A stretch of 64,000 nt of DNA from Candidatus Limnocylindrales bacterium. GTDB lineage: Bacteria; Moduliflexota; Moduliflexia; Moduliflexales; JAUQPW01. Under the pieces are notes generated by a model. That model was not told the DNA's origin. It saw nothing but the letters and a program-made list of their open reading frames with translations, and made no database searches. Shown here in pieces: positions 1 to 64,000 of the stretch. Position 1 is the stretch's first letter, and the number at the start of each line of letters is the position of its first letter. Position numbers and translations under genes: made by a program. The stretch is from contig DATMBG010000022.1 in the NCBI GenBank assembly GCA_035559535.1, forward strand, positions 1-64,000, written 5' to 3'.

Positions 1-131
1 ACCACAGCTCTGAGTTCGATAAAGTCAGTCTTGGTAACCTGTAGCTCTTCTTTAAGCGCATCCACCAGCCGGGCCATTGGCACCCGAAGCTCCGGGGGAA
101 AAGATTCTAAAAGCTCTGTAAGGGTGGACAT
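1..131 (-). CDS. Hypothetical protein, N-terminal part (runs off left edge)
   Basis: The reverse strand reads from an ATG at 129-131 to the left edge, giving about 43 residues that start MSTLTELLESFPPELRV and continue into a charged helix-prone stretch (LVDALKEELQVTK). The stop lies outside the window. By eye the opening resembles coiled-coil proteins of the DUF3782 type that often carry a nuclease-like C-terminus, but only the N-terminus is visible and no catalytic motif can be checked. No strong ribosome binding site is seen before the ATG. Function unknown. Confidence 0.45.
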   Translation of the reverse strand, partial: MSTLTELLESFPPELRVPMARLVDALKEELQVTKTDFIELRAV

Positions 132-972
132 AGGTTATAAATCTTCTTTTTTCTTTCCGAATTTTCAGGATCTCGTGGAAAACATCAACCCTTAAAGCCC
201 CCTTTTTAGGAGTGCACATGCATCAGTAAGGTGCTTTTACGGATCAACTCTCCTTCTTCCAGAGGTAACTTCCAGGGGTAAAATCGAAAGAGTCTAACTC
301 CTGAAATAGGATTATCAGTTATATTATAAATCCGGATTTTGAACTTTAAAAGGGTGAAATTTGGAGGTGAAGGGTTAATATTATCCAGCCATAGATTTTA
401 TATTTCTGCTTGAGGTCGCTGAGGAGATCCTGAAATCGATCTTCCATAAGAGCCTCTGCCGAATTATTCAGCGCAAGCGAGAAAGTATCTGGATTATGAT
501 TTGAATGACTTAATGAACTCCACGATAGATGGAATAAATCAAGATAATAAAAGCTGCAATACTCCAAAACTCTCCAGAAGGAAACTTCTTTTTTCGTTCC
601 CAGGCAAAGCTCTAATCTTTCATAATACCGGAGAAAAGTACTCGAGCAGTAGAAATTCTTTTGGAAAGTGGTTCGTATGGATTTGCTGCTGCTTGGGTTT
701 ATTTATGCCATGTTCTATGTGACGGAAGCCTTATTTTTTCTCAAAGGTTTATCATTCTCGAAACATAATGTGGTTATTTCAACAAGTAAAAGCATCAGGA
801 TGTCAAAGTAAAATTACCTCAACTAGATCCTTCCTTCTGCTTAGAAGTTAAACTTTAGCTTTTAATTTTGAGCTACAAGGAGAAGAGGCGGATGCAGAGC
901 CTACTTTATCCTTACAGAAGGAAGGATCATCCTTCAGATTTTTATGCTCTCCAAGTTAAGTTTTTTACATCT
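132..972. other. Gene-free stretch
   Basis: No convincing gene is seen in these 840 bases. A short open frame at 677-811 (44 codons, one hydrophobic segment) has only a weak upstream GGAAAG and no recognisable family. The most structured part is the 14-bp inverted repeat at 826-928, listed separately. Confidence 0.5.
826..928. repeat. 14-bp perfect inverted repeat, 75-nt spacer
   Basis: GATCCTTCCTTCTG at 826-839 is the exact reverse complement of CAGAAGGAAGGATC at 915-928. It lies just beyond the 3' end of the reverse-strand amidohydrolase gene. The spacer is too long for a simple terminator. It may be the remains of a small palindromic element. Confidence 0.5.
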
Positions 973-2319
973 TTAGCCCTTCTTCATCTGAGAAATCTTA
1001 TCCCCCGCATTTTCCTTCTTTGTTGCTTCAACATCGATGTTCCAGAGCCTTGCAGCATTGAGTCCAAGGATCTTCGCTTTGATCTCATCGGTCAACTGAG
1101 TATATCCATAGCCCTCTATGAGGTTGTCAGGAATACGAAAGCGTCGCAGAGCTTCAATTTGCCATTGTGGAGACCCCCACCACAGGGAATCGGTTCCCCA
1201 GATTACGTAATCGGGACCTAAATAGGTGACGAGTTTTCCGAGCACGTGGGCAGCACGCTCGGGAGCACCAACTACATTCAAAGCGAAGGTACTTCCAAGC
1301 TCCCCATACAGGTTGGTGATATGTGGCTTTACATATTTGATATCCGTGATATCATCCACTCGGGGAAAGGCTGAGTGGTAGATGATAAAGTTAAGTTGAG
1401 GCCAGTCCAGGACAGCTTTTCCGACATCCAAGGCACGACAATATTCTTCATCTAACAAAGTTACCGCTAAACCTTTATGAATACAAAGATTCTTGATACC
1501 TAATTCCTGTGTGAATTTATAGAAGGGATAGGCTACTTTCTCATCATCCATCCACCACCCCCTCTTCCCGGCCATGCCATCGCCTGTATACATCTTCCAG
1601 GAATCGACCTTTAGCTTTTCCACCTGCCGCCTGGCTTCATCTTGATAGTTTGGCATATTTGGGGACATCAATCCATGGCAAATCATCCGACGGGATCCGG
1701 CCTTCTGGTTGATTTCATCCCGTGCTGAGGCCATATGATCAACGGGGATAAGTGGATTTGGTTCTGGGGGATGTGTTGGAAATCCACTCAGGATAGCTAC
1801 GTTGGTTTCGCTATCAAGGAAGATTTCCTTAAAGTAGGTGTCTTTGTTAAGGTCTAACCAATTGCTGCCTTTGACAGATTTTTCCCGCCATCCACCCAGT
1901 GTGTCTACGATAACCTTGGCAATGGGGTCTTTGTCCTTCACATCCCACAATTGTCGAGGATTATCGATATAATGGGTCTGGACATCCATGATGAACTGAT
2001 CCCGCGAAGTAGCCTCCGCCGCCGCTGCTTCATCGGCTGCTTCAATCTCCTGCACGTCAAAAAACCGGTTGCCAAAGACTTTGTTAATTGCTAACATGGC
2101 TGCAGCCATACCACTGAGCGTCCGAAAGAAGGTCCTGCGGGTCAAACCACGTTTTTTCCCGTATCGATCGGCATATTCTGTCAGCAGGAAGTCGATCTGT
2201 CGTTGCTTGTCGGTCTTAGGTAATGGAATATATTCCCCATTGGATACAACCTGAGTAGGAATGGGAGGTTTGGGAGGAAGGTCATCATTTAAATTCTTGC
2301 TAGGGGTATGAATAAACAT
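973..2319 (-). CDS. Amidohydrolase-2 family metal-dependent hydrolase with internal Tat-type signal
   Basis: 448 residues. An unusual 59-residue hydrophilic N-terminus precedes a twin-arginine motif (TRRTFF, residues 60-65) and a hydrophobic stretch, so Tat export or membrane anchoring is likely. The rest reads as a TIM-barrel amidohydrolase: DVQTHY stands where the family has its HxH metal motif (first His replaced by Gln), followed by IHKGL, NFIIYHSAFP and a late GTDS that should hold the metal-binding Asp. Such proteins hydrolyse or decarboxylate cyclic and aromatic acids or amides; the substrate here is unknown. It is the last gene of a reverse-strand run that starts with a nitrilase and an ABC importer, so a role in breaking down the imported compound is inferred. 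Confidence 0.85.
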   Translation of the reverse strand: MFIHTPSKNLNDDLPPKPPIPTQVVSNGEYIPLPKTDKQRQIDFLLTEYADRYGKKRGLTRRTFFRTLSGMAAAMLAINKVFGNRFFDVQEIEAADEAAAAEATSRDQFIMDVQTHYIDNPRQLWDVKDKDPIAKVIVDTLGGWREKSVKGSNWLDLNKDTYFKEIFLDSETNVAILSGFPTHPPEPNPLIPVDHMASARDEINQKAGSRRMICHGLMSPNMPNYQDEARRQVEKLKVDSWKMYTGDGMAGKRGWWMDDEKVAYPFYKFTQELGIKNLCIHKGLAVTLLDEEYCRALDVGKAVLDWPQLNFIIYHSAFPRVDDITDIKYVKPHITNLYGELGSTFALNVVGAPERAAHVLGKLVTYLGPDYVIWGTDSLWWGSPQWQIEALRRFRIPDNLIEGYGYTQLTDEIKAKILGLNAARLWNIDVEATKKENAGDKISQMKKG

Positions 2320-2322
2320 GAT

Positions 2323-2429
2323 AAATATTTTACAAAATCTACCTAAATCGGTAGCTTTTGAAGGACGCCTTTCTTCGTCCTGTTAAATCTCAGCCTAGAC
2401 ATCTCAGGATGAGGGCTTGTAAAATATTT
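2323..2429. repeat. 12-bp inverted repeat upstream of the amidohydrolase
   Basis: AAATATTTTACA at 2323-2334 is the exact reverse complement of TGTAAAATATTT at 2418-2429, with 83 nt between. The left arm lies 4 nt upstream of the amidohydrolase ATG. Two smaller hairpins lie between the arms. This may be a folded leader or a pair of regulator sites; AT-richness makes chance possible. Confidence 0.35.
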
Positions 2430-2534
2430 TGCTTGAAAGATTCTCACCCCCCTTCATAAGTCTGGTAGGAGAAACCCTGACCCGGAACGCAATAACTTAC
2501 CGAAAGGTTAAAACCCCTACAAGAGATAAGATCC

Positions 2535-2948
2535 CTAGTGTGCTCGGGAGAAATGTTCATGGACTATTCGCCATTGACCGTTTTGGTGCTCTAAAACATG
2601 AGTACCTCGACCGGTAATAATGTCTTCCTCGGTTCCTTCCAGAGGTGCCGTTTTCCAATAGAAAGTTGCTATGGCTGCTTCACCCCCTTTAAGCATCTGC
2701 ACCTCTATATCCTGAATTTCATAATAAATACGTTTACTCTTCTGCAAGTAATACTCAAAGGTCTTTCGTAATGCTTCTCGACCCTTATACCGGTTGTTGT
2801 GGGTACTGGAAAAGCCATTAATATTTTCAGCAAAATAGCTCAATACTTTATCCAGATCAGGGATATTAAAAGCCTCTACATGGCCCCGCTCAACCTGTAA
2901 AATCTCGTTTACCGCCTCAGAGGTTTGGTTAATTGAAGGAGTACTCAT
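2535..2948 (-). CDS. SnoaL/NTF2-like (DUF4440-type) protein
   Basis: 137 residues with the layout of a cone-shaped NTF2/SnoaL fold: N-terminal helices (EILQVERGHVEAFNIPDLDKVLSYF), a GREALRKTFEYYL segment, and closing strands (AIATFYWKTA, GRGTHVLEHQNGQWRIVHEHFS). Family members are small isomerases, cyclases or unassigned ligand-binding proteins; the C-terminal pattern fits the calcium/calmodulin kinase II association-like SnoaL branch. It sits 145 bp downstream of the transporter ATPase gene and upstream of the amidohydrolase on the same strand, so it may belong to the same operon. A GGAGGTGAG ribosome binding site precedes the ATG. Confidence 0.75.
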   Translation of the reverse strand: MSTPSINQTSEAVNEILQVERGHVEAFNIPDLDKVLSYFAENINGFSSTHNNRYKGREALRKTFEYYLQKSKRIYYEIQDIEVQMLKGGEAAIATFYWKTAPLEGTEEDIITGRGTHVLEHQNGQWRIVHEHFSRAH

Positions 2949-3000
2949 AACTCACCTCCATCCTTACAAATAAAATACTATATTTTAGTTTGATCCTTCA

Positions 3001-3033
3001 GGGAAAACCTAACCCTTGCAGCAGGATTAGGTT
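3001..3033 (-). terminator. Hairpin between livF-like gene and SnoaL-like gene
   Basis: GGGAA(AA)CCTAA at 3001-3012 pairs with TTAGGTTCCC at 3027-3036, and the inner CC/GG pairs extend it around an 8-nt loop. On the reverse strand it follows the transporter genes and is trailed only by a short TTTT, so it may be a leaky terminator or a processing hairpin rather than a strong stop. Confidence 0.4.
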
Positions 3034-3093
3034 CCCATTCAAAATACCTTTCTAAGTTTAAAATAAAAACACCGTACTCGGATATTTAGTCTC

Positions 3094-3795
3094 TTAAACT
3101 GCAAGATATTCTTTCATAACCGTGGAATTAGAGAGTTCGGCAGGGGTACCTTCGGCGACAATTCTTCCTTTCTCTAAAATGATACAATGATCGGTCATAG
3201 TAAAGACCATCGGTACGTTCTGCTCGACGATGATGATCATCATGTTTTCCCGGCGGTTGATTTCTTTGAGAATTTGGGCTATTTTTTTGACCAGAATAGG
3301 CATGATTCCTTCTGACGGTTCATCCAGCAACATGATGCGGGGAGAGGTCATAAGGCCACGACCAATAGCCAGCATTTGCTGTTCGCCCCCGCTTAGAGTT
3401 CCACCCGGCTGATTAAGGCGTCTGCCTAGTGGCTCAAAATAGTTCAAGACTTCGTCCATCCGATTACGTTGGGCCCGACCTGAGGCGATTCGACCCAGCT
3501 CTAAATTCTCCCGTACTGTCAGATCAGGAAAAATTCCTCGTCCTTGAACAACGGTAGTAATACCTAAATAGGCCCGTTCATGAGGAGACAGATGTGTAAT
3601 ATCATGTCCATCAAAAATAATAGAGCCTGTGATCGCCGGTAATAGTCCTGATAAGCAACGGATCAAGGTAGTTTTACCCATCCCGTTACGTCCTAGGACC
3701 CCCAAAATCTGTCCGTCTGATACTTGTAGAGAAAGATCCCGTAATACAACGGTACTCCCATAACCTGAAGTAATATGTTTGACTTCAAGACCCAT
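3094..3795 (-). CDS. livF: ABC transporter ATP-binding protein, LivF/UrtE type
   Basis: 233 residues, the normal LivF length. Walker A GRNGMGKT at 35-42, signature LSGGEQQ at 134-140, Walker B IMLLDEP near 155-160, and the late switch His are in place. The GRNGMGKTT loop and the GRGIFPDLTVRENL segment are typical of LivF/UrtE, the second ATPase of branched-chain amino acid, urea and short-chain amide importers. It should pair with the LivG-like ATPase encoded 63 bp upstream at the cytoplasmic face of the LivH/LivM channel. By itself it does not reveal the substrate. Confidence 0.92.
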   Translation of the reverse strand: MGLEVKHITSGYGSTVVLRDLSLQVSDGQILGVLGRNGMGKTTLIRCLSGLLPAITGSIIFDGHDITHLSPHERAYLGITTVVQGRGIFPDLTVRENLELGRIASGRAQRNRMDEVLNYFEPLGRRLNQPGGTLSGGEQQMLAIGRGLMTSPRIMLLDEPSEGIMPILVKKIAQILKEINRRENMMIIIVEQNVPMVFTMTDHCIILEKGRIVAEGTPAELSNSTVMKEYLAV

Positions 3796-3858
3796 TTTTG
3801 TATCTTCCCGATGAATCCTACCTTATGGGCAGGAAACAAATTTTTATGCTAAAAAGTC

Positions 3859-4578
3859 TTATTCTTCTCCCAAATACACATTACGTACCTGTTCGTTACG
3901 TTGTATTTCTTCAAAAGTTCCTTCAACCAAGATTCTTCCGAGATGAAGTACAGTAACCGGAGCTTGCAAGTTACGAATAAAATGGATATCGTGTTCTATG
4001 ATAATAGCGGATAAATTCATCCCATAAACCAGATTTCGGACCAGTTCCCCGGTGGAGGCGGTCTCTTCTGCCGTCATGCCTGCAGTCGGTTCATCCAGAA
4101 GGAGCAGCTCGGCCTCATTGGCCAGGAGGAGACCAATTTCTAGCCATTGTTTTTGACCATGGGAAAGGGTTTGTACAGGTTGTCCAGCCGAGTCTGAAAG
4201 GCGTACAAGTTCCAATATCTGGAGGATCCGATTGTGCCGTTTCTTAGGAGGGCAATTTGTCCCCAGCACAGCCAGCTCTACATTTTCATAAACCGAAAGA
4301 TTTGTAAACAGGCTGGGTGTTTGAAACTTTCGAACGATTCCCATCCGGGCGCGGGAGTAGACTGGGAAATGTGTGATATTCTGGCCTTTAAACCAGATGG
4401 TACCTCGAGTAGGTTTTTGGTGACCCGATATCAGACTAATAAAAGTCGTTTTTCCCGCACCATTGGGACCGATAATACAGCGAATGGTTCCGGCCTCCAG
4501 GATAAAATTTATATCCTGATTGGCAATCAAGCCCTGAAAGGATTTGGTTAAATTCTCTGTACGTAATAGTTCGGTCAT
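3859..4578 (-). CDS. livG: ABC transporter ATP-binding protein, LivG/UrtD type
   Basis: 239 residues. Walker A GPNGAGKT at 37-44, signature LSHGQKQ at 138-144, Walker B LLLDEPTAG at 158-166. The LSHGQKQWLEIG signature in place of LSGGQ, and the VRKFQTPSLFTNLSV stretch, resemble the urea-type ATPase UrtD more than amino-acid LivG. This supports a urea/amide-like substrate but does not prove it. It lies between the permease LivM-like gene and the partner ATPase, all on the reverse strand. Confidence 0.9.
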   Translation of the reverse strand: MTELLRTENLTKSFQGLIANQDINFILEAGTIRCIIGPNGAGKTTFISLISGHQKPTRGTIWFKGQNITHFPVYSRARMGIVRKFQTPSLFTNLSVYENVELAVLGTNCPPKKRHNRILQILELVRLSDSAGQPVQTLSHGQKQWLEIGLLLANEAELLLLDEPTAGMTAEETASTGELVRNLVYGMNLSAIIIEHDIHFIRNLQAPVTVLHLGRILVEGTFEEIQRNEQVRNVYLGEE

Positions 4579-4650
4579 CTTCTAGAAAACAGCTTCAAAA
4601 TCCTTCTTAAACTTCCAAGGTTTTTAAAGCCTGGATCTGACAACAGATTT

Positions 4651-5691
4651 TTAATCCACCCGCATAGCTTGTTCGGCTCGAACTTCCTGAATCGATTTAA
4701 GGGGGGTCTTTCGATTAAAGAGAGTAAATTGGGTTAAAGCACCGGCAACTCCCCCTTTGAAATAAATGATAGTGGTTACAAATAAAATTCCAAGTACCAG
4801 TTGCCAAAATCTGGGTGTAATGGCGCTCAGGTAATTGGAAAGGGAAGCTACCATAACCCCCCCTAAAAACACACCCAACAAGCTAGTCCGACCTCCTAGG
4901 GCTGTCCAGACAACCACTTCTGTGGAAAACGAGACCCCTCCCAGGGAGGGAGCCACGAAACCTGCATGGGTTCCATACAAAGCGCCCGCCCAGGTAGCTA
5001 CGGCCCCTGAGATGGCAAAGGCTGCCGTTTTATAGAGTGAAGTATTGAAGCCCAGTGAAATCGCCCGGTCTTCATTCTCACGAATTCCTATAAGGACCTT
5101 ACCGAACTTCGAAGTTATTAATTTTCGCAGTAAAAAATAGACAAAGGCAACCAGAGGTAAGACAAAATAATACATGGGAACATCATTGAACAAGGAGATC
5201 TCTCTGCCGGAACCCAGGGTCAGGGACATCCGGTCGATAAAAAAACCATTCCATCCTCCGGTAATATCGGACTGACTTACCGCGATTTGCTCAACAATGA
5301 TAGATAATGCCAGGGTTACAATTACAAAATAGGCGTCCCGCACTCCCGCACTGAACAGAAAATACCCTATTATCGTGGCAAGCCCGGCCCCCATAAAGGC
5401 ACTGAGGATAATGCCTGCATACGCCGGATTGATACCAAATCCATTATATTTCATGCACAATCCCATTGTGTAAGCACCCAAGGCAAAAAAGCCAGCCTGT
5501 CCAAAACTTAGAATACCGGTAAAACCCCATAATAAACCCAGTGACATGGCCAGCGTGCCATATAACATATACTGGGGTAGAATGTAAATGATATAACCAG
5601 AAATGAACACGGGAAGCAAACTCAGAATGAGAAAGACTAAAACGGCAAACTTCTCCTCTGACCAGGATTTTTTCAAAAAATGCTTCATCAT
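4651..5691 (-). CDS. livM: ABC transporter permease, LivM/UrtC type
   Basis: 346 residues with about ten hydrophobic segments. The family core GFTGILSFGQAGFFALGAY lies near residues 56-74, and the cytoplasmic coupling segment GIRENEDRAISLGFN near 205-220 matches LivM/UrtC proteins. Its ATG overlaps the stop of the LivH-like gene by 4 bp (ATGA), so the two permeases are probably translationally coupled and made in equal amounts. The N-terminus is charged and short, as usual. Confidence 0.92.
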   Translation of the reverse strand: MMKHFLKKSWSEEKFAVLVFLILSLLPVFISGYIIYILPQYMLYGTLAMSLGLLWGFTGILSFGQAGFFALGAYTMGLCMKYNGFGINPAYAGIILSAFMGAGLATIIGYFLFSAGVRDAYFVIVTLALSIIVEQIAVSQSDITGGWNGFFIDRMSLTLGSGREISLFNDVPMYYFVLPLVAFVYFLLRKLITSKFGKVLIGIRENEDRAISLGFNTSLYKTAAFAISGAVATWAGALYGTHAGFVAPSLGGVSFSTEVVVWTALGGRTSLLGVFLGGVMVASLSNYLSAITPRFWQLVLGILFVTTIIYFKGGVAGALTQFTLFNRKTPLKSIQEVRAEQAMRVD

Positions 5692-6557
5692 CTTCTACCT
5701 TGAACGGTCCAGAGACCAGAGGGTCGAAACCTGAGAACCACAATTGCCAGTGCAAAGACAATGGTTTGGGCAAAGGTCTGTTTGAACTGCAAGGCAGCAA
5801 AAAAGGTCTCTGAACCTCCTATCAAAAAGCTGCCCACCAGGGTTCCACCCAGAATTTGGCCGATCCCTCCCACAATTACAACAAAGAAAGATCGGGCCAG
5901 AAAGACCATGCCGATATAAGGATCCACACTTAATAGGGGACTGATTAAAGCTCCTGCCAGGCCTGCTATACAGGAACCTGCTACAAAGACCATCTTATAC
6001 ATGTAAGCAATATTGACACCGAGCAAGCTTGCCATCTCACGATTCTGAATAAGCGCACGGATCTTTATACCCAAAGAGGTATGATAGAAAACCACAGCCA
6101 GGGTAAAGATTAAGAATAACGAGATACAGGCCAGTAAGGATTGATAGGCAGGTAATTCGACAATCCCAAGGTTAATACTATCCGGTAGTGGATTTTTTAC
6201 GTTCCGTAGGTCTGTACCAAAGACAATTTTGATTAACTCGGTCATGATCAAAAAAAAGCCCCAGGTAATCAAAAGAGTCTCAAAGGGTTTATCATAAAAA
6301 TGTCGGATAACAAGGTGTTCCAACAGAAGTCCTATCACCCCGACTATCAATGCCGCCAAGAGGACAGAGAACACGAAGGGGATACCTCTGGAGGTAGCGG
6401 CCCAGGTTAAATAAGCCCCCAGGGTTAACATAGCCCCATGGCCCATATTGATCACGCCCATTAACCCGTAAATAACGGCCAATCCAAGCGCTGCTAAAGC
6501 CAATGTCAAGGTCAACAGCGCAGCATCAAAAAGAACACTTACGATTATACTCATCAT
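5688..6557 (-). CDS. livH: ABC transporter permease, LivH/UrtB type
   Basis: 289 residues, about eight membrane segments. The AVIYGLMGVINMGHGAMLTLGAY motif region near residues 27-49 and the coupling stretch RALIQNREMASLLGVN near 167-182 identify the LivH/UrtB permease. It forms the membrane channel with the overlapping LivM-like product. The gene lies 108 bp downstream of the binding-protein gene, a gap filled by two hairpins that may lower permease expression relative to the binding protein. Confidence 0.92.
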   Translation of the reverse strand: MMSIIVSVLFDAALLTLTLALAALGLAVIYGLMGVINMGHGAMLTLGAYLTWAATSRGIPFVFSVLLAALIVGVIGLLLEHLVIRHFYDKPFETLLITWGFFLIMTELIKIVFGTDLRNVKNPLPDSINLGIVELPAYQSLLACISLFLIFTLAVVFYHTSLGIKIRALIQNREMASLLGVNIAYMYKMVFVAGSCIAGLAGALISPLLSVDPYIGMVFLARSFFVVIVGGIGQILGGTLVGSFLIGGSETFFAALQFKQTFAQTIVFALAIVVLRFRPSGLWTVQGRR

Positions 6558-6590
6558 GTTAGAGGTCTTTTATCGTTTTCTTTAAAAGGA

Positions 6591-6667
6591 GAAATCCCCC
6601 GTCATCCGTTTTTTTCTCCATAATTCGGGGGATTTCAAGTAGGGGCGTAAGGCCTTACGCCCTACTT
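6591..6667 (-). promoter_or_regulatory. Two tandem hairpins between binding-protein and permease genes
   Basis: GAAATCCCCC at 6591-6600 pairs perfectly with GGGGGATTTC at 6627-6636 (26-nt loop). Directly beside it, 6637-6667 is an almost perfect palindrome centred on AAGGCCTT, with AAGTAGGG/CCCTACTT arms and one extra G. The second overlaps the stop codon of the binding-protein gene. Such intercistronic stems commonly protect the upstream mRNA and reduce read-through, giving excess binding protein over permease; that role is inferred here. Confidence 0.5.
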
Positions 6668-7931
6668 ATTGAGAAAGGGGTAAATCACATCGGGCCGGCA
6701 CCGGTTCCACGGCCTGAAAGGACTGAATTTCTTCAAACATATCCCCAACCCCTGTCCAACCTTCTCGAACCCTCATAAGATAAGAAGGTACCACCAGTTG
6801 ATGATCGTCGGCCCGCATCTTAACCGGTCCTTGCGGAGCGCCGTCAAAGGTCATCCCTCTCAGTCCTTTACGAATGGCATCGGTATCAACCGATTTTTCC
6901 TGGGCAATGGCTTTAGCAACCATATGCGCAGCATTGTACATGGCAACCCCTACAGTGTTCATCAGGGCATCTTGTCCAAATTTTGCCCGGAAACGTTCTA
7001 AGAATGGACCATTGTTGGGATGCTTGATGGTCATGAAATAATCAAAACTCACATAAGTTCCAGCCGAGACCTCAGGACCCAACCCACTGGTTACAACCTC
7101 TTCGTCATCCACCGTCCAGAGGATAAAATCTTTATGCATACCAGCGGCATGGAACTGACGGCGGAAGTTAACAGTATCACTTCCTGTCAGGGTATGGAAA
7201 ATAATATTAGCCCCAGAACCCCGGATTTGCCGTAATACAGATTCGTATTGAGGAGTATTGAAGGGGATATAAACTTCATCGACTACTTCCCCTCCAAGCT
7301 CTAAAAGTTTCTTTTTGGTAACCTGGTTGGTCACCCGGGGCCAAGCGTAGTCAGATCCGATCATGAAGAACTTTTTTCCGAATTTGTTCATCATGTATTC
7401 CATATGCGGCCAGACTTGTTGGGTAGGTTCGGGTCCAAACATGAAAATGTTTTTGTTACACACTCCAGGATAATATTCTTTTTCCTGCCCCTCGTAGAAG
7501 GTTGGATAAAGGAGGATTTTGTTGGAAGCCTTCACTACAGGTCCTGCTGCATTTCGTTCTGCACTGCTGAACGTACCCGCCAGAAAGTCTACTTTTTCCT
7601 GGCGAATCAAGCGATTTGCCTGCTCGACCACGATTCGAGGTTCGGTTTTTGAATCCCCTATAATAACCTCTATCTTACGACCCAGCACACCTCCCGCTGC
7701 ATTAATCTCATCAACAGCCAGTAAAAAGCCGGCTGAATGAGCCTTTCCATATACTGTCCAGGCACCCGTTAAAGGAGAAATCAACCCTACTTTAATCGGA
7801 GCTTCGGCGAAAGCATGACGAATAAAAGCCGGTGCTCCAAAACTCATGGCTGCTACACCACTTGCTATCATCCCTTTAAGGGCCGTTCGACGCGTAATTC
7901 CATGTTCAATGGGTTTTTCTAGTTCACTCAT
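6666..7931 (-). CDS. Periplasmic binding protein, UrtA/AmiC-like, Tat-exported
   Basis: 421 residues. A twin-arginine signal (ITRRTALKG, Arg14-Arg15, then a hydrophobic stretch ending ...RHAFA) is followed by a two-lobed type-I periplasmic binding protein: KVGLISPLTGAWTVYGKA, DEINAAGG, then a PTFYEGQE segment close to that of UrtA/AmiC/FmdD proteins, which bind urea, short amides or formamide. It should deliver ligand to the LivHMGF-like channel encoded just downstream. The nitrilase gene 98 bp upstream suggests an amide or nitrile ligand. The ATG is preceded by AGGAGG at good spacing. Confidence 0.88.
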   Translation of the reverse strand: MSELEKPIEHGITRRTALKGMIASGVAAMSFGAPAFIRHAFAEAPIKVGLISPLTGAWTVYGKAHSAGFLLAVDEINAAGGVLGRKIEVIIGDSKTEPRIVVEQANRLIRQEKVDFLAGTFSSAERNAAGPVVKASNKILLYPTFYEGQEKEYYPGVCNKNIFMFGPEPTQQVWPHMEYMMNKFGKKFFMIGSDYAWPRVTNQVTKKKLLELGGEVVDEVYIPFNTPQYESVLRQIRGSGANIIFHTLTGSDTVNFRRQFHAAGMHKDFILWTVDDEEVVTSGLGPEVSAGTYVSFDYFMTIKHPNNGPFLERFRAKFGQDALMNTVGVAMYNAAHMVAKAIAQEKSVDTDAIRKGLRGMTFDGAPQGPVKMRADDHQLVVPSYLMRVREGWTGVGDMFEEIQSFQAVEPVPARCDLPLSQ

Positions 7932-8029
7932 GAAAACCTCCTTAGTTTTTGGTTATTTAATCCTTAGTTGCTAACAGCAGTTGCTAACAGGTGTGAGTAA
8001 GAGAAGTAATCCCAGAAGAATCACCATTT

Positions 8030-8914
8030 TTAATACCAACCTGGAGAAAGATTAGAACCCAGCATTTCATCATAAACGTCGGTACGACGATCCCGAAGAA
8101 CTTGATTGTACTCGTTCCAATTTCGTTTACGACGAGCATCGGCAAGGTTCGCCTCGGCATAAATGATTTCTTCGGCGTCTGGACTGGCAGGACCCCCAAT
8201 CGGCCAACCCGTATAACTTACGATAATACTTTGCCCAACAAAGGGCTGACCCCGTTCTACACCCACACGATCAGCACAAGCAATAAAAACCGAGTTAGAA
8301 TGGGCAGCTGCCATAACCAGGATATTGGCCATAGCCTCACGATCTTTGGCTTGTCCGGGAATAGGTACCCAATTGGTTGGAATACAGATAATATCAGCAC
8401 CCTGGAGAGCACAAAGACGATAACTTTCTGGAAACCAACCATCATAGCAAATAAAAGTACCTATACGACCAAGCTTTGTTTTAAAGACAGGAAAACCTAA
8501 GTTTCCAGGTTCAAAAAATAAATTTTCTTCATTCCAGAGATGAACCTTACGAAAGGTCCCGATATAACCTTCAGGTCCAATTACAACAGAAGAGTTATAT
8601 AAAACCTGACCCTCTCGTTCATTGATCCCGGCTACAATATGCAATTCATGCTCCATAGCTGCTTTAATCCAGGCCTGGCACGTTGGCCCAGCCGGTACTT
8701 CCTCAGAAAGCTTAAAAGCTTCTTCTCGACTCTGGAATACATAACCCGAATTACAAAGCTCAGGTAGAACAACCAGGTTCGCTCCCCGAGAAGCAGCTTC
8801 TTTAATAAAACCGATGGTTTTTTCAATATTCTTCGCCTTCTCACCCACCACCGGCTCCATTTGAATACATGCAATCTTTACCTGGCTTTCTTTGCGGCTT
8901 TCCTTCTCCTCCAT
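8030..8914 (-). CDS. Nitrilase-superfamily carbon-nitrogen hydrolase
   Basis: 294 residues. The catalytic triad is readable: Glu52 in VVLPELCNSG, Lys123 in FRKVHLW, Cys156 in FICYDGWFPE. Length and motif spacing match amidase/carbamoylase branches of the family (omega-amidase, N-carbamoylputrescine amidase, aliphatic amidase) rather than true nitrilases, whose Cys motif is usually CWE. It should cleave a non-peptide C-N bond in the cytoplasm, releasing ammonia. As first gene before a urea/amide-type importer it probably acts on the imported compound. GGGAGGA precedes the ATG by about 10 nt. Confidence 0.88.
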   Translation of the reverse strand: MEEKESRKESQVKIACIQMEPVVGEKAKNIEKTIGFIKEAASRGANLVVLPELCNSGYVFQSREEAFKLSEEVPAGPTCQAWIKAAMEHELHIVAGINEREGQVLYNSSVVIGPEGYIGTFRKVHLWNEENLFFEPGNLGFPVFKTKLGRIGTFICYDGWFPESYRLCALQGADIICIPTNWVPIPGQAKDREAMANILVMAAAHSNSVFIACADRVGVERGQPFVGQSIIVSYTGWPIGGPASPDAEEIIYAEANLADARRKRNWNEYNQVLRDRRTDVYDEMLGSNLSPGWY

Positions 8915-9074
8915 AACGAATATTCCTCCCTATCTACCGAAACTACTCTTCAGTTGTTGTCCCTTTAAAAGATGAAAAAGAAATTAAAAACCTGCTGTTG
9001 ATTCCAATTCCTTACCTTCCTCACCAAAACATTGAGCGTTTCAAAAGTCAAGTGGAAAATTAAAAATCTACTGC

Positions 9075-9455
9075 TTATCCCTCTACATAAATGGCCATCA
9101 CTACACGCTCTCTTTTCCAGAGTTTACTGAAAAAATCTCCTACCTTCTTCCACCAACCGTACTTCTGATTAAGAAGGTTATGTCCATGTTCTGCTTCCTG
9201 ATCTTCTACAATCCGGGCCTTACCCTCCACCCAGGAACCCTTTGGTTTTCCACGAATATCACAAGGGACTACTCGCACGCGAGGGTTATTCCTTATTCGT
9301 TTAACCTTTCCTGCGTTTGCAAGGGAATATACATACAATACCCCCTTATCTTCAGCAAACCACATGGGCGTCTGTACAGGCTTCCCGCTTTTTCTATAAC
9401 TCTCCAGATTCAAATAGCTTTGATTTGCAAACTGGGTTAACTTCTTATTACTCAT
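9075..9455 (-). CDS. PPOX-class F420-dependent-type flavin/deazaflavin-binding protein
   Basis: 126 residues with a split-barrel pattern: YLNLESYRKSGKPVQTPMWF, VYSLANAGKVKRIRNNPRVRV, GSWVEGKARIV, and an LLNQKYGWWKK segment before the last strand. This matches the TIGR03666/Rv2061 branch of pyridoxamine-phosphate-oxidase-like proteins, which bind F420 rather than FMN in actinobacteria. The substrate is not known. Together with the Ddn-like protein at 16894-17253 it hints that the organism makes F420, though no biosynthetic gene is in the window. It is a single gene with gaps on both sides. Confidence 0.75.
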   Translation of the reverse strand: MSNKKLTQFANQSYLNLESYRKSGKPVQTPMWFAEDKGVLYVYSLANAGKVKRIRNNPRVRVVPCDIRGKPKGSWVEGKARIVEDQEAEHGHNLLNQKYGWWKKVGDFFSKLWKRERVVMAIYVEG

Positions 9456-9594
9456 ACTTTTTTCCCATCATCACCCGAAGTACAAGGGTAGAGCTAACTT
9501 TCTTACTCCTTTATAACCATTCCCCTAATATCCAGGTTCGAGGAATTATACTGTGTGGTTTTAAGATCAGATTTCCTTCTACGAAATGTATTTA

Positions 9595-9610
9595 TCAGGT
9601 TTAAACCTGA
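9595..9610. repeat. 16-bp perfect palindrome
   Basis: TCAGGTTTAAACCTGA reads identically on both strands and sits in the gap between the PPOX gene and the truncated PilQ-like gene. It could be an operator or a short stem; there is no adjacent T-tract. Confidence 0.45.
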
Positions 9611-9667
9611 CAGGATCTCCATGGGAGTCGCCTTAAAACCGAAGTTCCAGGAAGCTGTTGCTGTACC

Positions 9668-9700
9668 CAGACCGGACGAGCAAATCACCCCTCTGGTCTG
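9668..9700 (-). terminator. Weak hairpin just after the PilQ-like gene
   Basis: CAGACC at 9668-9673 pairs with GGTCTG at 9695-9700, 28 bp beyond the PilQ-like stop codon on the reverse strand. There is no clear U-tract, so the terminator call is weak. Confidence 0.25.
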
Positions 9701-9727
9701 TTATCTCGCAAACGCCAGTCCCCCCGT

Positions 9728-10489
9728 TTATTTAACCCCTCGCCGGCCAGCCAAAACTCCTTCTATAATTGTTGCCATTTGATGAGGATCTGCAAAGTTA
9801 AGGGGTATTGTTTCCGTTCGTAAGGGCTCAAGCTTTTTCTGGGTTTCAATGGCCAATAAGCGCTGCTTCTGTTCTAGACGTTTAGCTTCTATTTCCCTCT
9901 GAAACGTAGCGTGGGATGCTATCCGCAGGATATTCCTTTCTATCTCTACGGCTAAACCATGAAGCTTGAGGATAACATCCAGGGCCTGATCCCAAGGTAC
10001 ATTGATCAGCCTGACCGTCACGCGACCCCTGACTTCGGGATGTAAAACCAGATTAAGGTTGTTGATTTCCGCAATAGCACGGAAAACATCCCGTATGTCC
10101 GCATCTTTGAAATCAAGGGTAATAGGTTGGCCACGATATTTAGCTTCTTCGCCGGTTTGAGGAATTCGAATAGAAGGAACCGGTGCAGATTGAATCATTT
10201 CTATATCTGTCTTCTCAGAGGGCTTATCTCCTGAGGTAAGAACTTTGGCTGGGAGAGTTAACCCCAGAGGTTCACCTTGAGCAGGGTTACTTTCAGAAGG
10301 TCTGGTTTTTAGAGTGGGAAGTTCATTTTCAACTGGACTTCTGATTTTAACGGACTTAGCAGCCTTTTGTTGAGCAACAACCTCAAAACTTTTAATAGCT
10401 CCCTTAGATCTGGCACAACCGTTGAGAACAACCAGAACAACGAGGCCGGTAAGAATAAATGAAACATATCTGGCAGGATAATCACTCAT
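9728..10489 (-). CDS. Truncated PilQ-like secretin N-domain lipoprotein
   Basis: 253 residues. A lipoprotein signal ends in VVLNGC (Cys25), followed by a low-complexity linker to about residue 115. Then comes a clear secretin N0/STN domain (GQPITLDFKDADIRDVFRAI, RVTVRLINVPWDQALDVIL, residues 120-192), a Lys/Glu/Gln-rich helix, and the first part of an N1 domain (TETIPLNFADPHQMATIIEGVLAGRRG). The frame stops there: the rest of N1 and the whole secretin barrel found in type IV pilus PilQ are missing. Neither of the other downstream frames restores them. It could be a decayed pilQ or a free-standing secretin partner. No other pilus gene is adjacent. Confidence 0.7.
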   Translation of the reverse strand: MSDYPARYVSFILTGLVVLVVLNGCARSKGAIKSFEVVAQQKAAKSVKIRSPVENELPTLKTRPSESNPAQGEPLGLTLPAKVLTSGDKPSEKTDIEMIQSAPVPSIRIPQTGEEAKYRGQPITLDFKDADIRDVFRAIAEINNLNLVLHPEVRGRVTVRLINVPWDQALDVILKLHGLAVEIERNILRIASHATFQREIEAKRLEQKQRLLAIETQKKLEPLRTETIPLNFADPHQMATIIEGVLAGRRGVK

Positions 10490-10691
10490 TCATTGTGGAG
10501 TAAACCCGCCGATAAGCATCGGGGGATAATCCTGGAATCTCGCCTTACAAGATTCGCTCCCCAAGAAAAAATCTCCCCTTAGCTTATCCAACTTACTATT
10601 TTTATTGAATTTCAACCCCTTATAAATTTTCCTTTATCTACCTTCTGAATAACTTATAAAGTTTCTACTGTCAAGTACAGTTACGATAGAC

Positions 10692-10719
10692 TTGCATAAG
10701 TCCGGATAGGGAATATATT
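10692..10719 (+). promoter_or_regulatory. Candidate sigma70-type promoter for the antiporter gene
   Basis: TTGCAT at 10692-10697 and TATATT at 10714-10719 are separated by 16 nt, giving a leader of roughly 70 nt before the ATG at 10799. Confidence 0.4.
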
Positions 10720-10753
10720 TATCCTATTATTCCATAAAGTTTTCCAAAAATGC

Positions 10754-10767
10754 AGCTTTATAAAGCT
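10754..10767. promoter_or_regulatory. 14-bp palindrome between promoter and antiporter start
   Basis: AGCTTTATAAAGCT is a perfect palindrome placed 31 nt before the antiporter ATG and downstream of the proposed -10. This is where a repressor operator would act, but the binding protein is unknown. Confidence 0.35.
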
Positions 10768-10798
10768 TAATCGGCTTAATAGATTTTGTTCAATAGAA

Positions 10799-12577
10799 AT
10801 GTTCGCGGCTGAATTTCTTGCGACCACCCTGGCCCTTATTGGTATTATTATTCTGGTGGCGGCCTTGTTGTCCGGGCTGACTGAGCGGAGCGGTCTACCC
10901 CAGGTAGTAATCTTTCTGATCTTAGGGGCCTCTATTGGGCCGGCGGGTTTAGACTTATTGAACCTTACCTTGAATTCACCGGAATTACGCGTGATTGCAA
11001 CGCTTAGCCTGGTACTGGTCTTGTTTACCGATGCCATTACCCTGGATATCCATGAAATAAAAACCCATCGGGCCCTGGCGTTCCTGGTTTTGGGACCCGG
11101 AACGTTGTTATCGGCGGCTCTGATTGCCTTCGCCGGCTGGGAATTGCTTGGCTTAACACCTGCCGCAGCCACCATTCTTGGCGCTGCGCTGGCTTCTACG
11201 GATCCTGTATTACTTCGGGGGTTTTTGCATCGCCGGGATCTTCCCAATGCAGTTCGCCTGGCGTTAAAGCTGGAGAGTGGTTTAAACGACGTTGTGCTCT
11301 TACCGATTGTGCTTGTGGCGATGGTCTTTATTAACCCAGAAGCCACCCTTCATGCCATCTATTGGGCCCGTCTGGGTCTCGATCTTTTCGTATTAGGACC
11401 GGGTGCCGGTGTTGCTGTAGGATTATTGGCCGTGGCGGCACTTGATTTAATAAGGCGACGGATCGGAGTACGACGCGATTATGAGTCCCTCTACTCATTG
11501 GGGGTAGCATTTACTGCTTATGCCGCTGCGGAAGCAGTTCATGGAAGTGGTTTCCTGGCCGCATTTGCTGCCGGAATGACCATTATTGTATTAGACGTCG
11601 AGCTTTGTGATTGCTTCCTGGAATACGGCGAAACCACGGCTGAAATGGCCTTACTTTTCACCTTTGTATTGTTCGGTAGTTCGCTGATCTGGACCGGTTT
11701 TACCGTACTTAATGGAACCATGCTACTCTTTGTGATGATTGCCCTGTTGGGAAGACCGGCGATCTTCCTGATTTTACTGGCCCGTACAGGTTTGGATGGG
11801 TGGGGACGGTTTCTAACTTCCTGGTTTGGGCCGCGTGGACTTAGTTCTTTATTGATCGTTTTACTGCCTGTCTTTGCCGGACTACCGGAAAGCGAAAGAC
11901 TTTTCAGGATCTGCTGCCTGGTAGTCCTGGCGTCGATCTTACTCCATACAGTTTCCTTCATGATGCTAAACCAGGGTTCCCATCGGGCAAAACCCAAACC
12001 AACTGTTGCCGTTAAAACCGGTCAGCCCGAGCCATTGCCTGGTCCATCTCCTGTTATAAAGGAACCCATTTCCTCTGTTACCTCTGAAAACAGGTCTATT
12101 CTGAATCCTCTTCCCTCCAACGATGCAACCCTATTTACCGATTCCGTAACACCGATAATTTCCGTTGATTCCAATAATTATCCCCGTGCTGATACAAGCG
12201 GATCAACCCCTTCGGACCGCATCTCTCTTGAAGACCTCCGTCAACTCTGGCGACTCGGTGCGCCGGTGATCCTCCTCGATGTCCGAACTGAACGGACTTA
12301 TAGAGATAGTCCTTACCAGGCCCAAGGTGCTATACGAATGCCTCCGGACCATGCTGTGGAACGAGCAATTGAACTTGGCTTACCACGCCATGCCTGGTTG
12401 GTCGCCTACTGTGCTTGACGTGGCGAAGCGACCAGTGCCCGGGTGGCACGGGAACTTCGACAGGCAGGCTGGCCTTATGCTCGTAGTCTGATCGGTGGAT
12501 GGGAGGCCTGGCAGGTGGCCGGTTTACCTGTGGAACCCAAAGCGGATTCAAATCGAGAAGAAAGTAAGGTAGAGTAA
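10799..12577 (+). CDS. Na+/H+ antiporter-rhodanese fusion with in-frame TGA (candidate selenocysteine)
   Basis: Residues 1-395 form a CPA1/NhaP-type cation:proton antiporter with about twelve membrane helices (ASTDPVLLRGFLHRRDLP, ESGLNDVVLLP, GSGFLAAFAAG). A Pro/Ser-rich cytoplasmic linker leads to a rhodanese domain from about residue 470 (ISLEDLRQLW, VILLDVRTER, IRMPPDHAVERA). The frame reads AYCA, then TGA at 12416-12418, then continues without stops for 53 codons (RGEATSARVARELRQAGW, LIGGWEAWQVAGLPVEP) to a TAA at 12575-12577. The resumed frame is exactly the rest of the domain. Homologous rhodanese loops, as I recall them, read YCACP-x-E-A-T-S, so TGA occupies the second Cys position, after catalytic Cys538. 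Either the UGA is read as selenocysteine (592-residue product) or the gene is disrupted at the active site (539 residues). Confidence 0.75.
12432..12451 (+). promoter_or_regulatory. SECIS-like hairpin downstream of the in-frame TGA
   Basis: GTGCC at 12435-12439 pairs with GGCAC at 12445-12449. Outside a bulged A (12434), CC 12432-12433 pairs with GG 12450-12451. The apical loop CGGGT (12440-12444) starts 21 nt after the TGA and has G at its second position. Known bacterial SECIS elements need a stem-loop 16-37 nt after UGA with a G early in the apical loop, so the geometry fits. A chance stem in GC-rich coding sequence is the alternative. Confidence 0.5.
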
Positions 12578-12723
12578 ATGGGGATGACAAAAAGCGTAAA
12601 TGGGTATTTATTATAAAGGAAATAACCCTGCACCCATTAAAATAGAAAATAAACGGCAAAGGCCTTAATACGTGGGGTGATAGGACAAAAACTAAAACTG
12701 TGATCAAAAGGTAGGAGGAAATT

Positions 12724-13149
12724 ATGAAACGTAAAGCATCGGCCATCTGGAAAGGCAGCCTTAAGGAGGGTAAAGGAACTATCTCAACCGATAGTAGAGT
12801 CTTATCCGATACCCCTTATTCTTTCAGTACCCGTTTTGAAAATGGTATCGGGACAAATCCTGAAGAACTCATTGCGGCAGCCCATGCAGGCTGTTTTTCC
12901 ATGGCTCTCTCGGCTCAACTGGGAGAAGCAGGGATGGTCGCACAAAGCATCCATACCACTGCTACGGTTACGCTGGAAAAACTTGAAACCGGGTTTACTA
13001 TCACGGCGGTTCATCTCGATGTAACGGCTCAGATTCCAGGTGCTGATCGGGCTGCCTTTGAAAAAGCAGCCCATAAAGCTAAAGAGGGATGTCCGGTCTC
13101 CCGGGTTTTGAATGCAAAAATTACCATGGACGCAAAGCTAGAGACTTAA
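12724..13149 (+). CDS. osmC: OsmC/Ohr-family peroxidase
   Basis: 141 residues. The OsmC fold is clear: [43 protein letters not shown] (Cys57), [19 protein letters not shown] (Cys123). These two cysteines are the peroxidatic and resolving pair that reduce organic hydroperoxides at the cost of thiols. The [15 protein letters not shown] motif places it with OsmC rather than Ohr. A strong TAGGAGGAAATT site precedes the ATG. It follows the antiporter-rhodanese gene by 146 bp on the same strand, a possible thiol/redox neighbourhood. Confidence 0.92.
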
Positions 13150-13274
13150 AAATCTGGGGTTTTATCTCATTTCTGATCGGATAAAACTTATCAGGATAAA
13201 GGAAGTATGGAGAGATAAAAATCCTGGGATGAATTTTATCTCAATCTTATCCCTGACAAGGAGGAAGAGAAGAT

Positions 13275-13742
13275 ATGATCACATTTATTGTAAATGGAAA
13301 AGAACAAACCGTAGAGGTTATTCCTGGTACCCCTTTATTGTGGGTGCTGCGAGATAATCTCGGCTTAACCGGCACCAAATTTGGCTGTGGCATGGCCCAA
13401 TGTGGAGCCTGTACGGTACACCTGGATGGAAATGCCATCCGTTCCTGTGTGACGCCTATAGAAGCCGTCTCTGGGAAAAAAGTTACCACCATTGAAGGAC
13501 TGTCCCCGGATACCAGTCATCCTTTACAAAAAGCCTGGATTGCTCAAGACGTACCCCAATGTGGCTACTGCCAATCCGGCCAGATCATGGCGGCAGCCGC
13601 CCTGCTGGCCCAAAATCCGAATCCTACCGATGCCGATATCGATGAGGCCATGTCCGGGAACATCTGTCGCTGTGGCACTTATCAACGAATTCGAAGTGCC
13701 ATTCATCAAGCGGCCAAGATGATGAAGGAAGGAGGTCAATAA
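13275..13742 (+). CDS. iorA: Isoquinoline 1-oxidoreductase-type small subunit (2x[2Fe-2S])
   Basis: 155 residues, typical for the small subunit of molybdenum hydroxylases. A plant-type ferredoxin domain carries [21 protein letters not shown], and a helical domain carries CGYCQSGQ and GNICRCGTY, together supplying eight Cys for two [2Fe-2S] clusters that pass electrons from the molybdenum centre. A strong AAGGAGGAAGAG site precedes the ATG. The large subunit starts 3 nt after its stop. No FAD subunit gene is present, as in isoquinoline- and nicotinate-type two-subunit enzymes using cytochromes or quinones as acceptors. Confidence 0.92.
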
Positions 13743-13745
13743 ACC

Positions 13746-15914
13746 ATGAATCAGCCTACAGGAATCACACGGAGAGATTTTTTCAAAGTCGGTTTAGTTG
13801 CAGGAGGCGGATGGGTTTTAGGATTTTATCTTCCCAGAGGAGAAGGAGGTTGGGGTAAAGCAGCAACGGAATCTGCAACGATTTTTGCCCCCAATGCCTG
13901 GATTCGCATAACTCCCGCTGGGACCGTGACAGTGATGCTTCATAAATCAGAGATGGGACAGGGGATTATGACTTCGCTGCCCATGTTGGTGGCCGAAGAG
14001 TTAGAGGCGGATTGGAAGATGATTCGACCTGAATTTGCTCCGGCTGATGAAGCTTACTTTACCTGGATCACCCCCACCTTTGGAGCTCAATTCACGGGAG
14101 GAAGTCGTAGTATTCGGGGATCCTGGGAAACCTTACTCAAAGCAGGAGCCGTAGCCCGGGAGATGTTGATAGCCGCAGCCGCTGAGACCTGGGGAGTAGA
14201 AGCCAAGACGTGTCAGGCTGAGGATGGCGAAGTGATCCATCCAGCCAGTGGGAAGCGGGCCTCTTACGGTTCCCTGGTCAGTAAAGCCACTACAGTACCT
14301 GCTCCTAAAGAAGTTACTCTGAAAGATCCTAAAAACTACAAGTTCATCGGCAAACGGATGGCCCGCGTGGATACTTTTTCCAAAGTCAACGGCAGTGCCG
14401 GGTTTGGCATTGACGTGAAAGTGCCCGGGATGTTGGTAGCCACGGTGTTAAGATGTCCGGTGTTTGGAGGGAAATTAGCCCGTTATGATGACTCTAAGAC
14501 GAAGACCATTCCCAGTGTCAAGCAGGTGGTTCCTATATCCAGCGGAATCGCGGTGGTAGCTGAAGGATACTGGCCTGCCAAGCTGGGATTGGAAGCCTTA
14601 GAGGTGCAATGGGATGAAGGAGAACATGCTCAACTCAACAGTGAGAAGATTCGGGAAGAGTTTAAGAAGGCCTCGGAGCAAGCCGGAGCAGTAGCCAGAA
14701 GAGAAGGAGATGCCTTGCATATGCTGGCCGTGGTAGGGAAGACGGTGGAAGCCGTATATGAAGTTCCCTTTTTGGCCCATGCAACCATGGAACCTATGAA
14801 TTGCACGGCGCATGTGCGGGAGGAGGGATGTGATATTTGGGCTCCAACCCAGGCCCAGACGGGAACCCAACAAACAGCGGCAAAGATCACAGGACTACCG
14901 GCTGAGTCGATCCGGGTCCATACCACCCTGTTAGGCGGAGGCTTTGGAAGACGATTTGAAATTGACTTTGTAGCAGATGCCGTGGAGATATCCAAGGCCG
15001 TAAAAGCCCCGGTAAAGGTAATCTGGTCGCGGGAAGAGGATATGCGCCATGGTTTTTATCGTCCGGCAACCTATAATGTTTTGAAAGCCGGAATCGATGG
15101 AAAAGGGAACCTGGTGGCCTGGACCCATCGAATCGTGGGACCTTCGATTCTGTCTCGGGTATTCCCAGATAGAATCAAAGATGGCATTGATAGCAGTTCT
15201 GTAGAGGGGGCAGCGAATATTCCCTATTCCATTCCCCATATGTATGTAGATTATGTGATGAAGAATACGGGAGTTCCGGTGGGTTTTTGGCGCTCGGTGG
15301 GAAGCTCCCAGAATGCCTTTATTACAGAAAGTTTTATCGATGAAATAGCAGCAGCAGTCGGGAGAGATCCCTATGAATTTCGTCTGGAATTGCTGACCAA
15401 GGCTCCCCGTCATAAAAGGGTCTTAGAGTTAGCAGCCAGCAAAGCGGGATGGGGACAACCGTTACCAGAAGGAAGATATCGGGGGATTGCCGTAGCGGAG
15501 TCTTTTGGGAGTTATGTAGCGGAAGTTGCAGAAGTATCCGTAGATAAAGAAGGTCAGGTGCGGGTCCATCGGGTGGTATGTGCTGTGGATTGTGGGAAGT
15601 ATGTAAACCCGGATACCATTGAGGCCCAGATGCAAGGAGGAATTGTGTACGGATTAACGGCGGCGTTGAAGGGAGAAATTACCATTGAGAATGGGCGGGT
15701 GAAGCAAAGCAACTTCCATGACTACGAGATGTTACGGATGGAGGAAATGCCAGTGATAGAAGTCTACCTTGTGGAAAGTCAGGAAGCCCCCGGAGGAATA
15801 GGAGAGCCCGGAGTACCTCCCATTGCTCCTGCAGTAACCAATGCAATCTTTGCAGCAACCGGAAAGCGAATCCGTAAACTACCCATTCGCGCAGAAGATC
15901 TGAAGAAAGCTTAA
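13746..15914 (+). CDS. iorB: Isoquinoline 1-oxidoreductase-type large subunit (Mo-cofactor binding, Tat-exported)
   Basis: 722 residues. A twin-arginine signal ([17 protein letters not shown]) opens the protein, so the assembled enzyme likely sits in the periplasm with the small subunit carried along. Mo-cofactor loops are visible: [43 protein letters not shown], and near the end [18 protein letters not shown] with the likely active-site Glu of xanthine-oxidase-family enzymes. Oxidation of an N-heterocycle or aldehyde is expected; the precise substrate cannot be read. MobA, needed for the dinucleotide form of the cofactor, is encoded at 38669-39280. An AAGGAGG lies within the end of the small-subunit gene. 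Confidence 0.92.
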
Positions 15915-16000
15915 CTATAAATTCGGGGAATAGGGGCAAGAACGGGAAACTCTTTCTTACAAAAACTACCTCGAAAACCCTCAAGAGGTAACCTGACAGA

Positions 16001-16033
16001 AACCTCAGTCACCTGGATTGGGTGGCTGAGGTT
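16001..16033. terminator. Strong hairpin between iorB and arsR-like gene
   Basis: AACCTCAGTCACC (16001-16013) pairs with GGTGGCTGAGGTT (16021-16033), a 13-bp stem with one G-U pair and a 7-nt loop. It sits between two convergent genes and can act for both. No long T-tract follows on either side. Confidence 0.6.
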
Positions 16034-16082
16034 CCTAATCCTTTAGCTGAATCGATCCCTTCCCTTTTCACCCAACCCGGCT

Positions 16083-16376
16083 CTAGTAAAGCAAACTTTT
16101 AGCACAATCCGAGAGTAACTCGCGATTAAGCGAAGTATAAGTCGTCTGACCTTCTTTCCGTTTTTTAATTAACCCGGCTTCCGCTAAGATTTTGGAGTGA
16201 TGACAAAGTAAGGAATGACTGATATGGGCCTTCTCGGCAATCTCCGATCCGGTCATTTCACTGTGGTTGGCCAGTATTTCTATGATTTGTAATCGTGTTG
16301 GATCCGAGAGGGCAGCAAGAATTTTTGCACGCTGCTCCCTTTCAGCTTTTTTGTCTACCTCATGTCTACTTATCAT
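16083..16376 (-). CDS. ArsR-family winged-helix regulator
   Basis: 97 residues. ILAALSDPTRLQIIEIL, then a helix-turn-helix (MTGSEIAEKAHISHSLLCHHSKILAEAGLI) and a wing (KKRKEGQTTYTSLN) are standard ArsR/SmtB features. The metal-binding CxC of arsenic and cadmium sensors is absent. A single Cys lies in the recognition helix (LLCHH) and another near the C-terminus, so a redox or other effector is possible. It converges on the iorAB operon and diverges from the Ddn-like gene; either could be its target. Confidence 0.85.
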   Translation of the reverse strand: MISRHEVDKKAEREQRAKILAALSDPTRLQIIEILANHSEMTGSEIAEKAHISHSLLCHHSKILAEAGLIKKRKEGQTTYTSLNRELLSDCAKSLLY

Positions 16377-16893
16377 GATCTAATTTTATTCCTCCAGCTT
16401 AGGGTTATACCACCAATTTCTCCTTTACCCAATTTCTATTTTATAATAGAAAACAACGGAAAGATTGTCAAATGTTTAAATAATTAAATAATTAATTAAC
16501 CACTTAATAAAAACTTCCTCCCATCGGTTTTTAAGGGTTTGAACAAATTTACAGGAAAAGCAAAGTTTAAAGTCACTTGACTTTCAAGTTAGTGAATGAT
16601 TCCAGGGACCACCTGGATTTTCTATTGCCTTCAATTGCTATACTGGTACATAGGGGTAAGCTGAAAATAGAAAAAATTCCATCCCCAAACAATCTTTAGC
16701 TATTTACCCTACCTTGACGCAATGAAAGTTTGAAGCTTAACTTATAAAACAACCGGCAAAAAATATTTAAACCAGGATCATCTTATCCTGATTCAAAGCC
16801 TGAATTGGGAGAAGGATTGAGTCACATCTTACACCCTGGTCAGGGTGGTTTAGGAAAGAAAGCAAGAAGTATAAAAAAATAAAGGAGGAATCT
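16377..16893. other. AT-rich intergenic region between divergent arsR-like and ddn-like genes
   Basis: No gene is seen in 517 bases. The region is AT-rich near the regulator and includes a 7-bp hairpin, CACCCTG/CAGGGTG at 16832-16847, in the leader of the Ddn-like gene. It probably contains both divergent promoters, but none stands out. Confidence 0.4.
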
Positions 16894-17253
16894 ATGTCAC
16901 AGGCAGAATTAAAAAAGGCTCTCCATTCAACCCATGAGTTGGAGATAACGGTAACCGGGAGAAAATCGGGCCGGGCAATTTCTTTGCCGGTATGGTTCGT
17001 TCAGGAGAACAACAAATTATATCTTTTACCGGTCAAAGGATCTGATACAAACTGGTATAAGAATGTACTAAAAAAACCGGCTATGCAGATTTCTGCCGGA
17101 GGAATTAAAATTTCTGTGGAAGCCAAGCCCGTTACTGATGTAGCCAGGGTTAAGGAAATTGCAGATAAATTTAGAGCCAAATACGGTGCCGGAGAGGTTA
17201 AAAAGTACTACTCAAAGTTTGATGTGGGAGTTGAAATCGATCTTACCGCGTAG
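16894..17253 (+). CDS. Ddn-like deazaflavin (F420)-dependent nitroreductase family protein
   Basis: 119 residues, a split-barrel protein of the F420H2-dependent quinone/nitroreductase family. HELEITVTGRKSGRAISLPVWFV carries the TGRKSG-x-x-x-x-x-P phosphate-binding motif, followed by LYLLPVKGSDTNWYKNVLKKPAMQIS, the usual GSDxxWYxNL-like stretch. A strong AAAGGAGGAATCT site precedes the ATG. Mycobacterial relatives use F420H2 to reduce quinones or nitroimidazoles. Weaker possibility: an FMN- or heme-binding relative of the same fold. It lies alone between the arsR-like gene and the RND operon. Confidence 0.78.
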   Translation: MSQAELKKALHSTHELEITVTGRKSGRAISLPVWFVQENNKLYLLPVKGSDTNWYKNVLKKPAMQISAGGIKISVEAKPVTDVARVKEIADKFRAKYGAGEVKKYYSKFDVGVEIDLTA

Positions 17254-17302
17254 CAGGAAAAGTTTATACCCCTATCAAAGATTTAAATAGTTAAATAGGT
17301 AC

Positions 17303-17330
17303 TTGACTATTAAAGAAAACATCCTATATT
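17303..17330 (+). promoter_or_regulatory. Candidate sigma70-type promoter for the RND operon
   Basis: TTGACT at 17303-17308 and TATATT at 17325-17330 are 16 nt apart in an AT-rich gap after the Ddn-like gene, about 170 nt before the pump start. Confidence 0.45.
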
Positions 17331-17504
17331 ACACTCATGATAAAATTATCACCTTATCTCCGATTAAGGTAGGCAACAACCCATTGAAAGGATCATCAGA
17401 GCGTAAGTGCTGGAGAAACCTTTATTCCTTCCATAACTTAATCCTATTAAACTCTGCAGTATGGCTTGCACTTTGCGTATCTGGGGTTAGAGAAAAATAA
17501 CTTT

Positions 17505-20500
17505 ATGTGGATTGTTCGACTTGCGCTACGTCGTCCTTATACCTTCATTGTCATGGCTCTGCTTATTATACTGCTGGGTATTGTAACTATAACCCGCATG
17601 CCCACGGACATTTTGCCTGAGATTAACATTCCTATTGTGAGTGTCATATGGAGCTATGGAGGCATGGCACCGGAGGAAATGGAAAAACGCGTTGTGACCT
17701 TTAGTGAGCGCTCCTTTACGACTACGGTTAATGATATCGAACATATTGAATCCCAGTCCATGAACGGCGTGAGCGTTATCAAGGTATTCTTTCATCCCAG
17801 GGCCAAAATTGAGGCAGCAGTTGCTCAAATGGCCTCCATTTCACAAACTGTTCTGCGTGTGATGCCTCCTGGTATGCAACCCCCTTTGATTATCCGGTAT
17901 AGTGCTTCCAATGTACCTATTCTGCAAATTGGGGTTGGGAGCAAAACGTTGTCAGAGCAGCAACTTTATGATTACGGATTTAACTTTATTCGTACCCAGT
18001 TGGCGACCGTTCAAGGGGCTTCGGTTCCTCTCCCTTATGGGGGTAAGCCCCGGCAGATCATGGTGGATATAGACCCCCAGGCCCTTATGTCTAAGGGTCT
18101 TTCTGCTATGGATGTCGTAGCTGCCATCAATGCCCAAAATCTGATTATGCCTGCCGGGAATGCAAAAATGGGGGAACGCGAGTATAGCATTCGGCTTAAC
18201 AGCAGTCCAGAGGTGGTTGATGCCCTCAATAATTTGCCGATCAAGCAAGTCAACGGAGCTACCATTTATATTCGCGATGTAGCCCAGGTGCGGGATGGTT
18301 TTGCCGTGCAAACCAATATCGTAAATCAGAACGGGCGACGTTCTACCCTGCTTACCATTTTAAAAAGTGGAGGAGCTTCAACTCTGGATATTGTAAATCG
18401 GGTCAAGCAAAGACTCCCCAGCATTCAGGCAACCCTGCCTCCTGAACTGGAGTTAAAGTATCTCTTCGATCAATCCATTTTTGTACGGGCTGCTATCGAT
18501 GCAGTTGTCAAAGAAGCGGTTATTGCTGCTTGCTTGACGGCTTTGATGATTCTTTTATTTCTTGGTAGTTGGCGAAGTACCCTTATTGTAGCCATTTCAA
18601 TTCCCCTCTCGATTTTATGTTCTATTCTTGTACTGAGTTTTCTCGGTCAGACCCTCAATATCATGACCTTAGGTGGACTTGCCCTGGCCGTCGGGATTTT
18701 AGTGGATGACGCAACGGTTGAGATTGAAAACATCCACCGCAATCTAGGGCAACGTAAGTCTCTTATCCAGGCCATCCTGGATGGGGCTCAACAGATTGCA
18801 ACTCCGGCGTTTGTTTCGACGTTATCCATTTGTATTGTCTTTGTACCGGTATTTTTCCTGACAGGTGCCGTTCAATCGCTATTTACTCCTCTGGCCATGG
18901 CCGTGGTTTTTGCCATGCTGGCCTCTTACTTACTTTCACGAACTCTGGTACCCACCCTGGTGAAGTATCTGCTTCCTGGGGAGCTGCGTCATCATCAGAT
19001 CGAGAGTGGCAATGGACACCCGACTACTTCCCGTAATCCTATTTGGAGACTCCACTATGCCTTTAACCATCAATTTGAGAAGTTTCGCAACGGATATCGG
19101 AACAGCCTCGCCTGGACCCTGAATCATCGGCTGGTGGTTTTTATTTTGTTTACTACTTTTTTTGTAGGCTCTATGGCTTTGTTCCCATTCATCGGGCAAG
19201 ACTTCTTCCCAAAAGTCGATGCAGGTCAGTTCCGTTTGCATGTAAGAGCCCCTACCGGAACACGAATCGAGGAAACCGAACGTATTTTCCACCAGGTTGA
19301 GAATACTATTCGGAATGTCATTCCGGCCGATGAGCTGGAACTCATTCTCGATAATATTGGTTTGCCGGTGGGTGGGGTTAATCTGGCCTTTAGTGATACG
19401 GCCACCGTGGGTCCCAGTGATGGGGAAATTTTAGTTGCACTCAAAAGCGATCGACATGGCCCAACCCATGAATATATCAAACAGTTACGTCAGAGACTTA
19501 GAAAGGAGTTTCCCCATTTGACCTTCTTTTTCCAACCTTCTGATATTGTTACCCAGATTCTGAATTTTGGTTTACCGGCGCCCATTGATATTCAAGTGGT
19601 CGGTCGTAGCCCTAAAAACTATGAAATCGCCAAACAGATTGAAGCCCGGGTAGCCAATATTCCAGGTGTAGTGGATGTACATCTCCATCAAATCGTGGAT
19701 GCTCCGGAGTTACGGATCAATGTAGATCGAACTCGAGCAGCTCAGGTAGGGCTCACCCAGCGGGACGTGGCAAATAATTTACTCATCTCCTTAAGCTCGA
19801 GTAGCCTGATATCTCCAAACTTTTGGTTAAGTCCTCAAAGTGGAGTCACGTATACCGTTGCCGTGCAGATCCCCCCGTATAAAATGGACTCCATGGACGC
19901 CCTTCAGGGCACCCCTATCGCTACAACCGGTCAGAACTCTCCTCAACTTCTAAGTAATCTGGCTACCGTGGAGCGACGCAGATCGGTTGCCGTGATAAAT
20001 CATTACAATGTACAGCCGGTTTTTGATATTTATGCCAATGTTCAGGATCGAGATTTGGGGAGTGTTGCCCGTGAGGTCGATCGGATTATCGAAGAATTTA
20101 AACCCAAGCTTCCAACTGGTAGTTTCCTCGTGGTACGTGGCCAGGTGGAGAGTATGAGATCTGCATTTTTAGGTCTGGGGGGTGGGGTATTATTTGCCAT
20201 TATACTGGTTTACTGCTTAATGGTCATAAACTTTCAATCCTGGCTCGATCCCTTCATTATTATCATGGCGTTACCTGGTGCCCTTTCGGGTATCCTGTGG
20301 ATGCTGTTTGTTACCCAAACCACCTTTAATGTCCCCTCTTTAATGGGGGCCATGATGAGCATGGGGGTCGCAACGGCCAATAGTATTTTGCTGGTAACTT
20401 TTGCCAATGAGCAACGGCAGGCCGGGAAAGATGCCCTTCAAGCCGCCTTAGTTGCCGGATATACACGGCTTCGTCCGGTTTTGATGACGGCCCTGGCCAT

Positions 20501-20735
20501 GATCATTGGGATGTTACCTATGTCCCTGGGTCTGGGTGAAGGTGGGGAACAGAATGCCCCCCTGGGTCGAGCGGTCATTGGCGGGCTGACGGTCGCTACC
20601 TTCGCCACCCTTTTCTTTGTACCCATCGTTTATAGCATTCTGCGGCGTAAACAACCTCAGCACGTTGATATAGAGGAGATAGCTTTATATAGAGAGAAGA
20701 CTTCAACCCTGGATGTGAGTCCTCAATTAAATTAG
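17505..20735 (+). CDS. RND efflux pump, inner-membrane subunit (AcrB/MexB-like)
   Basis: 1076 residues from the ATG at 17505, where the typical MWIVRLALRRPYTFIV begins; an ATG at 17466 would add 13 residues unlike the family. Two large periplasmic loops separate groups of membrane helices. TM4 holds the proton-relay pair in ALAVGILVDDATVEIENIH, and the duplicate half ends in GMLPMSLGLGEGGEQNAPLGRAVIGG. It should expel small molecules using the proton gradient. The N-terminal sequence is closer to the HAE-1/uncharacterised AcrB group than to metal pumps, since no metal-relay residues stand out. The adaptor gene follows; no TolC-like outer-membrane gene is in the window. Confidence 0.92.
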   Translation: MWIVRLALRRPYTFIVMALLIILLGIVTITRMPTDILPEINIPIVSVIWSYGGMAPEEMEKRVVTFSERSFTTTVNDIEHIESQSMNGVSVIKVFFHPRAKIEAAVAQMASISQTVLRVMPPGMQPPLIIRYSASNVPILQIGVGSKTLSEQQLYDYGFNFIRTQLATVQGASVPLPYGGKPRQIMVDIDPQALMSKGLSAMDVVAAINAQNLIMPAGNAKMGEREYSIRLNSSPEVVDALNNLPIKQVNGATIYIRDVAQVRDGFAVQTNIVNQNGRRSTLLTILKSGGASTLDIVNRVKQRLPSIQATLPPELELKYLFDQSIFVRAAIDAVVKEAVIAACLTALMILLFLGSWRSTLIVAISIPLSILCSILVLSFLGQTLNIMTLGGLALAVGILVDDATVEIENIHRNLGQRKSLIQAILDGAQQIATPAFVSTLSICIVFVPVFFLTGAVQSLFTPLAMAVVFAMLASYLLSRTLVPTLVKYLLPGELRHHQIESGNGHPTTSRNPIWRLHYAFNHQFEKFRNGYRNSLAWTLNHRLVVFILFTTFFVGSMALFPFIGQDFFPKVDAGQFRLHVRAPTGTRIEETERIFHQVENTIRNVIPADELELILDNIGLPVGGVNLAFSDTATVGPSDGEILVALKSDRHGPTHEYIKQLRQRLRKEFPHLTFFFQPSDIVTQILNFGLPAPIDIQVVGRSPKNYEIAKQIEARVANIPGVVDVHLHQIVDAPELRINVDRTRAAQVGLTQRDVANNLLISLSSSSLISPNFWLSPQSGVTYTVAVQIPPYKMDSMDALQGTPIATTGQNSPQLLSNLATVERRRSVAVINHYNVQPVFDIYANVQDRDLGSVAREVDRIIEEFKPKLPTGSFLVVRGQVESMRSAFLGLGGGVLFAIILVYCLMVINFQSWLDPFIIIMALPGALSGILWMLFVTQTTFNVPSLMGAMMSMGVATANSILLVTFANEQRQAGKDALQAALVAGYTRLRPVLMTALAMIIGMLPMSLGLGEGGEQNAPLGRAVIGGLTVATFATLFFVPIVYSILRRKQPQHVDIEEIALYREKTSTLDVSPQLN

Positions 20736-20742
20736 CAAAGAA

Positions 20743-20796
20743 ATGGTAACGGCTTTAGCCCTCTCCAAATGGAAGAATAACTAAAGTCGTTACCAT
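20743..20796. repeat. 16-bp inverted repeat between RND pump and adaptor genes
   Basis: ATGGTAACGGCTTTAG (20743-20758) pairs with CTAAAGTCGTTACCAT (20781-20796) over 16 bp with one G-U pair and a 22-nt loop. With no T-tract it looks like an mRNA-stabilising or dispersed element rather than a terminator, and could uncouple pump and adaptor levels. Confidence 0.55.
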
Positions 20797-20822
20797 CATA
20801 GGCTGATAGGAAACAAATCCTT

Positions 20823-22244
20823 ATGGATTCTAAACCCCATGAATCTTTACAGTTACCTATAAACCCGACATCGGAGTCCCAGTCTGAAATCTCACCCCTA
20901 GATACCCAACAACTTCAGGCACCATACATTCTGGAAGAACCAGCCTCTGAAGCGGGTAAACGCAGCAGTTTGTCCCGTTTTCTTCTGGTTGTCGCCATAA
21001 TAGGGGTGACATTGGCAGGTTTATTGACTTTGGGTATTTTACCCAGAATGCACCGACAGGCCGAGTTAACGGCTGCAGTAGAGGCTTTAAAAACCGACGT
21101 TCCTATTGTTAGCGTAGTTACAGCTCAACAGGCTCCCGCAACCGTAGATTTAGTCCTACCCGGTAACATTCAAGCCCTCCAGGAAACCCCTATTTATGCC
21201 AGAGCTACCGGATATTTGAAGAAAAGGTTTGTAGACATTGGGGACCGGGTCCAGGCAGGTCAACTGCTTGCTGAGATTGAATCACCGGAGGTAGATCAGG
21301 ATTTAGCCCAGGCTCGGGCGAATTTAGCCCAGGCTAAGGCGGCGTTGCAACAAGAACGTGCAAACCTGCAACAAGAACGTGCAAAGTTACAACAGGCCCA
21401 GGCTGCTTTAGAATTTTCCCGTAAAACCCTTCAACGCTGGAAACAACTCGGGCAGCAAGCTCTGGTATCCTATCAAGAAGTCGATGAAAAACAGGCTGCC
21501 TTTGATGCTGCTCAAGCCAATGCCGAAGCAGCCCAGGCTACCATTCATGCAGCCCAGGCGAATGTGAATGCAGCCCAGGCTCGCGTGGATGCCAGCCAGG
21601 CCAGTGTCCAGCGCCTCTTGACATTACAATCTTTTCAAAAAGTGACGGCCCCCTTTGCTGGAACCATTACAGCCCGTTATGTAGATGTAGGGGCTCTGAT
21701 TACAGTAGGTACCGGTACGAATAATCAGGCCCTGTTTAAAATTGCGCAAAGCGACGTTTTACGGATTTATGTAAATGTGCCACAAACCTTTGTAAACTCC
21801 ATTCAACCGGATCAGCCTGCAGAGATTTCAGTGCAGGAATTCCCGCAAAAAACTTTTGCAGGTAAGGTGGTCAGTACGGCCGGTGCTCTGGATCCAACCT
21901 CCCGTACGTTGCTTGCAGAAGTAAGAGTAACAAATGAAAACAATCTGCTCCTGCCGGGAATGTATGCACAGGTTAAGTTTACGGTCACCCGTTCTAATCC
22001 CCCGGTCCTGGTACCCGGTAATGCCCTGGTGATTCGCCCGGAAGGTACCCAGGTCGCCACCGTTACCAAAGATCAAACCGTGCATTACCAAAAGGTCACT
22101 GTAGGACGGGATTATGGAACTCAGTTGGAAATTATTTCCGGTCTTGAAGCCAATGAAACGGTCATTTTAGATGCAACCGATGACCTGCAAGAGGGCATGA
22201 GGGTACAGGCTGTAACCCTCAAGAAAGAAGAAAAGAAATCCTAA
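20823..22244 (+). CDS. RND periplasmic adaptor (membrane fusion protein)
   Basis: 473 residues. A hydrophilic cytoplasmic start of about 55 residues leads to one membrane anchor (FLLVVAIIGVTLAGLLTLGI). Then come a barrel-sandwich/lipoyl half-motif (YARATGYLKKRFVDIGDRVQAGQLLAEIESPEVD), a long Ala/Gln-rich coiled coil with near-repeats (LAQAKAALQQERANLQQERA, AAQANVNAAQARVDASQASV), the second half-motif (VTAPFAGTITARYVDVGALI), and beta-barrel and membrane-proximal domains. It should bridge the upstream RND pump to an outer-membrane channel. The coiled coil is longer than average and internally duplicated. AGGAAA precedes the ATG. Confidence 0.92.
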   Translation: MDSKPHESLQLPINPTSESQSEISPLDTQQLQAPYILEEPASEAGKRSSLSRFLLVVAIIGVTLAGLLTLGILPRMHRQAELTAAVEALKTDVPIVSVVTAQQAPATVDLVLPGNIQALQETPIYARATGYLKKRFVDIGDRVQAGQLLAEIESPEVDQDLAQARANLAQAKAALQQERANLQQERAKLQQAQAALEFSRKTLQRWKQLGQQALVSYQEVDEKQAAFDAAQANAEAAQATIHAAQANVNAAQARVDASQASVQRLLTLQSFQKVTAPFAGTITARYVDVGALITVGTGTNNQALFKIAQSDVLRIYVNVPQTFVNSIQPDQPAEISVQEFPQKTFAGKVVSTAGALDPTSRTLLAEVRVTNENNLLLPGMYAQVKFTVTRSNPPVLVPGNALVIRPEGTQVATVTKDQTVHYQKVTVGRDYGTQLEIISGLEANETVILDATDDLQEGMRVQAVTLKKEEKKS

Positions 22245-22380
22245 TAAAGGACCAGACCGATTTTCAATGAACCGAGGGGGATGATAAAAACACCGGGAGG
22301 TTGAAAATAAAGCTGGAAAGTGGTAAATCCCCGGGTAAGGGTCTAAAGTGTGTTGTGAGATAAAGAAAGGAGTGGGGATC

Positions 22381-23307
22381 ATGGAAAAACGGACCCTTGG
22401 AAAGACCGGGATGCAGGTCAGTATCCTTGGCTTTGGCGGATCCGAAATTGGTTATGATAAGGTTCCCCAGAAGACTGTAAATGAAATACTCCACAGGGCG
22501 TTGGATGCAGGATTGAATGTGATTGATACAGCAGAGTGTTATAGGGATAGCGAAGAGAAGATCGGACGGGCCATAGCAGGGCGTCGGGATCAATGCTATT
22601 TGTTCACCAAATGCGGTCATGCGGCGGGTCTCCCTTTTCCAGATTGGGATCCACGTTTACTGGAACAAAGCATTGAACGGAGCCTACGGCGATTGCAAAC
22701 AGACTATTTAGACCTGGTGCAACTCCATACCTGTTCGGAAAAGATTTTACGTCAAGGGGCAGTTATGGAGGGGTTACAACGGGCACGCCAAGCCGGGAAG
22801 ATCCGTTATATAGGTTATAGTGGTGACAGTCGAGCGGCCCTCTATGCCATTCAGACCGGTTTATTTGATGTCTTACAAACTTCCATCAACCTTGCCGATC
22901 AGGAAGCCATCGATCTTACCCTCCCCCTGGCCAGACAGCAAGGGATAGGTATCATAGCCAAGCGTCCCTTAGCCAATGTCGCCTGGAGAACGTTTGAAAA
23001 ACCGGAAGACGGGCATACCCCCAGCTACTGGGATTTACGAGGCTATAATGAAATTTACGCAGAACGTCTCCAACAACTGGATTATGACTTCTTGAAAGGT
23101 GCTCTGCGTACTGCTATTGGAATTGCCCTGCGATTCACCCTCAGCGTAGAAGGGGTCGCAACGGCCATTGTGGGTACCACCAAGCCCGAGCGCTGGCATC
23201 AAAACGCAGAGTTACTGGCAGCCGGACCCCTGGACCCCAAACAATTCGAAGCAATCCGTACACGCTGGAAAGCCGTCGCCAAACCCCACTGGATTGGACA
23301 GGGATAA
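22381..23307 (+). CDS. Aldo/keto reductase
   Basis: 308 residues from the ATG at 22381, which has a good AAAGGAGTGGGG site; an upstream ATG at 22348 lacks one. The catalytic tetrad is readable: Asp49 (NVIDTA), Tyr54 (AECYRDSE), Lys77 (FTKCG), His116 (VQLHTC). The N-terminal LGKTGMQVSILGFGGSEIG matches the YajO/MocA-type aldo-keto reductases. It should reduce a carbonyl with NADPH. The substrate is not evident. It lies 136 bp after the adaptor gene and may be read from the same transcript. Confidence 0.9.
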   Translation: MEKRTLGKTGMQVSILGFGGSEIGYDKVPQKTVNEILHRALDAGLNVIDTAECYRDSEEKIGRAIAGRRDQCYLFTKCGHAAGLPFPDWDPRLLEQSIERSLRRLQTDYLDLVQLHTCSEKILRQGAVMEGLQRARQAGKIRYIGYSGDSRAALYAIQTGLFDVLQTSINLADQEAIDLTLPLARQQGIGIIAKRPLANVAWRTFEKPEDGHTPSYWDLRGYNEIYAERLQQLDYDFLKGALRTAIGIALRFTLSVEGVATAIVGTTKPERWHQNAELLAAGPLDPKQFEAIRTRWKAVAKPHWIGQG

Positions 23308-23357
23308 GAGTTTCGTTGGTCATTCAATATCATCTGGAAGGTTAAAATAATTCTCCG

Positions 23358-23380
23358 GATTCCTCTTGTGAAGAGGAGTC
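23358..23380. terminator. 10-bp hairpin between aldo/keto reductase and TPR genes
   Basis: GATTCCTCTT (23358-23367) pairs with AAGAGGAGTC (23371-23380), with one wobble and a 3-nt loop. It ends just before the AGGAAAGAGG site of the TPR gene, so it could stop read-through or hide that site. No U-tract follows. Confidence 0.35.
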
Positions 23381-23393
23381 AGGAAAGAGGATA

Positions 23394-24299
23394 ATGGGAA
23401 TAGAAAAACAAACACAACGCCTCTACCTAAAGGGTCTTAACGTTTCCCGTTCAGGAAACTGGCTACGTGCTCTCCAATACTTCCGACAATGCCTGGAGAT
23501 CAATCCTGATTTCTCCCAGGCACATTATGAGATCGGTACGTTATATTATAAGAACGGTCATTGGGAACAGGCTCTTTCTCATTTAACAAGGGCGGTAGAG
23601 CTGAACGGGCAGAATATTCAGTATCACTTTGCCCTGGCCAATGTTTACCTGGCGCTCAATCAACCGGCACAAGCTTTAGGAATTTACAGAAAACTGGAAA
23701 AAATGAATTCAGAAGCCAGTCCGGCCCTCTATTTGAATATGGGAATTGCCTATAAAGCCATGGCAGATTTTGAACGGGCTAAGGAGTGCTTTCATCGGTC
23801 TATTCAGTTAGCCCCTCAAAGTCCAGAAGCTCTGGATCACCTTGGGCGACTTTATCTGGAGCAAGGCCAGAATGAAGAAGCCAAAGTGGTCTTCCAAAAG
23901 CTGGTTAAGTTGAACCCCAATTACCTGGGAGCTCACCAGGCACTGGGATATTTGTACGCCAAAGAATCGAACTGGCAAAAGGCCCTGGATGAATGGAATT
24001 TAATTCTGGCCTTTCAACCCCATCGAGAAGATCTTCTGTATCAGATTAGCAAGGCTCAAATCAGACTCAATCAACCCGATAAAGCCATCAAAACTCTTCG
24101 ACGGATCCTGAATATCCATCCAGATCATCTCTCTGTCAGGCTGGAGATGATCGCCCTGCTCATCAGCCTGGAAAAGTGGGAGGAAGCCCGATTGGAATTA
24201 GAGCATGCTAAAAAACTCGATCCGAAAAATCCAACTTTACAGCAACTACTTCAAGAATTAATAATCAGAAATAAAGCTCCTTCTCAAAAAGAGGAATAA
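23394..24299 (+). CDS. Tetratricopeptide repeat protein
   Basis: 301 residues made almost wholly of about eight TPR units of 34 residues, with the usual W/L-G-Y-A-F-A-P pattern (for example WLRALQYFRQCLEINPDF, FERAKECFHRSIQLAPQS, WEEARLELEHAKKLDPKN). No signal peptide or membrane segment is seen, so it is probably a cytoplasmic scaffold. Its last 35 bases overlap, tail to tail, the reverse-strand ligase-Roadblock gene. That arrangement and the adaptor-like nature of both proteins make a link possible but unproven. Confidence 0.85.
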   Translation: MGIEKQTQRLYLKGLNVSRSGNWLRALQYFRQCLEINPDFSQAHYEIGTLYYKNGHWEQALSHLTRAVELNGQNIQYHFALANVYLALNQPAQALGIYRKLEKMNSEASPALYLNMGIAYKAMADFERAKECFHRSIQLAPQSPEALDHLGRLYLEQGQNEEAKVVFQKLVKLNPNYLGAHQALGYLYAKESNWQKALDEWNLILAFQPHREDLLYQISKAQIRLNQPDKAIKTLRRILNIHPDHLSVRLEMIALLISLEKWEEARLELEHAKKLDPKNPTLQQLLQELIIRNKAPSQKEE

Positions 24300-26598
24300 C
24301 CTTGTTCATTTGTATCCGGGCAAGTCCTAGATTCAATTCTTTAGTTTCTGCAGTAAACGCTAAGAAATATTTATCTCCGATCAATCGAATAATGATGGTG
24401 GCTTGCTCCATCATAAAGATAAGCTCCTGAGGTTTTCCTACTCCCAGGCTATCAGAGGTTTTTTTCGCTAAAGAAACCATGGAAGCCAGTTCCGCGTCTG
24501 CAACGGCAAGGTCAAAGTCTGGATTGGTATTAAAGGAAGCTATTCCAATTCCATCCTCTCCGGTAACCCCCGCAGCTATCCCTCCAGGTGTTGTGGTAAC
24601 CAGGTACTTAAGCTTTTCTTCATAACTAAATCCCGATAATCCCAATTCTCCTGCCTCTTCCTCCACTTTACCGTCCTTCGACAGGCTTAAAGCAGGACTT
24701 TGGGATAAGCCCGGGCCGGATTCTAAAGTTCGTTGAGGGGAAGTTTCTCCGGTGACCGGTTTGGAGGATCTACCTTCGAGTTGGGCCATTAAGGCGGCCA
24801 GGTCTTGTCCCTCTCCGGGAAGTTTTGGGGGGGTACCTCCTCGTTCCAGTTGGGACATGGCTGAAGCCAGATTGTAATCCCCTTTACTTTGGGTTTTTCT
24901 AGTTTCTTTCTCTACCTGATCAAATAAGTCCGGCTCTGGTTCCGTTTCTGATATCTCCGCAAATTCTTCCTCATCTGTCACCAACCCCTCTGCTTCTTCG
25001 ACGGCTTCCAGATCATCGGTAGATAATTCTGTAACCTCCTCCCCTTCTTCCGCTTCTTCAATTTCCCCTTCATCCAGAGAATCCTCATCGATCCCAGCTT
25101 CCATGTCCCGCAATTTACGCTTCCAAATTTTCCCGGTAGCCGTCTTAGGAAGTTCATCCAGGATTTCCACTGAACGGGGAACTTTAAAAGCTGCCAACTT
25201 TTCTCGGCAAAAAGCAAGTAACTTTTGTTCCTCAAGCCTGGCACCCGGCTTAGGAACAACAAAGGCTTTGGGTATTTCCCCCTTCACAGGATCTGGAATA
25301 CCGATTACGGCAACTTCCAAAACCCCGGGGTAGGTCGAGAGGATTTCTTCTATTTCCCGAGGATATACATTTTCACCCCCCACAATAATCATATCCTTCT
25401 TGCGATCCACAATGTAAACGTACCCTTCTGAGTCCATGCGACCCATATCCCCGGTATAAAGCCAACCATCACGAATCGCTTTATGGGTTGCCTCCGGATC
25501 TTTATAATACCCTTTCATCACATTCATACCCCGGACGATAATCTCACCTACTTTACCGGGGGGAACTTCCTGACCTTTCTCATCCACAAGCTTCCACTCG
25601 ACCCGAGAGACAACCTTGCCGATAGACCCAATTTTTCGCTTATGGAGAGGATTTACCGAAACCAGGGGAGAGGTTTCTGAAAGGCCATAGCCTTCATAGA
25701 TCTTGGCCGGAAACTTCGATTCAAATTTCTCTACAATGGCTTTGGTTAAAGGAGCACCGCCACAGAAGCAAAGTCGTAGGGAACTCAGATCGTATCGACT
25801 TAAATTGGGCATGTTTGCCAGGATGGCATACATGGTGGGAACCCCTACAAATATGGTTACCTTCTCGTCTTGAATCGTCTGAAGAACCGGTTGAGGAAGG
25901 AAATGATCCAGAATGACCAGGGTCATTCCCCCAAAAATAGGGGTTAAAACCGTTCCGGTAACGGCCAAAGCATGAAACATAGGAACACAACAAAGGGGGA
26001 TATCCTTTCGGCTTGCATTGAGGGCATTACCAATGGCTACCACATTGGTTAGAAGATTGACATGGGTCAACATAGCACCCTTTGGAAGACCGGTTGTACC
26101 GGAGGTATAATAAATGGCCGCAATATCCTCTAACCCAATATCGGGCTTGTAATTCTCACCGGATTCTTGTTCCAGGATCTCGGAAAACGAGAGGTAATCC
26201 CCTTCATCACTTAAACTAATCACTTCTTTCAGTTGAGGAAGTTTAGGTAGGATGAGACTCAGGAGCTGGTCATAAGGAGGGCCTGTGATAATAATCTTAC
26301 TATCTGAGTGATCAATAATATAGGCCAATTCATCTCCCTTCAGAAGGATATTCAGGGGGACAACTGCAGCCCCCGATTTAAAAACCCCAAACATGCTGAT
26401 GACAAACTCCGTGCAGTTGGGTAATAAGATCCCGACTTTGTCTTCCCCAGCTTTTATTCCCAAGGCTACCAAAGCTCTGGCCAGTTTATTGGCCCTCGCA
26501 TTTAACTCACGATATGAAATACGCAAACCTTTATAGACCAACGCAGTCTTATCTGGAAATTGACCTGCACTTCGCTCTAGCATCTCACCTAATGTCAT
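24265..26598 (-). CDS. Acyl-CoA ligase (AMP-forming) fused to a Roadblock/LC7-like domain
   Basis: 777 residues. Residues 1-510 are a complete ANL-family ligase: IYYTSGTTGLPKGAML (about 163-178), GYGLSETSP, YTGDMG, and the C-terminal catalytic Lys motif PKTATGKIWKRKL. It should activate a fatty or aromatic acid to acyl-AMP and acyl-CoA. A strongly acidic linker (about 512-655) includes two similar short helices, LASAMSQLERG and LAALMAQLEGR. The last 122 residues (656-777) read as a Roadblock/LC7 domain: LVTTTPGGIAAGVTGEDGIG, DAELASMVSLAKKTSDSL, DKYFLAFTAETKELNLGLAR. Such domains usually regulate Ras-like GTPases such as MglA. I do not recall this fusion as a described architecture. Confidence 0.82.
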   Translation of the reverse strand: MTLGEMLERSAGQFPDKTALVYKGLRISYRELNARANKLARALVALGIKAGEDKVGILLPNCTEFVISMFGVFKSGAAVVPLNILLKGDELAYIIDHSDSKIIITGPPYDQLLSLILPKLPQLKEVISLSDEGDYLSFSEILEQESGENYKPDIGLEDIAAIYYTSGTTGLPKGAMLTHVNLLTNVVAIGNALNASRKDIPLCCVPMFHALAVTGTVLTPIFGGMTLVILDHFLPQPVLQTIQDEKVTIFVGVPTMYAILANMPNLSRYDLSSLRLCFCGGAPLTKAIVEKFESKFPAKIYEGYGLSETSPLVSVNPLHKRKIGSIGKVVSRVEWKLVDEKGQEVPPGKVGEIIVRGMNVMKGYYKDPEATHKAIRDGWLYTGDMGRMDSEGYVYIVDRKKDMIIVGGENVYPREIEEILSTYPGVLEVAVIGIPDPVKGEIPKAFVVPKPGARLEEQKLLAFCREKLAAFKVPRSVEILDELPKTATGKIWKRKLRDMEAGIDEDSLDEGEIEEAEEGEEVTELSTDDLEAVEEAEGLVTDEEEFAEISETEPEPDLFDQVEKETRKTQSKGDYNLASAMSQLERGGTPPKLPGEGQDLAALMAQLEGRSSKPVTGETSPQRTLESGPGLSQSPALSLSKDGKVEEEAGELGLSGFSYEEKLKYLVTTTPGGIAAGVTGEDGIGIASFNTNPDFDLAVADAELASMVSLAKKTSDSLGVGKPQELIFMMEQATIIIRLIGDKYFLAFTAETKELNLGLARIQMNKVIPLFEKELYF

Positions 26599-27029
26599 AC
26601 AGGACCACCTCCCCTTCAGGTATTTACGTTCTTCCCAAAGATTATCAGAAAAATATTTCTAACATAGCCTAAAAAATTTGCAAGTAAAAAATTTACCTCT
26701 CACATTTTTTGTAGAGGTCTATGGGATCTTGAAGAATCAGGAATATTTTCTATCAATTTATCATAAAAAGGCTCCTGACCCCTCGAAGTCTGGGCGGTAG
26801 CCACCCCTTACACATCCAGCTAAGGAGTGAACCTGGAGGTCTAGACATCCCCAGGGGGAATTGGGTGGGTAACCTTCTAAATCCTCCTTCAAGGGGAGTG
26901 TTCAGGCCGAAAATGAGACCTTTCCCTTTCTTAGCTTGATACATAGGGGAGTAACCCCAAAGAACCATCCTTACGGTTTATACAGGGTTTCAAAGGGAGA
27001 AATGGTATAACCCCTAAGGGGAGAGAACA
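26599..27029. other. Gene-free divergent region
   Basis: This 431-bp gap separates the divergent ligase and alpha/beta-hydrolase genes. It holds C/G-rich short inverted pieces but no gene or recognisable riboswitch. CCCCTAAGGGG at 27012-27022 overlaps the AAGGGGAGAG ribosome binding site of the hydrolase gene. Confidence 0.35.
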
Positions 27030-27800
27030 ATGAATTTTCTAACTCTAAAAGGCATAAACATACTTTACTCTGTTCAGGAAGGAAGTCAAAAAAAAGATTT
27101 ACCTGCTCTGGTGTTCATCCATGGGGCCGGTGGGGATTTTACTGTATGGTTGAATCAGTTGAACTATTTCAAAGAAAAAACCGACGTTTATATACCTGAA
27201 CTCCCGGGACATGGCCAATCCAGAGGCTCCGGTGCAACTTCCATTACAGAATATGCAGAAATTGTAAAAGATCTCTTAGATACTTTAGATCTTGCCTCTA
27301 TAACGCTGATCGGCCATTCCATGGGAGGTGCCATTACCCAGCATCTGGCCTTATCCTACCCGGATCGATTTAAAAGTATCGTTTTGGTAAGTACCGGCGC
27401 CAGGCTTCGGGTTTCCCCTGACATTCTAGGTCGAATTAGAGACCATTTTCAGGAAGTTGTGGTAACGATCTGTGATTACGGCTTTGGACCCGAAGCCCCA
27501 AGAGATCTTATCAGCCAGACCCAGGAACGGCTCCTGCGAAATTCCCCCGAGGTACTTTATGGAGACTTTGCCGCCTGTAATCAGTTTGACTTGATGGAAA
27601 AAGTTCACCATATTACCCTTCCGACCCTCATCCTTTGTGGGGAAGTAGATCGTTTAACCCCGGTTAAATATTCCCGGTACCTCCACGAGCAGATATCGGG
27701 CTCTGCTCTGAAACTTATAGAAGGTGCCGGACATATGGTGATGCTGGAAAAACCTGACGAATTCAATCGAGAGTTGGAAATATTTATAAAGCTCCCGTAA
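27030..27800 (+). CDS. Alpha/beta-fold hydrolase
   Basis: 256 residues. The alpha/beta-hydrolase plan is clear: oxyanion motif VFIHGAGG, PGHGQSRG, nucleophile elbow GHSMGG (Ser97), acid Asp207 (CGEVDRLTP) and His235 (EGAGHMVMLEKP). An esterase, lactonase or C-C hydrolase is expected; nothing narrows the substrate. AAGGGGAGAG precedes the ATG. It diverges from the acyl-CoA ligase gene and converges on the oligopeptide ATPase genes. Confidence 0.88.
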   Translation: MNFLTLKGINILYSVQEGSQKKDLPALVFIHGAGGDFTVWLNQLNYFKEKTDVYIPELPGHGQSRGSGATSITEYAEIVKDLLDTLDLASITLIGHSMGGAITQHLALSYPDRFKSIVLVSTGARLRVSPDILGRIRDHFQEVVVTICDYGFGPEAPRDLISQTQERLLRNSPEVLYGDFAACNQFDLMEKVHHITLPTLILCGEVDRLTPVKYSRYLHEQISGSALKLIEGAGHMVMLEKPDEFNRELEIFIKLP

Positions 27801-27827
27801 GTCCAATATAAAAACTACTCGGAAACT

Positions 27828-27877
27828 GGAATAAACTTCTTAGGGAAGCCGATGAGAGAGCCGGCATTATTTATTCC
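27828..27877 (+). terminator. Terminator-like stem after the alpha/beta hydrolase gene
   Basis: GGAATAAA (27828-27835) pairs with TTTATTCC (27870-27877) around a partly structured loop, followed by a T-rich run. It lies between convergent genes. Confidence 0.4.
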
Positions 27878-27895
27878 TATTTTTTCTATCCCGTT

Positions 27896-28870
27896 TTACC
27901 TGAAATGACAGGCTGATGGATGGCCATTTTTATTCTCCAGCTTAGGTTCGATTTCTACGCATTCAGGAGCTTTCAATTGGGCATACAAGGGGCATCGAGT
28001 ATGAAAACGGCAGCCGGAAGGAGGATTAATGGGACTGGGAACGTCCCCGGAAAGGATAATCCGTTCTTTTTTCTTTCTCGGATCAGGGACAGGAATCGCC
28101 GAAAGCAAAGCCTGGGTATAAGGATGAAGAGGATTTTTATAAATTTCTTCGGATTTGGCAATCTCGACGATTTTTCCCAGGTACATGACGGCCACACGAT
28201 CACTGATATATTCCACCATACGCAGGTCATGGGCGATGAGGAGATAGGTCAGACCGAATTCTTCCTGGAGATCTTGAAGCAGATTAATGACCTGGGCTTG
28301 AATCGAAACATCCAGGGCCGATACCGGTTCATCAGCGATAATAAGCTTGGGATTCAAAGCCAGGGCTCGGGCAATTCCGATACGTTGACGCTGCCCTCCG
28401 CTAAATTCATGGGGATAGCGTTTGAGGTGTTCAGGCCTCAATCCAACCTTACGAAGAAGGGAAGCCACCCGATCTTGAAGTTCGGTTCCTTTAGCAACCC
28501 TGTGAATTTTAAGGGGCTCTCCAACGATTTTCTCAACCGTCATGCGAGGATTTAAAGAAGCGTAAGGATCCTGGAAAATGATCTGCATATTGCGACGAAG
28601 CATTCGCATTTCCTTTTTTCCCAGGGAAAATATATTAACCCCTTCAAACCAGGCTTCTCCAGCCGTTGGTTCAATAAGGCGAAGAATTACACGGCCGGTG
28701 GTTGACTTCCCGCACCCACTTTCCCCTACCAGTCCTAAAGTCTCACCCCGTGACAAATTAAAACTAATATCGTCTACGGCATAGACATATCCGATGGTCT
28801 TTGAGAGAATCCCTCCCTTGATCGGAAAATATTTTTTTAAATTTTTTACTACCAATAAATCATTCGACAT
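27896..28870 (-). CDS. oppF: Oligopeptide/dipeptide ABC transporter ATPase, OppF/DppF type
   Basis: 324 residues. Walker A GESGCGKS at 49-56, [15 protein letters not shown], signature [19 protein letters not shown], Walker [15 protein letters not shown], and a C-terminal Cys motif ([21 protein letters not shown]) typical of OppF/DppF, whose Cys can hold an [4Fe-4S] cluster. It is the second ATPase of a peptide or nickel importer. It lies 64 bp after the OppD-type gene. No permease or binding-protein gene is nearby. Confidence 0.92.
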
Positions 28871-28934
28871 AGGGGGTGTAAAACGTAAAACCTAAAAAGT
28901 AGGACGTTGATTTACGTTTTATGTATTACGTTTG

Positions 28935-29912
28935 TTAATACAACCAGCAACTGACTTTATGCCCGGGTTTAATTTCTTTGAGTTTAGGGGTTTCTTTACG
29001 ACAGATATCCATTACTTTAGGGCATCTCGGATTAAACGAACAACCCGGAGGAAGGTCGGTTAAACTGGGGACAATGCCTGGGATCTCCTGGAGTCGGGTT
29101 TCTTTCGTCATGCCTAAATCCGGTCGCGGAATCGAGCGGAGTAGGCCTTGGGTGTAGGGGTGTTTCGGATCTTCAAAAAGTGTATAAACATCGGCCTCTT
29201 CCACCACTTTTCCTGCATACATAACTACAACCCGAGCGGCTGTTTCAGCTATAATTCCCAGGTCATGGGTGATCAATATAACGGCCATGCCTAATTCTCG
29301 CTTCAAATTGTTGATTAAATCCAGAATCTGGGCCTGAATTGTCACATCTAAGGCAGTAGTAGGTTCATCGGCAATTAAAAGGCTGGGATTACAGGACAAA
29401 GCCATAGCGATCATGGCACGCTGGCGCATACCCCCACTGAGTTGATGAGGATATTCCTTGACACGTCTTTCAGGAGAGGGAATTCCAACAAGTTTAAGCA
29501 TATCCACGGCCTTTTCAAGGGAAGCTTTTTTAGAGAGACCTTGATGGAGTTGAATGGCTTCTGCAATTTGATTTCCAATGGTAAAGACCGGGTTGAGGGA
29601 GGTCATAGGCTCTTGAAAAATCATGGAAATCTCGTTTCCCCTGATTTTTCGCATCTCCGAATTGGAGAGCTTGAGCAAATCCTGACCCTTAAAAAGAATT
29701 TGACCCTCGATAATCTTACCCGGGGGATCTGGAATCAGCCTTAAAATAGAGAGAGCTGTTACACTCTTTCCACAGCCGGATTCTCCAACAACTCCTAAAG
29801 TTTCTCCTTTATGAATTTCCAGGTCCACCCCATCGACAGCCTTAGCAACCCCTTCATCGGTAAAAAAATAGGTATGTAAATTGATGACTTTGAGTAAGGG
29901 TTCTGTTACCAC
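28935..29912 (-). CDS. oppD: Oligopeptide/dipeptide ABC transporter ATPase, OppD/DppD type
   Basis: 325 residues. Walker A GESGCGKS at 43-50, [19 protein letters not shown], signature [17 protein letters not shown], Walker [15 protein letters not shown], and the C-terminal cysteines ([17 protein letters not shown]). It should form the heterodimeric motor with the OppF-type product. Since the channel and binding-protein genes are absent from this locus, they must lie elsewhere in the genome or this pair is shared by several importers. Confidence 0.92.
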
Positions 29913-30643
29913 CGTGTTCCTTAGTTTCCAACCGTGTTAACCTATGCCCATTCATGAGCAACTACAGGATTCGTTTTCATTTACGAACCGAATACTGTAA
30001 AACAGGTTAGCGAATGACCTGTATAATTAGTTGGGAGCCAAAAGTCAGAATCAGGATAAAAACCATAAAATCCTAGCTTGATGGAACTTCTTTCTCTTCC
30101 GGCTCAGGACCTTTAATCCCCGATCCTGCCTGATATTTTGAATTTACCATACATTACATGGGAACTTCCCCATCTGTCAAGTTAAAATTCTAATTGGAAA
30201 CGATATCCCATACCGATTTCCTATTGAAATGCGATAGGAACGTAGGGTATATTGCACCGTGCCCTTACCATTCAGGGATAATTTCAAAACGAATTTGGTA
30301 GAAGCCTTATATTTTGTTTCTGGAAAAAACATTTCCTCAGGGTTGAGTTCTACAGGAGAGCTAACCGAATGGATTCAGAATAAAGGCTTAGGTGAAAATC
30401 CTGAGCCTGGAAACTCCAAAAGTATAAATCGAAGGTTATCTATAGATTCAGGAGCCGGAGGAGCTTTGGTGACTTAATAAATCCCTTGACAAAACTTAAA
30501 AAATTTGCCAATTAATAGTATTAAAATTTTCTAGCCTTATTTTAAGATCCAAAGTTAGACATCTATCTTTTTATCTTTTCAAAGCTTAAACATAAAGTGA
30601 CAAATTAACTCATTCTAAAAAAATCTTACTTCCAGTTAAGCCT
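29913..30643. other. Gene-free region between oppD and mrdA
   Basis: These 731 bases separate divergent genes. A 72-codon open frame at 30259-30477 has no recognisable family or good start signal. A 7-bp hairpin, TTCCTAT/ATAGGAA, lies at 30218-30240. A TTGACA at 30486-30491 is a possible -35 for mrdA, but no -10 stands at the right distance. MreBCD, often found before mrdA, are not here. Confidence 0.4.
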
Positions 30644-32500
30644 ATGAACTCTGAATCGGTATCTGATTCTCGGCTGTTGTTTATTTTAACCCTTGTATCC
30701 CTGCTTTTTATCGTACTCTTTTTAAGACTATGGTACATTCAGATCCTTCAAGGAGAGAAGTTTCTCACACTTTCCGAAGAAAATAGAATTCGACTGGTTC
30801 GGGTCAAAGCTCCCAGGGGTCTTTTTCTGGATACCAATGGACAGGTCCTGGTTAAAAGTAGACCGAGTTTTAATGTTTTTATTATACCCGAGGATGCCAA
30901 GGATCTAACCTATATAGCCAGGCAACTTGCGGAGTTACTCTCCATGCCCGAGAAGGACATTATTACCAAGGTAAAAAAATCCCAGCGTCCCAAATTTGAA
31001 CCGGTCTTAATCCAGAGGGATATTCCTTTAAGTAAAGTTGCTTATCTGGAAGAACATAAGATGAGTTTACCCGGGGTTACGGTAGAAGTTGAACCGGTAC
31101 GATATAACATTTACGGCAGTCTGGCCAGTCATGTTTTAGGTTATTTAGGAGAGATCAACGAAGAGCAGTTGAAGGATCCGGTTTCCTATCCTGGACGACG
31201 GTTGGGGGATCTGATCGGTCAATACGGTTTAGAGCGGTCCATGGAAGGATTTTTAATGGGAGAAGATGGGGGAAAACAGGTGGAGGTGAATGCCAGTGGA
31301 CGAGAGTTGCGGGTCCTTAGTCAGAAGGAACAGAAACCCGGGCATAATATTGTACTGACCATTGACCTTCATATTCAGAGCCTGGTGGAAGAGGCCTTCA
31401 AAGATAAAACAGGTGCGGTAGTTGTGATGGATCCTAAGACAGGGCATATCCTGGCCATGTACAGCAGTCCTTCCTTTAATCCCAATTTATTTGCCGGAGG
31501 TATCTCGGCGGCAGATTGGAAGAGCCTGGTTGAAAATCCTTACCATCCCTTACAAAATCGGGCCATTCAAGCAACCTATGCGCCCGGTTCGACCTTTAAA
31601 ATGATTACCGCTTCGACCGGTTTGGAAAAAGGGGTCATTAATCGAAATAGTACGTTTTTCTGTGGGGGTTCGGTAGGAATCGGTAATAACGTGAAGCGAT
31701 GCTGGAAGGCGGGAGGTCATGGAAATGTAACGGTTATCGATGCCCTGAAACAATCCTGCAACGGTTACTTTTACAGGTTGAGTGAAAAATTAGGGATTTC
31801 GGATCTGGCTAAATTTGCCATGAGTTATGGACTGGGTCGAAAAACAGGGATCAATCTTCCCAATGAGGAGCCCGGCCTTATTCCCACAGAGGAGTGGAAA
31901 CGAAAAACTCTGGGTGAGAAGTGGTATCCCTCTGAAACGGCAGATGCAGCCATCGGTCAAGGGTTTGTTTCGGTCACTCCCCTTCAGTTGGTTAATATGG
32001 TCTCTGCCATTGCCAATGGGGGAACTTTATACAAACCGATGTTAGTTAAAGAGATCCGGGACAGTGATGATCGGGTAGTAAAAGTATTTAAGCCGGAAAT
32101 TATTCGGAAAATCCCAATAAAAGAAGAGAACTTGAAGATTATCCGTAGAGGCATGTGGGCTGTAGTGAATGAAGAACATGGTACGGGATCCAAGGCCCGG
32201 ATAGAAGGATTAGATATTGCCGGTAAAACCGGTACGGCTCAGGTAATCAAATTAAAGAGTAAAATCAAGCCTAAAATGCTACCAGAAAAATATCGCGATC
32301 ACGCCTGGTTTGTCTCATTTGCTCCGGTAGATGATCCCAAAATCGCTATGGTTGTTTTTGTCGAGCATGGTTTAAAGGGTGGAGATGCGGCGGCACCCAT
32401 AGCAAAAATTATCTATGAAGGGATCTTCAACAAAAACAGCGAATTAACCAAGGATATACCAACCGAAAATCGAGGGTCAAGGATGGAGAATCGAGGGTAA
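30644..32500 (+). CDS. mrdA: Penicillin-binding protein 2 (peptidoglycan D,D-transpeptidase of the elongasome)
   Basis: 618 residues. One N-terminal membrane helix (LLFILTLVSLLFIVLFLRLW), a pedestal domain with APRGLFLDTNG, and a transpeptidase domain with STFK (316-319), SCN (371-373) and KTG (528-530). This is the class B PBP2 that cross-links wall material during cell elongation, working with RodA from the next gene. The last residues, ENRGSRMENRG, are encoded by a short duplicated sequence (AATCGAGGGT units) that continues past the stop, so the tail looks extended by repeat DNA. The ribosome binding site is weak. Confidence 0.95.
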   Translation: MNSESVSDSRLLFILTLVSLLFIVLFLRLWYIQILQGEKFLTLSEENRIRLVRVKAPRGLFLDTNGQVLVKSRPSFNVFIIPEDAKDLTYIARQLAELLSMPEKDIITKVKKSQRPKFEPVLIQRDIPLSKVAYLEEHKMSLPGVTVEVEPVRYNIYGSLASHVLGYLGEINEEQLKDPVSYPGRRLGDLIGQYGLERSMEGFLMGEDGGKQVEVNASGRELRVLSQKEQKPGHNIVLTIDLHIQSLVEEAFKDKTGAVVVMDPKTGHILAMYSSPSFNPNLFAGGISAADWKSLVENPYHPLQNRAIQATYAPGSTFKMITASTGLEKGVINRNSTFFCGGSVGIGNNVKRCWKAGGHGNVTVIDALKQSCNGYFYRLSEKLGISDLAKFAMSYGLGRKTGINLPNEEPGLIPTEEWKRKTLGEKWYPSETADAAIGQGFVSVTPLQLVNMVSAIANGGTLYKPMLVKEIRDSDDRVVKVFKPEIIRKIPIKEENLKIIRRGMWAVVNEEHGTGSKARIEGLDIAGKTGTAQVIKLKSKIKPKMLPEKYRDHAWFVSFAPVDDPKIAMVVFVEHGLKGGDAAAPIAKIIYEGIFNKNSELTKDIPTENRGSRMENRG

Positions 32501-32570
32501 AAAATCGAGAATAAAGGATTGGGGATAGAAGATGCAAATCCTCCGTCTTTCCTCTTCGATCCTCTAGAGC

Positions 32571-33656
32571 GTGTTTTTTTCTATTATCCGAAAAATAGAC
32601 TGGTTAGTGGTTGTGATAGTCCTTATTCTGCTTGCTTTTAGTCTTCTTAATATTTATAGTGTAACCGCGGAAGATCAAGGTACAGAAAAAGTTCTCAGGC
32701 AATTGGCTTGGATCGGAATAGGGCTTGTTATTCTGATTTCCATGACGATAGTGGATTATCACACCTTGAGTGCTTTTGCGTATCCCTTTTATTTTTTAAT
32801 TCTGGTAGCCTTAACTACCGTTCTTGCCATAGGTCCTGTTGTTTCTGGATCTCAGCGGTGGATCCGTTTTGGGGGTTTTTCCATCCAACCCTCAGAATTT
32901 GCCAAGCTGGCCATGATCCTGGTCTTGGCCCGCTACTTTTCCAATAAAAAGCGAGGGACAATCTCTTTTATTGATGTAATCCTGACGGGTATTTTGCTTT
33001 GTATCCCTCTAGCTCTTATTTTAAAACAGCCGGATCTAGGAACTGCCCTGGTATTACTCCCTATTTATGCGGCTATTCTGTTTATCATGGGACTGGATTG
33101 GAAATACTTTGTCATTGCAGGTATCTTAGGGATCTGTGCGATGCCGTTGATGTGGCAACACCTTAAGCCTTATCAAAAAAACAGGATTATTTCCTTTATT
33201 AATCCCAATGCAGATCCTCTCGGTTCAGGTTATCACGTGATCCAATCCGAAATAGCTATTGGCTCCGGGGGTTTCTGGGGTAAAGGTTACATGCGTGGAA
33301 GCCAGACCCGGTTAAATTTTATCCCGGAGCAATTTACAGATTTTATATTTTCGGTTGTCGGAGAAGAGTGGGGGTTTGTTGGAACGATTGGGCTCCTTAT
33401 TCTCTACTTTACACTGATTTATCGAGGCCTATACATTGCCTCTAAAGCCAGGGATCGACTGGGCGCATTGATAGCTATAGGGGTTATAGCCATGCTGATT
33501 ATGCACGTAACCGTTAACATTGGGATGTGTATTGGTATTATGCCGGTTACCGGGGTACCCCTTCCCTTTATGAGCTACGGGGGATCTGCCATATTGTCCA
33601 ATCTGGCCGGAATAGGATTACTTTTAAATATCCAAATTCGGAGGTTTATGTTTTGA
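32571..33656 (+). CDS. rodA: Rod-shape-determining protein RodA (SEDS glycosyltransferase)
   Basis: 361 residues with ten membrane segments. WIRFGGFSIQPSEFAKLAMIL, the catalytic-loop region with SEIAIGSGGFWGKGY, and the terminal PLPFMSYGGSAILSNLAGIG are diagnostic of SEDS proteins; the QPSE motif fits RodA. It polymerises glycan strands and is paired with PBP2 from mrdA 70 bp upstream. The start is a GTG at 32571 with a weak ribosome binding site, but the protein begins like other RodA proteins (IRKIDW). Confidence 0.94.
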   Translation: MFFSIIRKIDWLVVVIVLILLAFSLLNIYSVTAEDQGTEKVLRQLAWIGIGLVILISMTIVDYHTLSAFAYPFYFLILVALTTVLAIGPVVSGSQRWIRFGGFSIQPSEFAKLAMILVLARYFSNKKRGTISFIDVILTGILLCIPLALILKQPDLGTALVLLPIYAAILFIMGLDWKYFVIAGILGICAMPLMWQHLKPYQKNRIISFINPNADPLGSGYHVIQSEIAIGSGGFWGKGYMRGSQTRLNFIPEQFTDFIFSVVGEEWGFVGTIGLLILYFTLIYRGLYIASKARDRLGALIAIGVIAMLIMHVTVNIGMCIGIMPVTGVPLPFMSYGGSAILSNLAGIGLLLNIQIRRFMF

Positions 33657-33779
33657 TTAATCCATTGCCTTCAGCCGCTGGGTTCTTTCTGGGTAGTTTA
33701 CCTAAAAATATAAGGCGGTACCCTATCAGGGTCTTTAACTCAACCCAGGATAGGTAATGGACAACAAATAACAAACAAA

Positions 33780-36653
33780 ATGGAGTTAAGTCTTAAAGAC
33801 AAAGTACGAGAGATCCTCCCCCTGGTTTCCAAACCTTCACAATATCTCGGTGGAGAGCTTAATGCCATCCATAAAAACTGGGAGGAAACTGATCTCAAAG
33901 TAGCACTCTGTTTCCCGGATACTTATGAAATCGGGATGTCGCATATCGGCCTTAAAATCCTTTACCATATCCTGAACAAGCAGCCTGGGATTCTGGCCGA
34001 GCGAGTTTATGCTCCGTGGGTGGATATGGAGGCTGAAATGCGAGCACGGGGACTTCCTTTATTCAGTCTGGAATCCCATAAACCCTTAAATCAGTTCGAT
34101 ATTGTAGGCTTTACCCTACAATACGAACTGAGTTATTCTAATATTCTAAATCTCCTAGAGCTGGGTGGAGTCCCTCTGTTGGCTTCCCAACGGGGAGCAA
34201 ACCATCCCCTGGTAATAGGCGGTGGACCTTGTGCATTTAATCCAGAACCCATTGCGGATTTCTTTGATGCCTTTGTGATCGGAGATGCGGAAGAGGTTAT
34301 TTTGAAGCTGGCTGATACTTATCGGGATTGGAAGAAAAGCCGTGCTGACAAGGAAAGTCTTTTATTGGCACTTTCCCAGATTGAAGGGGTTTACGTTCCG
34401 GCTCTTTTCTCTGTAGAATACCACCCAGACGGGACAATTGCTGCTTTCTGCCCTAAAAACCCACAGGTGGGAGAAGTCAGAAGGGCCCTCATTCAAGATC
34501 TGAACCTGGCAGATTATCCCATTGCTCCCGTAGTACCCTATTTCAAACCGATTCATGATCGCCTCGCCATCGAATTGGCGAGGGGTTGCAGTGCTGGATG
34601 TCGCTTTTGCCAGGCAGGTTATATTTATCGCCCTACCCGGGAAAGAGATCCCAATAAAATTCTGGAGTTGTTCACCCGGTCTCTGGAAAAGACCGGTTAT
34701 GAAGAATTCTCTTTGTGTTCTCTGAGCGTGGGAGATTATAGCCAGATTACCCCTCTTCTGACGGCCCTCATGAATCAATGTGAGCGATCTAAGATTGCCG
34801 TATCCCTTCCCTCTCTAAGGGCCGGAACCTTAACCCTTGAAATGGCAGGCCAGGTGAGTAGAGGAGGACGTCAAACCGGCTTTACCATGGCACCAGAAGC
34901 AGGAAGCCAGCGTTTACGGGAGGTGATCAACAAGGGAATTTCTGAGGCCGAAATCCTTCGAAGTGCAGAAGATGTCTACCGATCGGGATGGGATTTAATC
35001 AAAGTTTATTTTATGATCGGGCAACCTACCGAGACCTATGAAGATGTGGCCGCCATTGCAGATCTGGTATATAAGATTCAACAAACAGGGAAAAAGGTTG
35101 GGAAGTCCGGAGCCCGAGTTCATGTGGGCGTCTCTTCCTTTGTTCCTAAACCCCATACCCCCTTCCAGTGGGAAGCTCAGGAAAGGATGGAATCCCTGAG
35201 GGCAAAACAGGAGTTCCTGAAATCTCGAATCAAACACCGAAATATCCAACTTGGGTTACATGATGTAGAATCTAGCTATCTGGAAGGGGTTTTTTCCCGA
35301 GGGGATAGAAGATTGGGTAAAGCCCTGCTGATAGCCCATGAACTGGGATGCCGCTTCGATAGCTGGGGAAGTCAACTCAACTTCAAAAAGTGGATGACAG
35401 CCTTTGAACGGGCCGGAATAGATCCTGATTTCTATACTTACCGTGAACGGGCCGAGAATGAAATTTTACCCTGGGATTTCATTCAAACAGATATCAAAAA
35501 GAAGTTCTTCTTGCTTGAAAGGAAAAAAGCCTTCGCAGTCCGAACAACCCGCTACTGCAGGGTAGGTTGTCGATGCTGTGGAGTATGCGATGAAGAAATT
35601 ACCGTCAAATTCCACGATACCGTCCCTATCTTGGTGGAGGGAGTCCCGGTAGAGAATGAACCCAAGGATGCGAAGGAAAAGGATAAGCCGGTTGATAAAC
35701 CCATGAATGAAGTCAGGATCGGACAGAATATAATCCACCCTGAACAGAAAAATGACGGACTTGTAAATCTTCTTCCAGAAGCCTATGATCTGGATGTAAA
35801 TTCACTGACTACGGCCCTCAAAACCCAACCGGTATCCCCGGATTCTGAGCCGCCTGTATTCCGACTACGGGCAGAGTTCTGGAAGAAAGGGGATCTAAGA
35901 TTTCTTTCGCATCTGGAACTCGGCCGGGTTTTCCATCGGGCTCTTAATCGGGCTCAGATCCCCATCGCTTACTCTCAAGGTTATCATGTACACCCGCTGA
36001 TATCCTTTGGACCTGCCCTACCGGTAGGATATGAAGGTCATCGGGAATTGGTGGATTTCTTTCTCAGGGAACCTGTTCAACCAGATACTTTCCAGGAACT
36101 CTTAAATCAACATCTCCCGGAGGATATTCAAATAAGAAAGGTCTATGTTATCCCTGTAAGGGCAAAAGCTATAATGGAAGTTGTAGACCAGGCTGTTTAT
36201 CAGATCCAGATTCCTGTCGAACTCCTTGGAATAGAAGCACCAAATTCCTTACCTGCTCTTTTAGAACGTTGGAATCAGATCCTTGAAACTTTTAAAGAAA
36301 GGAAAGAAGTATGGATTGTACGGGAGAGGGAGAAAAAGACCCAACGGGTAAATATCCGGTCTTCCATTGATTCCCTGGAATGGGTAGTATCTCCTTTCGA
36401 TGGACTCAAAGCAGGTTCCTTCCATGAGCTCGGACTAAGTTCCTTCAACGAGCTCAGGAGAAACCCTGAAGAATTTCTTGAACTTAGACTGGTACTGAAC
36501 ATGGGACATGGAGTGATAGCCAAACCAACGGAAGTTCTTCAGGTCATATTTGGCTTTGACTCGGAGAAACTCTCTAAAGTAAGAATTATAAGAACGGAAA
36601 TGCGGTTGAAAGAGTCAAAGCAGACCTTACTCTTGACACCTACTAAGTTTTAA
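33780..36653 (+). CDS. B12-binding radical SAM protein fused to DUF2344 domain (TIGR03960/TIGR03936 type)
   Basis: 957 residues. An N-terminal cobalamin-binding-like Rossmann region (about 40-190: VALCFPDTYEIGMSHIGLKIL, VIGGGPCAFNPEP) precedes a radical SAM core with Cys270, Cys274 and Cys277 in ARGCSAGCRFCQAG. A second Cys cluster (YCRVGCRCCGVC, near residue 598) follows, then a charged linker and a C-terminal DUF2344 domain from about 690 (FRLRAEFWKKGDLRFLSHLE, QGYHVHPLISFGPALPVGYEG). The family is common beside rodA and rng and has no established reaction; a link to RNA or ribosome modification is only suggested by the neighbourhood. It is the fused form of two proteins that are separate in other phyla. 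Confidence 0.9.
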   Translation: MELSLKDKVREILPLVSKPSQYLGGELNAIHKNWEETDLKVALCFPDTYEIGMSHIGLKILYHILNKQPGILAERVYAPWVDMEAEMRARGLPLFSLESHKPLNQFDIVGFTLQYELSYSNILNLLELGGVPLLASQRGANHPLVIGGGPCAFNPEPIADFFDAFVIGDAEEVILKLADTYRDWKKSRADKESLLLALSQIEGVYVPALFSVEYHPDGTIAAFCPKNPQVGEVRRALIQDLNLADYPIAPVVPYFKPIHDRLAIELARGCSAGCRFCQAGYIYRPTRERDPNKILELFTRSLEKTGYEEFSLCSLSVGDYSQITPLLTALMNQCERSKIAVSLPSLRAGTLTLEMAGQVSRGGRQTGFTMAPEAGSQRLREVINKGISEAEILRSAEDVYRSGWDLIKVYFMIGQPTETYEDVAAIADLVYKIQQTGKKVGKSGARVHVGVSSFVPKPHTPFQWEAQERMESLRAKQEFLKSRIKHRNIQLGLHDVESSYLEGVFSRGDRRLGKALLIAHELGCRFDSWGSQLNFKKWMTAFERAGIDPDFYTYRERAENEILPWDFIQTDIKKKFFLLERKKAFAVRTTRYCRVGCRCCGVCDEEITVKFHDTVPILVEGVPVENEPKDAKEKDKPVDKPMNEVRIGQNIIHPEQKNDGLVNLLPEAYDLDVNSLTTALKTQPVSPDSEPPVFRLRAEFWKKGDLRFLSHLELGRVFHRALNRAQIPIAYSQGYHVHPLISFGPALPVGYEGHRELVDFFLREPVQPDTFQELLNQHLPEDIQIRKVYVIPVRAKAIMEVVDQAVYQIQIPVELLGIEAPNSLPALLERWNQILETFKERKEVWIVREREKKTQRVNIRSSIDSLEWVVSPFDGLKAGSFHELGLSSFNELRRNPEEFLELRLVLNMGHGVIAKPTEVLQVIFGFDSEKLSKVRIIRTEMRLKESKQTLLLTPTKF

Positions 36654-37145
36654 TGAATTTTAATTAAAAGGGGCGACTCATGTTGCCTGTACAAAGCGTA
36701 TTAAAAACCAGTTTTACGATTCTGAAGAATCCTTTTGAGTTGTTGCAGAAAATCACCCTCAATCAGTTTGAATAAGATAAATAAATTGAGTAAAAGTTGA
36801 GAGCACCCTAAGACGAAGAATCTTACAATTTGAAGATTATTCTAATTTTAATAAAACCTTAAAGCCTTTTCAAGATGAATCCTTTTATTAAGCTTCACCT
36901 TAAAAGGTGGAAATAAACGTATAAGGGGGATGAGCTCTCAATTTTTCCGTAGATCATTTATTAATACCAGGTAATACCAGGAAGTGGGGGATCAGGGAAT
37001 GACAGAAATTTGAGGAAGTAAGCATATACTTCTCACATCCTACAGCGACACGGCTTCAGCCCAAACTCAACCTAAAGGGGTAAAGTTCTTTTGCAACTGA
37101 TCATACAGAATAGCGTAAAACTGTCGGGTTTATAGGAAGGTAAAA
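36654..37145. other. Intergenic region before rng
   Basis: 492 bases with one possible 31-codon gene (listed separately) and otherwise AT-rich sequence containing A/T direct repeats. The long leader of rng could carry the autoregulatory structures known for RNase E genes, but none is recognisable by eye. Confidence 0.35.
36680..36775 (+). CDS. Possible 31-residue small protein
   Basis: An ATG at 36680 opens 31 codons (LPVQSVLKTSFTILKNPFEL and on to TLNQFE) ending in TAA. A weak AAGGGGCGA lies 5-10 nt upstream. The amphipathic pattern is protein-like, but no family is recognised and chance is quite possible. Confidence 0.2.
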   Translation: MLPVQSVLKTSFTILKNPFELLQKITLNQFE

Positions 37146-38672
37146 ATGTCTCGGGAGATTATTGTTAACTCAACCCCACGGCAGACGCGCGTAGCTCTTT
37201 TAGAGGATGGTCAATTGGTAGAAATCTATATCGAACGAGCACAGGATCGTCGGATCGTGGGAAATGTCTACAAAGGCAGAGTTACAAGGGTATTACCCGG
37301 CATGCAAGCAGCTTTTGTAGATATTGGTTTGAAAAAGGATGCTTTTTTATATGTTTTAGATGTTTATAATAACCTGGAAGAATATGAAACGACCGAAGTA
37401 GAGGAAGAAGAAGATGCCGGAGTAGATGCCGGAGATGAGGATCTGGAGCCTTTTAAAATGTCTTCTTCCTCCACTTCTATTCAGGAACTCCTCAAAGAAG
37501 GTCAGGAAATCGTGGTACAGGTTTCCAAGGAACCCTTGGGAACCAAAGGGGCCCGTGTGACTTCCCATATTACCTTACCGGGTAGATTCCTGGTGTACAT
37601 GCCGACGGTGGAGCATATAGGGGTTTCCAGACGAATTGCAAGCGATGCGGAACGAAGTCGATTGCGAAAACTTATTAAAAAGTTTAAACCCCCCAATTGC
37701 GGCTTTATTGTGAGAACCGTTGGAGAAGGAAAGGGTGAAGAAGAATTCAAAAATGACATGGAGTTTTTGATCAAACTCTGGGAGTCTATCAAAAAAAAGA
37801 GTGAAAATTCCACGGCCCCTTGCCTCCTCCATGAGGATTTAGATTTGGTTTTTCGAACCATTCGAGACCTCTTTAACTCGGATGTTGAAAAAATGGTACT
37901 GGACTCCGAAAGGGAGTATCAACGATGCCTGGAGTTTGTAGATACCCTCATGCCCCATCTGACCGACCGGGTTAAACTTTTTGTTAAAGATGTTCCTATC
38001 TTTGATCACTACGGAATTGAAAGCGAGTTGGAGAAAGCGTTGAGGAAAAAAATTTGGTTGAAATCGGGAGGGTATATAGTTATCGAACAGACCGAAGCCC
38101 TGGTAGCCATAGATGTTAACACGGGTAAGTATGTGGGGAAGAAAAATCTGGAGGATACCATTGTCAAAACAAACCTGGAAGCCGTTAGCGAAATCGTCCG
38201 GCAGATCCGTCTGAGGGATTTAGGTGGAATTATCATTCTGGATTTTATTGATATGGAGTTGGAAGAGAATAAGAAAAAGGTCCTTAATGCCCTGGAGAGA
38301 AAACTGCGGGAAGATCGCTCTCGGACCAATGTACTTCAACTGAGTGAGCTGGGACTGGTGGAAATGACCCGTAAACGGGTTAAACAAAGTCTGGAAAAAA
38401 CCCTTTGTGAACCGTGTTCATATTGCGATGGAAGAGGGATGATTAAGTCCAGTGCCACGGTCTGTTATGAAGTTCAAAATGCACTTCGGCGCTTAATTAG
38501 CAATACCGATAGTCAAGAAATCCTTATCCGGGTTAATCCTTCCGTCGGTTCCTTGCTCCGAGGTGAAGAACGTCCGTTTATCGAGGAAATGATGGAAACC
38601 TATAAAAAGAAAATTAAAATTAAGGAAGACCCAAACCTTCATCAGGAGCATTTTGAAGTAACCCCTCTATGA
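37146..38672 (+). CDS. rng: Ribonuclease G/E family endoribonuclease
   Basis: 508 residues. An S1 RNA-binding domain near 35-135 (GNVYKGRVTRVLPGMQAAFVDIG, with an acidic insertion around 85-100), then the RNase H-like and DNase I-like catalytic core with VAIDVNTGKYVGKKN and GGIIILDFIDM carrying the metal-binding aspartates. A zinc-link-type CEPCSYC at 421-427 joins subunits in this family. Length fits RNase G rather than RNase E, which has a long C-terminal tail. It trims 16S rRNA and degrades mRNA. A GGAAGG site precedes the ATG. Its stop overlaps the mobA start by 4 bp. Confidence 0.95.
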   Translation: MSREIIVNSTPRQTRVALLEDGQLVEIYIERAQDRRIVGNVYKGRVTRVLPGMQAAFVDIGLKKDAFLYVLDVYNNLEEYETTEVEEEEDAGVDAGDEDLEPFKMSSSSTSIQELLKEGQEIVVQVSKEPLGTKGARVTSHITLPGRFLVYMPTVEHIGVSRRIASDAERSRLRKLIKKFKPPNCGFIVRTVGEGKGEEEFKNDMEFLIKLWESIKKKSENSTAPCLLHEDLDLVFRTIRDLFNSDVEKMVLDSEREYQRCLEFVDTLMPHLTDRVKLFVKDVPIFDHYGIESELEKALRKKIWLKSGGYIVIEQTEALVAIDVNTGKYVGKKNLEDTIVKTNLEAVSEIVRQIRLRDLGGIIILDFIDMELEENKKKVLNALERKLREDRSRTNVLQLSELGLVEMTRKRVKQSLEKTLCEPCSYCDGRGMIKSSATVCYEVQNALRRLISNTDSQEILIRVNPSVGSLLRGEERPFIEEMMETYKKKIKIKEDPNLHQEHFEVTPL

Positions 38673-39280
38673 CAGGTGTTATTTTAGCAGGCGGAAAGAG
38701 CACCCGGATGGGAACGAATAAGGCTTTTCTGGAACTGGGAGGGAAAAAAATTATCCAGCGGGTGATCGATGTTTTTTTAACTCTTTTTGATGAGATCATC
38801 CTCATCAGCAATGAACCTGAACTGTATAAAACCTGGGGATTTAAGGTAGTTCCCGATATACTTCCCGGTAAAGGATCCCTCGGAGGGATTTATACAGGCC
38901 TTGTTACGGCTTCCCAAGACCAGGCTTTTTTTGCAGCCTGTGATATGCCTTTTTTGAATCAGAATCTGATTCAATACTTGATCGATCAGGCCCCGGGATT
39001 TGATGTGGTTATTCCCTATGCACCTACCGAAGAAAATCAATCCTCCGAGGGCCTGCATCCTCTCCATGCCATTTACTCTAAAGCCTGTACCAAACCCATT
39101 GAACGCCTTCTGGAGAAGAATTCATTTAAAATCATTGGATTTTTTCCCGAAGTTCGCGTCAGGCGGATCCTTCCAGAAGAAATTCGGCTATTCGATCCGA
39201 ACTTTCTCTCCTTTTTCAATGCAAATACCCCTCAAGATCTGGAATTTGCTAAAAGCCTGATTAACAGCAACAGGTTGTAG
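38669..39280 (+). CDS. mobA: Molybdenum cofactor guanylyltransferase
   Basis: 203 residues. The nucleotide-binding start GVILAGGKSTRMGTNKAFLELGGK and FFAACDMPFLN with the metal-binding Asp identify MobA, which joins GMP to molybdopterin to form the dinucleotide cofactor. A related CTP-using enzyme (MocA) has a similar start, so the nucleotide choice is not certain; xanthine-oxidase-type enzymes such as IorAB use the cytosine form. The ATG overlaps the rng stop in an ATGA, so translation is probably coupled. Confidence 0.88.
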   Translation: MTGVILAGGKSTRMGTNKAFLELGGKKIIQRVIDVFLTLFDEIILISNEPELYKTWGFKVVPDILPGKGSLGGIYTGLVTASQDQAFFAACDMPFLNQNLIQYLIDQAPGFDVVIPYAPTEENQSSEGLHPLHAIYSKACTKPIERLLEKNSFKIIGFFPEVRVRRILPEEIRLFDPNFLSFFNANTPQDLEFAKSLINSNRL

Positions 39281-39583
39281 GTACACTTCTCCGGCTATTA
39301 AGATAAGGGTTAAAGCCCCTGCGAAAGACCTTCCCACCGATCCCTTTTTAGGAAGAGCAGGTTTTTAAGAACGAAGGGAGGGGTATCTCCCCTCACCCTC
39401 GTCCTTCTCCTGCTCTCGCAAGGGAGAGAAAGCACATAAGGGTGTCCTTTTTATCTTGAGCAGTACCCCGTTCCCTGGGTTCTTCGATTAACCTGTCCTG
39501 GGCTTATCGAAGGACTTCGATAAGCTGCGTTATTCACTCCCCTTCTACTGACAGTCCCCAGACCCTTATCTTGTCTGCAGTTT
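39281..39583. other. Intergenic region with C/T-rich repeats and hairpins
   Basis: These 303 bases lie between convergent mobA and the Nramp-like gene. They contain GAGGGG/CCCCTC and CTCTC/GAGAG stems near 39376-39433, a CCTTCTCCTG run also present in the pfkB insertion, and the strong hairpin at 39502-39525. No gene is seen. Confidence 0.45.
39502..39525. terminator. 11-bp perfect hairpin between convergent genes
   Basis: GCTTATCGAAG (39502-39512) is followed after GA by CTTCGATAAGC (39515-39525), an exact inverted repeat. It can fold from either strand and may terminate both mobA and the Nramp-like gene, though a T-tract is lacking. Confidence 0.45.
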
Positions 39584-41017
39584 TTATAGGTTATAGTACG
39601 TTGCATACATGCCTAAGACAAAGGCAATAACCCCGGTAATAAAGGTAAACCAGAGAATAAGCTTTGTGATGATTCCGGGGCGGAAGGGTTCAGGTAAATA
39701 CTTAGAGTTTACATAGAGAATCTGAATTGCGGCGACCCCTCGGAGTAAAACGGCAGATGTGGCTACAAATAACCAGAGGGCATAGGGGTCTTTAAAGGTA
39801 ACAAAAACAAAATCTGCTGCTATGACAAGGACTACAATTAAGAAATAATAGAATCGGTAAGGACGCTTTCCTTTAAGCCCTGGGGTAACGGCGATGGCAT
39901 CGGACACGGTCCTCCCGATAAAGGTATCCAGGAAAGCAAATCCGGCATCGTAGAGGGTTGCAAAGACAAAGATTAGATAGATAGTAAAAGCAATCGGGCC
40001 AAAAACCCCTCCAACGATCGTTGCGATCTGAATAGGAATTTCCAGACCGCTTTTTACGATTCCTTGTTTATAGAAATACGCATATCCGGCGGTAGCGTAC
40101 AGATAGGTCATAAACATGGCACCGAGGATACTCCACCAGATAATCTGGCTCCATTTACCAATACTGATCCAGTCCTTCATTTTCTTAACCTCTCGAGGAT
40201 CTGAAGTATCCCAGGGAAGGACTTCCGTGTTAATTTCCTCAGGTGGACGGAGAATTCCGGTGACTTTTCCGGTATAGCGGCCCATTGCCCAACCGGCTTC
40301 CAGTACCCACAGAGAGACCCACATCAGGCTCCCCCCCGGCTGGTTATAAAGCCCGGCGATGTATCTCCAGGAAATCGGTTTATCGGGTTTAGAAAGCCCA
40401 AAATTAAAATAACCCCAAAGGACCGCTTTATAATCCTCCCAACTGGCTGTGATGGCTACGGTAATAATCATACCGATAATATTAATCCACATGAGCCATT
40501 GAAAGATTTTGGATATACTCCCATAAACGGTCTTGGAAAAAAGGAAAACCAGTAGGACTACGGTTAGCGCACCCCAGCACCACAGATAGTAAGTTTTAAT
40601 ACCCCAGGTCGTCGACTCAGCAGTACCTCCGGTTACCTTGAGTAAAGCACTAGAAGCCCCGCCTAACCAAAAGGGCCAGGCAAAAGTAAAAAGAGATGCT
40701 ATGGCCCAAACCCAGGGCCAGAAAATTCCCCGGGGCGGAATATCCTGGGTCATGGTGAAGAAAGATCTCCCGGTGATCATACTGTATTTAATACATTCGA
40801 TCACGACCACCGTCTCCACGATGGTGGAAATGGTCATAATCCAGAATAAATTAACGGCTCCTTGAGCGGCTAAATTGGGGATCAGCATGGTCTCCCCCCC
40901 TCCCACGGAAATACCAAAGTTAATCGCCTGAGGTCCCAGAGCCGCCAGTAAACCTGCCAGGGTAAGCGGATAAGGATCTGGTACCCGAAACAGTTTAGTT
41001 TTCTCTGCTTTCGCCAT
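39584..41017 (-). CDS. Nramp-related membrane transporter lacking the canonical metal motif
   Basis: 477 residues with about eleven hydrophobic segments in the LeuT/Nramp pattern. The first helix reads LGPQAINFGISVGGGETMLIP where manganese/iron Nramp proteins have the DPGN metal-binding loop. This GGGE-type loop occurs in Nramp-like families of unknown substrate. The helix-6 region is IAFTIYLIFVFATLYDAGFAFLDT rather than the MPH motif. A cation or other small solute remains possible; manganese transport should not be assumed. A GGAGAGGTG site precedes the ATG. The gene stands alone. Confidence 0.75.
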   Translation of the reverse strand: MAKAEKTKLFRVPDPYPLTLAGLLAALGPQAINFGISVGGGETMLIPNLAAQGAVNLFWIMTISTIVETVVVIECIKYSMITGRSFFTMTQDIPPRGIFWPWVWAIASLFTFAWPFWLGGASSALLKVTGGTAESTTWGIKTYYLWCWGALTVVLLVFLFSKTVYGSISKIFQWLMWINIIGMIITVAITASWEDYKAVLWGYFNFGLSKPDKPISWRYIAGLYNQPGGSLMWVSLWVLEAGWAMGRYTGKVTGILRPPEEINTEVLPWDTSDPREVKKMKDWISIGKWSQIIWWSILGAMFMTYLYATAGYAYFYKQGIVKSGLEIPIQIATIVGGVFGPIAFTIYLIFVFATLYDAGFAFLDTFIGRTVSDAIAVTPGLKGKRPYRFYYFLIVVLVIAADFVFVTFKDPYALWLFVATSAVLLRGVAAIQILYVNSKYLPEPFRPGIITKLILWFTFITGVIAFVLGMYATYYNL

Positions 41018-41599
41018 ACAACACCTCTCCTCTTCGTATAGAGAACCAGAGAGACTTTCCTAAGGCAAGGTGGTACATGGGGTACAACCGAGAGATTTAA
41101 AAAGGGAAATTTTAAATCTTTTTGGAAAAAAGTGAAATTCACACCTCCCTGGAGAAAAGCTGTACCTTTTGTTCCTTACACTGCCCTAAAAAAGAGGTCC
41201 CTGGAGTCAATAAGGGTAACAAACATGGTCTCCTGTTTTCCATATCCTACGATATGAGTTTGAAGGTAAAAATTTTTTTTAGTCAAGGAAATTTTCCATC
41301 CACCTTAAAGGTTTCTCAGAATTGAGGGATGGTTGTGGGTTAGTTCGCGAACTGATACCATCTTCGCCTTTTGAGTCTCAAGATTAACCAAAAAGGGTAG
41401 GAATCTTGTGAATCCTGTTGGTCCAGAGTAGAACTCCGGGTTCATAGAGAGGAAATAGGGGAAGGGTTGGGATGGGTTTGAAAGAAATAAACTGAGAAGG
41501 ACCTTCCGTTGTGGGTCTCAATGGAAGTCTCGGTGGGTTTCAATAATCGCTTCTCTGGATGGCTCCTTTCAACAGATTAATAATTCCAAAGCCGGAGTT
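41018..41599. other. Gene-free region upstream of the Nramp-like gene
   Basis: 582 bases without a convincing gene. It should contain the Nramp-like promoter near its left end and the 3' end of the pfkB transcript at its right end. The only clear structure is the nested palindrome at 41328-41362. Confidence 0.4.
41328..41362. promoter_or_regulatory. Nested palindrome
   Basis: A perfect 12-bp palindrome AGTTCGCGAACT (41342-41353) lies inside 6-bp arms GATGGT (41328-41333) and ACCATC (41357-41362). It could be an operator or the apex of a transcript hairpin downstream of pfkB on the reverse strand. Confidence 0.35.
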
Positions 41600-42592
41600 T
41601 CAACCAAGATGCTCAAAATCCACCAGGGCCTTAAATTCTCGGAATCTTGTTATAATCTCCTCTTCGCTTAATTTATCGAGCCGTTTTAAGCTAAAATCCT
41701 CTACATTAAAGGAAGCGATGGTACTTCCAAAGATAATAGCCTGTCGAAGGCTGGCCTCATCGATCCGATTAACCTTGGAGAGATATCCCATAAATCCTCC
41801 GGCAAAACTATCTCCGGCACCAGTAGGATCAAAGACAGATTCTAGAGGATAAGCCGGAGCGGCAAAGACGGAAGAAAGGGAGAATAAAGGTGTAGAAGGA
41901 GAGGAGTTTTCTCGCTCCTCTCCCCTTCCCTTCTCCTGTTTTCCCATCCCTTCATTTCTCTTAAACATAAGCACACCATATTCCCCCCGTTTAATAATAA
42001 GGGTATGGGGTCCCCAGGAGAGGATTTTTCTAGCGGCTTTGACGATGTTGGGTTCCTGGGCTAGCTGGCGGGTTTCTGCATCGTTGATGATGAGAATATC
42101 AACCTCCTGGAGGGTTCGCTTCAAAGCTTCTGGCTTACCTGCAATCCAAAAGTTCATGGTATCACAGGCAACGAGTTTAGGTCGTTCAATTTGATGAAGG
42201 ACATCTCGCTGCAGGTCCGGATCAATATTGGCCAGGAAAACATACTCGATCTTTCGGTATTCTTCCGGAATTTGGGGTTTGAAGGTTTGCAAAACATTCA
42301 GTTGGGTATCCAACGTATGGGCTTCATTTAAATCATAATCATATTGCCCTTTCCATCGAAACGTTTTCCCTTTTTCCCGTTGCAATCCTTTGAGATCAAT
42401 ACGATGGCGCTGGAGGAGCTCCATATACTCTGCCGGAAAATCTTCGCCAACCACCGTAACCAGATGGACCTCTGTAAAATAACTGGCAGCTACTGAAAAG
42501 TAAGTGGCCGACCCACCGAGAACTTCCTCTACCTCCCCAAAGGGGGTTTTGACCGTATCCAGGGCAACAGTACCGACGACCAGCAGACTCAT
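41600..42592 (-). CDS. PfkB-family sugar/nucleoside kinase with an in-frame palindromic insertion
   Basis: 330 residues. GGSATYFSVAASYF near 26-39 and the ATP/anion-hole motif DPTGAGDSFAGGF (255-267, catalytic Asp261) define the PfkB ribokinase fold. The group resembles bacterial sugar kinases of unassigned substrate. Residues about 211-241, between LIIKRGEYGVLMF and FAAPAYPL, are an extra hydrophilic stretch rich in Glu, Lys, Ser and Pro that relatives lack. Its DNA carries a perfect 9-bp hairpin and purine/pyrimidine-biased sequence unlike the flanking gene. The insertion keeps the frame and lies on a surface loop, so activity is probably retained. The gene follows gltB on the reverse strand. 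Confidence 0.85.
   Translation of the reverse strand: MSLLVVGTVALDTVKTPFGEVEEVLGGSATYFSVAASYFTEVHLVTVVGEDFPAEYMELLQRHRIDLKGLQREKGKTFRWKGQYDYDLNEAHTLDTQLNVLQTFKPQIPEEYRKIEYVFLANIDPDLQRDVLHQIERPKLVACDTMNFWIAGKPEALKRTLQEVDILIINDAETRQLAQEPNIVKAARKILSWGPHTLIIKRGEYGVLMFKRNEGMGKQEKGRGEERENSSPSTPLFSLSSVFAAPAYPLESVFDPTGAGDSFAGGFMGYLSKVNRIDEASLRQAIIFGSTIASFNVEDFSLKRLDKLSEEEIITRFREFKALVDFEHLG
41870..41962. repeat. Palindromic insertion within the pfkB-type gene
   Basis: About 93 bp encode the extra residues 211-241 of the kinase. Inside, GGAGAGGAG (41898-41906) pairs perfectly with CTCCTCTCC (41915-41923) around an 8-nt loop. The run CCTTCTCCTG also occurs in the intergenic repeat region near 39390. 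In-frame palindromic elements are known as RPEs in Rickettsia; this one is similar in kind, not shown to be related. Confidence 0.5.
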
Positions 42593-42615
42593 TTTTAAAG
42601 GTCTCTACAGGATTC

Positions 42616-42670
42616 CTAAAGTGCCTGAAGTTTTTAAGTATCTCTTAATAGCTCACTTCAGGCACTTTAG
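42616..42670. repeat. 16-bp perfect inverted repeat between gltB and pfkB
   Basis: CTAAAGTGCCTGAAGT (42616-42631) and ACTTCAGGCACTTTAG (42655-42670) are exact reverse complements with a 23-nt loop. The AAGTGCCT core looks like a dispersed intergenic repeat. It lies immediately after the gltB stop and may terminate, process or stabilise that transcript. Confidence 0.6.
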
Positions 42671-42675
42671 ACATT

Positions 42676-45600
42676 TTAGCTACTTAGAACGGGTGCTTTA
42701 AAACTCAGTTGTCCGCTTTCGTGACGAGAGAGATAGGGTTTTGGTTTGGCTCCGGACTGTTTGGGAACCACTTTCCAGAATAAAGGTTGATACTGATCCC
42801 ATTTGGTCAGAATATTTCGGGCATGCTGGCTATGGGTCAGTTGCACGTGGCGACTGATCAGGATCTGAAGGGTAGCCACATCCTCGCTATCCTGAACTTT
42901 TTCCAGGGTGACCAATTCCGGGTTGTATTTCTTTGGAAACTCTCCTTTAGGATCAAATACATAAGCCAGTCCACCCGTCATGCCGGCACCGAAATTCCTA
43001 CCGGTTTCTCCCAAAACCACCACAATACCTCCGGTCATATACTCACAGCCATGGTCTCCAACCCCTTCGATAACAGCTAAAGCCCCACTATTCCGAACGG
43101 CAAACCTTTCTCCTGCACGACCCGCTGCGTAGAGACTCCCACCTGTAGCACCGTATAGAACTGTATTACCGATAATGGTGTTTTCATGGCTACTAAAAGC
43201 AGCCTCTGAAGGAGGCATAATGGTAATTTCCCCACCGTGCATCCCCTTACCAACATAATCGTTCGCCTCCCCGATGAGGGTCAATCGCAATCCATCGATG
43301 CAGAATGCTCCGAAGCTCTGACCGGCACTTCCCTGGAATTCACAGTCAATGGTAATACCATTGGGTAATCCTTTGTCTCCGTACCGGTAGGCAATTTCTC
43401 CGGCCACTTTAGCTCCTGTAGCCCGATGCACATTACGAATACGATAGGCAAGCTTGACCGAATTACGGCCATCCAAGGCTTCTTTGGCATCCTGGAGGAT
43501 CTGGTCATCCAGAGGTGCATCTACTTCGTTATATTCAATGATATGGCGAAGGGGTTTCTTACCTGTGGGATCGGCCGGAGCCAGAATTTTACTTAAGTTG
43601 ACCAAAGCCGCTTTGGGGTGATCTGTGATTTTTATTTGCTCCAGAAGATCTGTACGACCGATAATTTCATCTAGTTTTCGGAATCCCAAGGATGCCAGGA
43701 TTCTCCGCACATCTTCGGCCAGGAATTGGAAAAAGTGGACTACCATTTCCGGAGTTCCTTCATACTTGGCGCGTAGTTTGGGATCTTGGGTTGCCACACC
43801 CACCGGACAGGTATTGAGGTGACATTGACGAACCATCTTACAGCCGGCTGCCACCACGGCCCCCGATCCAAACCCATATTCTTCGGCACCCAGCATGGCG
43901 GCAATTACGACATCTCGTGCGGTTTTGAGTCCACCATCCACCCGCACGACAATTTGATGCCTTAACCCGTTCATGACCAGGACCTGTTGTGTTTCTGCAA
44001 GCCCTAATTCCCAGGGGCTTCCGGCATTTTTGATGGAGCTCAGAGGGGAGGCTCCGGTTCCCCCATCATGTCCACTGATCTGAACAATATCGGCTTTGGC
44101 TTTGGCAACCCCTGCGGCAATGGTTCCGACCCCGGCTTCGGCCACGAGTTTGACGGATACTTTCACTCTAGGGTTAACCTGCTTGAGGTCGTAGATGAGT
44201 TGAGCCAGGTCTTCAATACTGTAAATATCATGGTGAGGGGGTGGAGAAATCAGGGTAACACCGGGAACCGAATGTCGGATGGCGGCAATCTCTGCAGAAA
44301 CTTTATGCCCGGGAAGTTGCCCACCTTCCCCCGGTTTGGAGCCCTGGGCAATTTTAATTTCCAATTCCTTGGTAGCCGAAGCCAGGTATTCCGGGGTTAC
44401 ACCAAAACGGCCTGAAGCCACCTGTTTGGTCGTACTATTGGCCCAATCTCCATTGGGGCGTCTTTTATATCGGGCAGGATCTTCTCCTCCCTCCCCACTA
44501 CTCATCTTAGCTCCCAGACGGTTCACGGCAATGGCCAGGGTTTCATGGGTTTCCCGGCTCAGCGCTCCGTGGGACATTCCCGAAATACAAAACCGCTTCC
44601 AGATATTTTCGGCAGGTTCGACTTCTTCCAGGGGGATGGGATTACCCGGCTTGAACCTCAATAAATCCCGAAGGGCCAGAGGCTCTCGGGAGTTGACCAG
44701 TTCGGTATATTTGAGAAACTCCTGAAAATCCCCCTTCTGCACGGCACTGTGGAGGGCTTTAATCATGGGAGGATTAAAGGCATGGGCTTCACCGCCCTTC
44801 TTAAACTTGTATTCTCCTCCATGATCCAATTCTAACTTCTCCACCTTGGCAAAGGCTTCCCGATGACGAGTTATGGCATCCTCGGCCAGTTCCTTTAAGC
44901 CGATACCTCCGATCTGGGAAGGGGTCCCTGTAAAGTAACGATTAATCAATTCCTCGCTTAGCCCAATAGCTTCGAAAATTTGACCTCCATGATAACTGTT
45001 CAGGGTGGAAATACCCATCTTGGACATGACTTTAAGCAACCCTTTGTTAAGGCTGGTTTTATACCGCTTGAGGGCCTGTTCCTCGTCCATATCTTTGATG
45101 ACGCCTCGCCGGACCATATCCCGGATCGTCAGCAAAGTGAGATAAGGATTAATGGCGCTGGCACCATACCCTATCAAAACAGCAAAATGATGGACCTCTC
45201 GAGGTTCTCCTGACTCGACCAGAAGACTGACCTTCATTCGGGTCTTTTCTCGGAGGAGATGGTGGTGGACGGCCCCCACAGCAAGAAGCATAGGAATAGG
45301 CGCATGGGCTTCATCGACCCCTCGATCACTCAAAATAAGCAAAGACTTCCCCTCCGTGATGGATTGACTGGCCTTTTCACACAGGTTATTTAAAGCTTCT
45401 TCCATCCCCTGAGGTCCTTTGGCTACTTCAAAAAGGGTTGATAAGGTAACCGACATTAAAGAAAGATTTTTCTCTCCCACCTGTCGCAGGGTCTCCAGTT
45501 CGTGATCGAGCAGAATAGGACTGGATAGGTGCATGAGCCGGGCATGCTCTTCGGTCTCTTCCAGCATACTTTTGGTTCCACCCAGATACATGCTGAGGGA

Positions 45601-47229
45601 CATAACCAGCTCTTCCCGGAGGTGATCGATGGCCGGATTGGTAACCTGGGCAAAGAGTTGCTTAAAATAAGAATAAAGCAGTTTGGGCTTTTTGGATAAA
45701 ACAGCCAGCGGTGTATCGTCCCCCATAGACCCAACCGGTTCCTTTAATTCGGCCACCATAGGGGTTAGAATGAGGTCTAGATCTTCCGTCGTAAACCAAA
45801 AGGCTTTTTGTTGCCGGAGGAGCTGATTTCGATCAATGTAAGGGGCTTTATCTTCCGGGGGTTTTATATGTTTATCCAAGCGGAATAAATGGCGCTGGAC
45901 CCAATGGGCATAGGGATTCCGATCTCCCATCATGGTTTTGATGTCTTTATTGGTCAAGAGTTTGCCTTTTTTGGTATCTACCGCAATCATTTCACCCGGT
46001 CCAAGACGCCCTTTCTTAATCACAAAGCGATCTTCCAGTTCGAAGACTCCCACTTCCGAGGCCAGTATGAACAGGCCATTGTCGGTAAGTTTATAACGAG
46101 CCGGTCTCAATCCATTCCGATCCAGGGTTGCTCCTACAAAAGTACCATCGCTAAAGGCAATGGCCGCAGGCCCATCCCAGGCCTCCGTGATGCAGGCATG
46201 GTACTCATAAAAGGCCCGATGCTGAGGATCCATATTGGGCATATTTTCCCAGGGCTCAGGAATGAGCATCATCTTAGAATGCAAGATATTCCGGCCCGAC
46301 ATGACCAAGAGTTCTAGTACATTATCTAATTTCGCAGAATCACTCCCTCCAGGTTGAATAACCGGTTTAAGTTTCTCAATCCGATCCCCCCATATCGAAG
46401 ACTCCAGTACGGCCTCTTTGGCATTCATCCAGTTTTCATTCCCTCGCAAGGTGTTAATCTCACCATTGTGGGCCAGCATACGAAACGGCTGGGCCAGGAA
46501 CCAGGTAGGAAAGGTATTGGTGCTATATCTCTGGTGAAAGACAGCCAAAGCCGTCTCGTAATGGGGATTACGAAGATCCAGATAATAGTGAGCCAATTGA
46601 GAGGCTACCAAAAGACCTTTATACACAATGGTCTTATGAGAAAATGAAGGAATGTAAAAATCGTTTATATTGGCCTCTCGAACCCGCCGCTCGATTTCCT
46701 TTCGAGCCAGATAAAGGGTCCTTTCATATTCCATGTCATCCAGTGACATGGCAATAGGCCTTCCAATCAGGAGTTGCTCGATATAAGGCTCGGTATTAAA
46801 AGCTTTTTCTCCCAAAGCCGATGGATCGGTTGGAACTGCCCTCCAACCAAAAATGTAAAGTCCGTACTGCGCCGCTACTTCCTCGATAATCTGGCGACAT
46901 TTTCTTCGACTTTCCAGCTCCCTGGGAAAGAAAATCATTCCTACGGCCAGATCCGAGTCTTTGGTGATCCGATATTCCAACCGTCCCAGGTCTCTTTGCA
47001 AAAGCTTCGTGGGAATCTGGGTGAGAACACCCGCACCGTCTCCTGTCTTCTGATCGGCATCAACGCCTCCTCGATGGGTGAGGTTGCTCACACATCTCAA
47101 GGCATTTTCCAGGATATCGTAACTTCGATTGCCTGAAATATCAGCAACAAACCCGACCCCACAGGCATCATGTTCATAGTCGGGTCTGTAGAGGAGATTT
47201 TGGGAGTAATACTCAGGTATTGAATTCAT
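42676..47229 (-). CDS. gltB: Glutamate synthase large subunit
   Basis: 1517 residues, full length. A short propeptide ends before Cys23 (HDACGVGFVADISG), the N-terminal nucleophile of the glutaminase domain after cleavage. Then come the central domain, an FMN-binding TIM barrel (GEGGEDPARY, SGHDGGTGASPL), the [3Fe-4S] ligands in CKMVRQCHLNTC around residues 1128-1140, and the C-terminal GXGXG beta-helix (GDHGCEYMTGGIVVVLG, GRNFGAGMTGG). It makes glutamate from glutamine and 2-oxoglutarate. The NADPH-binding small subunit gene gltD is not adjacent, so the partner lies elsewhere or ferredoxin is the donor. It assimilates ammonia such as that released by the nitrilase-type enzyme. Confidence 0.96.
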   Translation of the reverse strand: MNSIPEYYSQNLLYRPDYEHDACGVGFVADISGNRSYDILENALRCVSNLTHRGGVDADQKTGDGAGVLTQIPTKLLQRDLGRLEYRITKDSDLAVGMIFFPRELESRRKCRQIIEEVAAQYGLYIFGWRAVPTDPSALGEKAFNTEPYIEQLLIGRPIAMSLDDMEYERTLYLARKEIERRVREANINDFYIPSFSHKTIVYKGLLVASQLAHYYLDLRNPHYETALAVFHQRYSTNTFPTWFLAQPFRMLAHNGEINTLRGNENWMNAKEAVLESSIWGDRIEKLKPVIQPGGSDSAKLDNVLELLVMSGRNILHSKMMLIPEPWENMPNMDPQHRAFYEYHACITEAWDGPAAIAFSDGTFVGATLDRNGLRPARYKLTDNGLFILASEVGVFELEDRFVIKKGRLGPGEMIAVDTKKGKLLTNKDIKTMMGDRNPYAHWVQRHLFRLDKHIKPPEDKAPYIDRNQLLRQQKAFWFTTEDLDLILTPMVAELKEPVGSMGDDTPLAVLSKKPKLLYSYFKQLFAQVTNPAIDHLREELVMSLSMYLGGTKSMLEETEEHARLMHLSSPILLDHELETLRQVGEKNLSLMSVTLSTLFEVAKGPQGMEEALNNLCEKASQSITEGKSLLILSDRGVDEAHAPIPMLLAVGAVHHHLLREKTRMKVSLLVESGEPREVHHFAVLIGYGASAINPYLTLLTIRDMVRRGVIKDMDEEQALKRYKTSLNKGLLKVMSKMGISTLNSYHGGQIFEAIGLSEELINRYFTGTPSQIGGIGLKELAEDAITRHREAFAKVEKLELDHGGEYKFKKGGEAHAFNPPMIKALHSAVQKGDFQEFLKYTELVNSREPLALRDLLRFKPGNPIPLEEVEPAENIWKRFCISGMSHGALSRETHETLAIAVNRLGAKMSSGEGGEDPARYKRRPNGDWANSTTKQVASGRFGVTPEYLASATKELEIKIAQGSKPGEGGQLPGHKVSAEIAAIRHSVPGVTLISPPPHHDIYSIEDLAQLIYDLKQVNPRVKVSVKLVAEAGVGTIAAGVAKAKADIVQISGHDGGTGASPLSSIKNAGSPWELGLAETQQVLVMNGLRHQIVVRVDGGLKTARDVVIAAMLGAEEYGFGSGAVVAAGCKMVRQCHLNTCPVGVATQDPKLRAKYEGTPEMVVHFFQFLAEDVRRILASLGFRKLDEIIGRTDLLEQIKITDHPKAALVNLSKILAPADPTGKKPLRHIIEYNEVDAPLDDQILQDAKEALDGRNSVKLAYRIRNVHRATGAKVAGEIAYRYGDKGLPNGITIDCEFQGSAGQSFGAFCIDGLRLTLIGEANDYVGKGMHGGEITIMPPSEAAFSSHENTIIGNTVLYGATGGSLYAAGRAGERFAVRNSGALAVIEGVGDHGCEYMTGGIVVVLGETGRNFGAGMTGGLAYVFDPKGEFPKKYNPELVTLEKVQDSEDVATLQILISRHVQLTHSQHARNILTKWDQYQPLFWKVVPKQSGAKPKPYLSRHESGQLSFKAPVLSS

Positions 47230-47529
47230 AGTCTGGTGGTTCCTTGCTTTTACAAGCTATTGTAGTAAATACTACCCACGCAATACACACTATGGTGGCG
47301 CATTTATTTTTTATAGCGACTAACGAGTAGCCTTTAATTTATAAAATCGCCTACTTTTTGGGATAAGTTCCAAGATGGGGGTTAATTTAAAGCCTGCTAC
47401 GAGGCCACTCTCTCAATCCAGGAGAGATCCCATCTCGGTTAACTTTTGACAAAAAATAGACGTCTTTCTAAACTAAAATAAAGTTATAAAATTTGTCAAG
47501 GGGAATTTCCAAGAAGACCGATCTTATGG
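47230..47529. other. gltB leader and promoter region
   Basis: 300 bases between rfbB and gltB, both on the reverse strand. The region includes the promoter candidate at 47470-47499 and a leader of about 240 nt with a small GTAGT/ACTAC stem. No gene is seen. Confidence 0.4.
47470..47499 (-). promoter_or_regulatory. Candidate sigma70-type promoter for gltB
   Basis: On the reverse strand TTGACA (47499-47494) and TAGTTT (47475-47470) are 18 nt apart, in an AT-rich stretch about 240 nt before the gltB ATG. Confidence 0.4.
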
Positions 47530-48552
47530 TTAGCGATCTTGATACATTTTTTGGTAGTACGCCCGGTATTCTCCCGATTTGATTTTATACCACCAGTCTG
47601 CATGCTCGAGATACCATCGGATGGTTAATTTGAGACCCCCGGTGAAGTCATAGCAGGGTCTCCAGTCTAATTCTCTTTGAATTTTGCTGGAGTCTATAGC
47701 ATAGCGCCGATCATGTCCAGGCCTGTCCTTCACAAATCGAATCAGAGACTCGGGTTTATTCAACTCCTGTAATATCAATCTTACAATTTCCAGGTTGGTT
47801 TTTTCGTTACCCCCTCCGATATTATAAATCTCTCCCGGTTTACCCCTCTGCATAACCGCATCAATCGCCCTGCAGTGATCCTCTACGTATAACCAATCCC
47901 TTACATGCAGGCCATCTCCGTATACCGGAAGCTCTTTTCCTTCTAAGGCATTGGAAATCATCAATGGGATGAGCTTCTCCGGAAACTGATAGGGACCGTA
48001 ATTATTGGAACAGCGGGTTATGTTCACATTTAATCCGAAGGTTTTGTAATAAGCCCGTACCAAGAGATCTGCCGATGCTTTGCTGGCAGAATAAGGACTG
48101 TTCGGAGCTAAGGGAGATATTTCGGTAAAATAACCTTCTTTGTCCAGGGATCCATACACTTCATCGGTGGATATTTGAATGTACTTTTTCACCCCATATT
48201 TTTTTGCCGCCTCAAGGAGAACCTGGGTTCCTAAGACGTTGGTCCGAACAAAAATTCCAGGATCGGTGATACTCCTATCTACATGGGATTCTGCCGCAAA
48301 GTTTATGAGATAATCCACACCACCGGCAACGATTTCCTCCACAAGTTTTTCATCACAGATATCCCCTTTGATAAAGGTATAGTTCGGATGATTCTCAACG
48401 CTTTTGAGATTATCTAAATTGCCGGCATAGGTGAGTTTGTCTAAATTGATGATGTGAAATTGGGGATACTTTTCGAGGAGATACAATACAAAATTACTGC
48501 CGATAAAACCGGCACCACCTGTAACAAGTACGGTTACATCCTGTCCTTTCAT
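47530..48552 (-). CDS. rfbB: dTDP-glucose 4,6-dehydratase
   Basis: 340 residues. NAD-binding TGGAGFIGSNFV (11-22), FAAESHVDRSI, catalytic STDEVYG (Thr-Asp-Glu) and YSASKASAD (Tyr-x-x-x-Lys) are all present, together with NNYGPYQFPEKLIP and RDWLYVEDHC. This is the RmlB enzyme that makes dTDP-4-keto-6-deoxyglucose, the second step to dTDP-rhamnose and other deoxysugars. The rmlA, C and D genes are not next to it. A second sugar-nucleotide SDR gene is encoded 1 kb upstream. Confidence 0.95.
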   Translation of the reverse strand: MKGQDVTVLVTGGAGFIGSNFVLYLLEKYPQFHIINLDKLTYAGNLDNLKSVENHPNYTFIKGDICDEKLVEEIVAGGVDYLINFAAESHVDRSITDPGIFVRTNVLGTQVLLEAAKKYGVKKYIQISTDEVYGSLDKEGYFTEISPLAPNSPYSASKASADLLVRAYYKTFGLNVNITRCSNNYGPYQFPEKLIPLMISNALEGKELPVYGDGLHVRDWLYVEDHCRAIDAVMQRGKPGEIYNIGGGNEKTNLEIVRLILQELNKPESLIRFVKDRPGHDRRYAIDSSKIQRELDWRPCYDFTGGLKLTIRWYLEHADWWYKIKSGEYRAYYQKMYQDR

Positions 48553-48731
48553 CTAATTCAGGGTAAAACATTCGTGGAGACATCAGGTACCAAATCCTGA
48601 CCTATCTGACACATATCTTATCTTCTCCAGATTAAATTTCATAAACCTACTATCTACCGACAAATGCTTTACCCTTCTATTAATAATCCCGATTAATACC
48701 CATAGCAAGTTCCATAAGAAAATATAAACGT

Positions 48732-49256
48732 CTACTTTAGAATCGAAAGTGTAGGCTTCCCAATTGGAAGGTCCTGTTTGCTGGGATCCCACAGAATATA
48801 GACTTTACCGTAGGTTTCTTCGATGCTCTTGACAGTTTTAGCAGCCTCGTCAGCCGAAAGATCTGGAAGTTTGGCATCTACCTTGGGGATCTCTGTTTTA
48901 TGGTAGTGCCAGAGCTTTTTTTCCTTTGCATCGAACTTATTATAAATCTCCGGACCTACAATCACCTCCGTGGCTACCAGCCTGGCATCTGGATTATCAC
49001 TATCGTAAATCTGACATTGCGTCAGACCCCCGGCCACAGGCTTACAGTAATGATGGGCAATCATATCGGATTTACCTGGAAAATGCATTTTCGCATCAAC
49101 GTGAAGAGTCCATCCATCACTGGGTTTGGTTGCCATGGTGGGTTTGTTTTCTTCCATGGCCGCACCCACAGCTATTTGGATAGAATGAATGAGAAAGAAG
49201 CTCAGAAACAGAAATAGAATGAACCCGGTGTTTGGTTTGAAAATCCCTATGCCCAT
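48732..49256 (-). CDS. Secreted DUF1264 (OBAP-like) protein
   Basis: 174 residues from the ATG at 49256, which has an AAGGAGGAAGGAGGG site. A more upstream start would lie inside the terminator hairpin and is rejected. A signal peptide (FILFLFLSFFLIHSIQIAVGA) is followed by the DUF1264 pattern: DMIAHHYCKPVAGGLTQCQIYDSDNPDARLVATEVIV and KKLWHYHKTEI. In plants this family is found on oil bodies; bacterial function is unknown. The conserved His, Cys and Asp residues suggest metal or ligand binding. The mature protein is probably periplasmic. Confidence 0.8.
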   Translation of the reverse strand: MGIGIFKPNTGFILFLFLSFFLIHSIQIAVGAAMEENKPTMATKPSDGWTLHVDAKMHFPGKSDMIAHHYCKPVAGGLTQCQIYDSDNPDARLVATEVIVGPEIYNKFDAKEKKLWHYHKTEIPKVDAKLPDLSADEAAKTVKSIEETYGKVYILWDPSKQDLPIGKPTLSILK

Positions 49257-49280
49257 AACTTCCCTCCTTCCTCCTTGAAT

Positions 49281-49315
49281 GAAAAAAACAGCTCCTTGAG
49301 TAACCCTCAAGGAGC
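49281..49315 (-). terminator. Intrinsic terminator just upstream of the DUF1264 gene
   Basis: On the reverse strand a 10-bp perfect stem GCTCCTTGAG/CTCAAGGAGC (49315-49306 with 49300-49291) has a 5-nt loop and is followed by TGTTTTTTTC. It ends only about 10 nt before the ribosome binding site of the DUF1264 gene. It may end the transcript of the upstream SDR gene or act as an attenuator in the DUF1264 leader. Confidence 0.75.
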
Positions 49316-49528
49316 CATCTTCTTCAGAAGATATTCATCTCAGATGACGAAGAGACCTTACAACCCCTTTATCAAACTTTATCAGTTTGTCAATGTCAAG
49401 AAAAATCAAGAAAAATTTGGATAATTTTTTACTCGCCTGAACAACAGGCATGGAAAAGATAAGACTTCTCTGCAGAGGAAGAGTTATTCCCTTGAGGGAA
49501 GTCGGGGTCTTTGGAATCATTTTGGTAT

Positions 49529-50521
49529 CTATTCCCAGTAGTAGGACTTATATTTTTCATAATATTCAAAGGTCCTCCGAAGACCTTCTTCAAAGGAGAC
49601 TTTGGGTTCCCAGCCTACCGTTTTCTTAAACTTGGTATAATCGGCTATATAGTCACCGATTTCTATACGCTTGTGCTCTTCTGGAAAGGGAACCAGTTCA
49701 TAACTTCCTTCCCCATAAACCTCAATCATTTTTTTGACTAAATCTTCCAGGCTGATGGGAAATCCTCCGAGGTTATAAACCTGACCGTTGGTTTCTTCGC
49801 TGGCCATGGCCATTAGCATGGCTTCTACCACGTCATCCACGTAGTTGGTATCCCGGATTTGTTTCCCATCTCCAAAAATTTTCACCGTTTGCTTATCCAG
49901 AATTTGTCGGATGAACCAGTTAATAACCCCCTGACGGGGGTGTTTCATTTGATGGCGAGGCCCGTAAGTATTGGTAAGTCGCAGGGAAGTTGCCCGCAGG
50001 TTGTAGATTTCGTTATAGAGAATATGATACATTTCACCGGCAACATTGTTGATTCCGTTGACATCGATGGGATGTAGCGGGTGATCTTCATCGATCGGCA
50101 AATACCGGGCTCGACCGTACTGGCCTCGAGTTCCTGCAAAGAGAATTTTGACTTCGGGATTAAATTTTCTACAAGATTCCAGAATGGATAGCTGACTGAC
50201 ACAGTTAATCTCTAAATCCGTAAACGGATCTTTCATGCTATCGGTATGGCTCAGAGTCCCGGCCAGGTTGAAGATGTAATCTTTCTTCTGAACCAGATAG
50301 TTCATACTGGATCTATCTCGCACATCTGAAATATTCACCTTAACCTTGTCTTCTATACCATGGATATTAAAGATATTTCCACCGTATTCAGGAATGAGGG
50401 AATCCACCAGGGTTATACGGGCTCCTAAGGCAGCCAGGCGGTGAGCCAGGGTACTCCCAATAAACCCTAACCCTCCGGTGATCATAACCTCTTTGTTACG
50501 AAAGGCATTGTCGTAGTTCAT
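49529..50521 (-). CDS. NAD-dependent sugar epimerase/dehydratase lacking the Tyr-Lys pair
   Basis: 330 residues of extended short-chain dehydrogenase type. NAD-binding ITGGLGFIGSTLA (14-26), DSLIPEYGGN, and NLAGTLSHTDSMKDP; the C-terminal part has RLTNTYGPRHQMKHPRQG and DTNYVDDVVEAML. Where the catalytic YxxxK should stand the sequence reads DVNGINNVAGE, so both Tyr and Lys are replaced by Asn. Related proteins with a VNGINK-like motif exist among sugar-nucleotide epimerases, but here the Lys is also gone. It may use other residues or be a binding protein. Probable role in surface polysaccharide. Confidence 0.85.
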   Translation of the reverse strand: MNYDNAFRNKEVMITGGLGFIGSTLAHRLAALGARITLVDSLIPEYGGNIFNIHGIEDKVKVNISDVRDRSSMNYLVQKKDYIFNLAGTLSHTDSMKDPFTDLEINCVSQLSILESCRKFNPEVKILFAGTRGQYGRARYLPIDEDHPLHPIDVNGINNVAGEMYHILYNEIYNLRATSLRLTNTYGPRHQMKHPRQGVINWFIRQILDKQTVKIFGDGKQIRDTNYVDDVVEAMLMAMASEETNGQVYNLGGFPISLEDLVKKMIEVYGEGSYELVPFPEEHKRIEIGDYIADYTKFKKTVGWEPKVSFEEGLRRTFEYYEKYKSYYWE

Positions 50522-50675
50522 GGGAAGAAATAAAACGTAAAAGAGATCTCCTTTAATTTTGGAATTCCCCTTCTATTCTGTGGGCCAGAGGATTTTTAAG
50601 CTTTCCCCTTACACCTCTTCTACGTCGGAATAATAAAATGGCATTTCCAGGTCTTCCTCGGTCTAGCTCTTTAAC

Positions 50676-50705
50676 GTTTTACGTTTTGCCCTTTAATTTT
50701 GTCAA
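50676..50705 (-). promoter_or_regulatory. Candidate promoter for the SDR epimerase gene
   Basis: On the reverse strand TTGACA (50705-50700) and TAAAAC (50681-50676) are 18 nt apart, about 155 nt before the gene. The same stretch contains the ACGTAAAACG dispersed motif, so the match may be incidental. Confidence 0.3.
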
Positions 50706-50726
50706 GGGGATTCTGGAGATTTGGCC

Positions 50727-51629
50727 TTAAACTTCCAGTTCTACATAAACGGGAACATGATCTGAACCCGGCAAATGCGAGGTATGAGGAAGGGTAATCT
50801 TCTTTGCCTGATGGATAGATCTTATACCTTTAGCCAGGATATGATCGGTCTTTTGGCGGAAGTGGAATCCCAGGAATTTACCAAGGGTTAGAAAATGTCT
50901 GGAAGGGTCATCGGGATCGATATGGGAGAAAAGGTCACTGGTCCAGTCTATGGTCTCTGAGCAGTCTATATACCCCTGATTCAGGGCTATTTCTAGCACA
51001 CTTTGCGTATTCTTTCGGGCTTTGGGGGAACAAAACTCGCCTATGGTATTCAAGTCCCCACAGATGATATCCACATCGACTTTTTGCCGAGAATTTAAAA
51101 ACTTCAGAACGTGTTGAAGTTGGGCTCGCCGGTGGAGGGGACCCCCTGCAAAATCCATATGAACATTGGTAATCCGGATAAAGTAGCTCTTCAAACCTTC
51201 CTCTCCTTCCTTCGAAGGGAAGGGAAACGAAGGATCGGGTTGGGGGGATACCCGAAAGGTTTGGACAAAAGCCGATTTGGTATCCGGGGCTCCCCCTTCG
51301 GTCTTCTGTTTTTCGTACCACTTTAACCGACTAACCCGGGGAAGGGGAATCACTTCTTCGGCCATAGAAACCCAGTTTTCTTTAAAGATAAATCCATTTC
51401 CATACTCTTTATCCGGATAGGTCATCACTTTCCGATAACTCCATCGATATCCTTTTGGAAAACCTCGGAAAAGTCTGGAAAGTGTATTCTCCCCATTTTT
51501 AGGTATACAGGCTTCCTGAACAGCAATAACGTCTGCCTGTTGAAACTCCGGAATGGAGGTAAAGTGGGAAAAGAGACTATCGAAAGCAATACCTCGTTGG
51601 ATGTTATAGGTAATCAATTTGAGAATCAT
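50727..51629 (-). CDS. Endonuclease/exonuclease/phosphatase-fold protein
   Basis: 300 residues from the ATG at 51629, where the fold begins (LKLITYNIQRGIAFD); an upstream start would add 25 unrelated residues. Motifs in order: YNIQRG (Asn), VIAVQEA (metal Glu), HMDFAGGPLHRRAQ, CGDLNT (Asp/Asn), and the final SHLPGSDHVPVYVEL (Asp-His). All active residues of the EEP family are present, so a Mg2+-dependent phosphodiesterase or phosphatase is likely. No signal peptide is seen. It follows the protease gene on the reverse strand. Confidence 0.85.
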   Translation of the reverse strand: MILKLITYNIQRGIAFDSLFSHFTSIPEFQQADVIAVQEACIPKNGENTLSRLFRGFPKGYRWSYRKVMTYPDKEYGNGFIFKENWVSMAEEVIPLPRVSRLKWYEKQKTEGGAPDTKSAFVQTFRVSPQPDPSFPFPSKEGEEGLKSYFIRITNVHMDFAGGPLHRRAQLQHVLKFLNSRQKVDVDIICGDLNTIGEFCSPKARKNTQSVLEIALNQGYIDCSETIDWTSDLFSHIDPDDPSRHFLTLGKFLGFHFRQKTDHILAKGIRSIHQAKKITLPHTSHLPGSDHVPVYVELEV

Positions 51630-51762
51630 ACTCCGGAGTCTGAGGCCGGAAGTAGGTAAAACGCCCTCGTTTAAGGTTATCAGACAGGCTTCTGAGCCGT
51701 TCAAAAAAGGTTTCAGGCCCTATCTCCCGGCTTCTCCAACGATCAGAGAAGGGTAAACGGTA

Positions 51763-52842
51763 TTAATAGGCAACAGCCTCTCCGGTTTCCAGAATCTTTA
51801 CGCGAATACCTTCTAATTTCTGGGGAATGACCCGTTGCATTTCTTGTACAGGTCTTTTGACATACACTTCGATGGCAACCTGGTCGGGTGCGATATCCGA
51901 GAGTCCTATTCCTATTCCAACAACGCCATCTTCATTAAGGATAGCCTCTTCATAACGTTCTTTAATCTTTCTGGCTGCTTCTATGAGTTTGGACGGGATT
52001 CCATAGGTTGGCTCCCCGGTTTCCGGAGAGGTCCGTGACGTGCTACAAAAACCTCCTACGCCTACCATACTCACATTCAAGGTAGATAGAACGCTTCCGA
52101 TGGGATTGGCTAAAGTTCCAGTTCGGTCCCCAGCAAATAGAAGGCCTACGGCTCTTGGGGAAGATGAGCAGTTTTCCACGACAAGGGCACCTGAATCCCC
52201 ACTGGCACTGAAACTCCCCGGGGCAATCCGGATTTGATTGATAAACTTTGCTGATTTAAGAGGAAACCCGAAACAATTTTTAGGGTATGAAATTTTTGCC
52301 GTTACATTCACAGCCGTAATCGTTCCGGTAGTCAAACCCGTCGTACGGCCACTTTTTTTAACCGGCATATTCAAAGCCGGGGCCGCAATGTAGCTGCTCA
52401 CGTTTCCTATCCCGGCAATAGAACCAGATTGATTAACTTTTCCACTTTCAACAGAGGCAATGGCAGCATCTACGGTATTGGGAGTATTTTTTGAGAAGAG
52501 AATAGGCACAAACGCCCAAAGGTTAGCGACCTCATCTGAAGAATCTCTGGAGCAGGTAGGCGTCTGGTCCAAAGACCCGGGTTGAATGATTGCCTCACCG
52601 GCTAAACCCCGGTTAATTCTCGCCAGAACATGATTGTTACTTAAAATATATTGGCTTCCAAAGATATCCTGGACCAAAGCTCCCAGGGTTCCGGCACCAC
52701 AACAATCTTTGATATTTGCTCCAGATGTACCCAATAAAATAGGACGGGACTGTTTATTCCTGTCCCCCCAGGCAACTTGAGCAAGGAACAGAATTATCAG
52801 AATGGAAAGTGATAAAGTGACTTTCTTACCATATGGTTTCAT
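51763..52842 (-). CDS. Secreted trypsin-like serine protease
   Basis: 359 residues. A signal peptide (VTLSLSILIILFLAQVAWG) is followed by a chymotrypsin-fold domain with a readable triad: His71 (SNNHVLA), Asp125 (NTVDAAIAS), Ser217 (ASGDSGALV). KSGRTTGLTTGTI is a typical strand-turn of bacterial members (S1/S64-like). A C-terminal domain of about 80 residues (DGVVGIGIGLSDIAPDQVAIEVYV) may bind substrate. Four cysteines pair up by position (CC at 47-48, Cys97, Cys190), consistent with an extracytoplasmic protein. Lying next to type II secretion genes, it is a plausible exported substrate. Confidence 0.82.
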   Translation of the reverse strand: MKPYGKKVTLSLSILIILFLAQVAWGDRNKQSRPILLGTSGANIKDCCGAGTLGALVQDIFGSQYILSNNHVLARINRGLAGEAIIQPGSLDQTPTCSRDSSDEVANLWAFVPILFSKNTPNTVDAAIASVESGKVNQSGSIAGIGNVSSYIAAPALNMPVKKSGRTTGLTTGTITAVNVTAKISYPKNCFGFPLKSAKFINQIRIAPGSFSASGDSGALVVENCSSSPRAVGLLFAGDRTGTLANPIGSVLSTLNVSMVGVGGFCSTSRTSPETGEPTYGIPSKLIEAARKIKERYEEAILNEDGVVGIGIGLSDIAPDQVAIEVYVKRPVQEMQRVIPQKLEGIRVKILETGEAVAY

Positions 52843-53156
52843 AGTTTAAAAAAAGTATTGCCTGGACACATGCCTTGGGTTCAATTAGCCAGAACCGGTT
52901 CATAGGATCTTGGGATGATAGAGACCTTTATCCGGCTAATCCAACGGAATGCCAGGTCCTGAGTATAAAGTTTTAAAGCAAGAACAGGTCTTGTGCTTGT
53001 CCTCAAGGTCTCTCAAGATTATCTGAGATCCTTATCAGATCCCTCCGGGATTTTTAAAAATCTGGAAGGGTATCTGATGGGCATTTTTAGAACCTTCTTG
53101 GGTTTGGGATCCGGGAGGTTGAGGACAGTGATAACTCACCCATCCTGTTGGACACT
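52843..53156. other. Intergenic region between gspK and the protease gene
   Basis: 314 bases without a gene. A 14-bp palindrome GATTTTTAAAAATC lies at 53049-53062. The adjoining ATCCC/GGGAT stem followed by T residues (from about 53038) is terminator-like on the forward strand. The protease promoter should lie here but is not evident. Confidence 0.35.
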
Positions 53157-54146
53157 TTACGGTTGAAAATTATCATTCCAATAAAGAATCTTAAATCCGG
53201 AATTTGGATTCACATACTCCACCACCGCTTTAATGGTGCGGCCGACGGAATCATTTTTCAACCTGCCGGTAGACAGGATAGTAAAATGGGAAGACTTTAC
53301 AATACCTGCATACTTAGGTTGCTTGAAATAACCTTCCTTTTTTCTTTCATCCAGGAGAAGGTCTGCAGTTTTTGATTTATACCTGGCACGGATAACGGGC
53401 TCACTGGCCGTATTGATGTTAATCTGCCCCGAACTATCCGTGGTAAGATACTGAGCGATTCCCGTATAGGTAGGTTTTTTTTCACCTTTATCCCGGGAAG
53501 GACTATTCGGATCGGTCCCATACAGAATTTCCCGGGTCATCCCTTTAACTAAAAGTAATTCCTCGATGGTATCAAAGTTGGCGTCCTTTGCTTCATAGGG
53601 AGGATCCAGCGTTTCATAGTAATCATCTTCAGCCCCATTTAGCAGGTGATTATGGTCGGGATCTCGCCAATCAATAATAGAATCGGCAATGGTATCCCGG
53701 ATCATTTGATCTTCCACCCCCGAAATGGTAAGCAGTTCTACGAGAACCTGACGGCTAACTAAATTAATATTCAATTTTCTCTCCTCATCTTCGATGGTGT
53801 ACGAAAAAGTTCCCTTCCCCAAGGGAATCTCAGAGGAGTTCTCTGTGGTCTTGACTTCCTGTGATGCGTTCCCGGATTTTTCCTCCGGTTGAGGTTGATC
53901 CCGCAGCTTACCAAATTTCAGATGCCCGTTTTCATCCAGATAGTGAAAATCCACTTCCCCGCCGATTTCTGCCAAAGCTCGATGAATTCCGGCTTCGGCT
54001 AAATAGTATCGCTCCATTTCCTCTTTAAAATTGGTGACCACATTCAATTCAGTACCTACATAATGGGAGAATTCAGAAGCCATGACCATGAGCAGGACTA
54101 CCACCAGAAGAGAGATAATTAATGCCACCCCCGACTCAGACTGCAT
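53157..54146 (-). CDS. gspK: Type II secretion minor pseudopilin GspK
   Basis: 329 residues from the ATG at 54146. A short prepilin leader (MQSESG) is followed by VALIISLLVVVLLMVMASEF, without Glu at position +5 of the mature protein, which is characteristic of GspK. The large globular domain includes LAEAGIHRALAEI, DSIIDWRDPDHNHLLNGAEDDYYE and a helix-hairpin region (FDTIEELLLVKGMT), as in the calcium-binding tip pseudopilin. It caps the pseudopilus with GspI/J, which are not in this window. A 6-bp hairpin (54155-54172) holds the AGGGAGG ribosome binding site in its loop. Confidence 0.88.
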   Translation of the reverse strand: MQSESGVALIISLLVVVLLMVMASEFSHYVGTELNVVTNFKEEMERYYLAEAGIHRALAEIGGEVDFHYLDENGHLKFGKLRDQPQPEEKSGNASQEVKTTENSSEIPLGKGTFSYTIEDEERKLNINLVSRQVLVELLTISGVEDQMIRDTIADSIIDWRDPDHNHLLNGAEDDYYETLDPPYEAKDANFDTIEELLLVKGMTREILYGTDPNSPSRDKGEKKPTYTGIAQYLTTDSSGQININTASEPVIRARYKSKTADLLLDERKKEGYFKQPKYAGIVKSSHFTILSTGRLKNDSVGRTIKAVVEYVNPNSGFKILYWNDNFQP

Positions 54147-54266
54147 ATTTAACACCTCACCTCCCTGTGAGGACGAAAATTTGCAAATTATGTTCCCGGT
54201 TATTTACTTTATTTTCGCTTGTTTTGGCAAACAAGGATTTTGGCATAACTTCTGCTAAGGTTATTC

Positions 54267-54296
54267 TTGACAGATAACTGTTTCATTTTTTATGAT
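54267..54296 (+). promoter_or_regulatory. Promoter for the gspL-M-C operon
   Basis: TTGACA (54267-54272) and TATGAT (54291-54296) are separated by 18 nt and lie about 70 nt before the gspL start. This is one of the best sigma70-type matches in the window. Confidence 0.6.
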
Positions 54297-54367
54297 TCTT
54301 TCTTATATTTTTATTGTTCTCCTCTATAAATATAAATCAGGTTTTGGAAAGTAAATAAATTATTTAT

Positions 54368-56110
54368 ATGGCACGTTCTACCTATCCAAATAAAAAGGGT
54401 CTCGGGATAAGTCTTGAAGATGGCCTTTTAACGGCCTTTTACTGGAAAAGAAAGGGAAATACCGTTAAAATTATAGATTCCCTTTTCCTCTCCTCTCTTA
54501 TTCTGGATGAATCGGTTACGCTAGGTCCTGAAGATTACCAGAAATTAACCGAATTCTTGCACCAATATGGGTCTAAATCTGAGGAGGTTATTGTGGAGAT
54601 CCCAAGGAATACCGTCCTGGTTAGATATCTTAAACTTCCCTCACTCTCTGATCAAGATCTCGAACAAATGTTGAGTTATGAAGTCGAGCGGCATATTCCT
54701 TTCTCCAAATCGGATATCTATTATGATTCTCAAGCTTTGAATCGGGATGAGAAGGAAGCCCGGGTTCTTTTGGTTGCGGCAAAAAAACACCTGGTGGATG
54801 CCTGCCTGGACCTTGTTAAAACTGATAAGGTTAAACCCACGGCGGTTTTTGTTTCTTCCTTTTCCCTTCTGAATCTCCTGCTAACTCAATATGCAGGCGA
54901 GATAAAACCCGTTGATGGATCATTCTCCCCTTCTCCCATAGGGATTGTAGATATTACTCCCCATCATATAGAAGTTAATTTCTTGTGTGGTAAAAATCTG
55001 GAAAATTCCTTTATCCTTCCGATCCGGGAAAAACCCTGGCAGGAACTTCTCAAGAAGATGCCCGGTAAGCCGGAGAAAATCGATGAAGAATTTGATCATT
55101 GGATCAACCTGGGAGATGTCCCTCCATTGTCTGAATCCCAGGAAACCACCGGATTACCTGCAGAAAACGGGGATTATCTTCTTCAAAGTTTTATAAAATG
55201 GGTGATCAGCGAAGTGGGTAAAGCTTTATTAAAGCACGAATTCATGGGAAAGGGGCGGGTTGAAAAATTAATCCTTATTCAATCGAGAATCCTGGATGTA
55301 GAACTTGAACCTGTCTTTAGGCAATACCTGGATATTCCCGTGGAGGTTGCAGACTTTTCTCGGATTCTTAAAGTTAAGAAGAGTCCTCAAATGGCTCTCC
55401 TCTGTTCTAAGGCAGGACTTACCTTAAAAGATACAGAAGCCGAGTATTTTAGGTTAGACCTCTTTCCTCGATTTCTAGAAGTTGCGAAACCCCCCAAACT
55501 TTATCTGACGGCAACTCTGGTTACTCTCATATTCCTTCTGCTGGGAGGAACTTATCTGGGTAAGTGTTATAAAGATAGAAAAGCGCTTCATTGGGTTCAA
55601 CAAGAAATAATCTCTATGGAACCTCAAGTAAAATCTGCCATTGAGATGAAGAACCAATTCAGGGGTTTAAAGGAGCAGATCGAAACATTGGCCAATATAG
55701 AAAACCAGGGCCCCAGTATGCTGGATATTTTAAAGGAGTTGACTTTGAAAACTCCGGAATATGCCTGGCTAAAAGGGATCAAAGTTGTAGACACCAAGGT
55801 TGATATCTGGGGATATAGTAATCATAGCAAAGGAGGTCAGGCTTCGGATCTTATTCGTCTTTTCTCAGATTCGGTTCTTTTTGAAAAACCCAGCTTTTCA
55901 GAACCCATTCAAACCATCCGGCAGGATACAGAAACTTTTAAAATGACCATGGAAATCAGTAAACTCAAACAGCGGCAAAAGACTTCAGAAGAAACCTCCC
56001 ATGAAAAATCCAGTAAGAAAGTTGAAAAAGATAAGGAAGATCGATCCGTTACCCTGACTTCTAATCCGGTGAATAAACCGAATACTTCACCTGCCCGCCT
56101 GACGGAGTAG
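54368..56110 (+). CDS. gspL: Type II secretion platform protein GspL (PilM-PilN fusion type)
   Basis: 580 residues. The cytoplasmic part (1-370) has the actin-like PilM/GspL fold: KKGLGISLEDGLLTAF, EVIVEIPRNTVLVRYLKLPSLSDQDLEQMLSYE-type stretch, VLLVAAKKHLVDACLDLV, PIGIVDITPHHIEVNF. A membrane helix follows at about 376-395 (YLTATLVTLIFLLLGGTYLG). The periplasmic part has a coiled coil and a PilN-like ferredoxin fold (MLDILKELTLKTPEYAWLKGIKV). GspL anchors the GspE ATPase to the inner-membrane platform. The next genes encode the GspM- and GspC-like partners. The Ser/Lys-rich C-terminal tail is an addition. Confidence 0.85.
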   Translation: MARSTYPNKKGLGISLEDGLLTAFYWKRKGNTVKIIDSLFLSSLILDESVTLGPEDYQKLTEFLHQYGSKSEEVIVEIPRNTVLVRYLKLPSLSDQDLEQMLSYEVERHIPFSKSDIYYDSQALNRDEKEARVLLVAAKKHLVDACLDLVKTDKVKPTAVFVSSFSLLNLLLTQYAGEIKPVDGSFSPSPIGIVDITPHHIEVNFLCGKNLENSFILPIREKPWQELLKKMPGKPEKIDEEFDHWINLGDVPPLSESQETTGLPAENGDYLLQSFIKWVISEVGKALLKHEFMGKGRVEKLILIQSRILDVELEPVFRQYLDIPVEVADFSRILKVKKSPQMALLCSKAGLTLKDTEAEYFRLDLFPRFLEVAKPPKLYLTATLVTLIFLLLGGTYLGKCYKDRKALHWVQQEIISMEPQVKSAIEMKNQFRGLKEQIETLANIENQGPSMLDILKELTLKTPEYAWLKGIKVVDTKVDIWGYSNHSKGGQASDLIRLFSDSVLFEKPSFSEPIQTIRQDTETFKMTMEISKLKQRQKTSEETSHEKSSKKVEKDKEDRSVTLTSNPVNKPNTSPARLTE

Positions 56111-56178
56111 GAACCTGAAATTTACGGTTAAATTCACCGAGGTTTTACCACTTTCCAGGGGGTTTGATACAAGGTAGA

Positions 56179-56739
56179 ATGAAAAAAAGAACTTATATCC
56201 TGAGAGAAAAATTATTTATTCTGGCCGGGATCCTGGCTGTAGGATATTTTGGCTATACCTATTTCCTGGAGCCGTTTTTAACTAAGCAACAGGAAGTAGA
56301 ACGGGAATTGAAGGCCAACATGGAGATTTTGACCCGATACAAACGGATGGTTGCAGAGAAACCAAAATTAGAAGCAGAGATTAAAGCGGCGGAAGATCAG
56401 TTAAAAGATCTGGATAAACGCTTTCTCTCCGGTTCAGAACCGGCTCTAGCTGCTTCAGAACTTCAAAAGCTGTTAAGGGAAGTAGCCGCTAAAGTTGGTA
56501 TAGAAATACAACGGGAGAATCCTATCAAAAAGACTGAAGACGTAAAGATGTACCTCAAAATTCCCGTTAATATTCAATTCACCACCGATGTAAACAAACT
56601 CATTCGTTTCCTTTATGAGGTGGAGAATCATACCAAGTTATTAAAAATTTCCGAAATGCAGATTCAAGTCCATGATGAAATTAATGCACGGGCTATCTTT
56701 GTAGATTTGACCATAGCGGGAATAGCCAAAAAAACCTAG
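56179..56739 (+). CDS. gspM: Type II secretion GspM/PilO-type protein
   Basis: 186 residues from the ATG at 56179 (AAGGT just upstream); a TTG at 56164 would add five residues. A short cytoplasmic start, one membrane helix (LFILAGILAVGYFGYTYFL), a coiled coil (EVERELKANMEILTRYKRMV), and a ferredoxin-like periplasmic domain (LRFLYEVENHTKLLKISEMQI-type ending) match the GspM-b/PilO family. It pairs with the GspL-like protein encoded 68 bp upstream. Confidence 0.8.
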   Translation: MKKRTYILREKLFILAGILAVGYFGYTYFLEPFLTKQQEVERELKANMEILTRYKRMVAEKPKLEAEIKAAEDQLKDLDKRFLSGSEPALAASELQKLLREVAAKVGIEIQRENPIKKTEDVKMYLKIPVNIQFTTDVNKLIRFLYEVENHTKLLKISEMQIQVHDEINARAIFVDLTIAGIAKKT

Positions 56740-56879
56740 ATCTGAAAACCAGGAAGACCATTTTATAGGCTAGGCACTTGGGGCTACAAAGACCCCGAGG
56801 TCGGTGACAAAAATAAATTTTAATTTGAAATGGTCGGGTGTTTTTGTGGCTACAGAAAGGTTATCCAAATAAAAATAAG

Positions 56880-57857
56880 ATGTTAAAGAAAAGTTACATC
56901 ACTTTATTGAATCTTTTTCTTCTTGTTGTCTTTTCCTATGCTGCCGTTAAAGCCGCTCAAGTATGGTGGCCCTCTGAGCTTATTAAAGATGAAAAGTTAG
57001 AAGAGAGGAACCTTCCGACCAAGATAGAAAAAACGGAAATAGCCAGAAAGGTTAAACTGGCCCTTTCAGATTATGAAGTGATAGAGGAGCAAAATTTATT
57101 TCACCATACCCGGAAAAAACTTGCAGAGGCCCCTCCACCAACTCCGGCTCCTCAGGTTGCTACGTTTCCGACCCCTCAACCGACTCCTACGCCTCAACCG
57201 GAGATTATCAACCCTCCCAGCGTGGTTTTTTATGGGACGAGTCGAGAAGATGGAAATATGTATGCCTTGATTCAGAGTAAGTCCGAGCAAAAACCTCGAA
57301 AATACAACCTGAATGAAGAAGTCGACGGGTATAAGATTACCGATATTAAACGAAGTCAGGTGACGTTATCCCGGCAAGGGAAGGACTTTTCCATTAAACT
57401 CTGGGAACCCAATCCCAAGAAAAACGCTGGAACACCTCCTATCCAACAACCGGTAATGCAACAACCGGTAATGCAACAACCGAATATTCAGCAACCCATT
57501 ATACAGCCAGGTGTTATACCCACTCCCATTATGCCCGGGGTGACTCCCAACCGAATTAATAGAGGAAGACCGTTGCCTTATCCCAATCCAGGGCAGCAAA
57601 TTCCTCAACCGGCAAATCCCTATATCATTCCGCCGGGACAGGAAGGATATAACATCCAGCAACCTCAGCCGGAGCTGGACCAGGACTTTCAAGATACGGA
57701 GGAGGGAGAAGAAGGGCCTTCCGGGATACCCTCGGGAATACCTAATGTCTCGCCGCCGGTTCCGGTGTTGCCCAATGGAATATCTCCTAACGTACCGGGA
57801 GGAATTCCCTATCCTGTGCCGACACCTATTGTCATTCCTCCAAGATATCATCAATAA
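56880..57857 (+). CDS. gspC: GspC-like type II secretion protein with long Pro/Gln-rich tail
   Basis: 325 residues from the ATG at 56880; a GTG at 56838 lacks a ribosome binding site. One membrane helix (ITLLNLFLLVVFSYAAVKAA), a Pro-rich spacer, and a homology-region-like domain (VVFYGTSREDGNMYALIQS, YNLNEEVDGYKITDIKRSQVTLSRQG, about 120-185) agree with GspC/PilP proteins, which link the inner platform to the secretin N0 domain. From about residue 190 the protein is a low-complexity Pro/Gln/Asn tail with tandem QQPVM units and no PDZ domain. Assignment rests on the middle domain and gene order. Confidence 0.75.
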   Translation: MLKKSYITLLNLFLLVVFSYAAVKAAQVWWPSELIKDEKLEERNLPTKIEKTEIARKVKLALSDYEVIEEQNLFHHTRKKLAEAPPPTPAPQVATFPTPQPTPTPQPEIINPPSVVFYGTSREDGNMYALIQSKSEQKPRKYNLNEEVDGYKITDIKRSQVTLSRQGKDFSIKLWEPNPKKNAGTPPIQQPVMQQPVMQQPNIQQPIIQPGVIPTPIMPGVTPNRINRGRPLPYPNPGQQIPQPANPYIIPPGQEGYNIQQPQPELDQDFQDTEEGEEGPSGIPSGIPNVSPPVPVLPNGISPNVPGGIPYPVPTPIVIPPRYHQ

Positions 57858-57944
57858 AAGAACCCATGACCTGTTGTTCATGGCCCATCAGGTATGAAGA
57901 GATACACTGGGGACAAAGGACAACGGGAGATGGAGAAGGACGAA

Positions 57945-58739
57945 ATGCGATGGATCCTGGTGTGGTGTCTGTTGTTGGAGATGCTCTCCGGGTGTAATTC
58001 AGAAACAACTTCTTCAGATCCTATAGGACCTACTCGAATTTTAAATGTTCCTTCAGAGTTTGCCACCATTCAGCAGGCTATTAATGAAAGCCGGAGTGGA
58101 GATACGATTCGGGTTGCCCCTGGATTCTATCCAGAAAATCTCACCATCGATTCCAAAGCTATAACCCTCCTGGGAGCCGGACGTGGCTCGAGTATCATTC
58201 AAGGATTCGTTATCTTTAAAACCAGTCAGGGATCTATCAAAGGATTTACCGTTACGGGAGGAACCTCTTCAGGGATTTATTTGGTGAACTCCAACATGAC
58301 CATTACAGGTAATGAAATAGACCAGAATACCCTCTCAGGAATTAAAGTAGAGAACTCTACCGGGTTAATCAGTGACAATCAGATTACGAATAATGGAGAA
58401 GAGGGGGTTCTGGTCGAGGATACTTCGGGATTGGTGATAGGAGGAAATAACATTTTAAACAATAAAACGGATGGAATTACCCTTGACAACTCCTCCCCGA
58501 CGATATTAGACAATATCATACAAAACAACGGAGCAGACGGGATTTCTATTCGGGGGTTTGATCGTTTTTCAGCCCCTTTGCTCACAGGAAATAAAATTCA
58601 GGCCAATGGAAGTGTGGGCAATTTTGATATTGTTTGTTTAGGGCCTCATACCAATCCGACAGGAAATGGGAATCAGTTCGGAAGTTGTTTTAATTGCTCG
58701 GAATGTGCACAACTGGCGGCTCCAGGTGGAGGGCTTTAA
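57945..58739 (+). CDS. Right-handed beta-helix lipoprotein
   Basis: 264 residues from the ATG at 57945, chosen because GGAGAAGG lies at good spacing and a lipoprotein signal follows directly (ILVWCLLLEMLSGC). The mature protein opens with the DUF1565/NosD-type VPSEFATIQQAINESRSGDTIRVAPGFY, then about seven parallel beta-helix turns rich in Asn (GNEIDQNTLSGIKVENS, DNQITNNGEEGVLVED, GNNILNNKTDGITLDNS). Such folds bind or cleave polysaccharide; no catalytic residues are evident. Placed within a type II secretion cluster, it may be a surface-exposed partner or substrate. Confidence 0.82.
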   Translation: MRWILVWCLLLEMLSGCNSETTSSDPIGPTRILNVPSEFATIQQAINESRSGDTIRVAPGFYPENLTIDSKAITLLGAGRGSSIIQGFVIFKTSQGSIKGFTVTGGTSSGIYLVNSNMTITGNEIDQNTLSGIKVENSTGLISDNQITNNGEEGVLVEDTSGLVIGGNNILNNKTDGITLDNSSPTILDNIIQNNGADGISIRGFDRFSAPLLTGNKIQANGSVGNFDIVCLGPHTNPTGNGNQFGSCFNCSECAQLAAPGGGL

Positions 58740-58784
58740 CTGCCTCGTTAACCCCCTTCATAAGGGAGGACTGACCGTATCCTT

Positions 58785-59441
58785 GTGATCCATTATGGAG
58801 GTCTCAAACCGTTGGAAACGAATATAAATCGGAATCGTTTTATTTTCAGAACCACGATTTGGTTTCTGTTGGTCCTGGCCGTACTGGCGAAGGGATGTGG
58901 GGAAAAAGAATTAAATCCCACTCAGCCGGGTGGGGCTGCTGCCGGAAGTGCAAGTTTAGGAGGGGAGGGGGCTGCGTCTATTCAACTTTTTGCAAGCCCC
59001 CCCAGTATCACGGCCACCGAGGGAAGTTCTCCCAGCTTTTCGATTACGGCACTGGTTCTCAATCAATTAGGTAATCCCGTTATCGATGGAACCGTAGTTA
59101 TCTTTACAACAACCTTTGGCACTCTCAGTAGCAATGTGGTAACCACTCAAGGGGGGACGGCTACGGTTACTCTCTCCGGTTTTACAGAAAGTGGGACGGC
59201 TACGGTCACCGCTCAATCGGGTAAGGCTACAGCTTCTATTAAATTACGGATCCAATTTGTTGAACCAACCCCCGGTGAGCCTACACCAGTGCCTACCGAA
59301 ACTCCCACACCCACCAGAACTCCTACAGCCATTCCTACCTCAACACCCATTATTACACCAACTCCCATACCAACCAGAACCCCTACGCCTACGCCCACTC
59401 CTACGCCTACACCTACGCCCACCCCTACACGAACTCCTTAG
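58785..59441 (+). CDS. Exported Ig-like domain protein with Pro-Thr repeat tail
   Basis: 218 residues from a GTG at 58785; a TTG at 58812 has a better-spaced GGAGG and is equally possible. A signal-like helix (TTIWFLLVLAVLAKGC) is followed by one invasin/Big_1-like domain (SITATEGSSPSFSITALVLNQLGNP, GTATVTLSGFTESGTATVTA, about 70-155) and a tail of PTPT repeats. The Cys after the helix has a poor lipobox. The fold suggests a cell-surface adhesion or structural protein; the PT tail may span the wall or envelope. It follows the beta-helix lipoprotein gene closely and may share its transcript. Confidence 0.75.
   Translation: MIHYGGLKPLETNINRNRFIFRTTIWFLLVLAVLAKGCGEKELNPTQPGGAAAGSASLGGEGAASIQLFASPPSITATEGSSPSFSITALVLNQLGNPVIDGTVVIFTTTFGTLSSNVVTTQGGTATVTLSGFTESGTATVTAQSGKATASIKLRIQFVEPTPGEPTPVPTETPTPTRTPTAIPTSTPIITPTPIPTRTPTPTPTPTPTPTPTPTRTP
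59380..59441 (+). repeat. Tandem Pro-Thr codon repeat
   Basis: Six-base CCTACG/CCTACA/CCCACT-type units repeat to the stop codon of the Ig-like gene, encoding the PTPTPT tail. Such short tandem repeats can expand or contract and may cause length variation. Confidence 0.6.
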
Positions 59442-59575
59442 CCTTCTTTTCAGAGGGAGCTTTCCTAAACCTGGAGAACTGTTCAAACCTTCAAACTCCG
59501 GAGATAAAACTTTTTTCGCTCCTCAATTTCTACTCTCCCGGTTATAAGCCTTTGCTTCGTCGTTTTTCTTAAATT

Positions 59576-60067
59576 TTAGTCCTTCCAGCTTACAATATCC
59601 TGGTTATAGCCCTCTCCACCCGGTTGTTTATCCGCACCATAGGACAGAATATCAAAATCTCCATGTTCGCCGGGATATCTATAAATATAATCCTGTCCCC
59701 AGGGGTCCTTCCCCAACTCTTTTTCCAGGTAGGGCCCTCTCCAATTATCGGCGTCGGAAGGTTTCTCCCTGAGGGCTTTTAACCCCTCTTCGGTCGTGGG
59801 ATAACGGCCTGTATCCAGTTTAAATAGCTTGACTGCCGTAACCAACTGGTTGATATCATTTTTAGCTCGCAGTTGCCTGGCCTGATCGGTTCTACCGAGA
59901 ATTCTGGGAAGTACCGTGGCCGCAATAATCCCCATAATGGTGATGACCACAATGATCTCCACCAAACTGAACCCCTTTTGAGATTTGAGGTTTAAGGTTT
60001 GGAACTTGAAATTTTTTAATCTATAAAAAATCTGTAGAGTAAACACTTTTATCGGCCATGTCATCAT
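59576..60067 (-). CDS. gspG: Type II secretion major pseudopilin GspG
   Basis: 163 residues. The prepilin cleavage motif SQKG|FSLVEIIVVITIMGIIAATVLP has Gly32 before the cut and Glu at +5. The globular part has KNDINQLVTAVKLFKLDTGRYPTTEEGLKAL and the calcium-site region KDPWGQDYIYRYPGEHGDFDILSYGAD, all typical of GspG. The 32-residue leader is much longer than usual, but the ATG follows an AGGAGG site and overlaps the gspE stop by 4 bp, so translation is coupled and the long leader seems real. It is the main subunit of the secretion pseudopilus. Confidence 0.92.
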   Translation of the reverse strand: MMTWPIKVFTLQIFYRLKNFKFQTLNLKSQKGFSLVEIIVVITIMGIIAATVLPRILGRTDQARQLRAKNDINQLVTAVKLFKLDTGRYPTTEEGLKALREKPSDADNWRGPYLEKELGKDPWGQDYIYRYPGEHGDFDILSYGADKQPGGEGYNQDIVSWKD

Positions 60068-61788
60068 ATATCCTCCTGGGTAACACGTAGAACTTCCTCA
60101 ATACTGGTCACGCCTTGTTTTACCTTCTCCCAGCCATCCTCTCGAAGGGGAACCAGGCCTAAAGCCCGTGCCTTTTCTTTAATAACCGTACTGGGAGCTT
60201 TTTCCACGATGAGTTCACGGATAGGTTCTTCGATGACCATGAGTTCAAAGATTCCAATACGCCCTTTATAACCCGTAAACCCACACTCTTCACAACCTTT
60301 ACCTCGATAAGTGGCGTAACCGGTGGTTTTACCTCGGGTTAATTGGGTTAATTCCATTTTTTTTAAAACCTCCTCGGTCGGCAGATAGGCCTGTTTACAA
60401 TTCTCGCAATTTACCCGAACCAGTCTTTGAGCCAGCACCCCGATGACCGAAGAGGCTATTAAGAAGCCTTCAATATTCATGTCCAAAAGTCGGGTAATCG
60501 CTCCAGGAGCATCATTGGTGTGAAGGGTACTGAAGACCAGATGTCCGGTTAAAGCAGCATGTATAGCAATCTCTGCCGTTTCCCGGTCTCGGATTTCGCC
60601 AACCATGATCACATCGGGATCCTGCCTTACAATAGAACGTAATCCGTTGGCAAAAGTTAAATCAATTTTAGGATTGACCTGCATTTGGTTAACCCCTTCC
60701 AACTGATATTCAATGGGATCTTCAATGGTAATAATTTTACGATCCCGGCTGTTAATCTGGCTTAGAGCTGCATACAAGGTGGTTGTCTTCCCACTTCCGG
60801 TAGGTCCTGTTACCAGAATCATTCCATAAGGTTTTTCAATGAGACTTTTAAAGGCAAGTAAGGACTTCGGCGAGAAACCTAACTGTTCCAAATCTAATCG
60901 GATGCTCTCCCGGTCCAGGATTCGAATGACCACGCTTTCTCCATGCAGAGTAGGAAGAGTCGAAACCCGAAGATCTATGGGTCTCCCCATATAATTGTAT
61001 TTGATACGTCCATCTTGTGGAAGCCTCTTCTCGTCGATTTTCATGTTAGCCAGAATCTTAATCCGTGAGATCACAGCCGCTTTATGTCGTTTCGGGATAT
61101 TTTCCCGATCATAGAGTAACCCATCGATACGATATCTGACCCGAAGCGCCCGCTCAAAGGATTCGATATGAATGTCACTGGCCCTGCTCTCGATGGCCTG
61201 ATCAATTAAGAGATTAACCAGTCTTACGATAGGAGCTTCCCGAGCCAGATCTTTTAAATGATCGACATCGGTATCATCCTCACTCCCCGGTGCCGTACCC
61301 TCTTCAGTCTCTCCAATCCCTTCTATAAATTTTCCAACCCTGGAAGCATTGTCTCCATAGCACCGTTCCAGGGCGGATAAAATTGCCTCTTCCTCACAGA
61401 TGTAAACCTCTGGATCATATTTCGAAGAAAACCGGATAGCCTCTAAGGTCGAATAATCAAAAGGATCCGCCATCACAACCTTTAGACTGTCTCCCACGAC
61501 CTCGAGTGGAAAGAATTTATACTGCTTCATAAACTTAGGACTCAGCGGAAGTTTAACAGGAGAAAGTATTTTATACTGATTAAGATCCAGGTAAGGAATT
61601 CCGAGTTGTGAGCTTTTAGCTCGGATTAAAGCCGCAGGAGAGAGAAAATCCATACTTACCAGGATTTCCTCTAAAGGCTTTCCGCTTCTATCGCGTTCTG
61701 CTAAGGCCTCTCGAAGTTCCCTTTCTTCAAGAAAGCCTTCCGATAATAAAACCTGTTCTAAGGATTTCCTAGAAGATCCAGCTATCAT
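60064..61788 (-). CDS. gspE: Type II secretion ATPase GspE
   Basis: 574 residues. An N-terminal MshEN-type domain (1-150: EQVLLSEGFLEERELREAL, LGIPYLDLNQYKI) precedes the ATPase core with ASDIHIES, Walker A GPTGSGKTTT (328-337), an Asp box IMVGEIRDRETAEIA and His box HLVFSTLHTND. A zinc-binding tetracysteine follows (CENC, then CEEC). It powers pseudopilus assembly from the cytoplasm and should dock on the GspL-like protein. The tetracysteine supports GspE/PilB rather than the retraction ATPase PilT. gspG follows with a 4-bp overlap. Confidence 0.94.
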   Translation of the reverse strand: MIAGSSRKSLEQVLLSEGFLEERELREALAERDRSGKPLEEILVSMDFLSPAALIRAKSSQLGIPYLDLNQYKILSPVKLPLSPKFMKQYKFFPLEVVGDSLKVVMADPFDYSTLEAIRFSSKYDPEVYICEEEAILSALERCYGDNASRVGKFIEGIGETEEGTAPGSEDDTDVDHLKDLAREAPIVRLVNLLIDQAIESRASDIHIESFERALRVRYRIDGLLYDRENIPKRHKAAVISRIKILANMKIDEKRLPQDGRIKYNYMGRPIDLRVSTLPTLHGESVVIRILDRESIRLDLEQLGFSPKSLLAFKSLIEKPYGMILVTGPTGSGKTTTLYAALSQINSRDRKIITIEDPIEYQLEGVNQMQVNPKIDLTFANGLRSIVRQDPDVIMVGEIRDRETAEIAIHAALTGHLVFSTLHTNDAPGAITRLLDMNIEGFLIASSVIGVLAQRLVRVNCENCKQAYLPTEEVLKKMELTQLTRGKTTGYATYRGKGCEECGFTGYKGRIGIFELMVIEEPIRELIVEKAPSTVIKEKARALGLVPLREDGWEKVKQGVTSIEEVLRVTQEDI

Positions 61789-61975
61789 AAAAAATTTTTG
61801 CCTTTGATCGGAGATACGGTCTACCGTTCAAAAACGCCCTGACAAAAAATGATCCTTGAGAAAACATCCTCACCCTGATCCCTTTCTGTAGCAGGTTTAA
61901 GGTCATGGCCCTCACCGAATTACCTCTGCTTTAATTTTTCCTCACTTCCCAGGGAAGGAGATTTTAGAGTAAGAT

Positions 61976-62016
61976 TTCTCCTCCCCTGGGATATCCCAGA
62001 GAAACAGGAGGGAGAA
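61976..62016. repeat. Composite hairpin with 14-bp palindrome
   Basis: The perfect palindrome CTGGGATATCCCAG (61986-61999) sits inside pyrimidine/purine arms TTCTCCTCCC (61976-61985) and GGAGGGAGAA (62007-62016), which can extend the stem with small bulges. Confidence 0.45.
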
Positions 62017-62271
62017 TCTCTCCCAATTACTAAAAAACCTTACCCTCTAAAGCACCCAGACTTTCCCCTTTATTAAGTTTGAGGGTAGAGCCACAACAGC
62101 TATGCCCTCTACGGTTTGTGCGGAGTCTTAATGTGGAAAGGGTATCAGACCGATTAATACCAACTATTATATGAACAGTTCTATAGATTTCAAGTATTTT
62201 TTTGATTCGATGATATTCCCTTCAAAACATTTGCCATTTACCTCTAATCGGTAACTTCTACATTTTCTTCC

Positions 62272-62300
62272 TTGACAACTCTATAAAATCCGTCTAACAT
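62272..62300 (+). promoter_or_regulatory. Promoter for gspD
   Basis: TTGACA (62272-62277) and TAACAT (62295-62300) are exactly 17 nt apart, about 50 nt before the gspD start. Confidence 0.6.
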
Positions 62301-62359
62301 AAGGTTTTTATAAAGTAAGAACTGAATCATCCCGAAAAGGACTTAGAGTATAGATTCTT

Positions 62360-64000
62360 ATGCCAACATTGGAAATGAACGTGAAAAAACTAATCCTTTT
62401 AACACTGCTCCTTTCCTTAAGTACTTCTTGTACTACAAAATCTCAAAAAGTACCCCAAACTTCCTTACCTGCCAGGGAAAAAACTTCTGCCTCTTCTCCG
62501 CAAGTTTCTTCATCAACTCCTTCAAAATCAAATCCCGAAACTCCCCATGGAATTCCGGCGGCTCTTTCTCAATTGGATCCGGAACAACTTTCAGCAACTC
62601 TAAAGAACCCTACAGAAAATAAAGAACCCTCCCTCCTATTGTCTGAAGCTTCCCAATCTCCCCGACCTTCTCCGGCAGATCGGATGAAACCTAAAATAAA
62701 ACAGTTAGAGACCCCTGAAGTTCCTCCTCCAGTTGAACCCTTTCCTTCTCCCCAACCGGCTCAACCCCAACCGGCTCAACTCCAACCGGCCCAACCCCAA
62801 CCGGCTTCCCCATCCGAAGCAGCTAAAAAAGAAGCAGGTACTGTAGAGGATCGGGGGGTAGCTTTTAATTTTGACAATGTAGACATTAAAGACTTTATCG
62901 ATACGGTCAGTGAACTTACTGGTCAGAATTTTATCTTATCTCCTGGTGTGAGTGGAAAAGTCAGTATTATAACTACGGGACGTATTCCCAGGGAAGATGT
63001 TTTTAATGTTTTGGAGTCTGTGTTGGAGGTAAATAATCTTACGGTAGTTAAATCGGGACAGTTTTATAAAGTTGTACCTATTGCCATAGCCCGGCAGAAA
63101 ACAATCCCGGTAGAGACAGGGAAAGAGGTCAAGGACGGAGATCGGGTCGTTACCCATATCGTTCGTTTAAAGTACATCTCACCTGCCGAAGCTATGAACG
63201 TCTTGGGACCTTTTATCTCCCAGACCTCTGGTAATCTTCATCCCTATCCCAAAGCTAACATCCTTATCATTACAGACTTAGCCTCTAATGTTCGGAGATT
63301 ACTGGATATTCTGGAACAGATCGATGTAAATATTTACGAGAGACTTCAAATTGAGATTTTCTATATCCGGAATGTGACGCTAGAAGATTTGGTTAAAGAG
63401 TTGGAACAAATTTTATCGGCTATTCCAGATGGAGCCGCTGCAGCCGGACAGGGGGGAATGGTCACCAAATTTGTTCCTATAGCTCGATATAATGCGCTCA
63501 TGCTTATTACTTCTTCTCCAAAAGTAACCCAGTTGGTGAGGGAATGGATTAAAATTCTGGATCAACCGGCTAAAGAAGTGGCTCGTCGTAATTATATCTA
63601 TTACGTAAAACATTCGAAGGCTGCTGATCTGGCCAAAGTTCTGGAAGAGCTTTATCGAGGGAAAGCCGGAGAGCGGGCCACCGTTACGACAGCGCCCACG
63701 ACCACCCAGAGAAGGGAGGAACGGCCTACCCCGCGATCGGCGGTACAACCTCCGGGTACCCAACCCGGTCAGCCCGGGCAACCTCCCCGTACACCCCAAC
63801 CGGGGCAACCTTCGGTTCCTACCGAGGGCCAGCCTTCCGCTGTACGAGAGGGAGAGGTCTTGATTGTAGCAGATGAGCTAACGAATTCTTTAATCATTCG
63901 TACCTCTCCGGCCCAATACCAGGCGATTAAAGAACTTCTCGATGAACTGGACCTCAGGCCGCCTCAGGTTTTAATAGAAACCCTCATTGTCGAAGTTAGC
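62360..64000 (+). CDS. gspD: Type II secretion secretin GspD, N-terminal part (runs off right edge)
   Basis: The frame opens at an ATG (62360; a second ATG at 62375 is possible) and stays open for 547 codons to the window end. A signal sequence with a marginal lipobox (LILLTLLLSLSTSC) leads to a long Ser/Pro/Gln-rich linker with QPAQP tandem units. Then come N0 (VAFNFDNVDIKDFIDTVSEL, near residue 170), N1 (HIVRLKYISPAEAMNVLGPF), N2 (FYIRNVTLEDLVKELEQIL), and N3 (YYVKHSKAADLAKVLEELYRG) with a Pro/Gly/Gln insertion. The start of the secretin barrel region follows (VLIETLIVEVS). It forms the outer-membrane exit channel. The linker of about 130 residues before N0 is unusually long. Confidence 0.92.
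   Translation, partial: MPTLEMNVKKLILLTLLLSLSTSCTTKSQKVPQTSLPAREKTSASSPQVSSSTPSKSNPETPHGIPAALSQLDPEQLSATLKNPTENKEPSLLLSEASQSPRPSPADRMKPKIKQLETPEVPPPVEPFPSPQPAQPQPAQLQPAQPQPASPSEAAKKEAGTVEDRGVAFNFDNVDIKDFIDTVSELTGQNFILSPGVSGKVSIITTGRIPREDVFNVLESVLEVNNLTVVKSGQFYKVVPIAIARQKTIPVETGKEVKDGDRVVTHIVRLKYISPAEAMNVLGPFISQTSGNLHPYPKANILIITDLASNVRRLLDILEQIDVNIYERLQIEIFYIRNVTLEDLVKELEQILSAIPDGAAAAGQGGMVTKFVPIARYNALMLITSSPKVTQLVREWIKILDQPAKEVARRNYIYYVKHSKAADLAKVLEELYRGKAGERATVTTAPTTTQRREERPTPRSAVQPPGTQPGQPGQPPRTPQPGQPSVPTEGQPSAVREGEVLIVADELTNSLIIRTSPAQYQAIKELLDELDLRPPQVLIETLIVEVS

Follow-up and report, generated by a model that had tools for sequence, protein, structure and literature searches.

An antiporter–rhodanese gene interrupted by TGA

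The window analysed here, 64,000 nucleotides of contig DATMBG010000022.1 from Candidatus Limnocylindrales bacterium (GCA_035559535.1), carries a gene for a membrane antiporter whose frame continues across an in-frame TGA into the remainder of a rhodanese-like domain (Table 1). The upstream part, 10799–12418, is an open frame of 539 amino acids with no other stops. The codons around the site read ...H-A-W-L-V-A-Y-C-A, TGA (12416–12418), R-G-E-A-T-S-A-R-V-A..., so that the TGA falls inside the rhodanese domain, at YCA-U. On re-reading, the frame described in the initial annotation, AYCA and TGA followed by the rest of the rhodanese domain and then TAA, proved correct, except that 52 sense codons follow the TGA and not 53. 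Further downstream (12724–15914), an OsmC-like gene and apparent small and large subunits of molybdenum-hydroxylase type were recognized by eye; these genes are kept in a sister genome of the same genus but hardly in other carriers.

Table 1. Features of the predicted fusion gene and of related genes elsewhere in the host genome
Feature	Location	Strand	Remarks
Antiporter–rhodanese fusion gene, predicted selenoprotein	10799..12577	+	592 aa with Sec540; TAA stop 12575-12577; read-through architecture same in homologous loci
CPA1-type cation/proton antiporter domain (res. 20-387)	10856..11959	+	PF00999 Na_H_Exchanger, 121.6 bits; motifs S133-T134-D135-P136 and N163-D164
C270-D-C272 motif, candidate redox partner of CxU	11606..11614	+	invariant 40/40; start of helix 267-303 (model)
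Linker (res. 391-470)	11969..12208	+	mostly disordered, pLDDT < 50 for 406-470; fast-evolving, dN/dS 0.76
Rhodanese domain, LYCAU type (res. 473-581)	12215..12541	+	PF00581, 27.0 bits; NF041203, 81.8 bits
C538-A539-U540, putative redox motif	12410..12418	+	predicted Sec codon TGA 12416-12418; C538 and U/C540 invariant 40/40; codon TGA in 50, TGC/TGT in 7
Looser lower SECIS stem, 5' arm (weak evidence)	12424..12428	+	pairs with 12455-12459; 77.6% of cells paired
Candidate bSECIS apical hairpin, GUGCC-CGGGU-GGCAC	12435..12449	+	loop 12440-12444; 21 nt past UGA; 100% paired in 50 sequences
Looser lower SECIS stem, 3' arm (weak evidence)	12455..12459	+	partly conserved
selD with in-frame TGA, candidate Sec-containing selenophosphate synthetase	contig 29: 76668-77594	+	locus L077
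Stand-alone LYCSU (YCS-U) rhodanese selenoprotein gene with TGA	contig 55: 34665-35036	+	locus L081; 175 bits to NF041203

Decoding of the UGA codon

A sequence-pattern scan of 84,980 genomes yielded 57 homologous loci, 56 of which are readable at the site. The alignment across the TGA that the initial annotation had proposed as a check gave TGA in 49 of these and TGC or TGT in seven; TAA, TAG or any other codon was found in none. Retention of the TGA in the sister genome (G001, 91% identity) and in this large majority of homologues confirms, at the level of sequence, that it is real and conserved far beyond chance. By their labels, the TGA carriers belong to Acidobacteriota, Chloroflexota, Gemmatimonadota, Myxococcota (Deltaproteobacteria), Thermomicrobiota and, in one record, Cyanobacteriota, and they include the isolates Ktedonosporobacter rubrisoli (L039, complete chromosome) and Dictyobacter aurantiacus (L033). 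The Cys forms come from Nitrospirota, Armatimonadota, Chloroflexota and one unclassified bacterium, and at least three Sec/Cys changes are required by the full-protein tree. Nearly all loci have an uninterrupted frame through the antiporter, with its end 41–57 codons past the site, the exceptions being L034, which leaves the contig end, L076, which runs on, and L050, which is broken upstream. In L050 (Candidatus Manganitrophus sp. GAC4, complete genome) the break lies between the antiporter and a Cys-type rhodanese and could reflect a sequencing error or gene fission. The plasmids searched gave no match to the gene.

The TGA might instead be a true stop that leaves a truncated antiporter and the remains of a rhodanese domain in decay, or it might be a misassembled TGC/TGT. 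The host genome (5.6 Mb, 95.8% complete) is indeed a draft of 58 contigs, and the TGA is followed by Arg and not by the Pro found after the site in all seven Cys forms. The initial annotation had seen a possible sign of decay in this Arg, a concern that is unfounded, since the position is variable in the TGA family (P, R, T, Q, K, G, H and others). Moreover, the identical TGA recurs in the other genomes listed above, isolates included, and the codons past it, whose conservation had also been put forward as a check, are under purifying selection: in the comparison with the sister species, dN/dS values in the rhodanese domain are 0.04 before the TGA and 0.19–0.23 after it, against 0.76 in the linker. 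Together with the covariation of the SECIS hairpin described below, conservation and dN/dS refute a true stop, decay or assembly error, which we consider extremely improbable.

Consistent with recoding, the host genome contains all four components of the selenocysteine system for which the initial annotation had suggested looking: tRNA-Sec (selC; 74.5 bits, called tRNA-SeC(tca) by ARAGORN), selA (622 bits), selB (408.6 bits) and selD (388.6 bits). The selD gene has an in-frame TGA of its own, in the context ECGG-U-AAK, a position occupied by Sec in many SelD proteins. A stand-alone rhodanese gene likewise contains a TGA, and the hairpin that follows it, GTGCCCGGGTGGCAC, matches the one in the antiporter gene letter for letter; its product has an N-terminal hydrophobic stretch that by eye resembles a signal peptide. 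In all, the host has at least three genes of the in-frame-TGA kind, namely the antiporter fusion, the stand-alone rhodanese and selD. The sister genome has a counterpart of the stand-alone gene (L082) and one more TGA-containing match (L083).

Across carriers, the Sec machinery is distributed in line with the codon at the site. tRNA-Sec scored over the cut-off in 20 of 23 TGA genomes versus none of seven Cys genomes (p = 6e-5), and selB in 34 of 43 versus one of seven (p = 0.002); at least one of the two was present in 42/43 and 1/7, respectively. A few TGA genomes have just one of them, but such gaps are expected because most carrier genomes are drafts. The genome of L026 (G008, Acidobacteria MAG8) has four tRNA-Sec matches over the cut-off and no selB at E <= 1e-40. 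Neither selB nor tRNA-Sec was found in the assembly of Scytonema tolypothrichoides VB-61278 (L074), which has the TGA form; in the tree its gene sits inside Oscillochloridaceae sequences, and the record may represent contamination or a recent transfer.

Genome-wide reassignment of UGA to another amino acid, or its decoding by a suppressor, would equally leave the frame open over the UGA. However, the genome encodes a complete Sec system, the sole substitute at the site is Cys, and TGA ends other genes in the window according to the earlier reading of the sequence. On the grounds of this Sec system and of the split between Cys and Sec forms, reassignment was rejected; it is also made unlikely by the SECIS hairpin and deserves virtually no credence.

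A hairpin with a 5-bp stem and a 5-nt loop (mostly CG[G/U]GU) occupies positions +17 to +31 past the TGA in all 50 TGA genes, that is, the 49 from other genomes and the window's own. Every stem cell pairs, 11 of them being double-change cells; compensatory changes on both sides occur at three of the five stem pairs, and the covariation score was reached by none of the shuffles. Among the Cys homologues, 51% of hairpin cells are paired and the stem is not conserved. Codon usage within the hairpin is equally constrained in the TGA genes: the Ser codon is always AGY (36% expected), the loop Arg codon is always CGT or CGG and never CGC, the commonest (40%), and the Ala/Thr/Val codon ends in C without exception. 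These invariant codons, together with 5.0 stem pairs seen against a mean of 3.2 from synonymous resampling, imply that codon choice is forced in the hairpin. The stem reads GTGCC/GGCAC in the host and GTACC/GGTAC in the sister genome, a difference that is unpolarised and accompanied by Ala/Thr and Ala/Val differences; judged from sequence comparison, RNA pairing was kept while the protein changed.

Published constraints on bSECIS elements comprise a loop of 3–9 nt, an upper stem of 4–16 bp, a G in the first two loop positions and a distance of 16–37 nt from the UGA (PMC13188914). All 50 hairpins fall within these limits, with a 5-nt loop CG[G/U]G[U], 5 bp and 21 nt. Thermodynamic folding of the single sequence was uninformative (z = -0.15 for the 62-nt region alone, and -0.91), hence the use of comparative tests, and a search of Rfam with the SECIS stretch returned chance matches alone and no fitting model. 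Overall, the sel genes, the TGA/Cys homologues, dN/dS and the SECIS-type hairpin agree with the proposal of the initial annotation that UGA is read as selenocysteine, giving a CxU motif on a membrane antiporter. On this comparative evidence, the gene very probably encodes a selenoprotein with Sec at the UGA.

Rhodanese and antiporter domains

On the read-through protein, the Pfam Rhodanese model matches residues 485–572 above its gathering threshold of 22.2 bits. A closer relationship is apparent with NF041203, rhodanese_LYCAU ('rhodanese-like domain-containing protein form 3, CxU'), to which the domain is homologous over nearly the whole profile (21–126 of 126), with the CxU in the same place (YCAU). 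It differs in forming the predicted cytosolic C-terminus of an antiporter and in its score, which at 81.8 bits (78.6 in the genome scan) lies below the curated 115-bit cut-off, and because of this score it is not filed under NF041203. The stand-alone host gene, with its TGA and the same 15-nt hairpin, is an over-cut-off member. CxU rhodanese selenoproteins have been described previously, as form 3 (PMC13188914) and as CxU form 2 (PMC9312934), and by its sequence the antiporter-linked domain is a diverged relative of this known kind. The catalytic Cys of rhodaneses lies in a CRxGx[RT]-type loop, and two alignments place it differently: the single-sequence alignment by phmmer matched this Cys of 6mxv to U540, leaving the loop gap-free, whereas the profile alignment placed C538 there with a two-residue gap.

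The antiporter domain is predicted to adopt the 13-helix NhaP fold of PaNhaP and MjNhaP1 (TM-score normalised by target ~0.72), and the ND and TDP residues shared with these proteins are present, placing it in CPA1. S133, D135, N163 and D164 are invariant in the alignment of 40 sequences. The protein differs from PaNhaP and MjNhaP1 in its additional rhodanese domain, in the invariant CxC at 270/272 and in overall sequence (~20% identity), and it misses the cut-offs of the CPA1 equivalog models (137.2 versus 355 bits for NF003716 and 48.3 versus 279.6 bits for TIGR00831). The CxC is carried by every close relative in the ten genomes examined and is missing in the next-nearest, rhodanese-free CPA1 paralogues (27–29% identity). 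The AlphaFold model (mean pLDDT 84) consists of two confident domains with a disordered linker between them. Since four membrane crossings, counted as helices in the model, separate the CxC from the C-terminus, the CxC would lie on the same side of the membrane as the rhodanese domain, and the arginine-rich loops suggest that this side is the cytosol.

Proposed function and relation to known selenoproteins

We propose that SelB and tRNA-Sec decode the UGA as Sec, as the comparative evidence indicates, with the hairpin directing insertion while doubling as coding sequence. The predicted product would be a CPA1-type antiporter joined by a flexible linker to a cytosolic rhodanese-like domain with Cys-x-Sec in its active loop. 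The CxU pair would sense or transfer oxidising equivalents or sulfane sulfur and pass these to the antiporter, probably via C270-x-C272, so that ion/proton exchange would be coupled to the state of thiols or sulfur, in a manner like the gating of KefC by its regulatory domain. The glutathione-regulated K+/H+ antiporter KefC, a fold match, likewise combines an antiporter with a C-terminal cytosolic sensor of thiol chemistry, although the likeness is one of analogy only; its domain is of the RCK/KTN type and involves no selenium. The invariance of C538, U540, C270 and C272, the lack of the CxC in the rhodanese-free paralogues and the fold matches to NhaP and KefC speak for such a function, while the unconserved neighbourhood and the disordered linker count against it. 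Redox or sulfane-sulfur control of antiport by the CxU is the likeliest function, which we put forward tentatively and at somewhat less than even confidence. More speculative still is its specific form, a selenium-dependent switch in which the CxU would oxidise, reduce or persulfidate the private CxC and thereby gate cation/proton exchange.

A comparison of neighbouring families over the ~57 loci found none common to more than five. This would fit a self-contained device, and equally a tethered enzyme with other targets. Under the latter reading the UGA is recoded, but the two halves are only loosely linked, the rhodanese being a membrane-tethered sulfurtransferase or thiol oxidoreductase with other proteins as its targets and no part in regulating transport. 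The long, disordered and fast-evolving linker, the occurrence of a stand-alone CxU rhodanese selenoprotein in the host genome and the failure to find a conserved partner gene agree with it, whereas retention of the fusion in several phyla and a CxC private to this antiporter subfamily and lacking from the rhodanese-free paralogues do not; we regard it as a possible, though doubtful, explanation. Selenium supply could also decide which product is made, the 539-aa antiporter if translation stops at the UGA or the 592-aa selenoprotein if Sec goes in, the codon itself being the selenium-dependent switch. UGA read-through is generally inefficient in bacterial selenoproteins, and the UGA follows a complete transport domain, so that both products could be membrane-competent. 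However, the rhodanese domain would be cut in half in the short form, and all Cys forms, whose genomes almost always lack Sec machinery, retain the rhodanese tail beyond the site, making a two-product arrangement improbable.

Selenocysteine has been reported in other membrane transporters, namely YeeE/YedE, MerT-like proteins, E1-E2 ATPase, SaoP and SO_0444 Cu/Zn efflux proteins (PMC13188914), none of which is described there as an antiporter–rhodanese fusion; words starting with 'antiport' or 'exchanger' are absent from the main text of that review. Neither the 2022 and 2026 reviews (PMC9312934, PMC13188914) nor the other literature searched, a partial coverage of the field, names a selenoprotein that is an antiporter or exchanger, and the fusion is not among the selenoprotein families of Haft and Tolstoy (2025) to the extent that these are given in the 2026 review. 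Within this coverage, the antiporter–rhodanese fusion appears to be new, although the CxU rhodanese selenoprotein as a kind is already known. The protein matches no NCBIfam model at cut-off, and for this reason standard gene callers probably stop it at the UGA, losing the reactive residue. The selenoproteome would thus gain an antiporter-fused family, present in about 50 other bacteria and spread over at least five phyla, that would link selenium to ion and pH homeostasis. With a recurrent Cys/Sec pair and a private CxC in one transporter, it offers a concrete, testable hypothesis of how ion exchange might be controlled by redox state.
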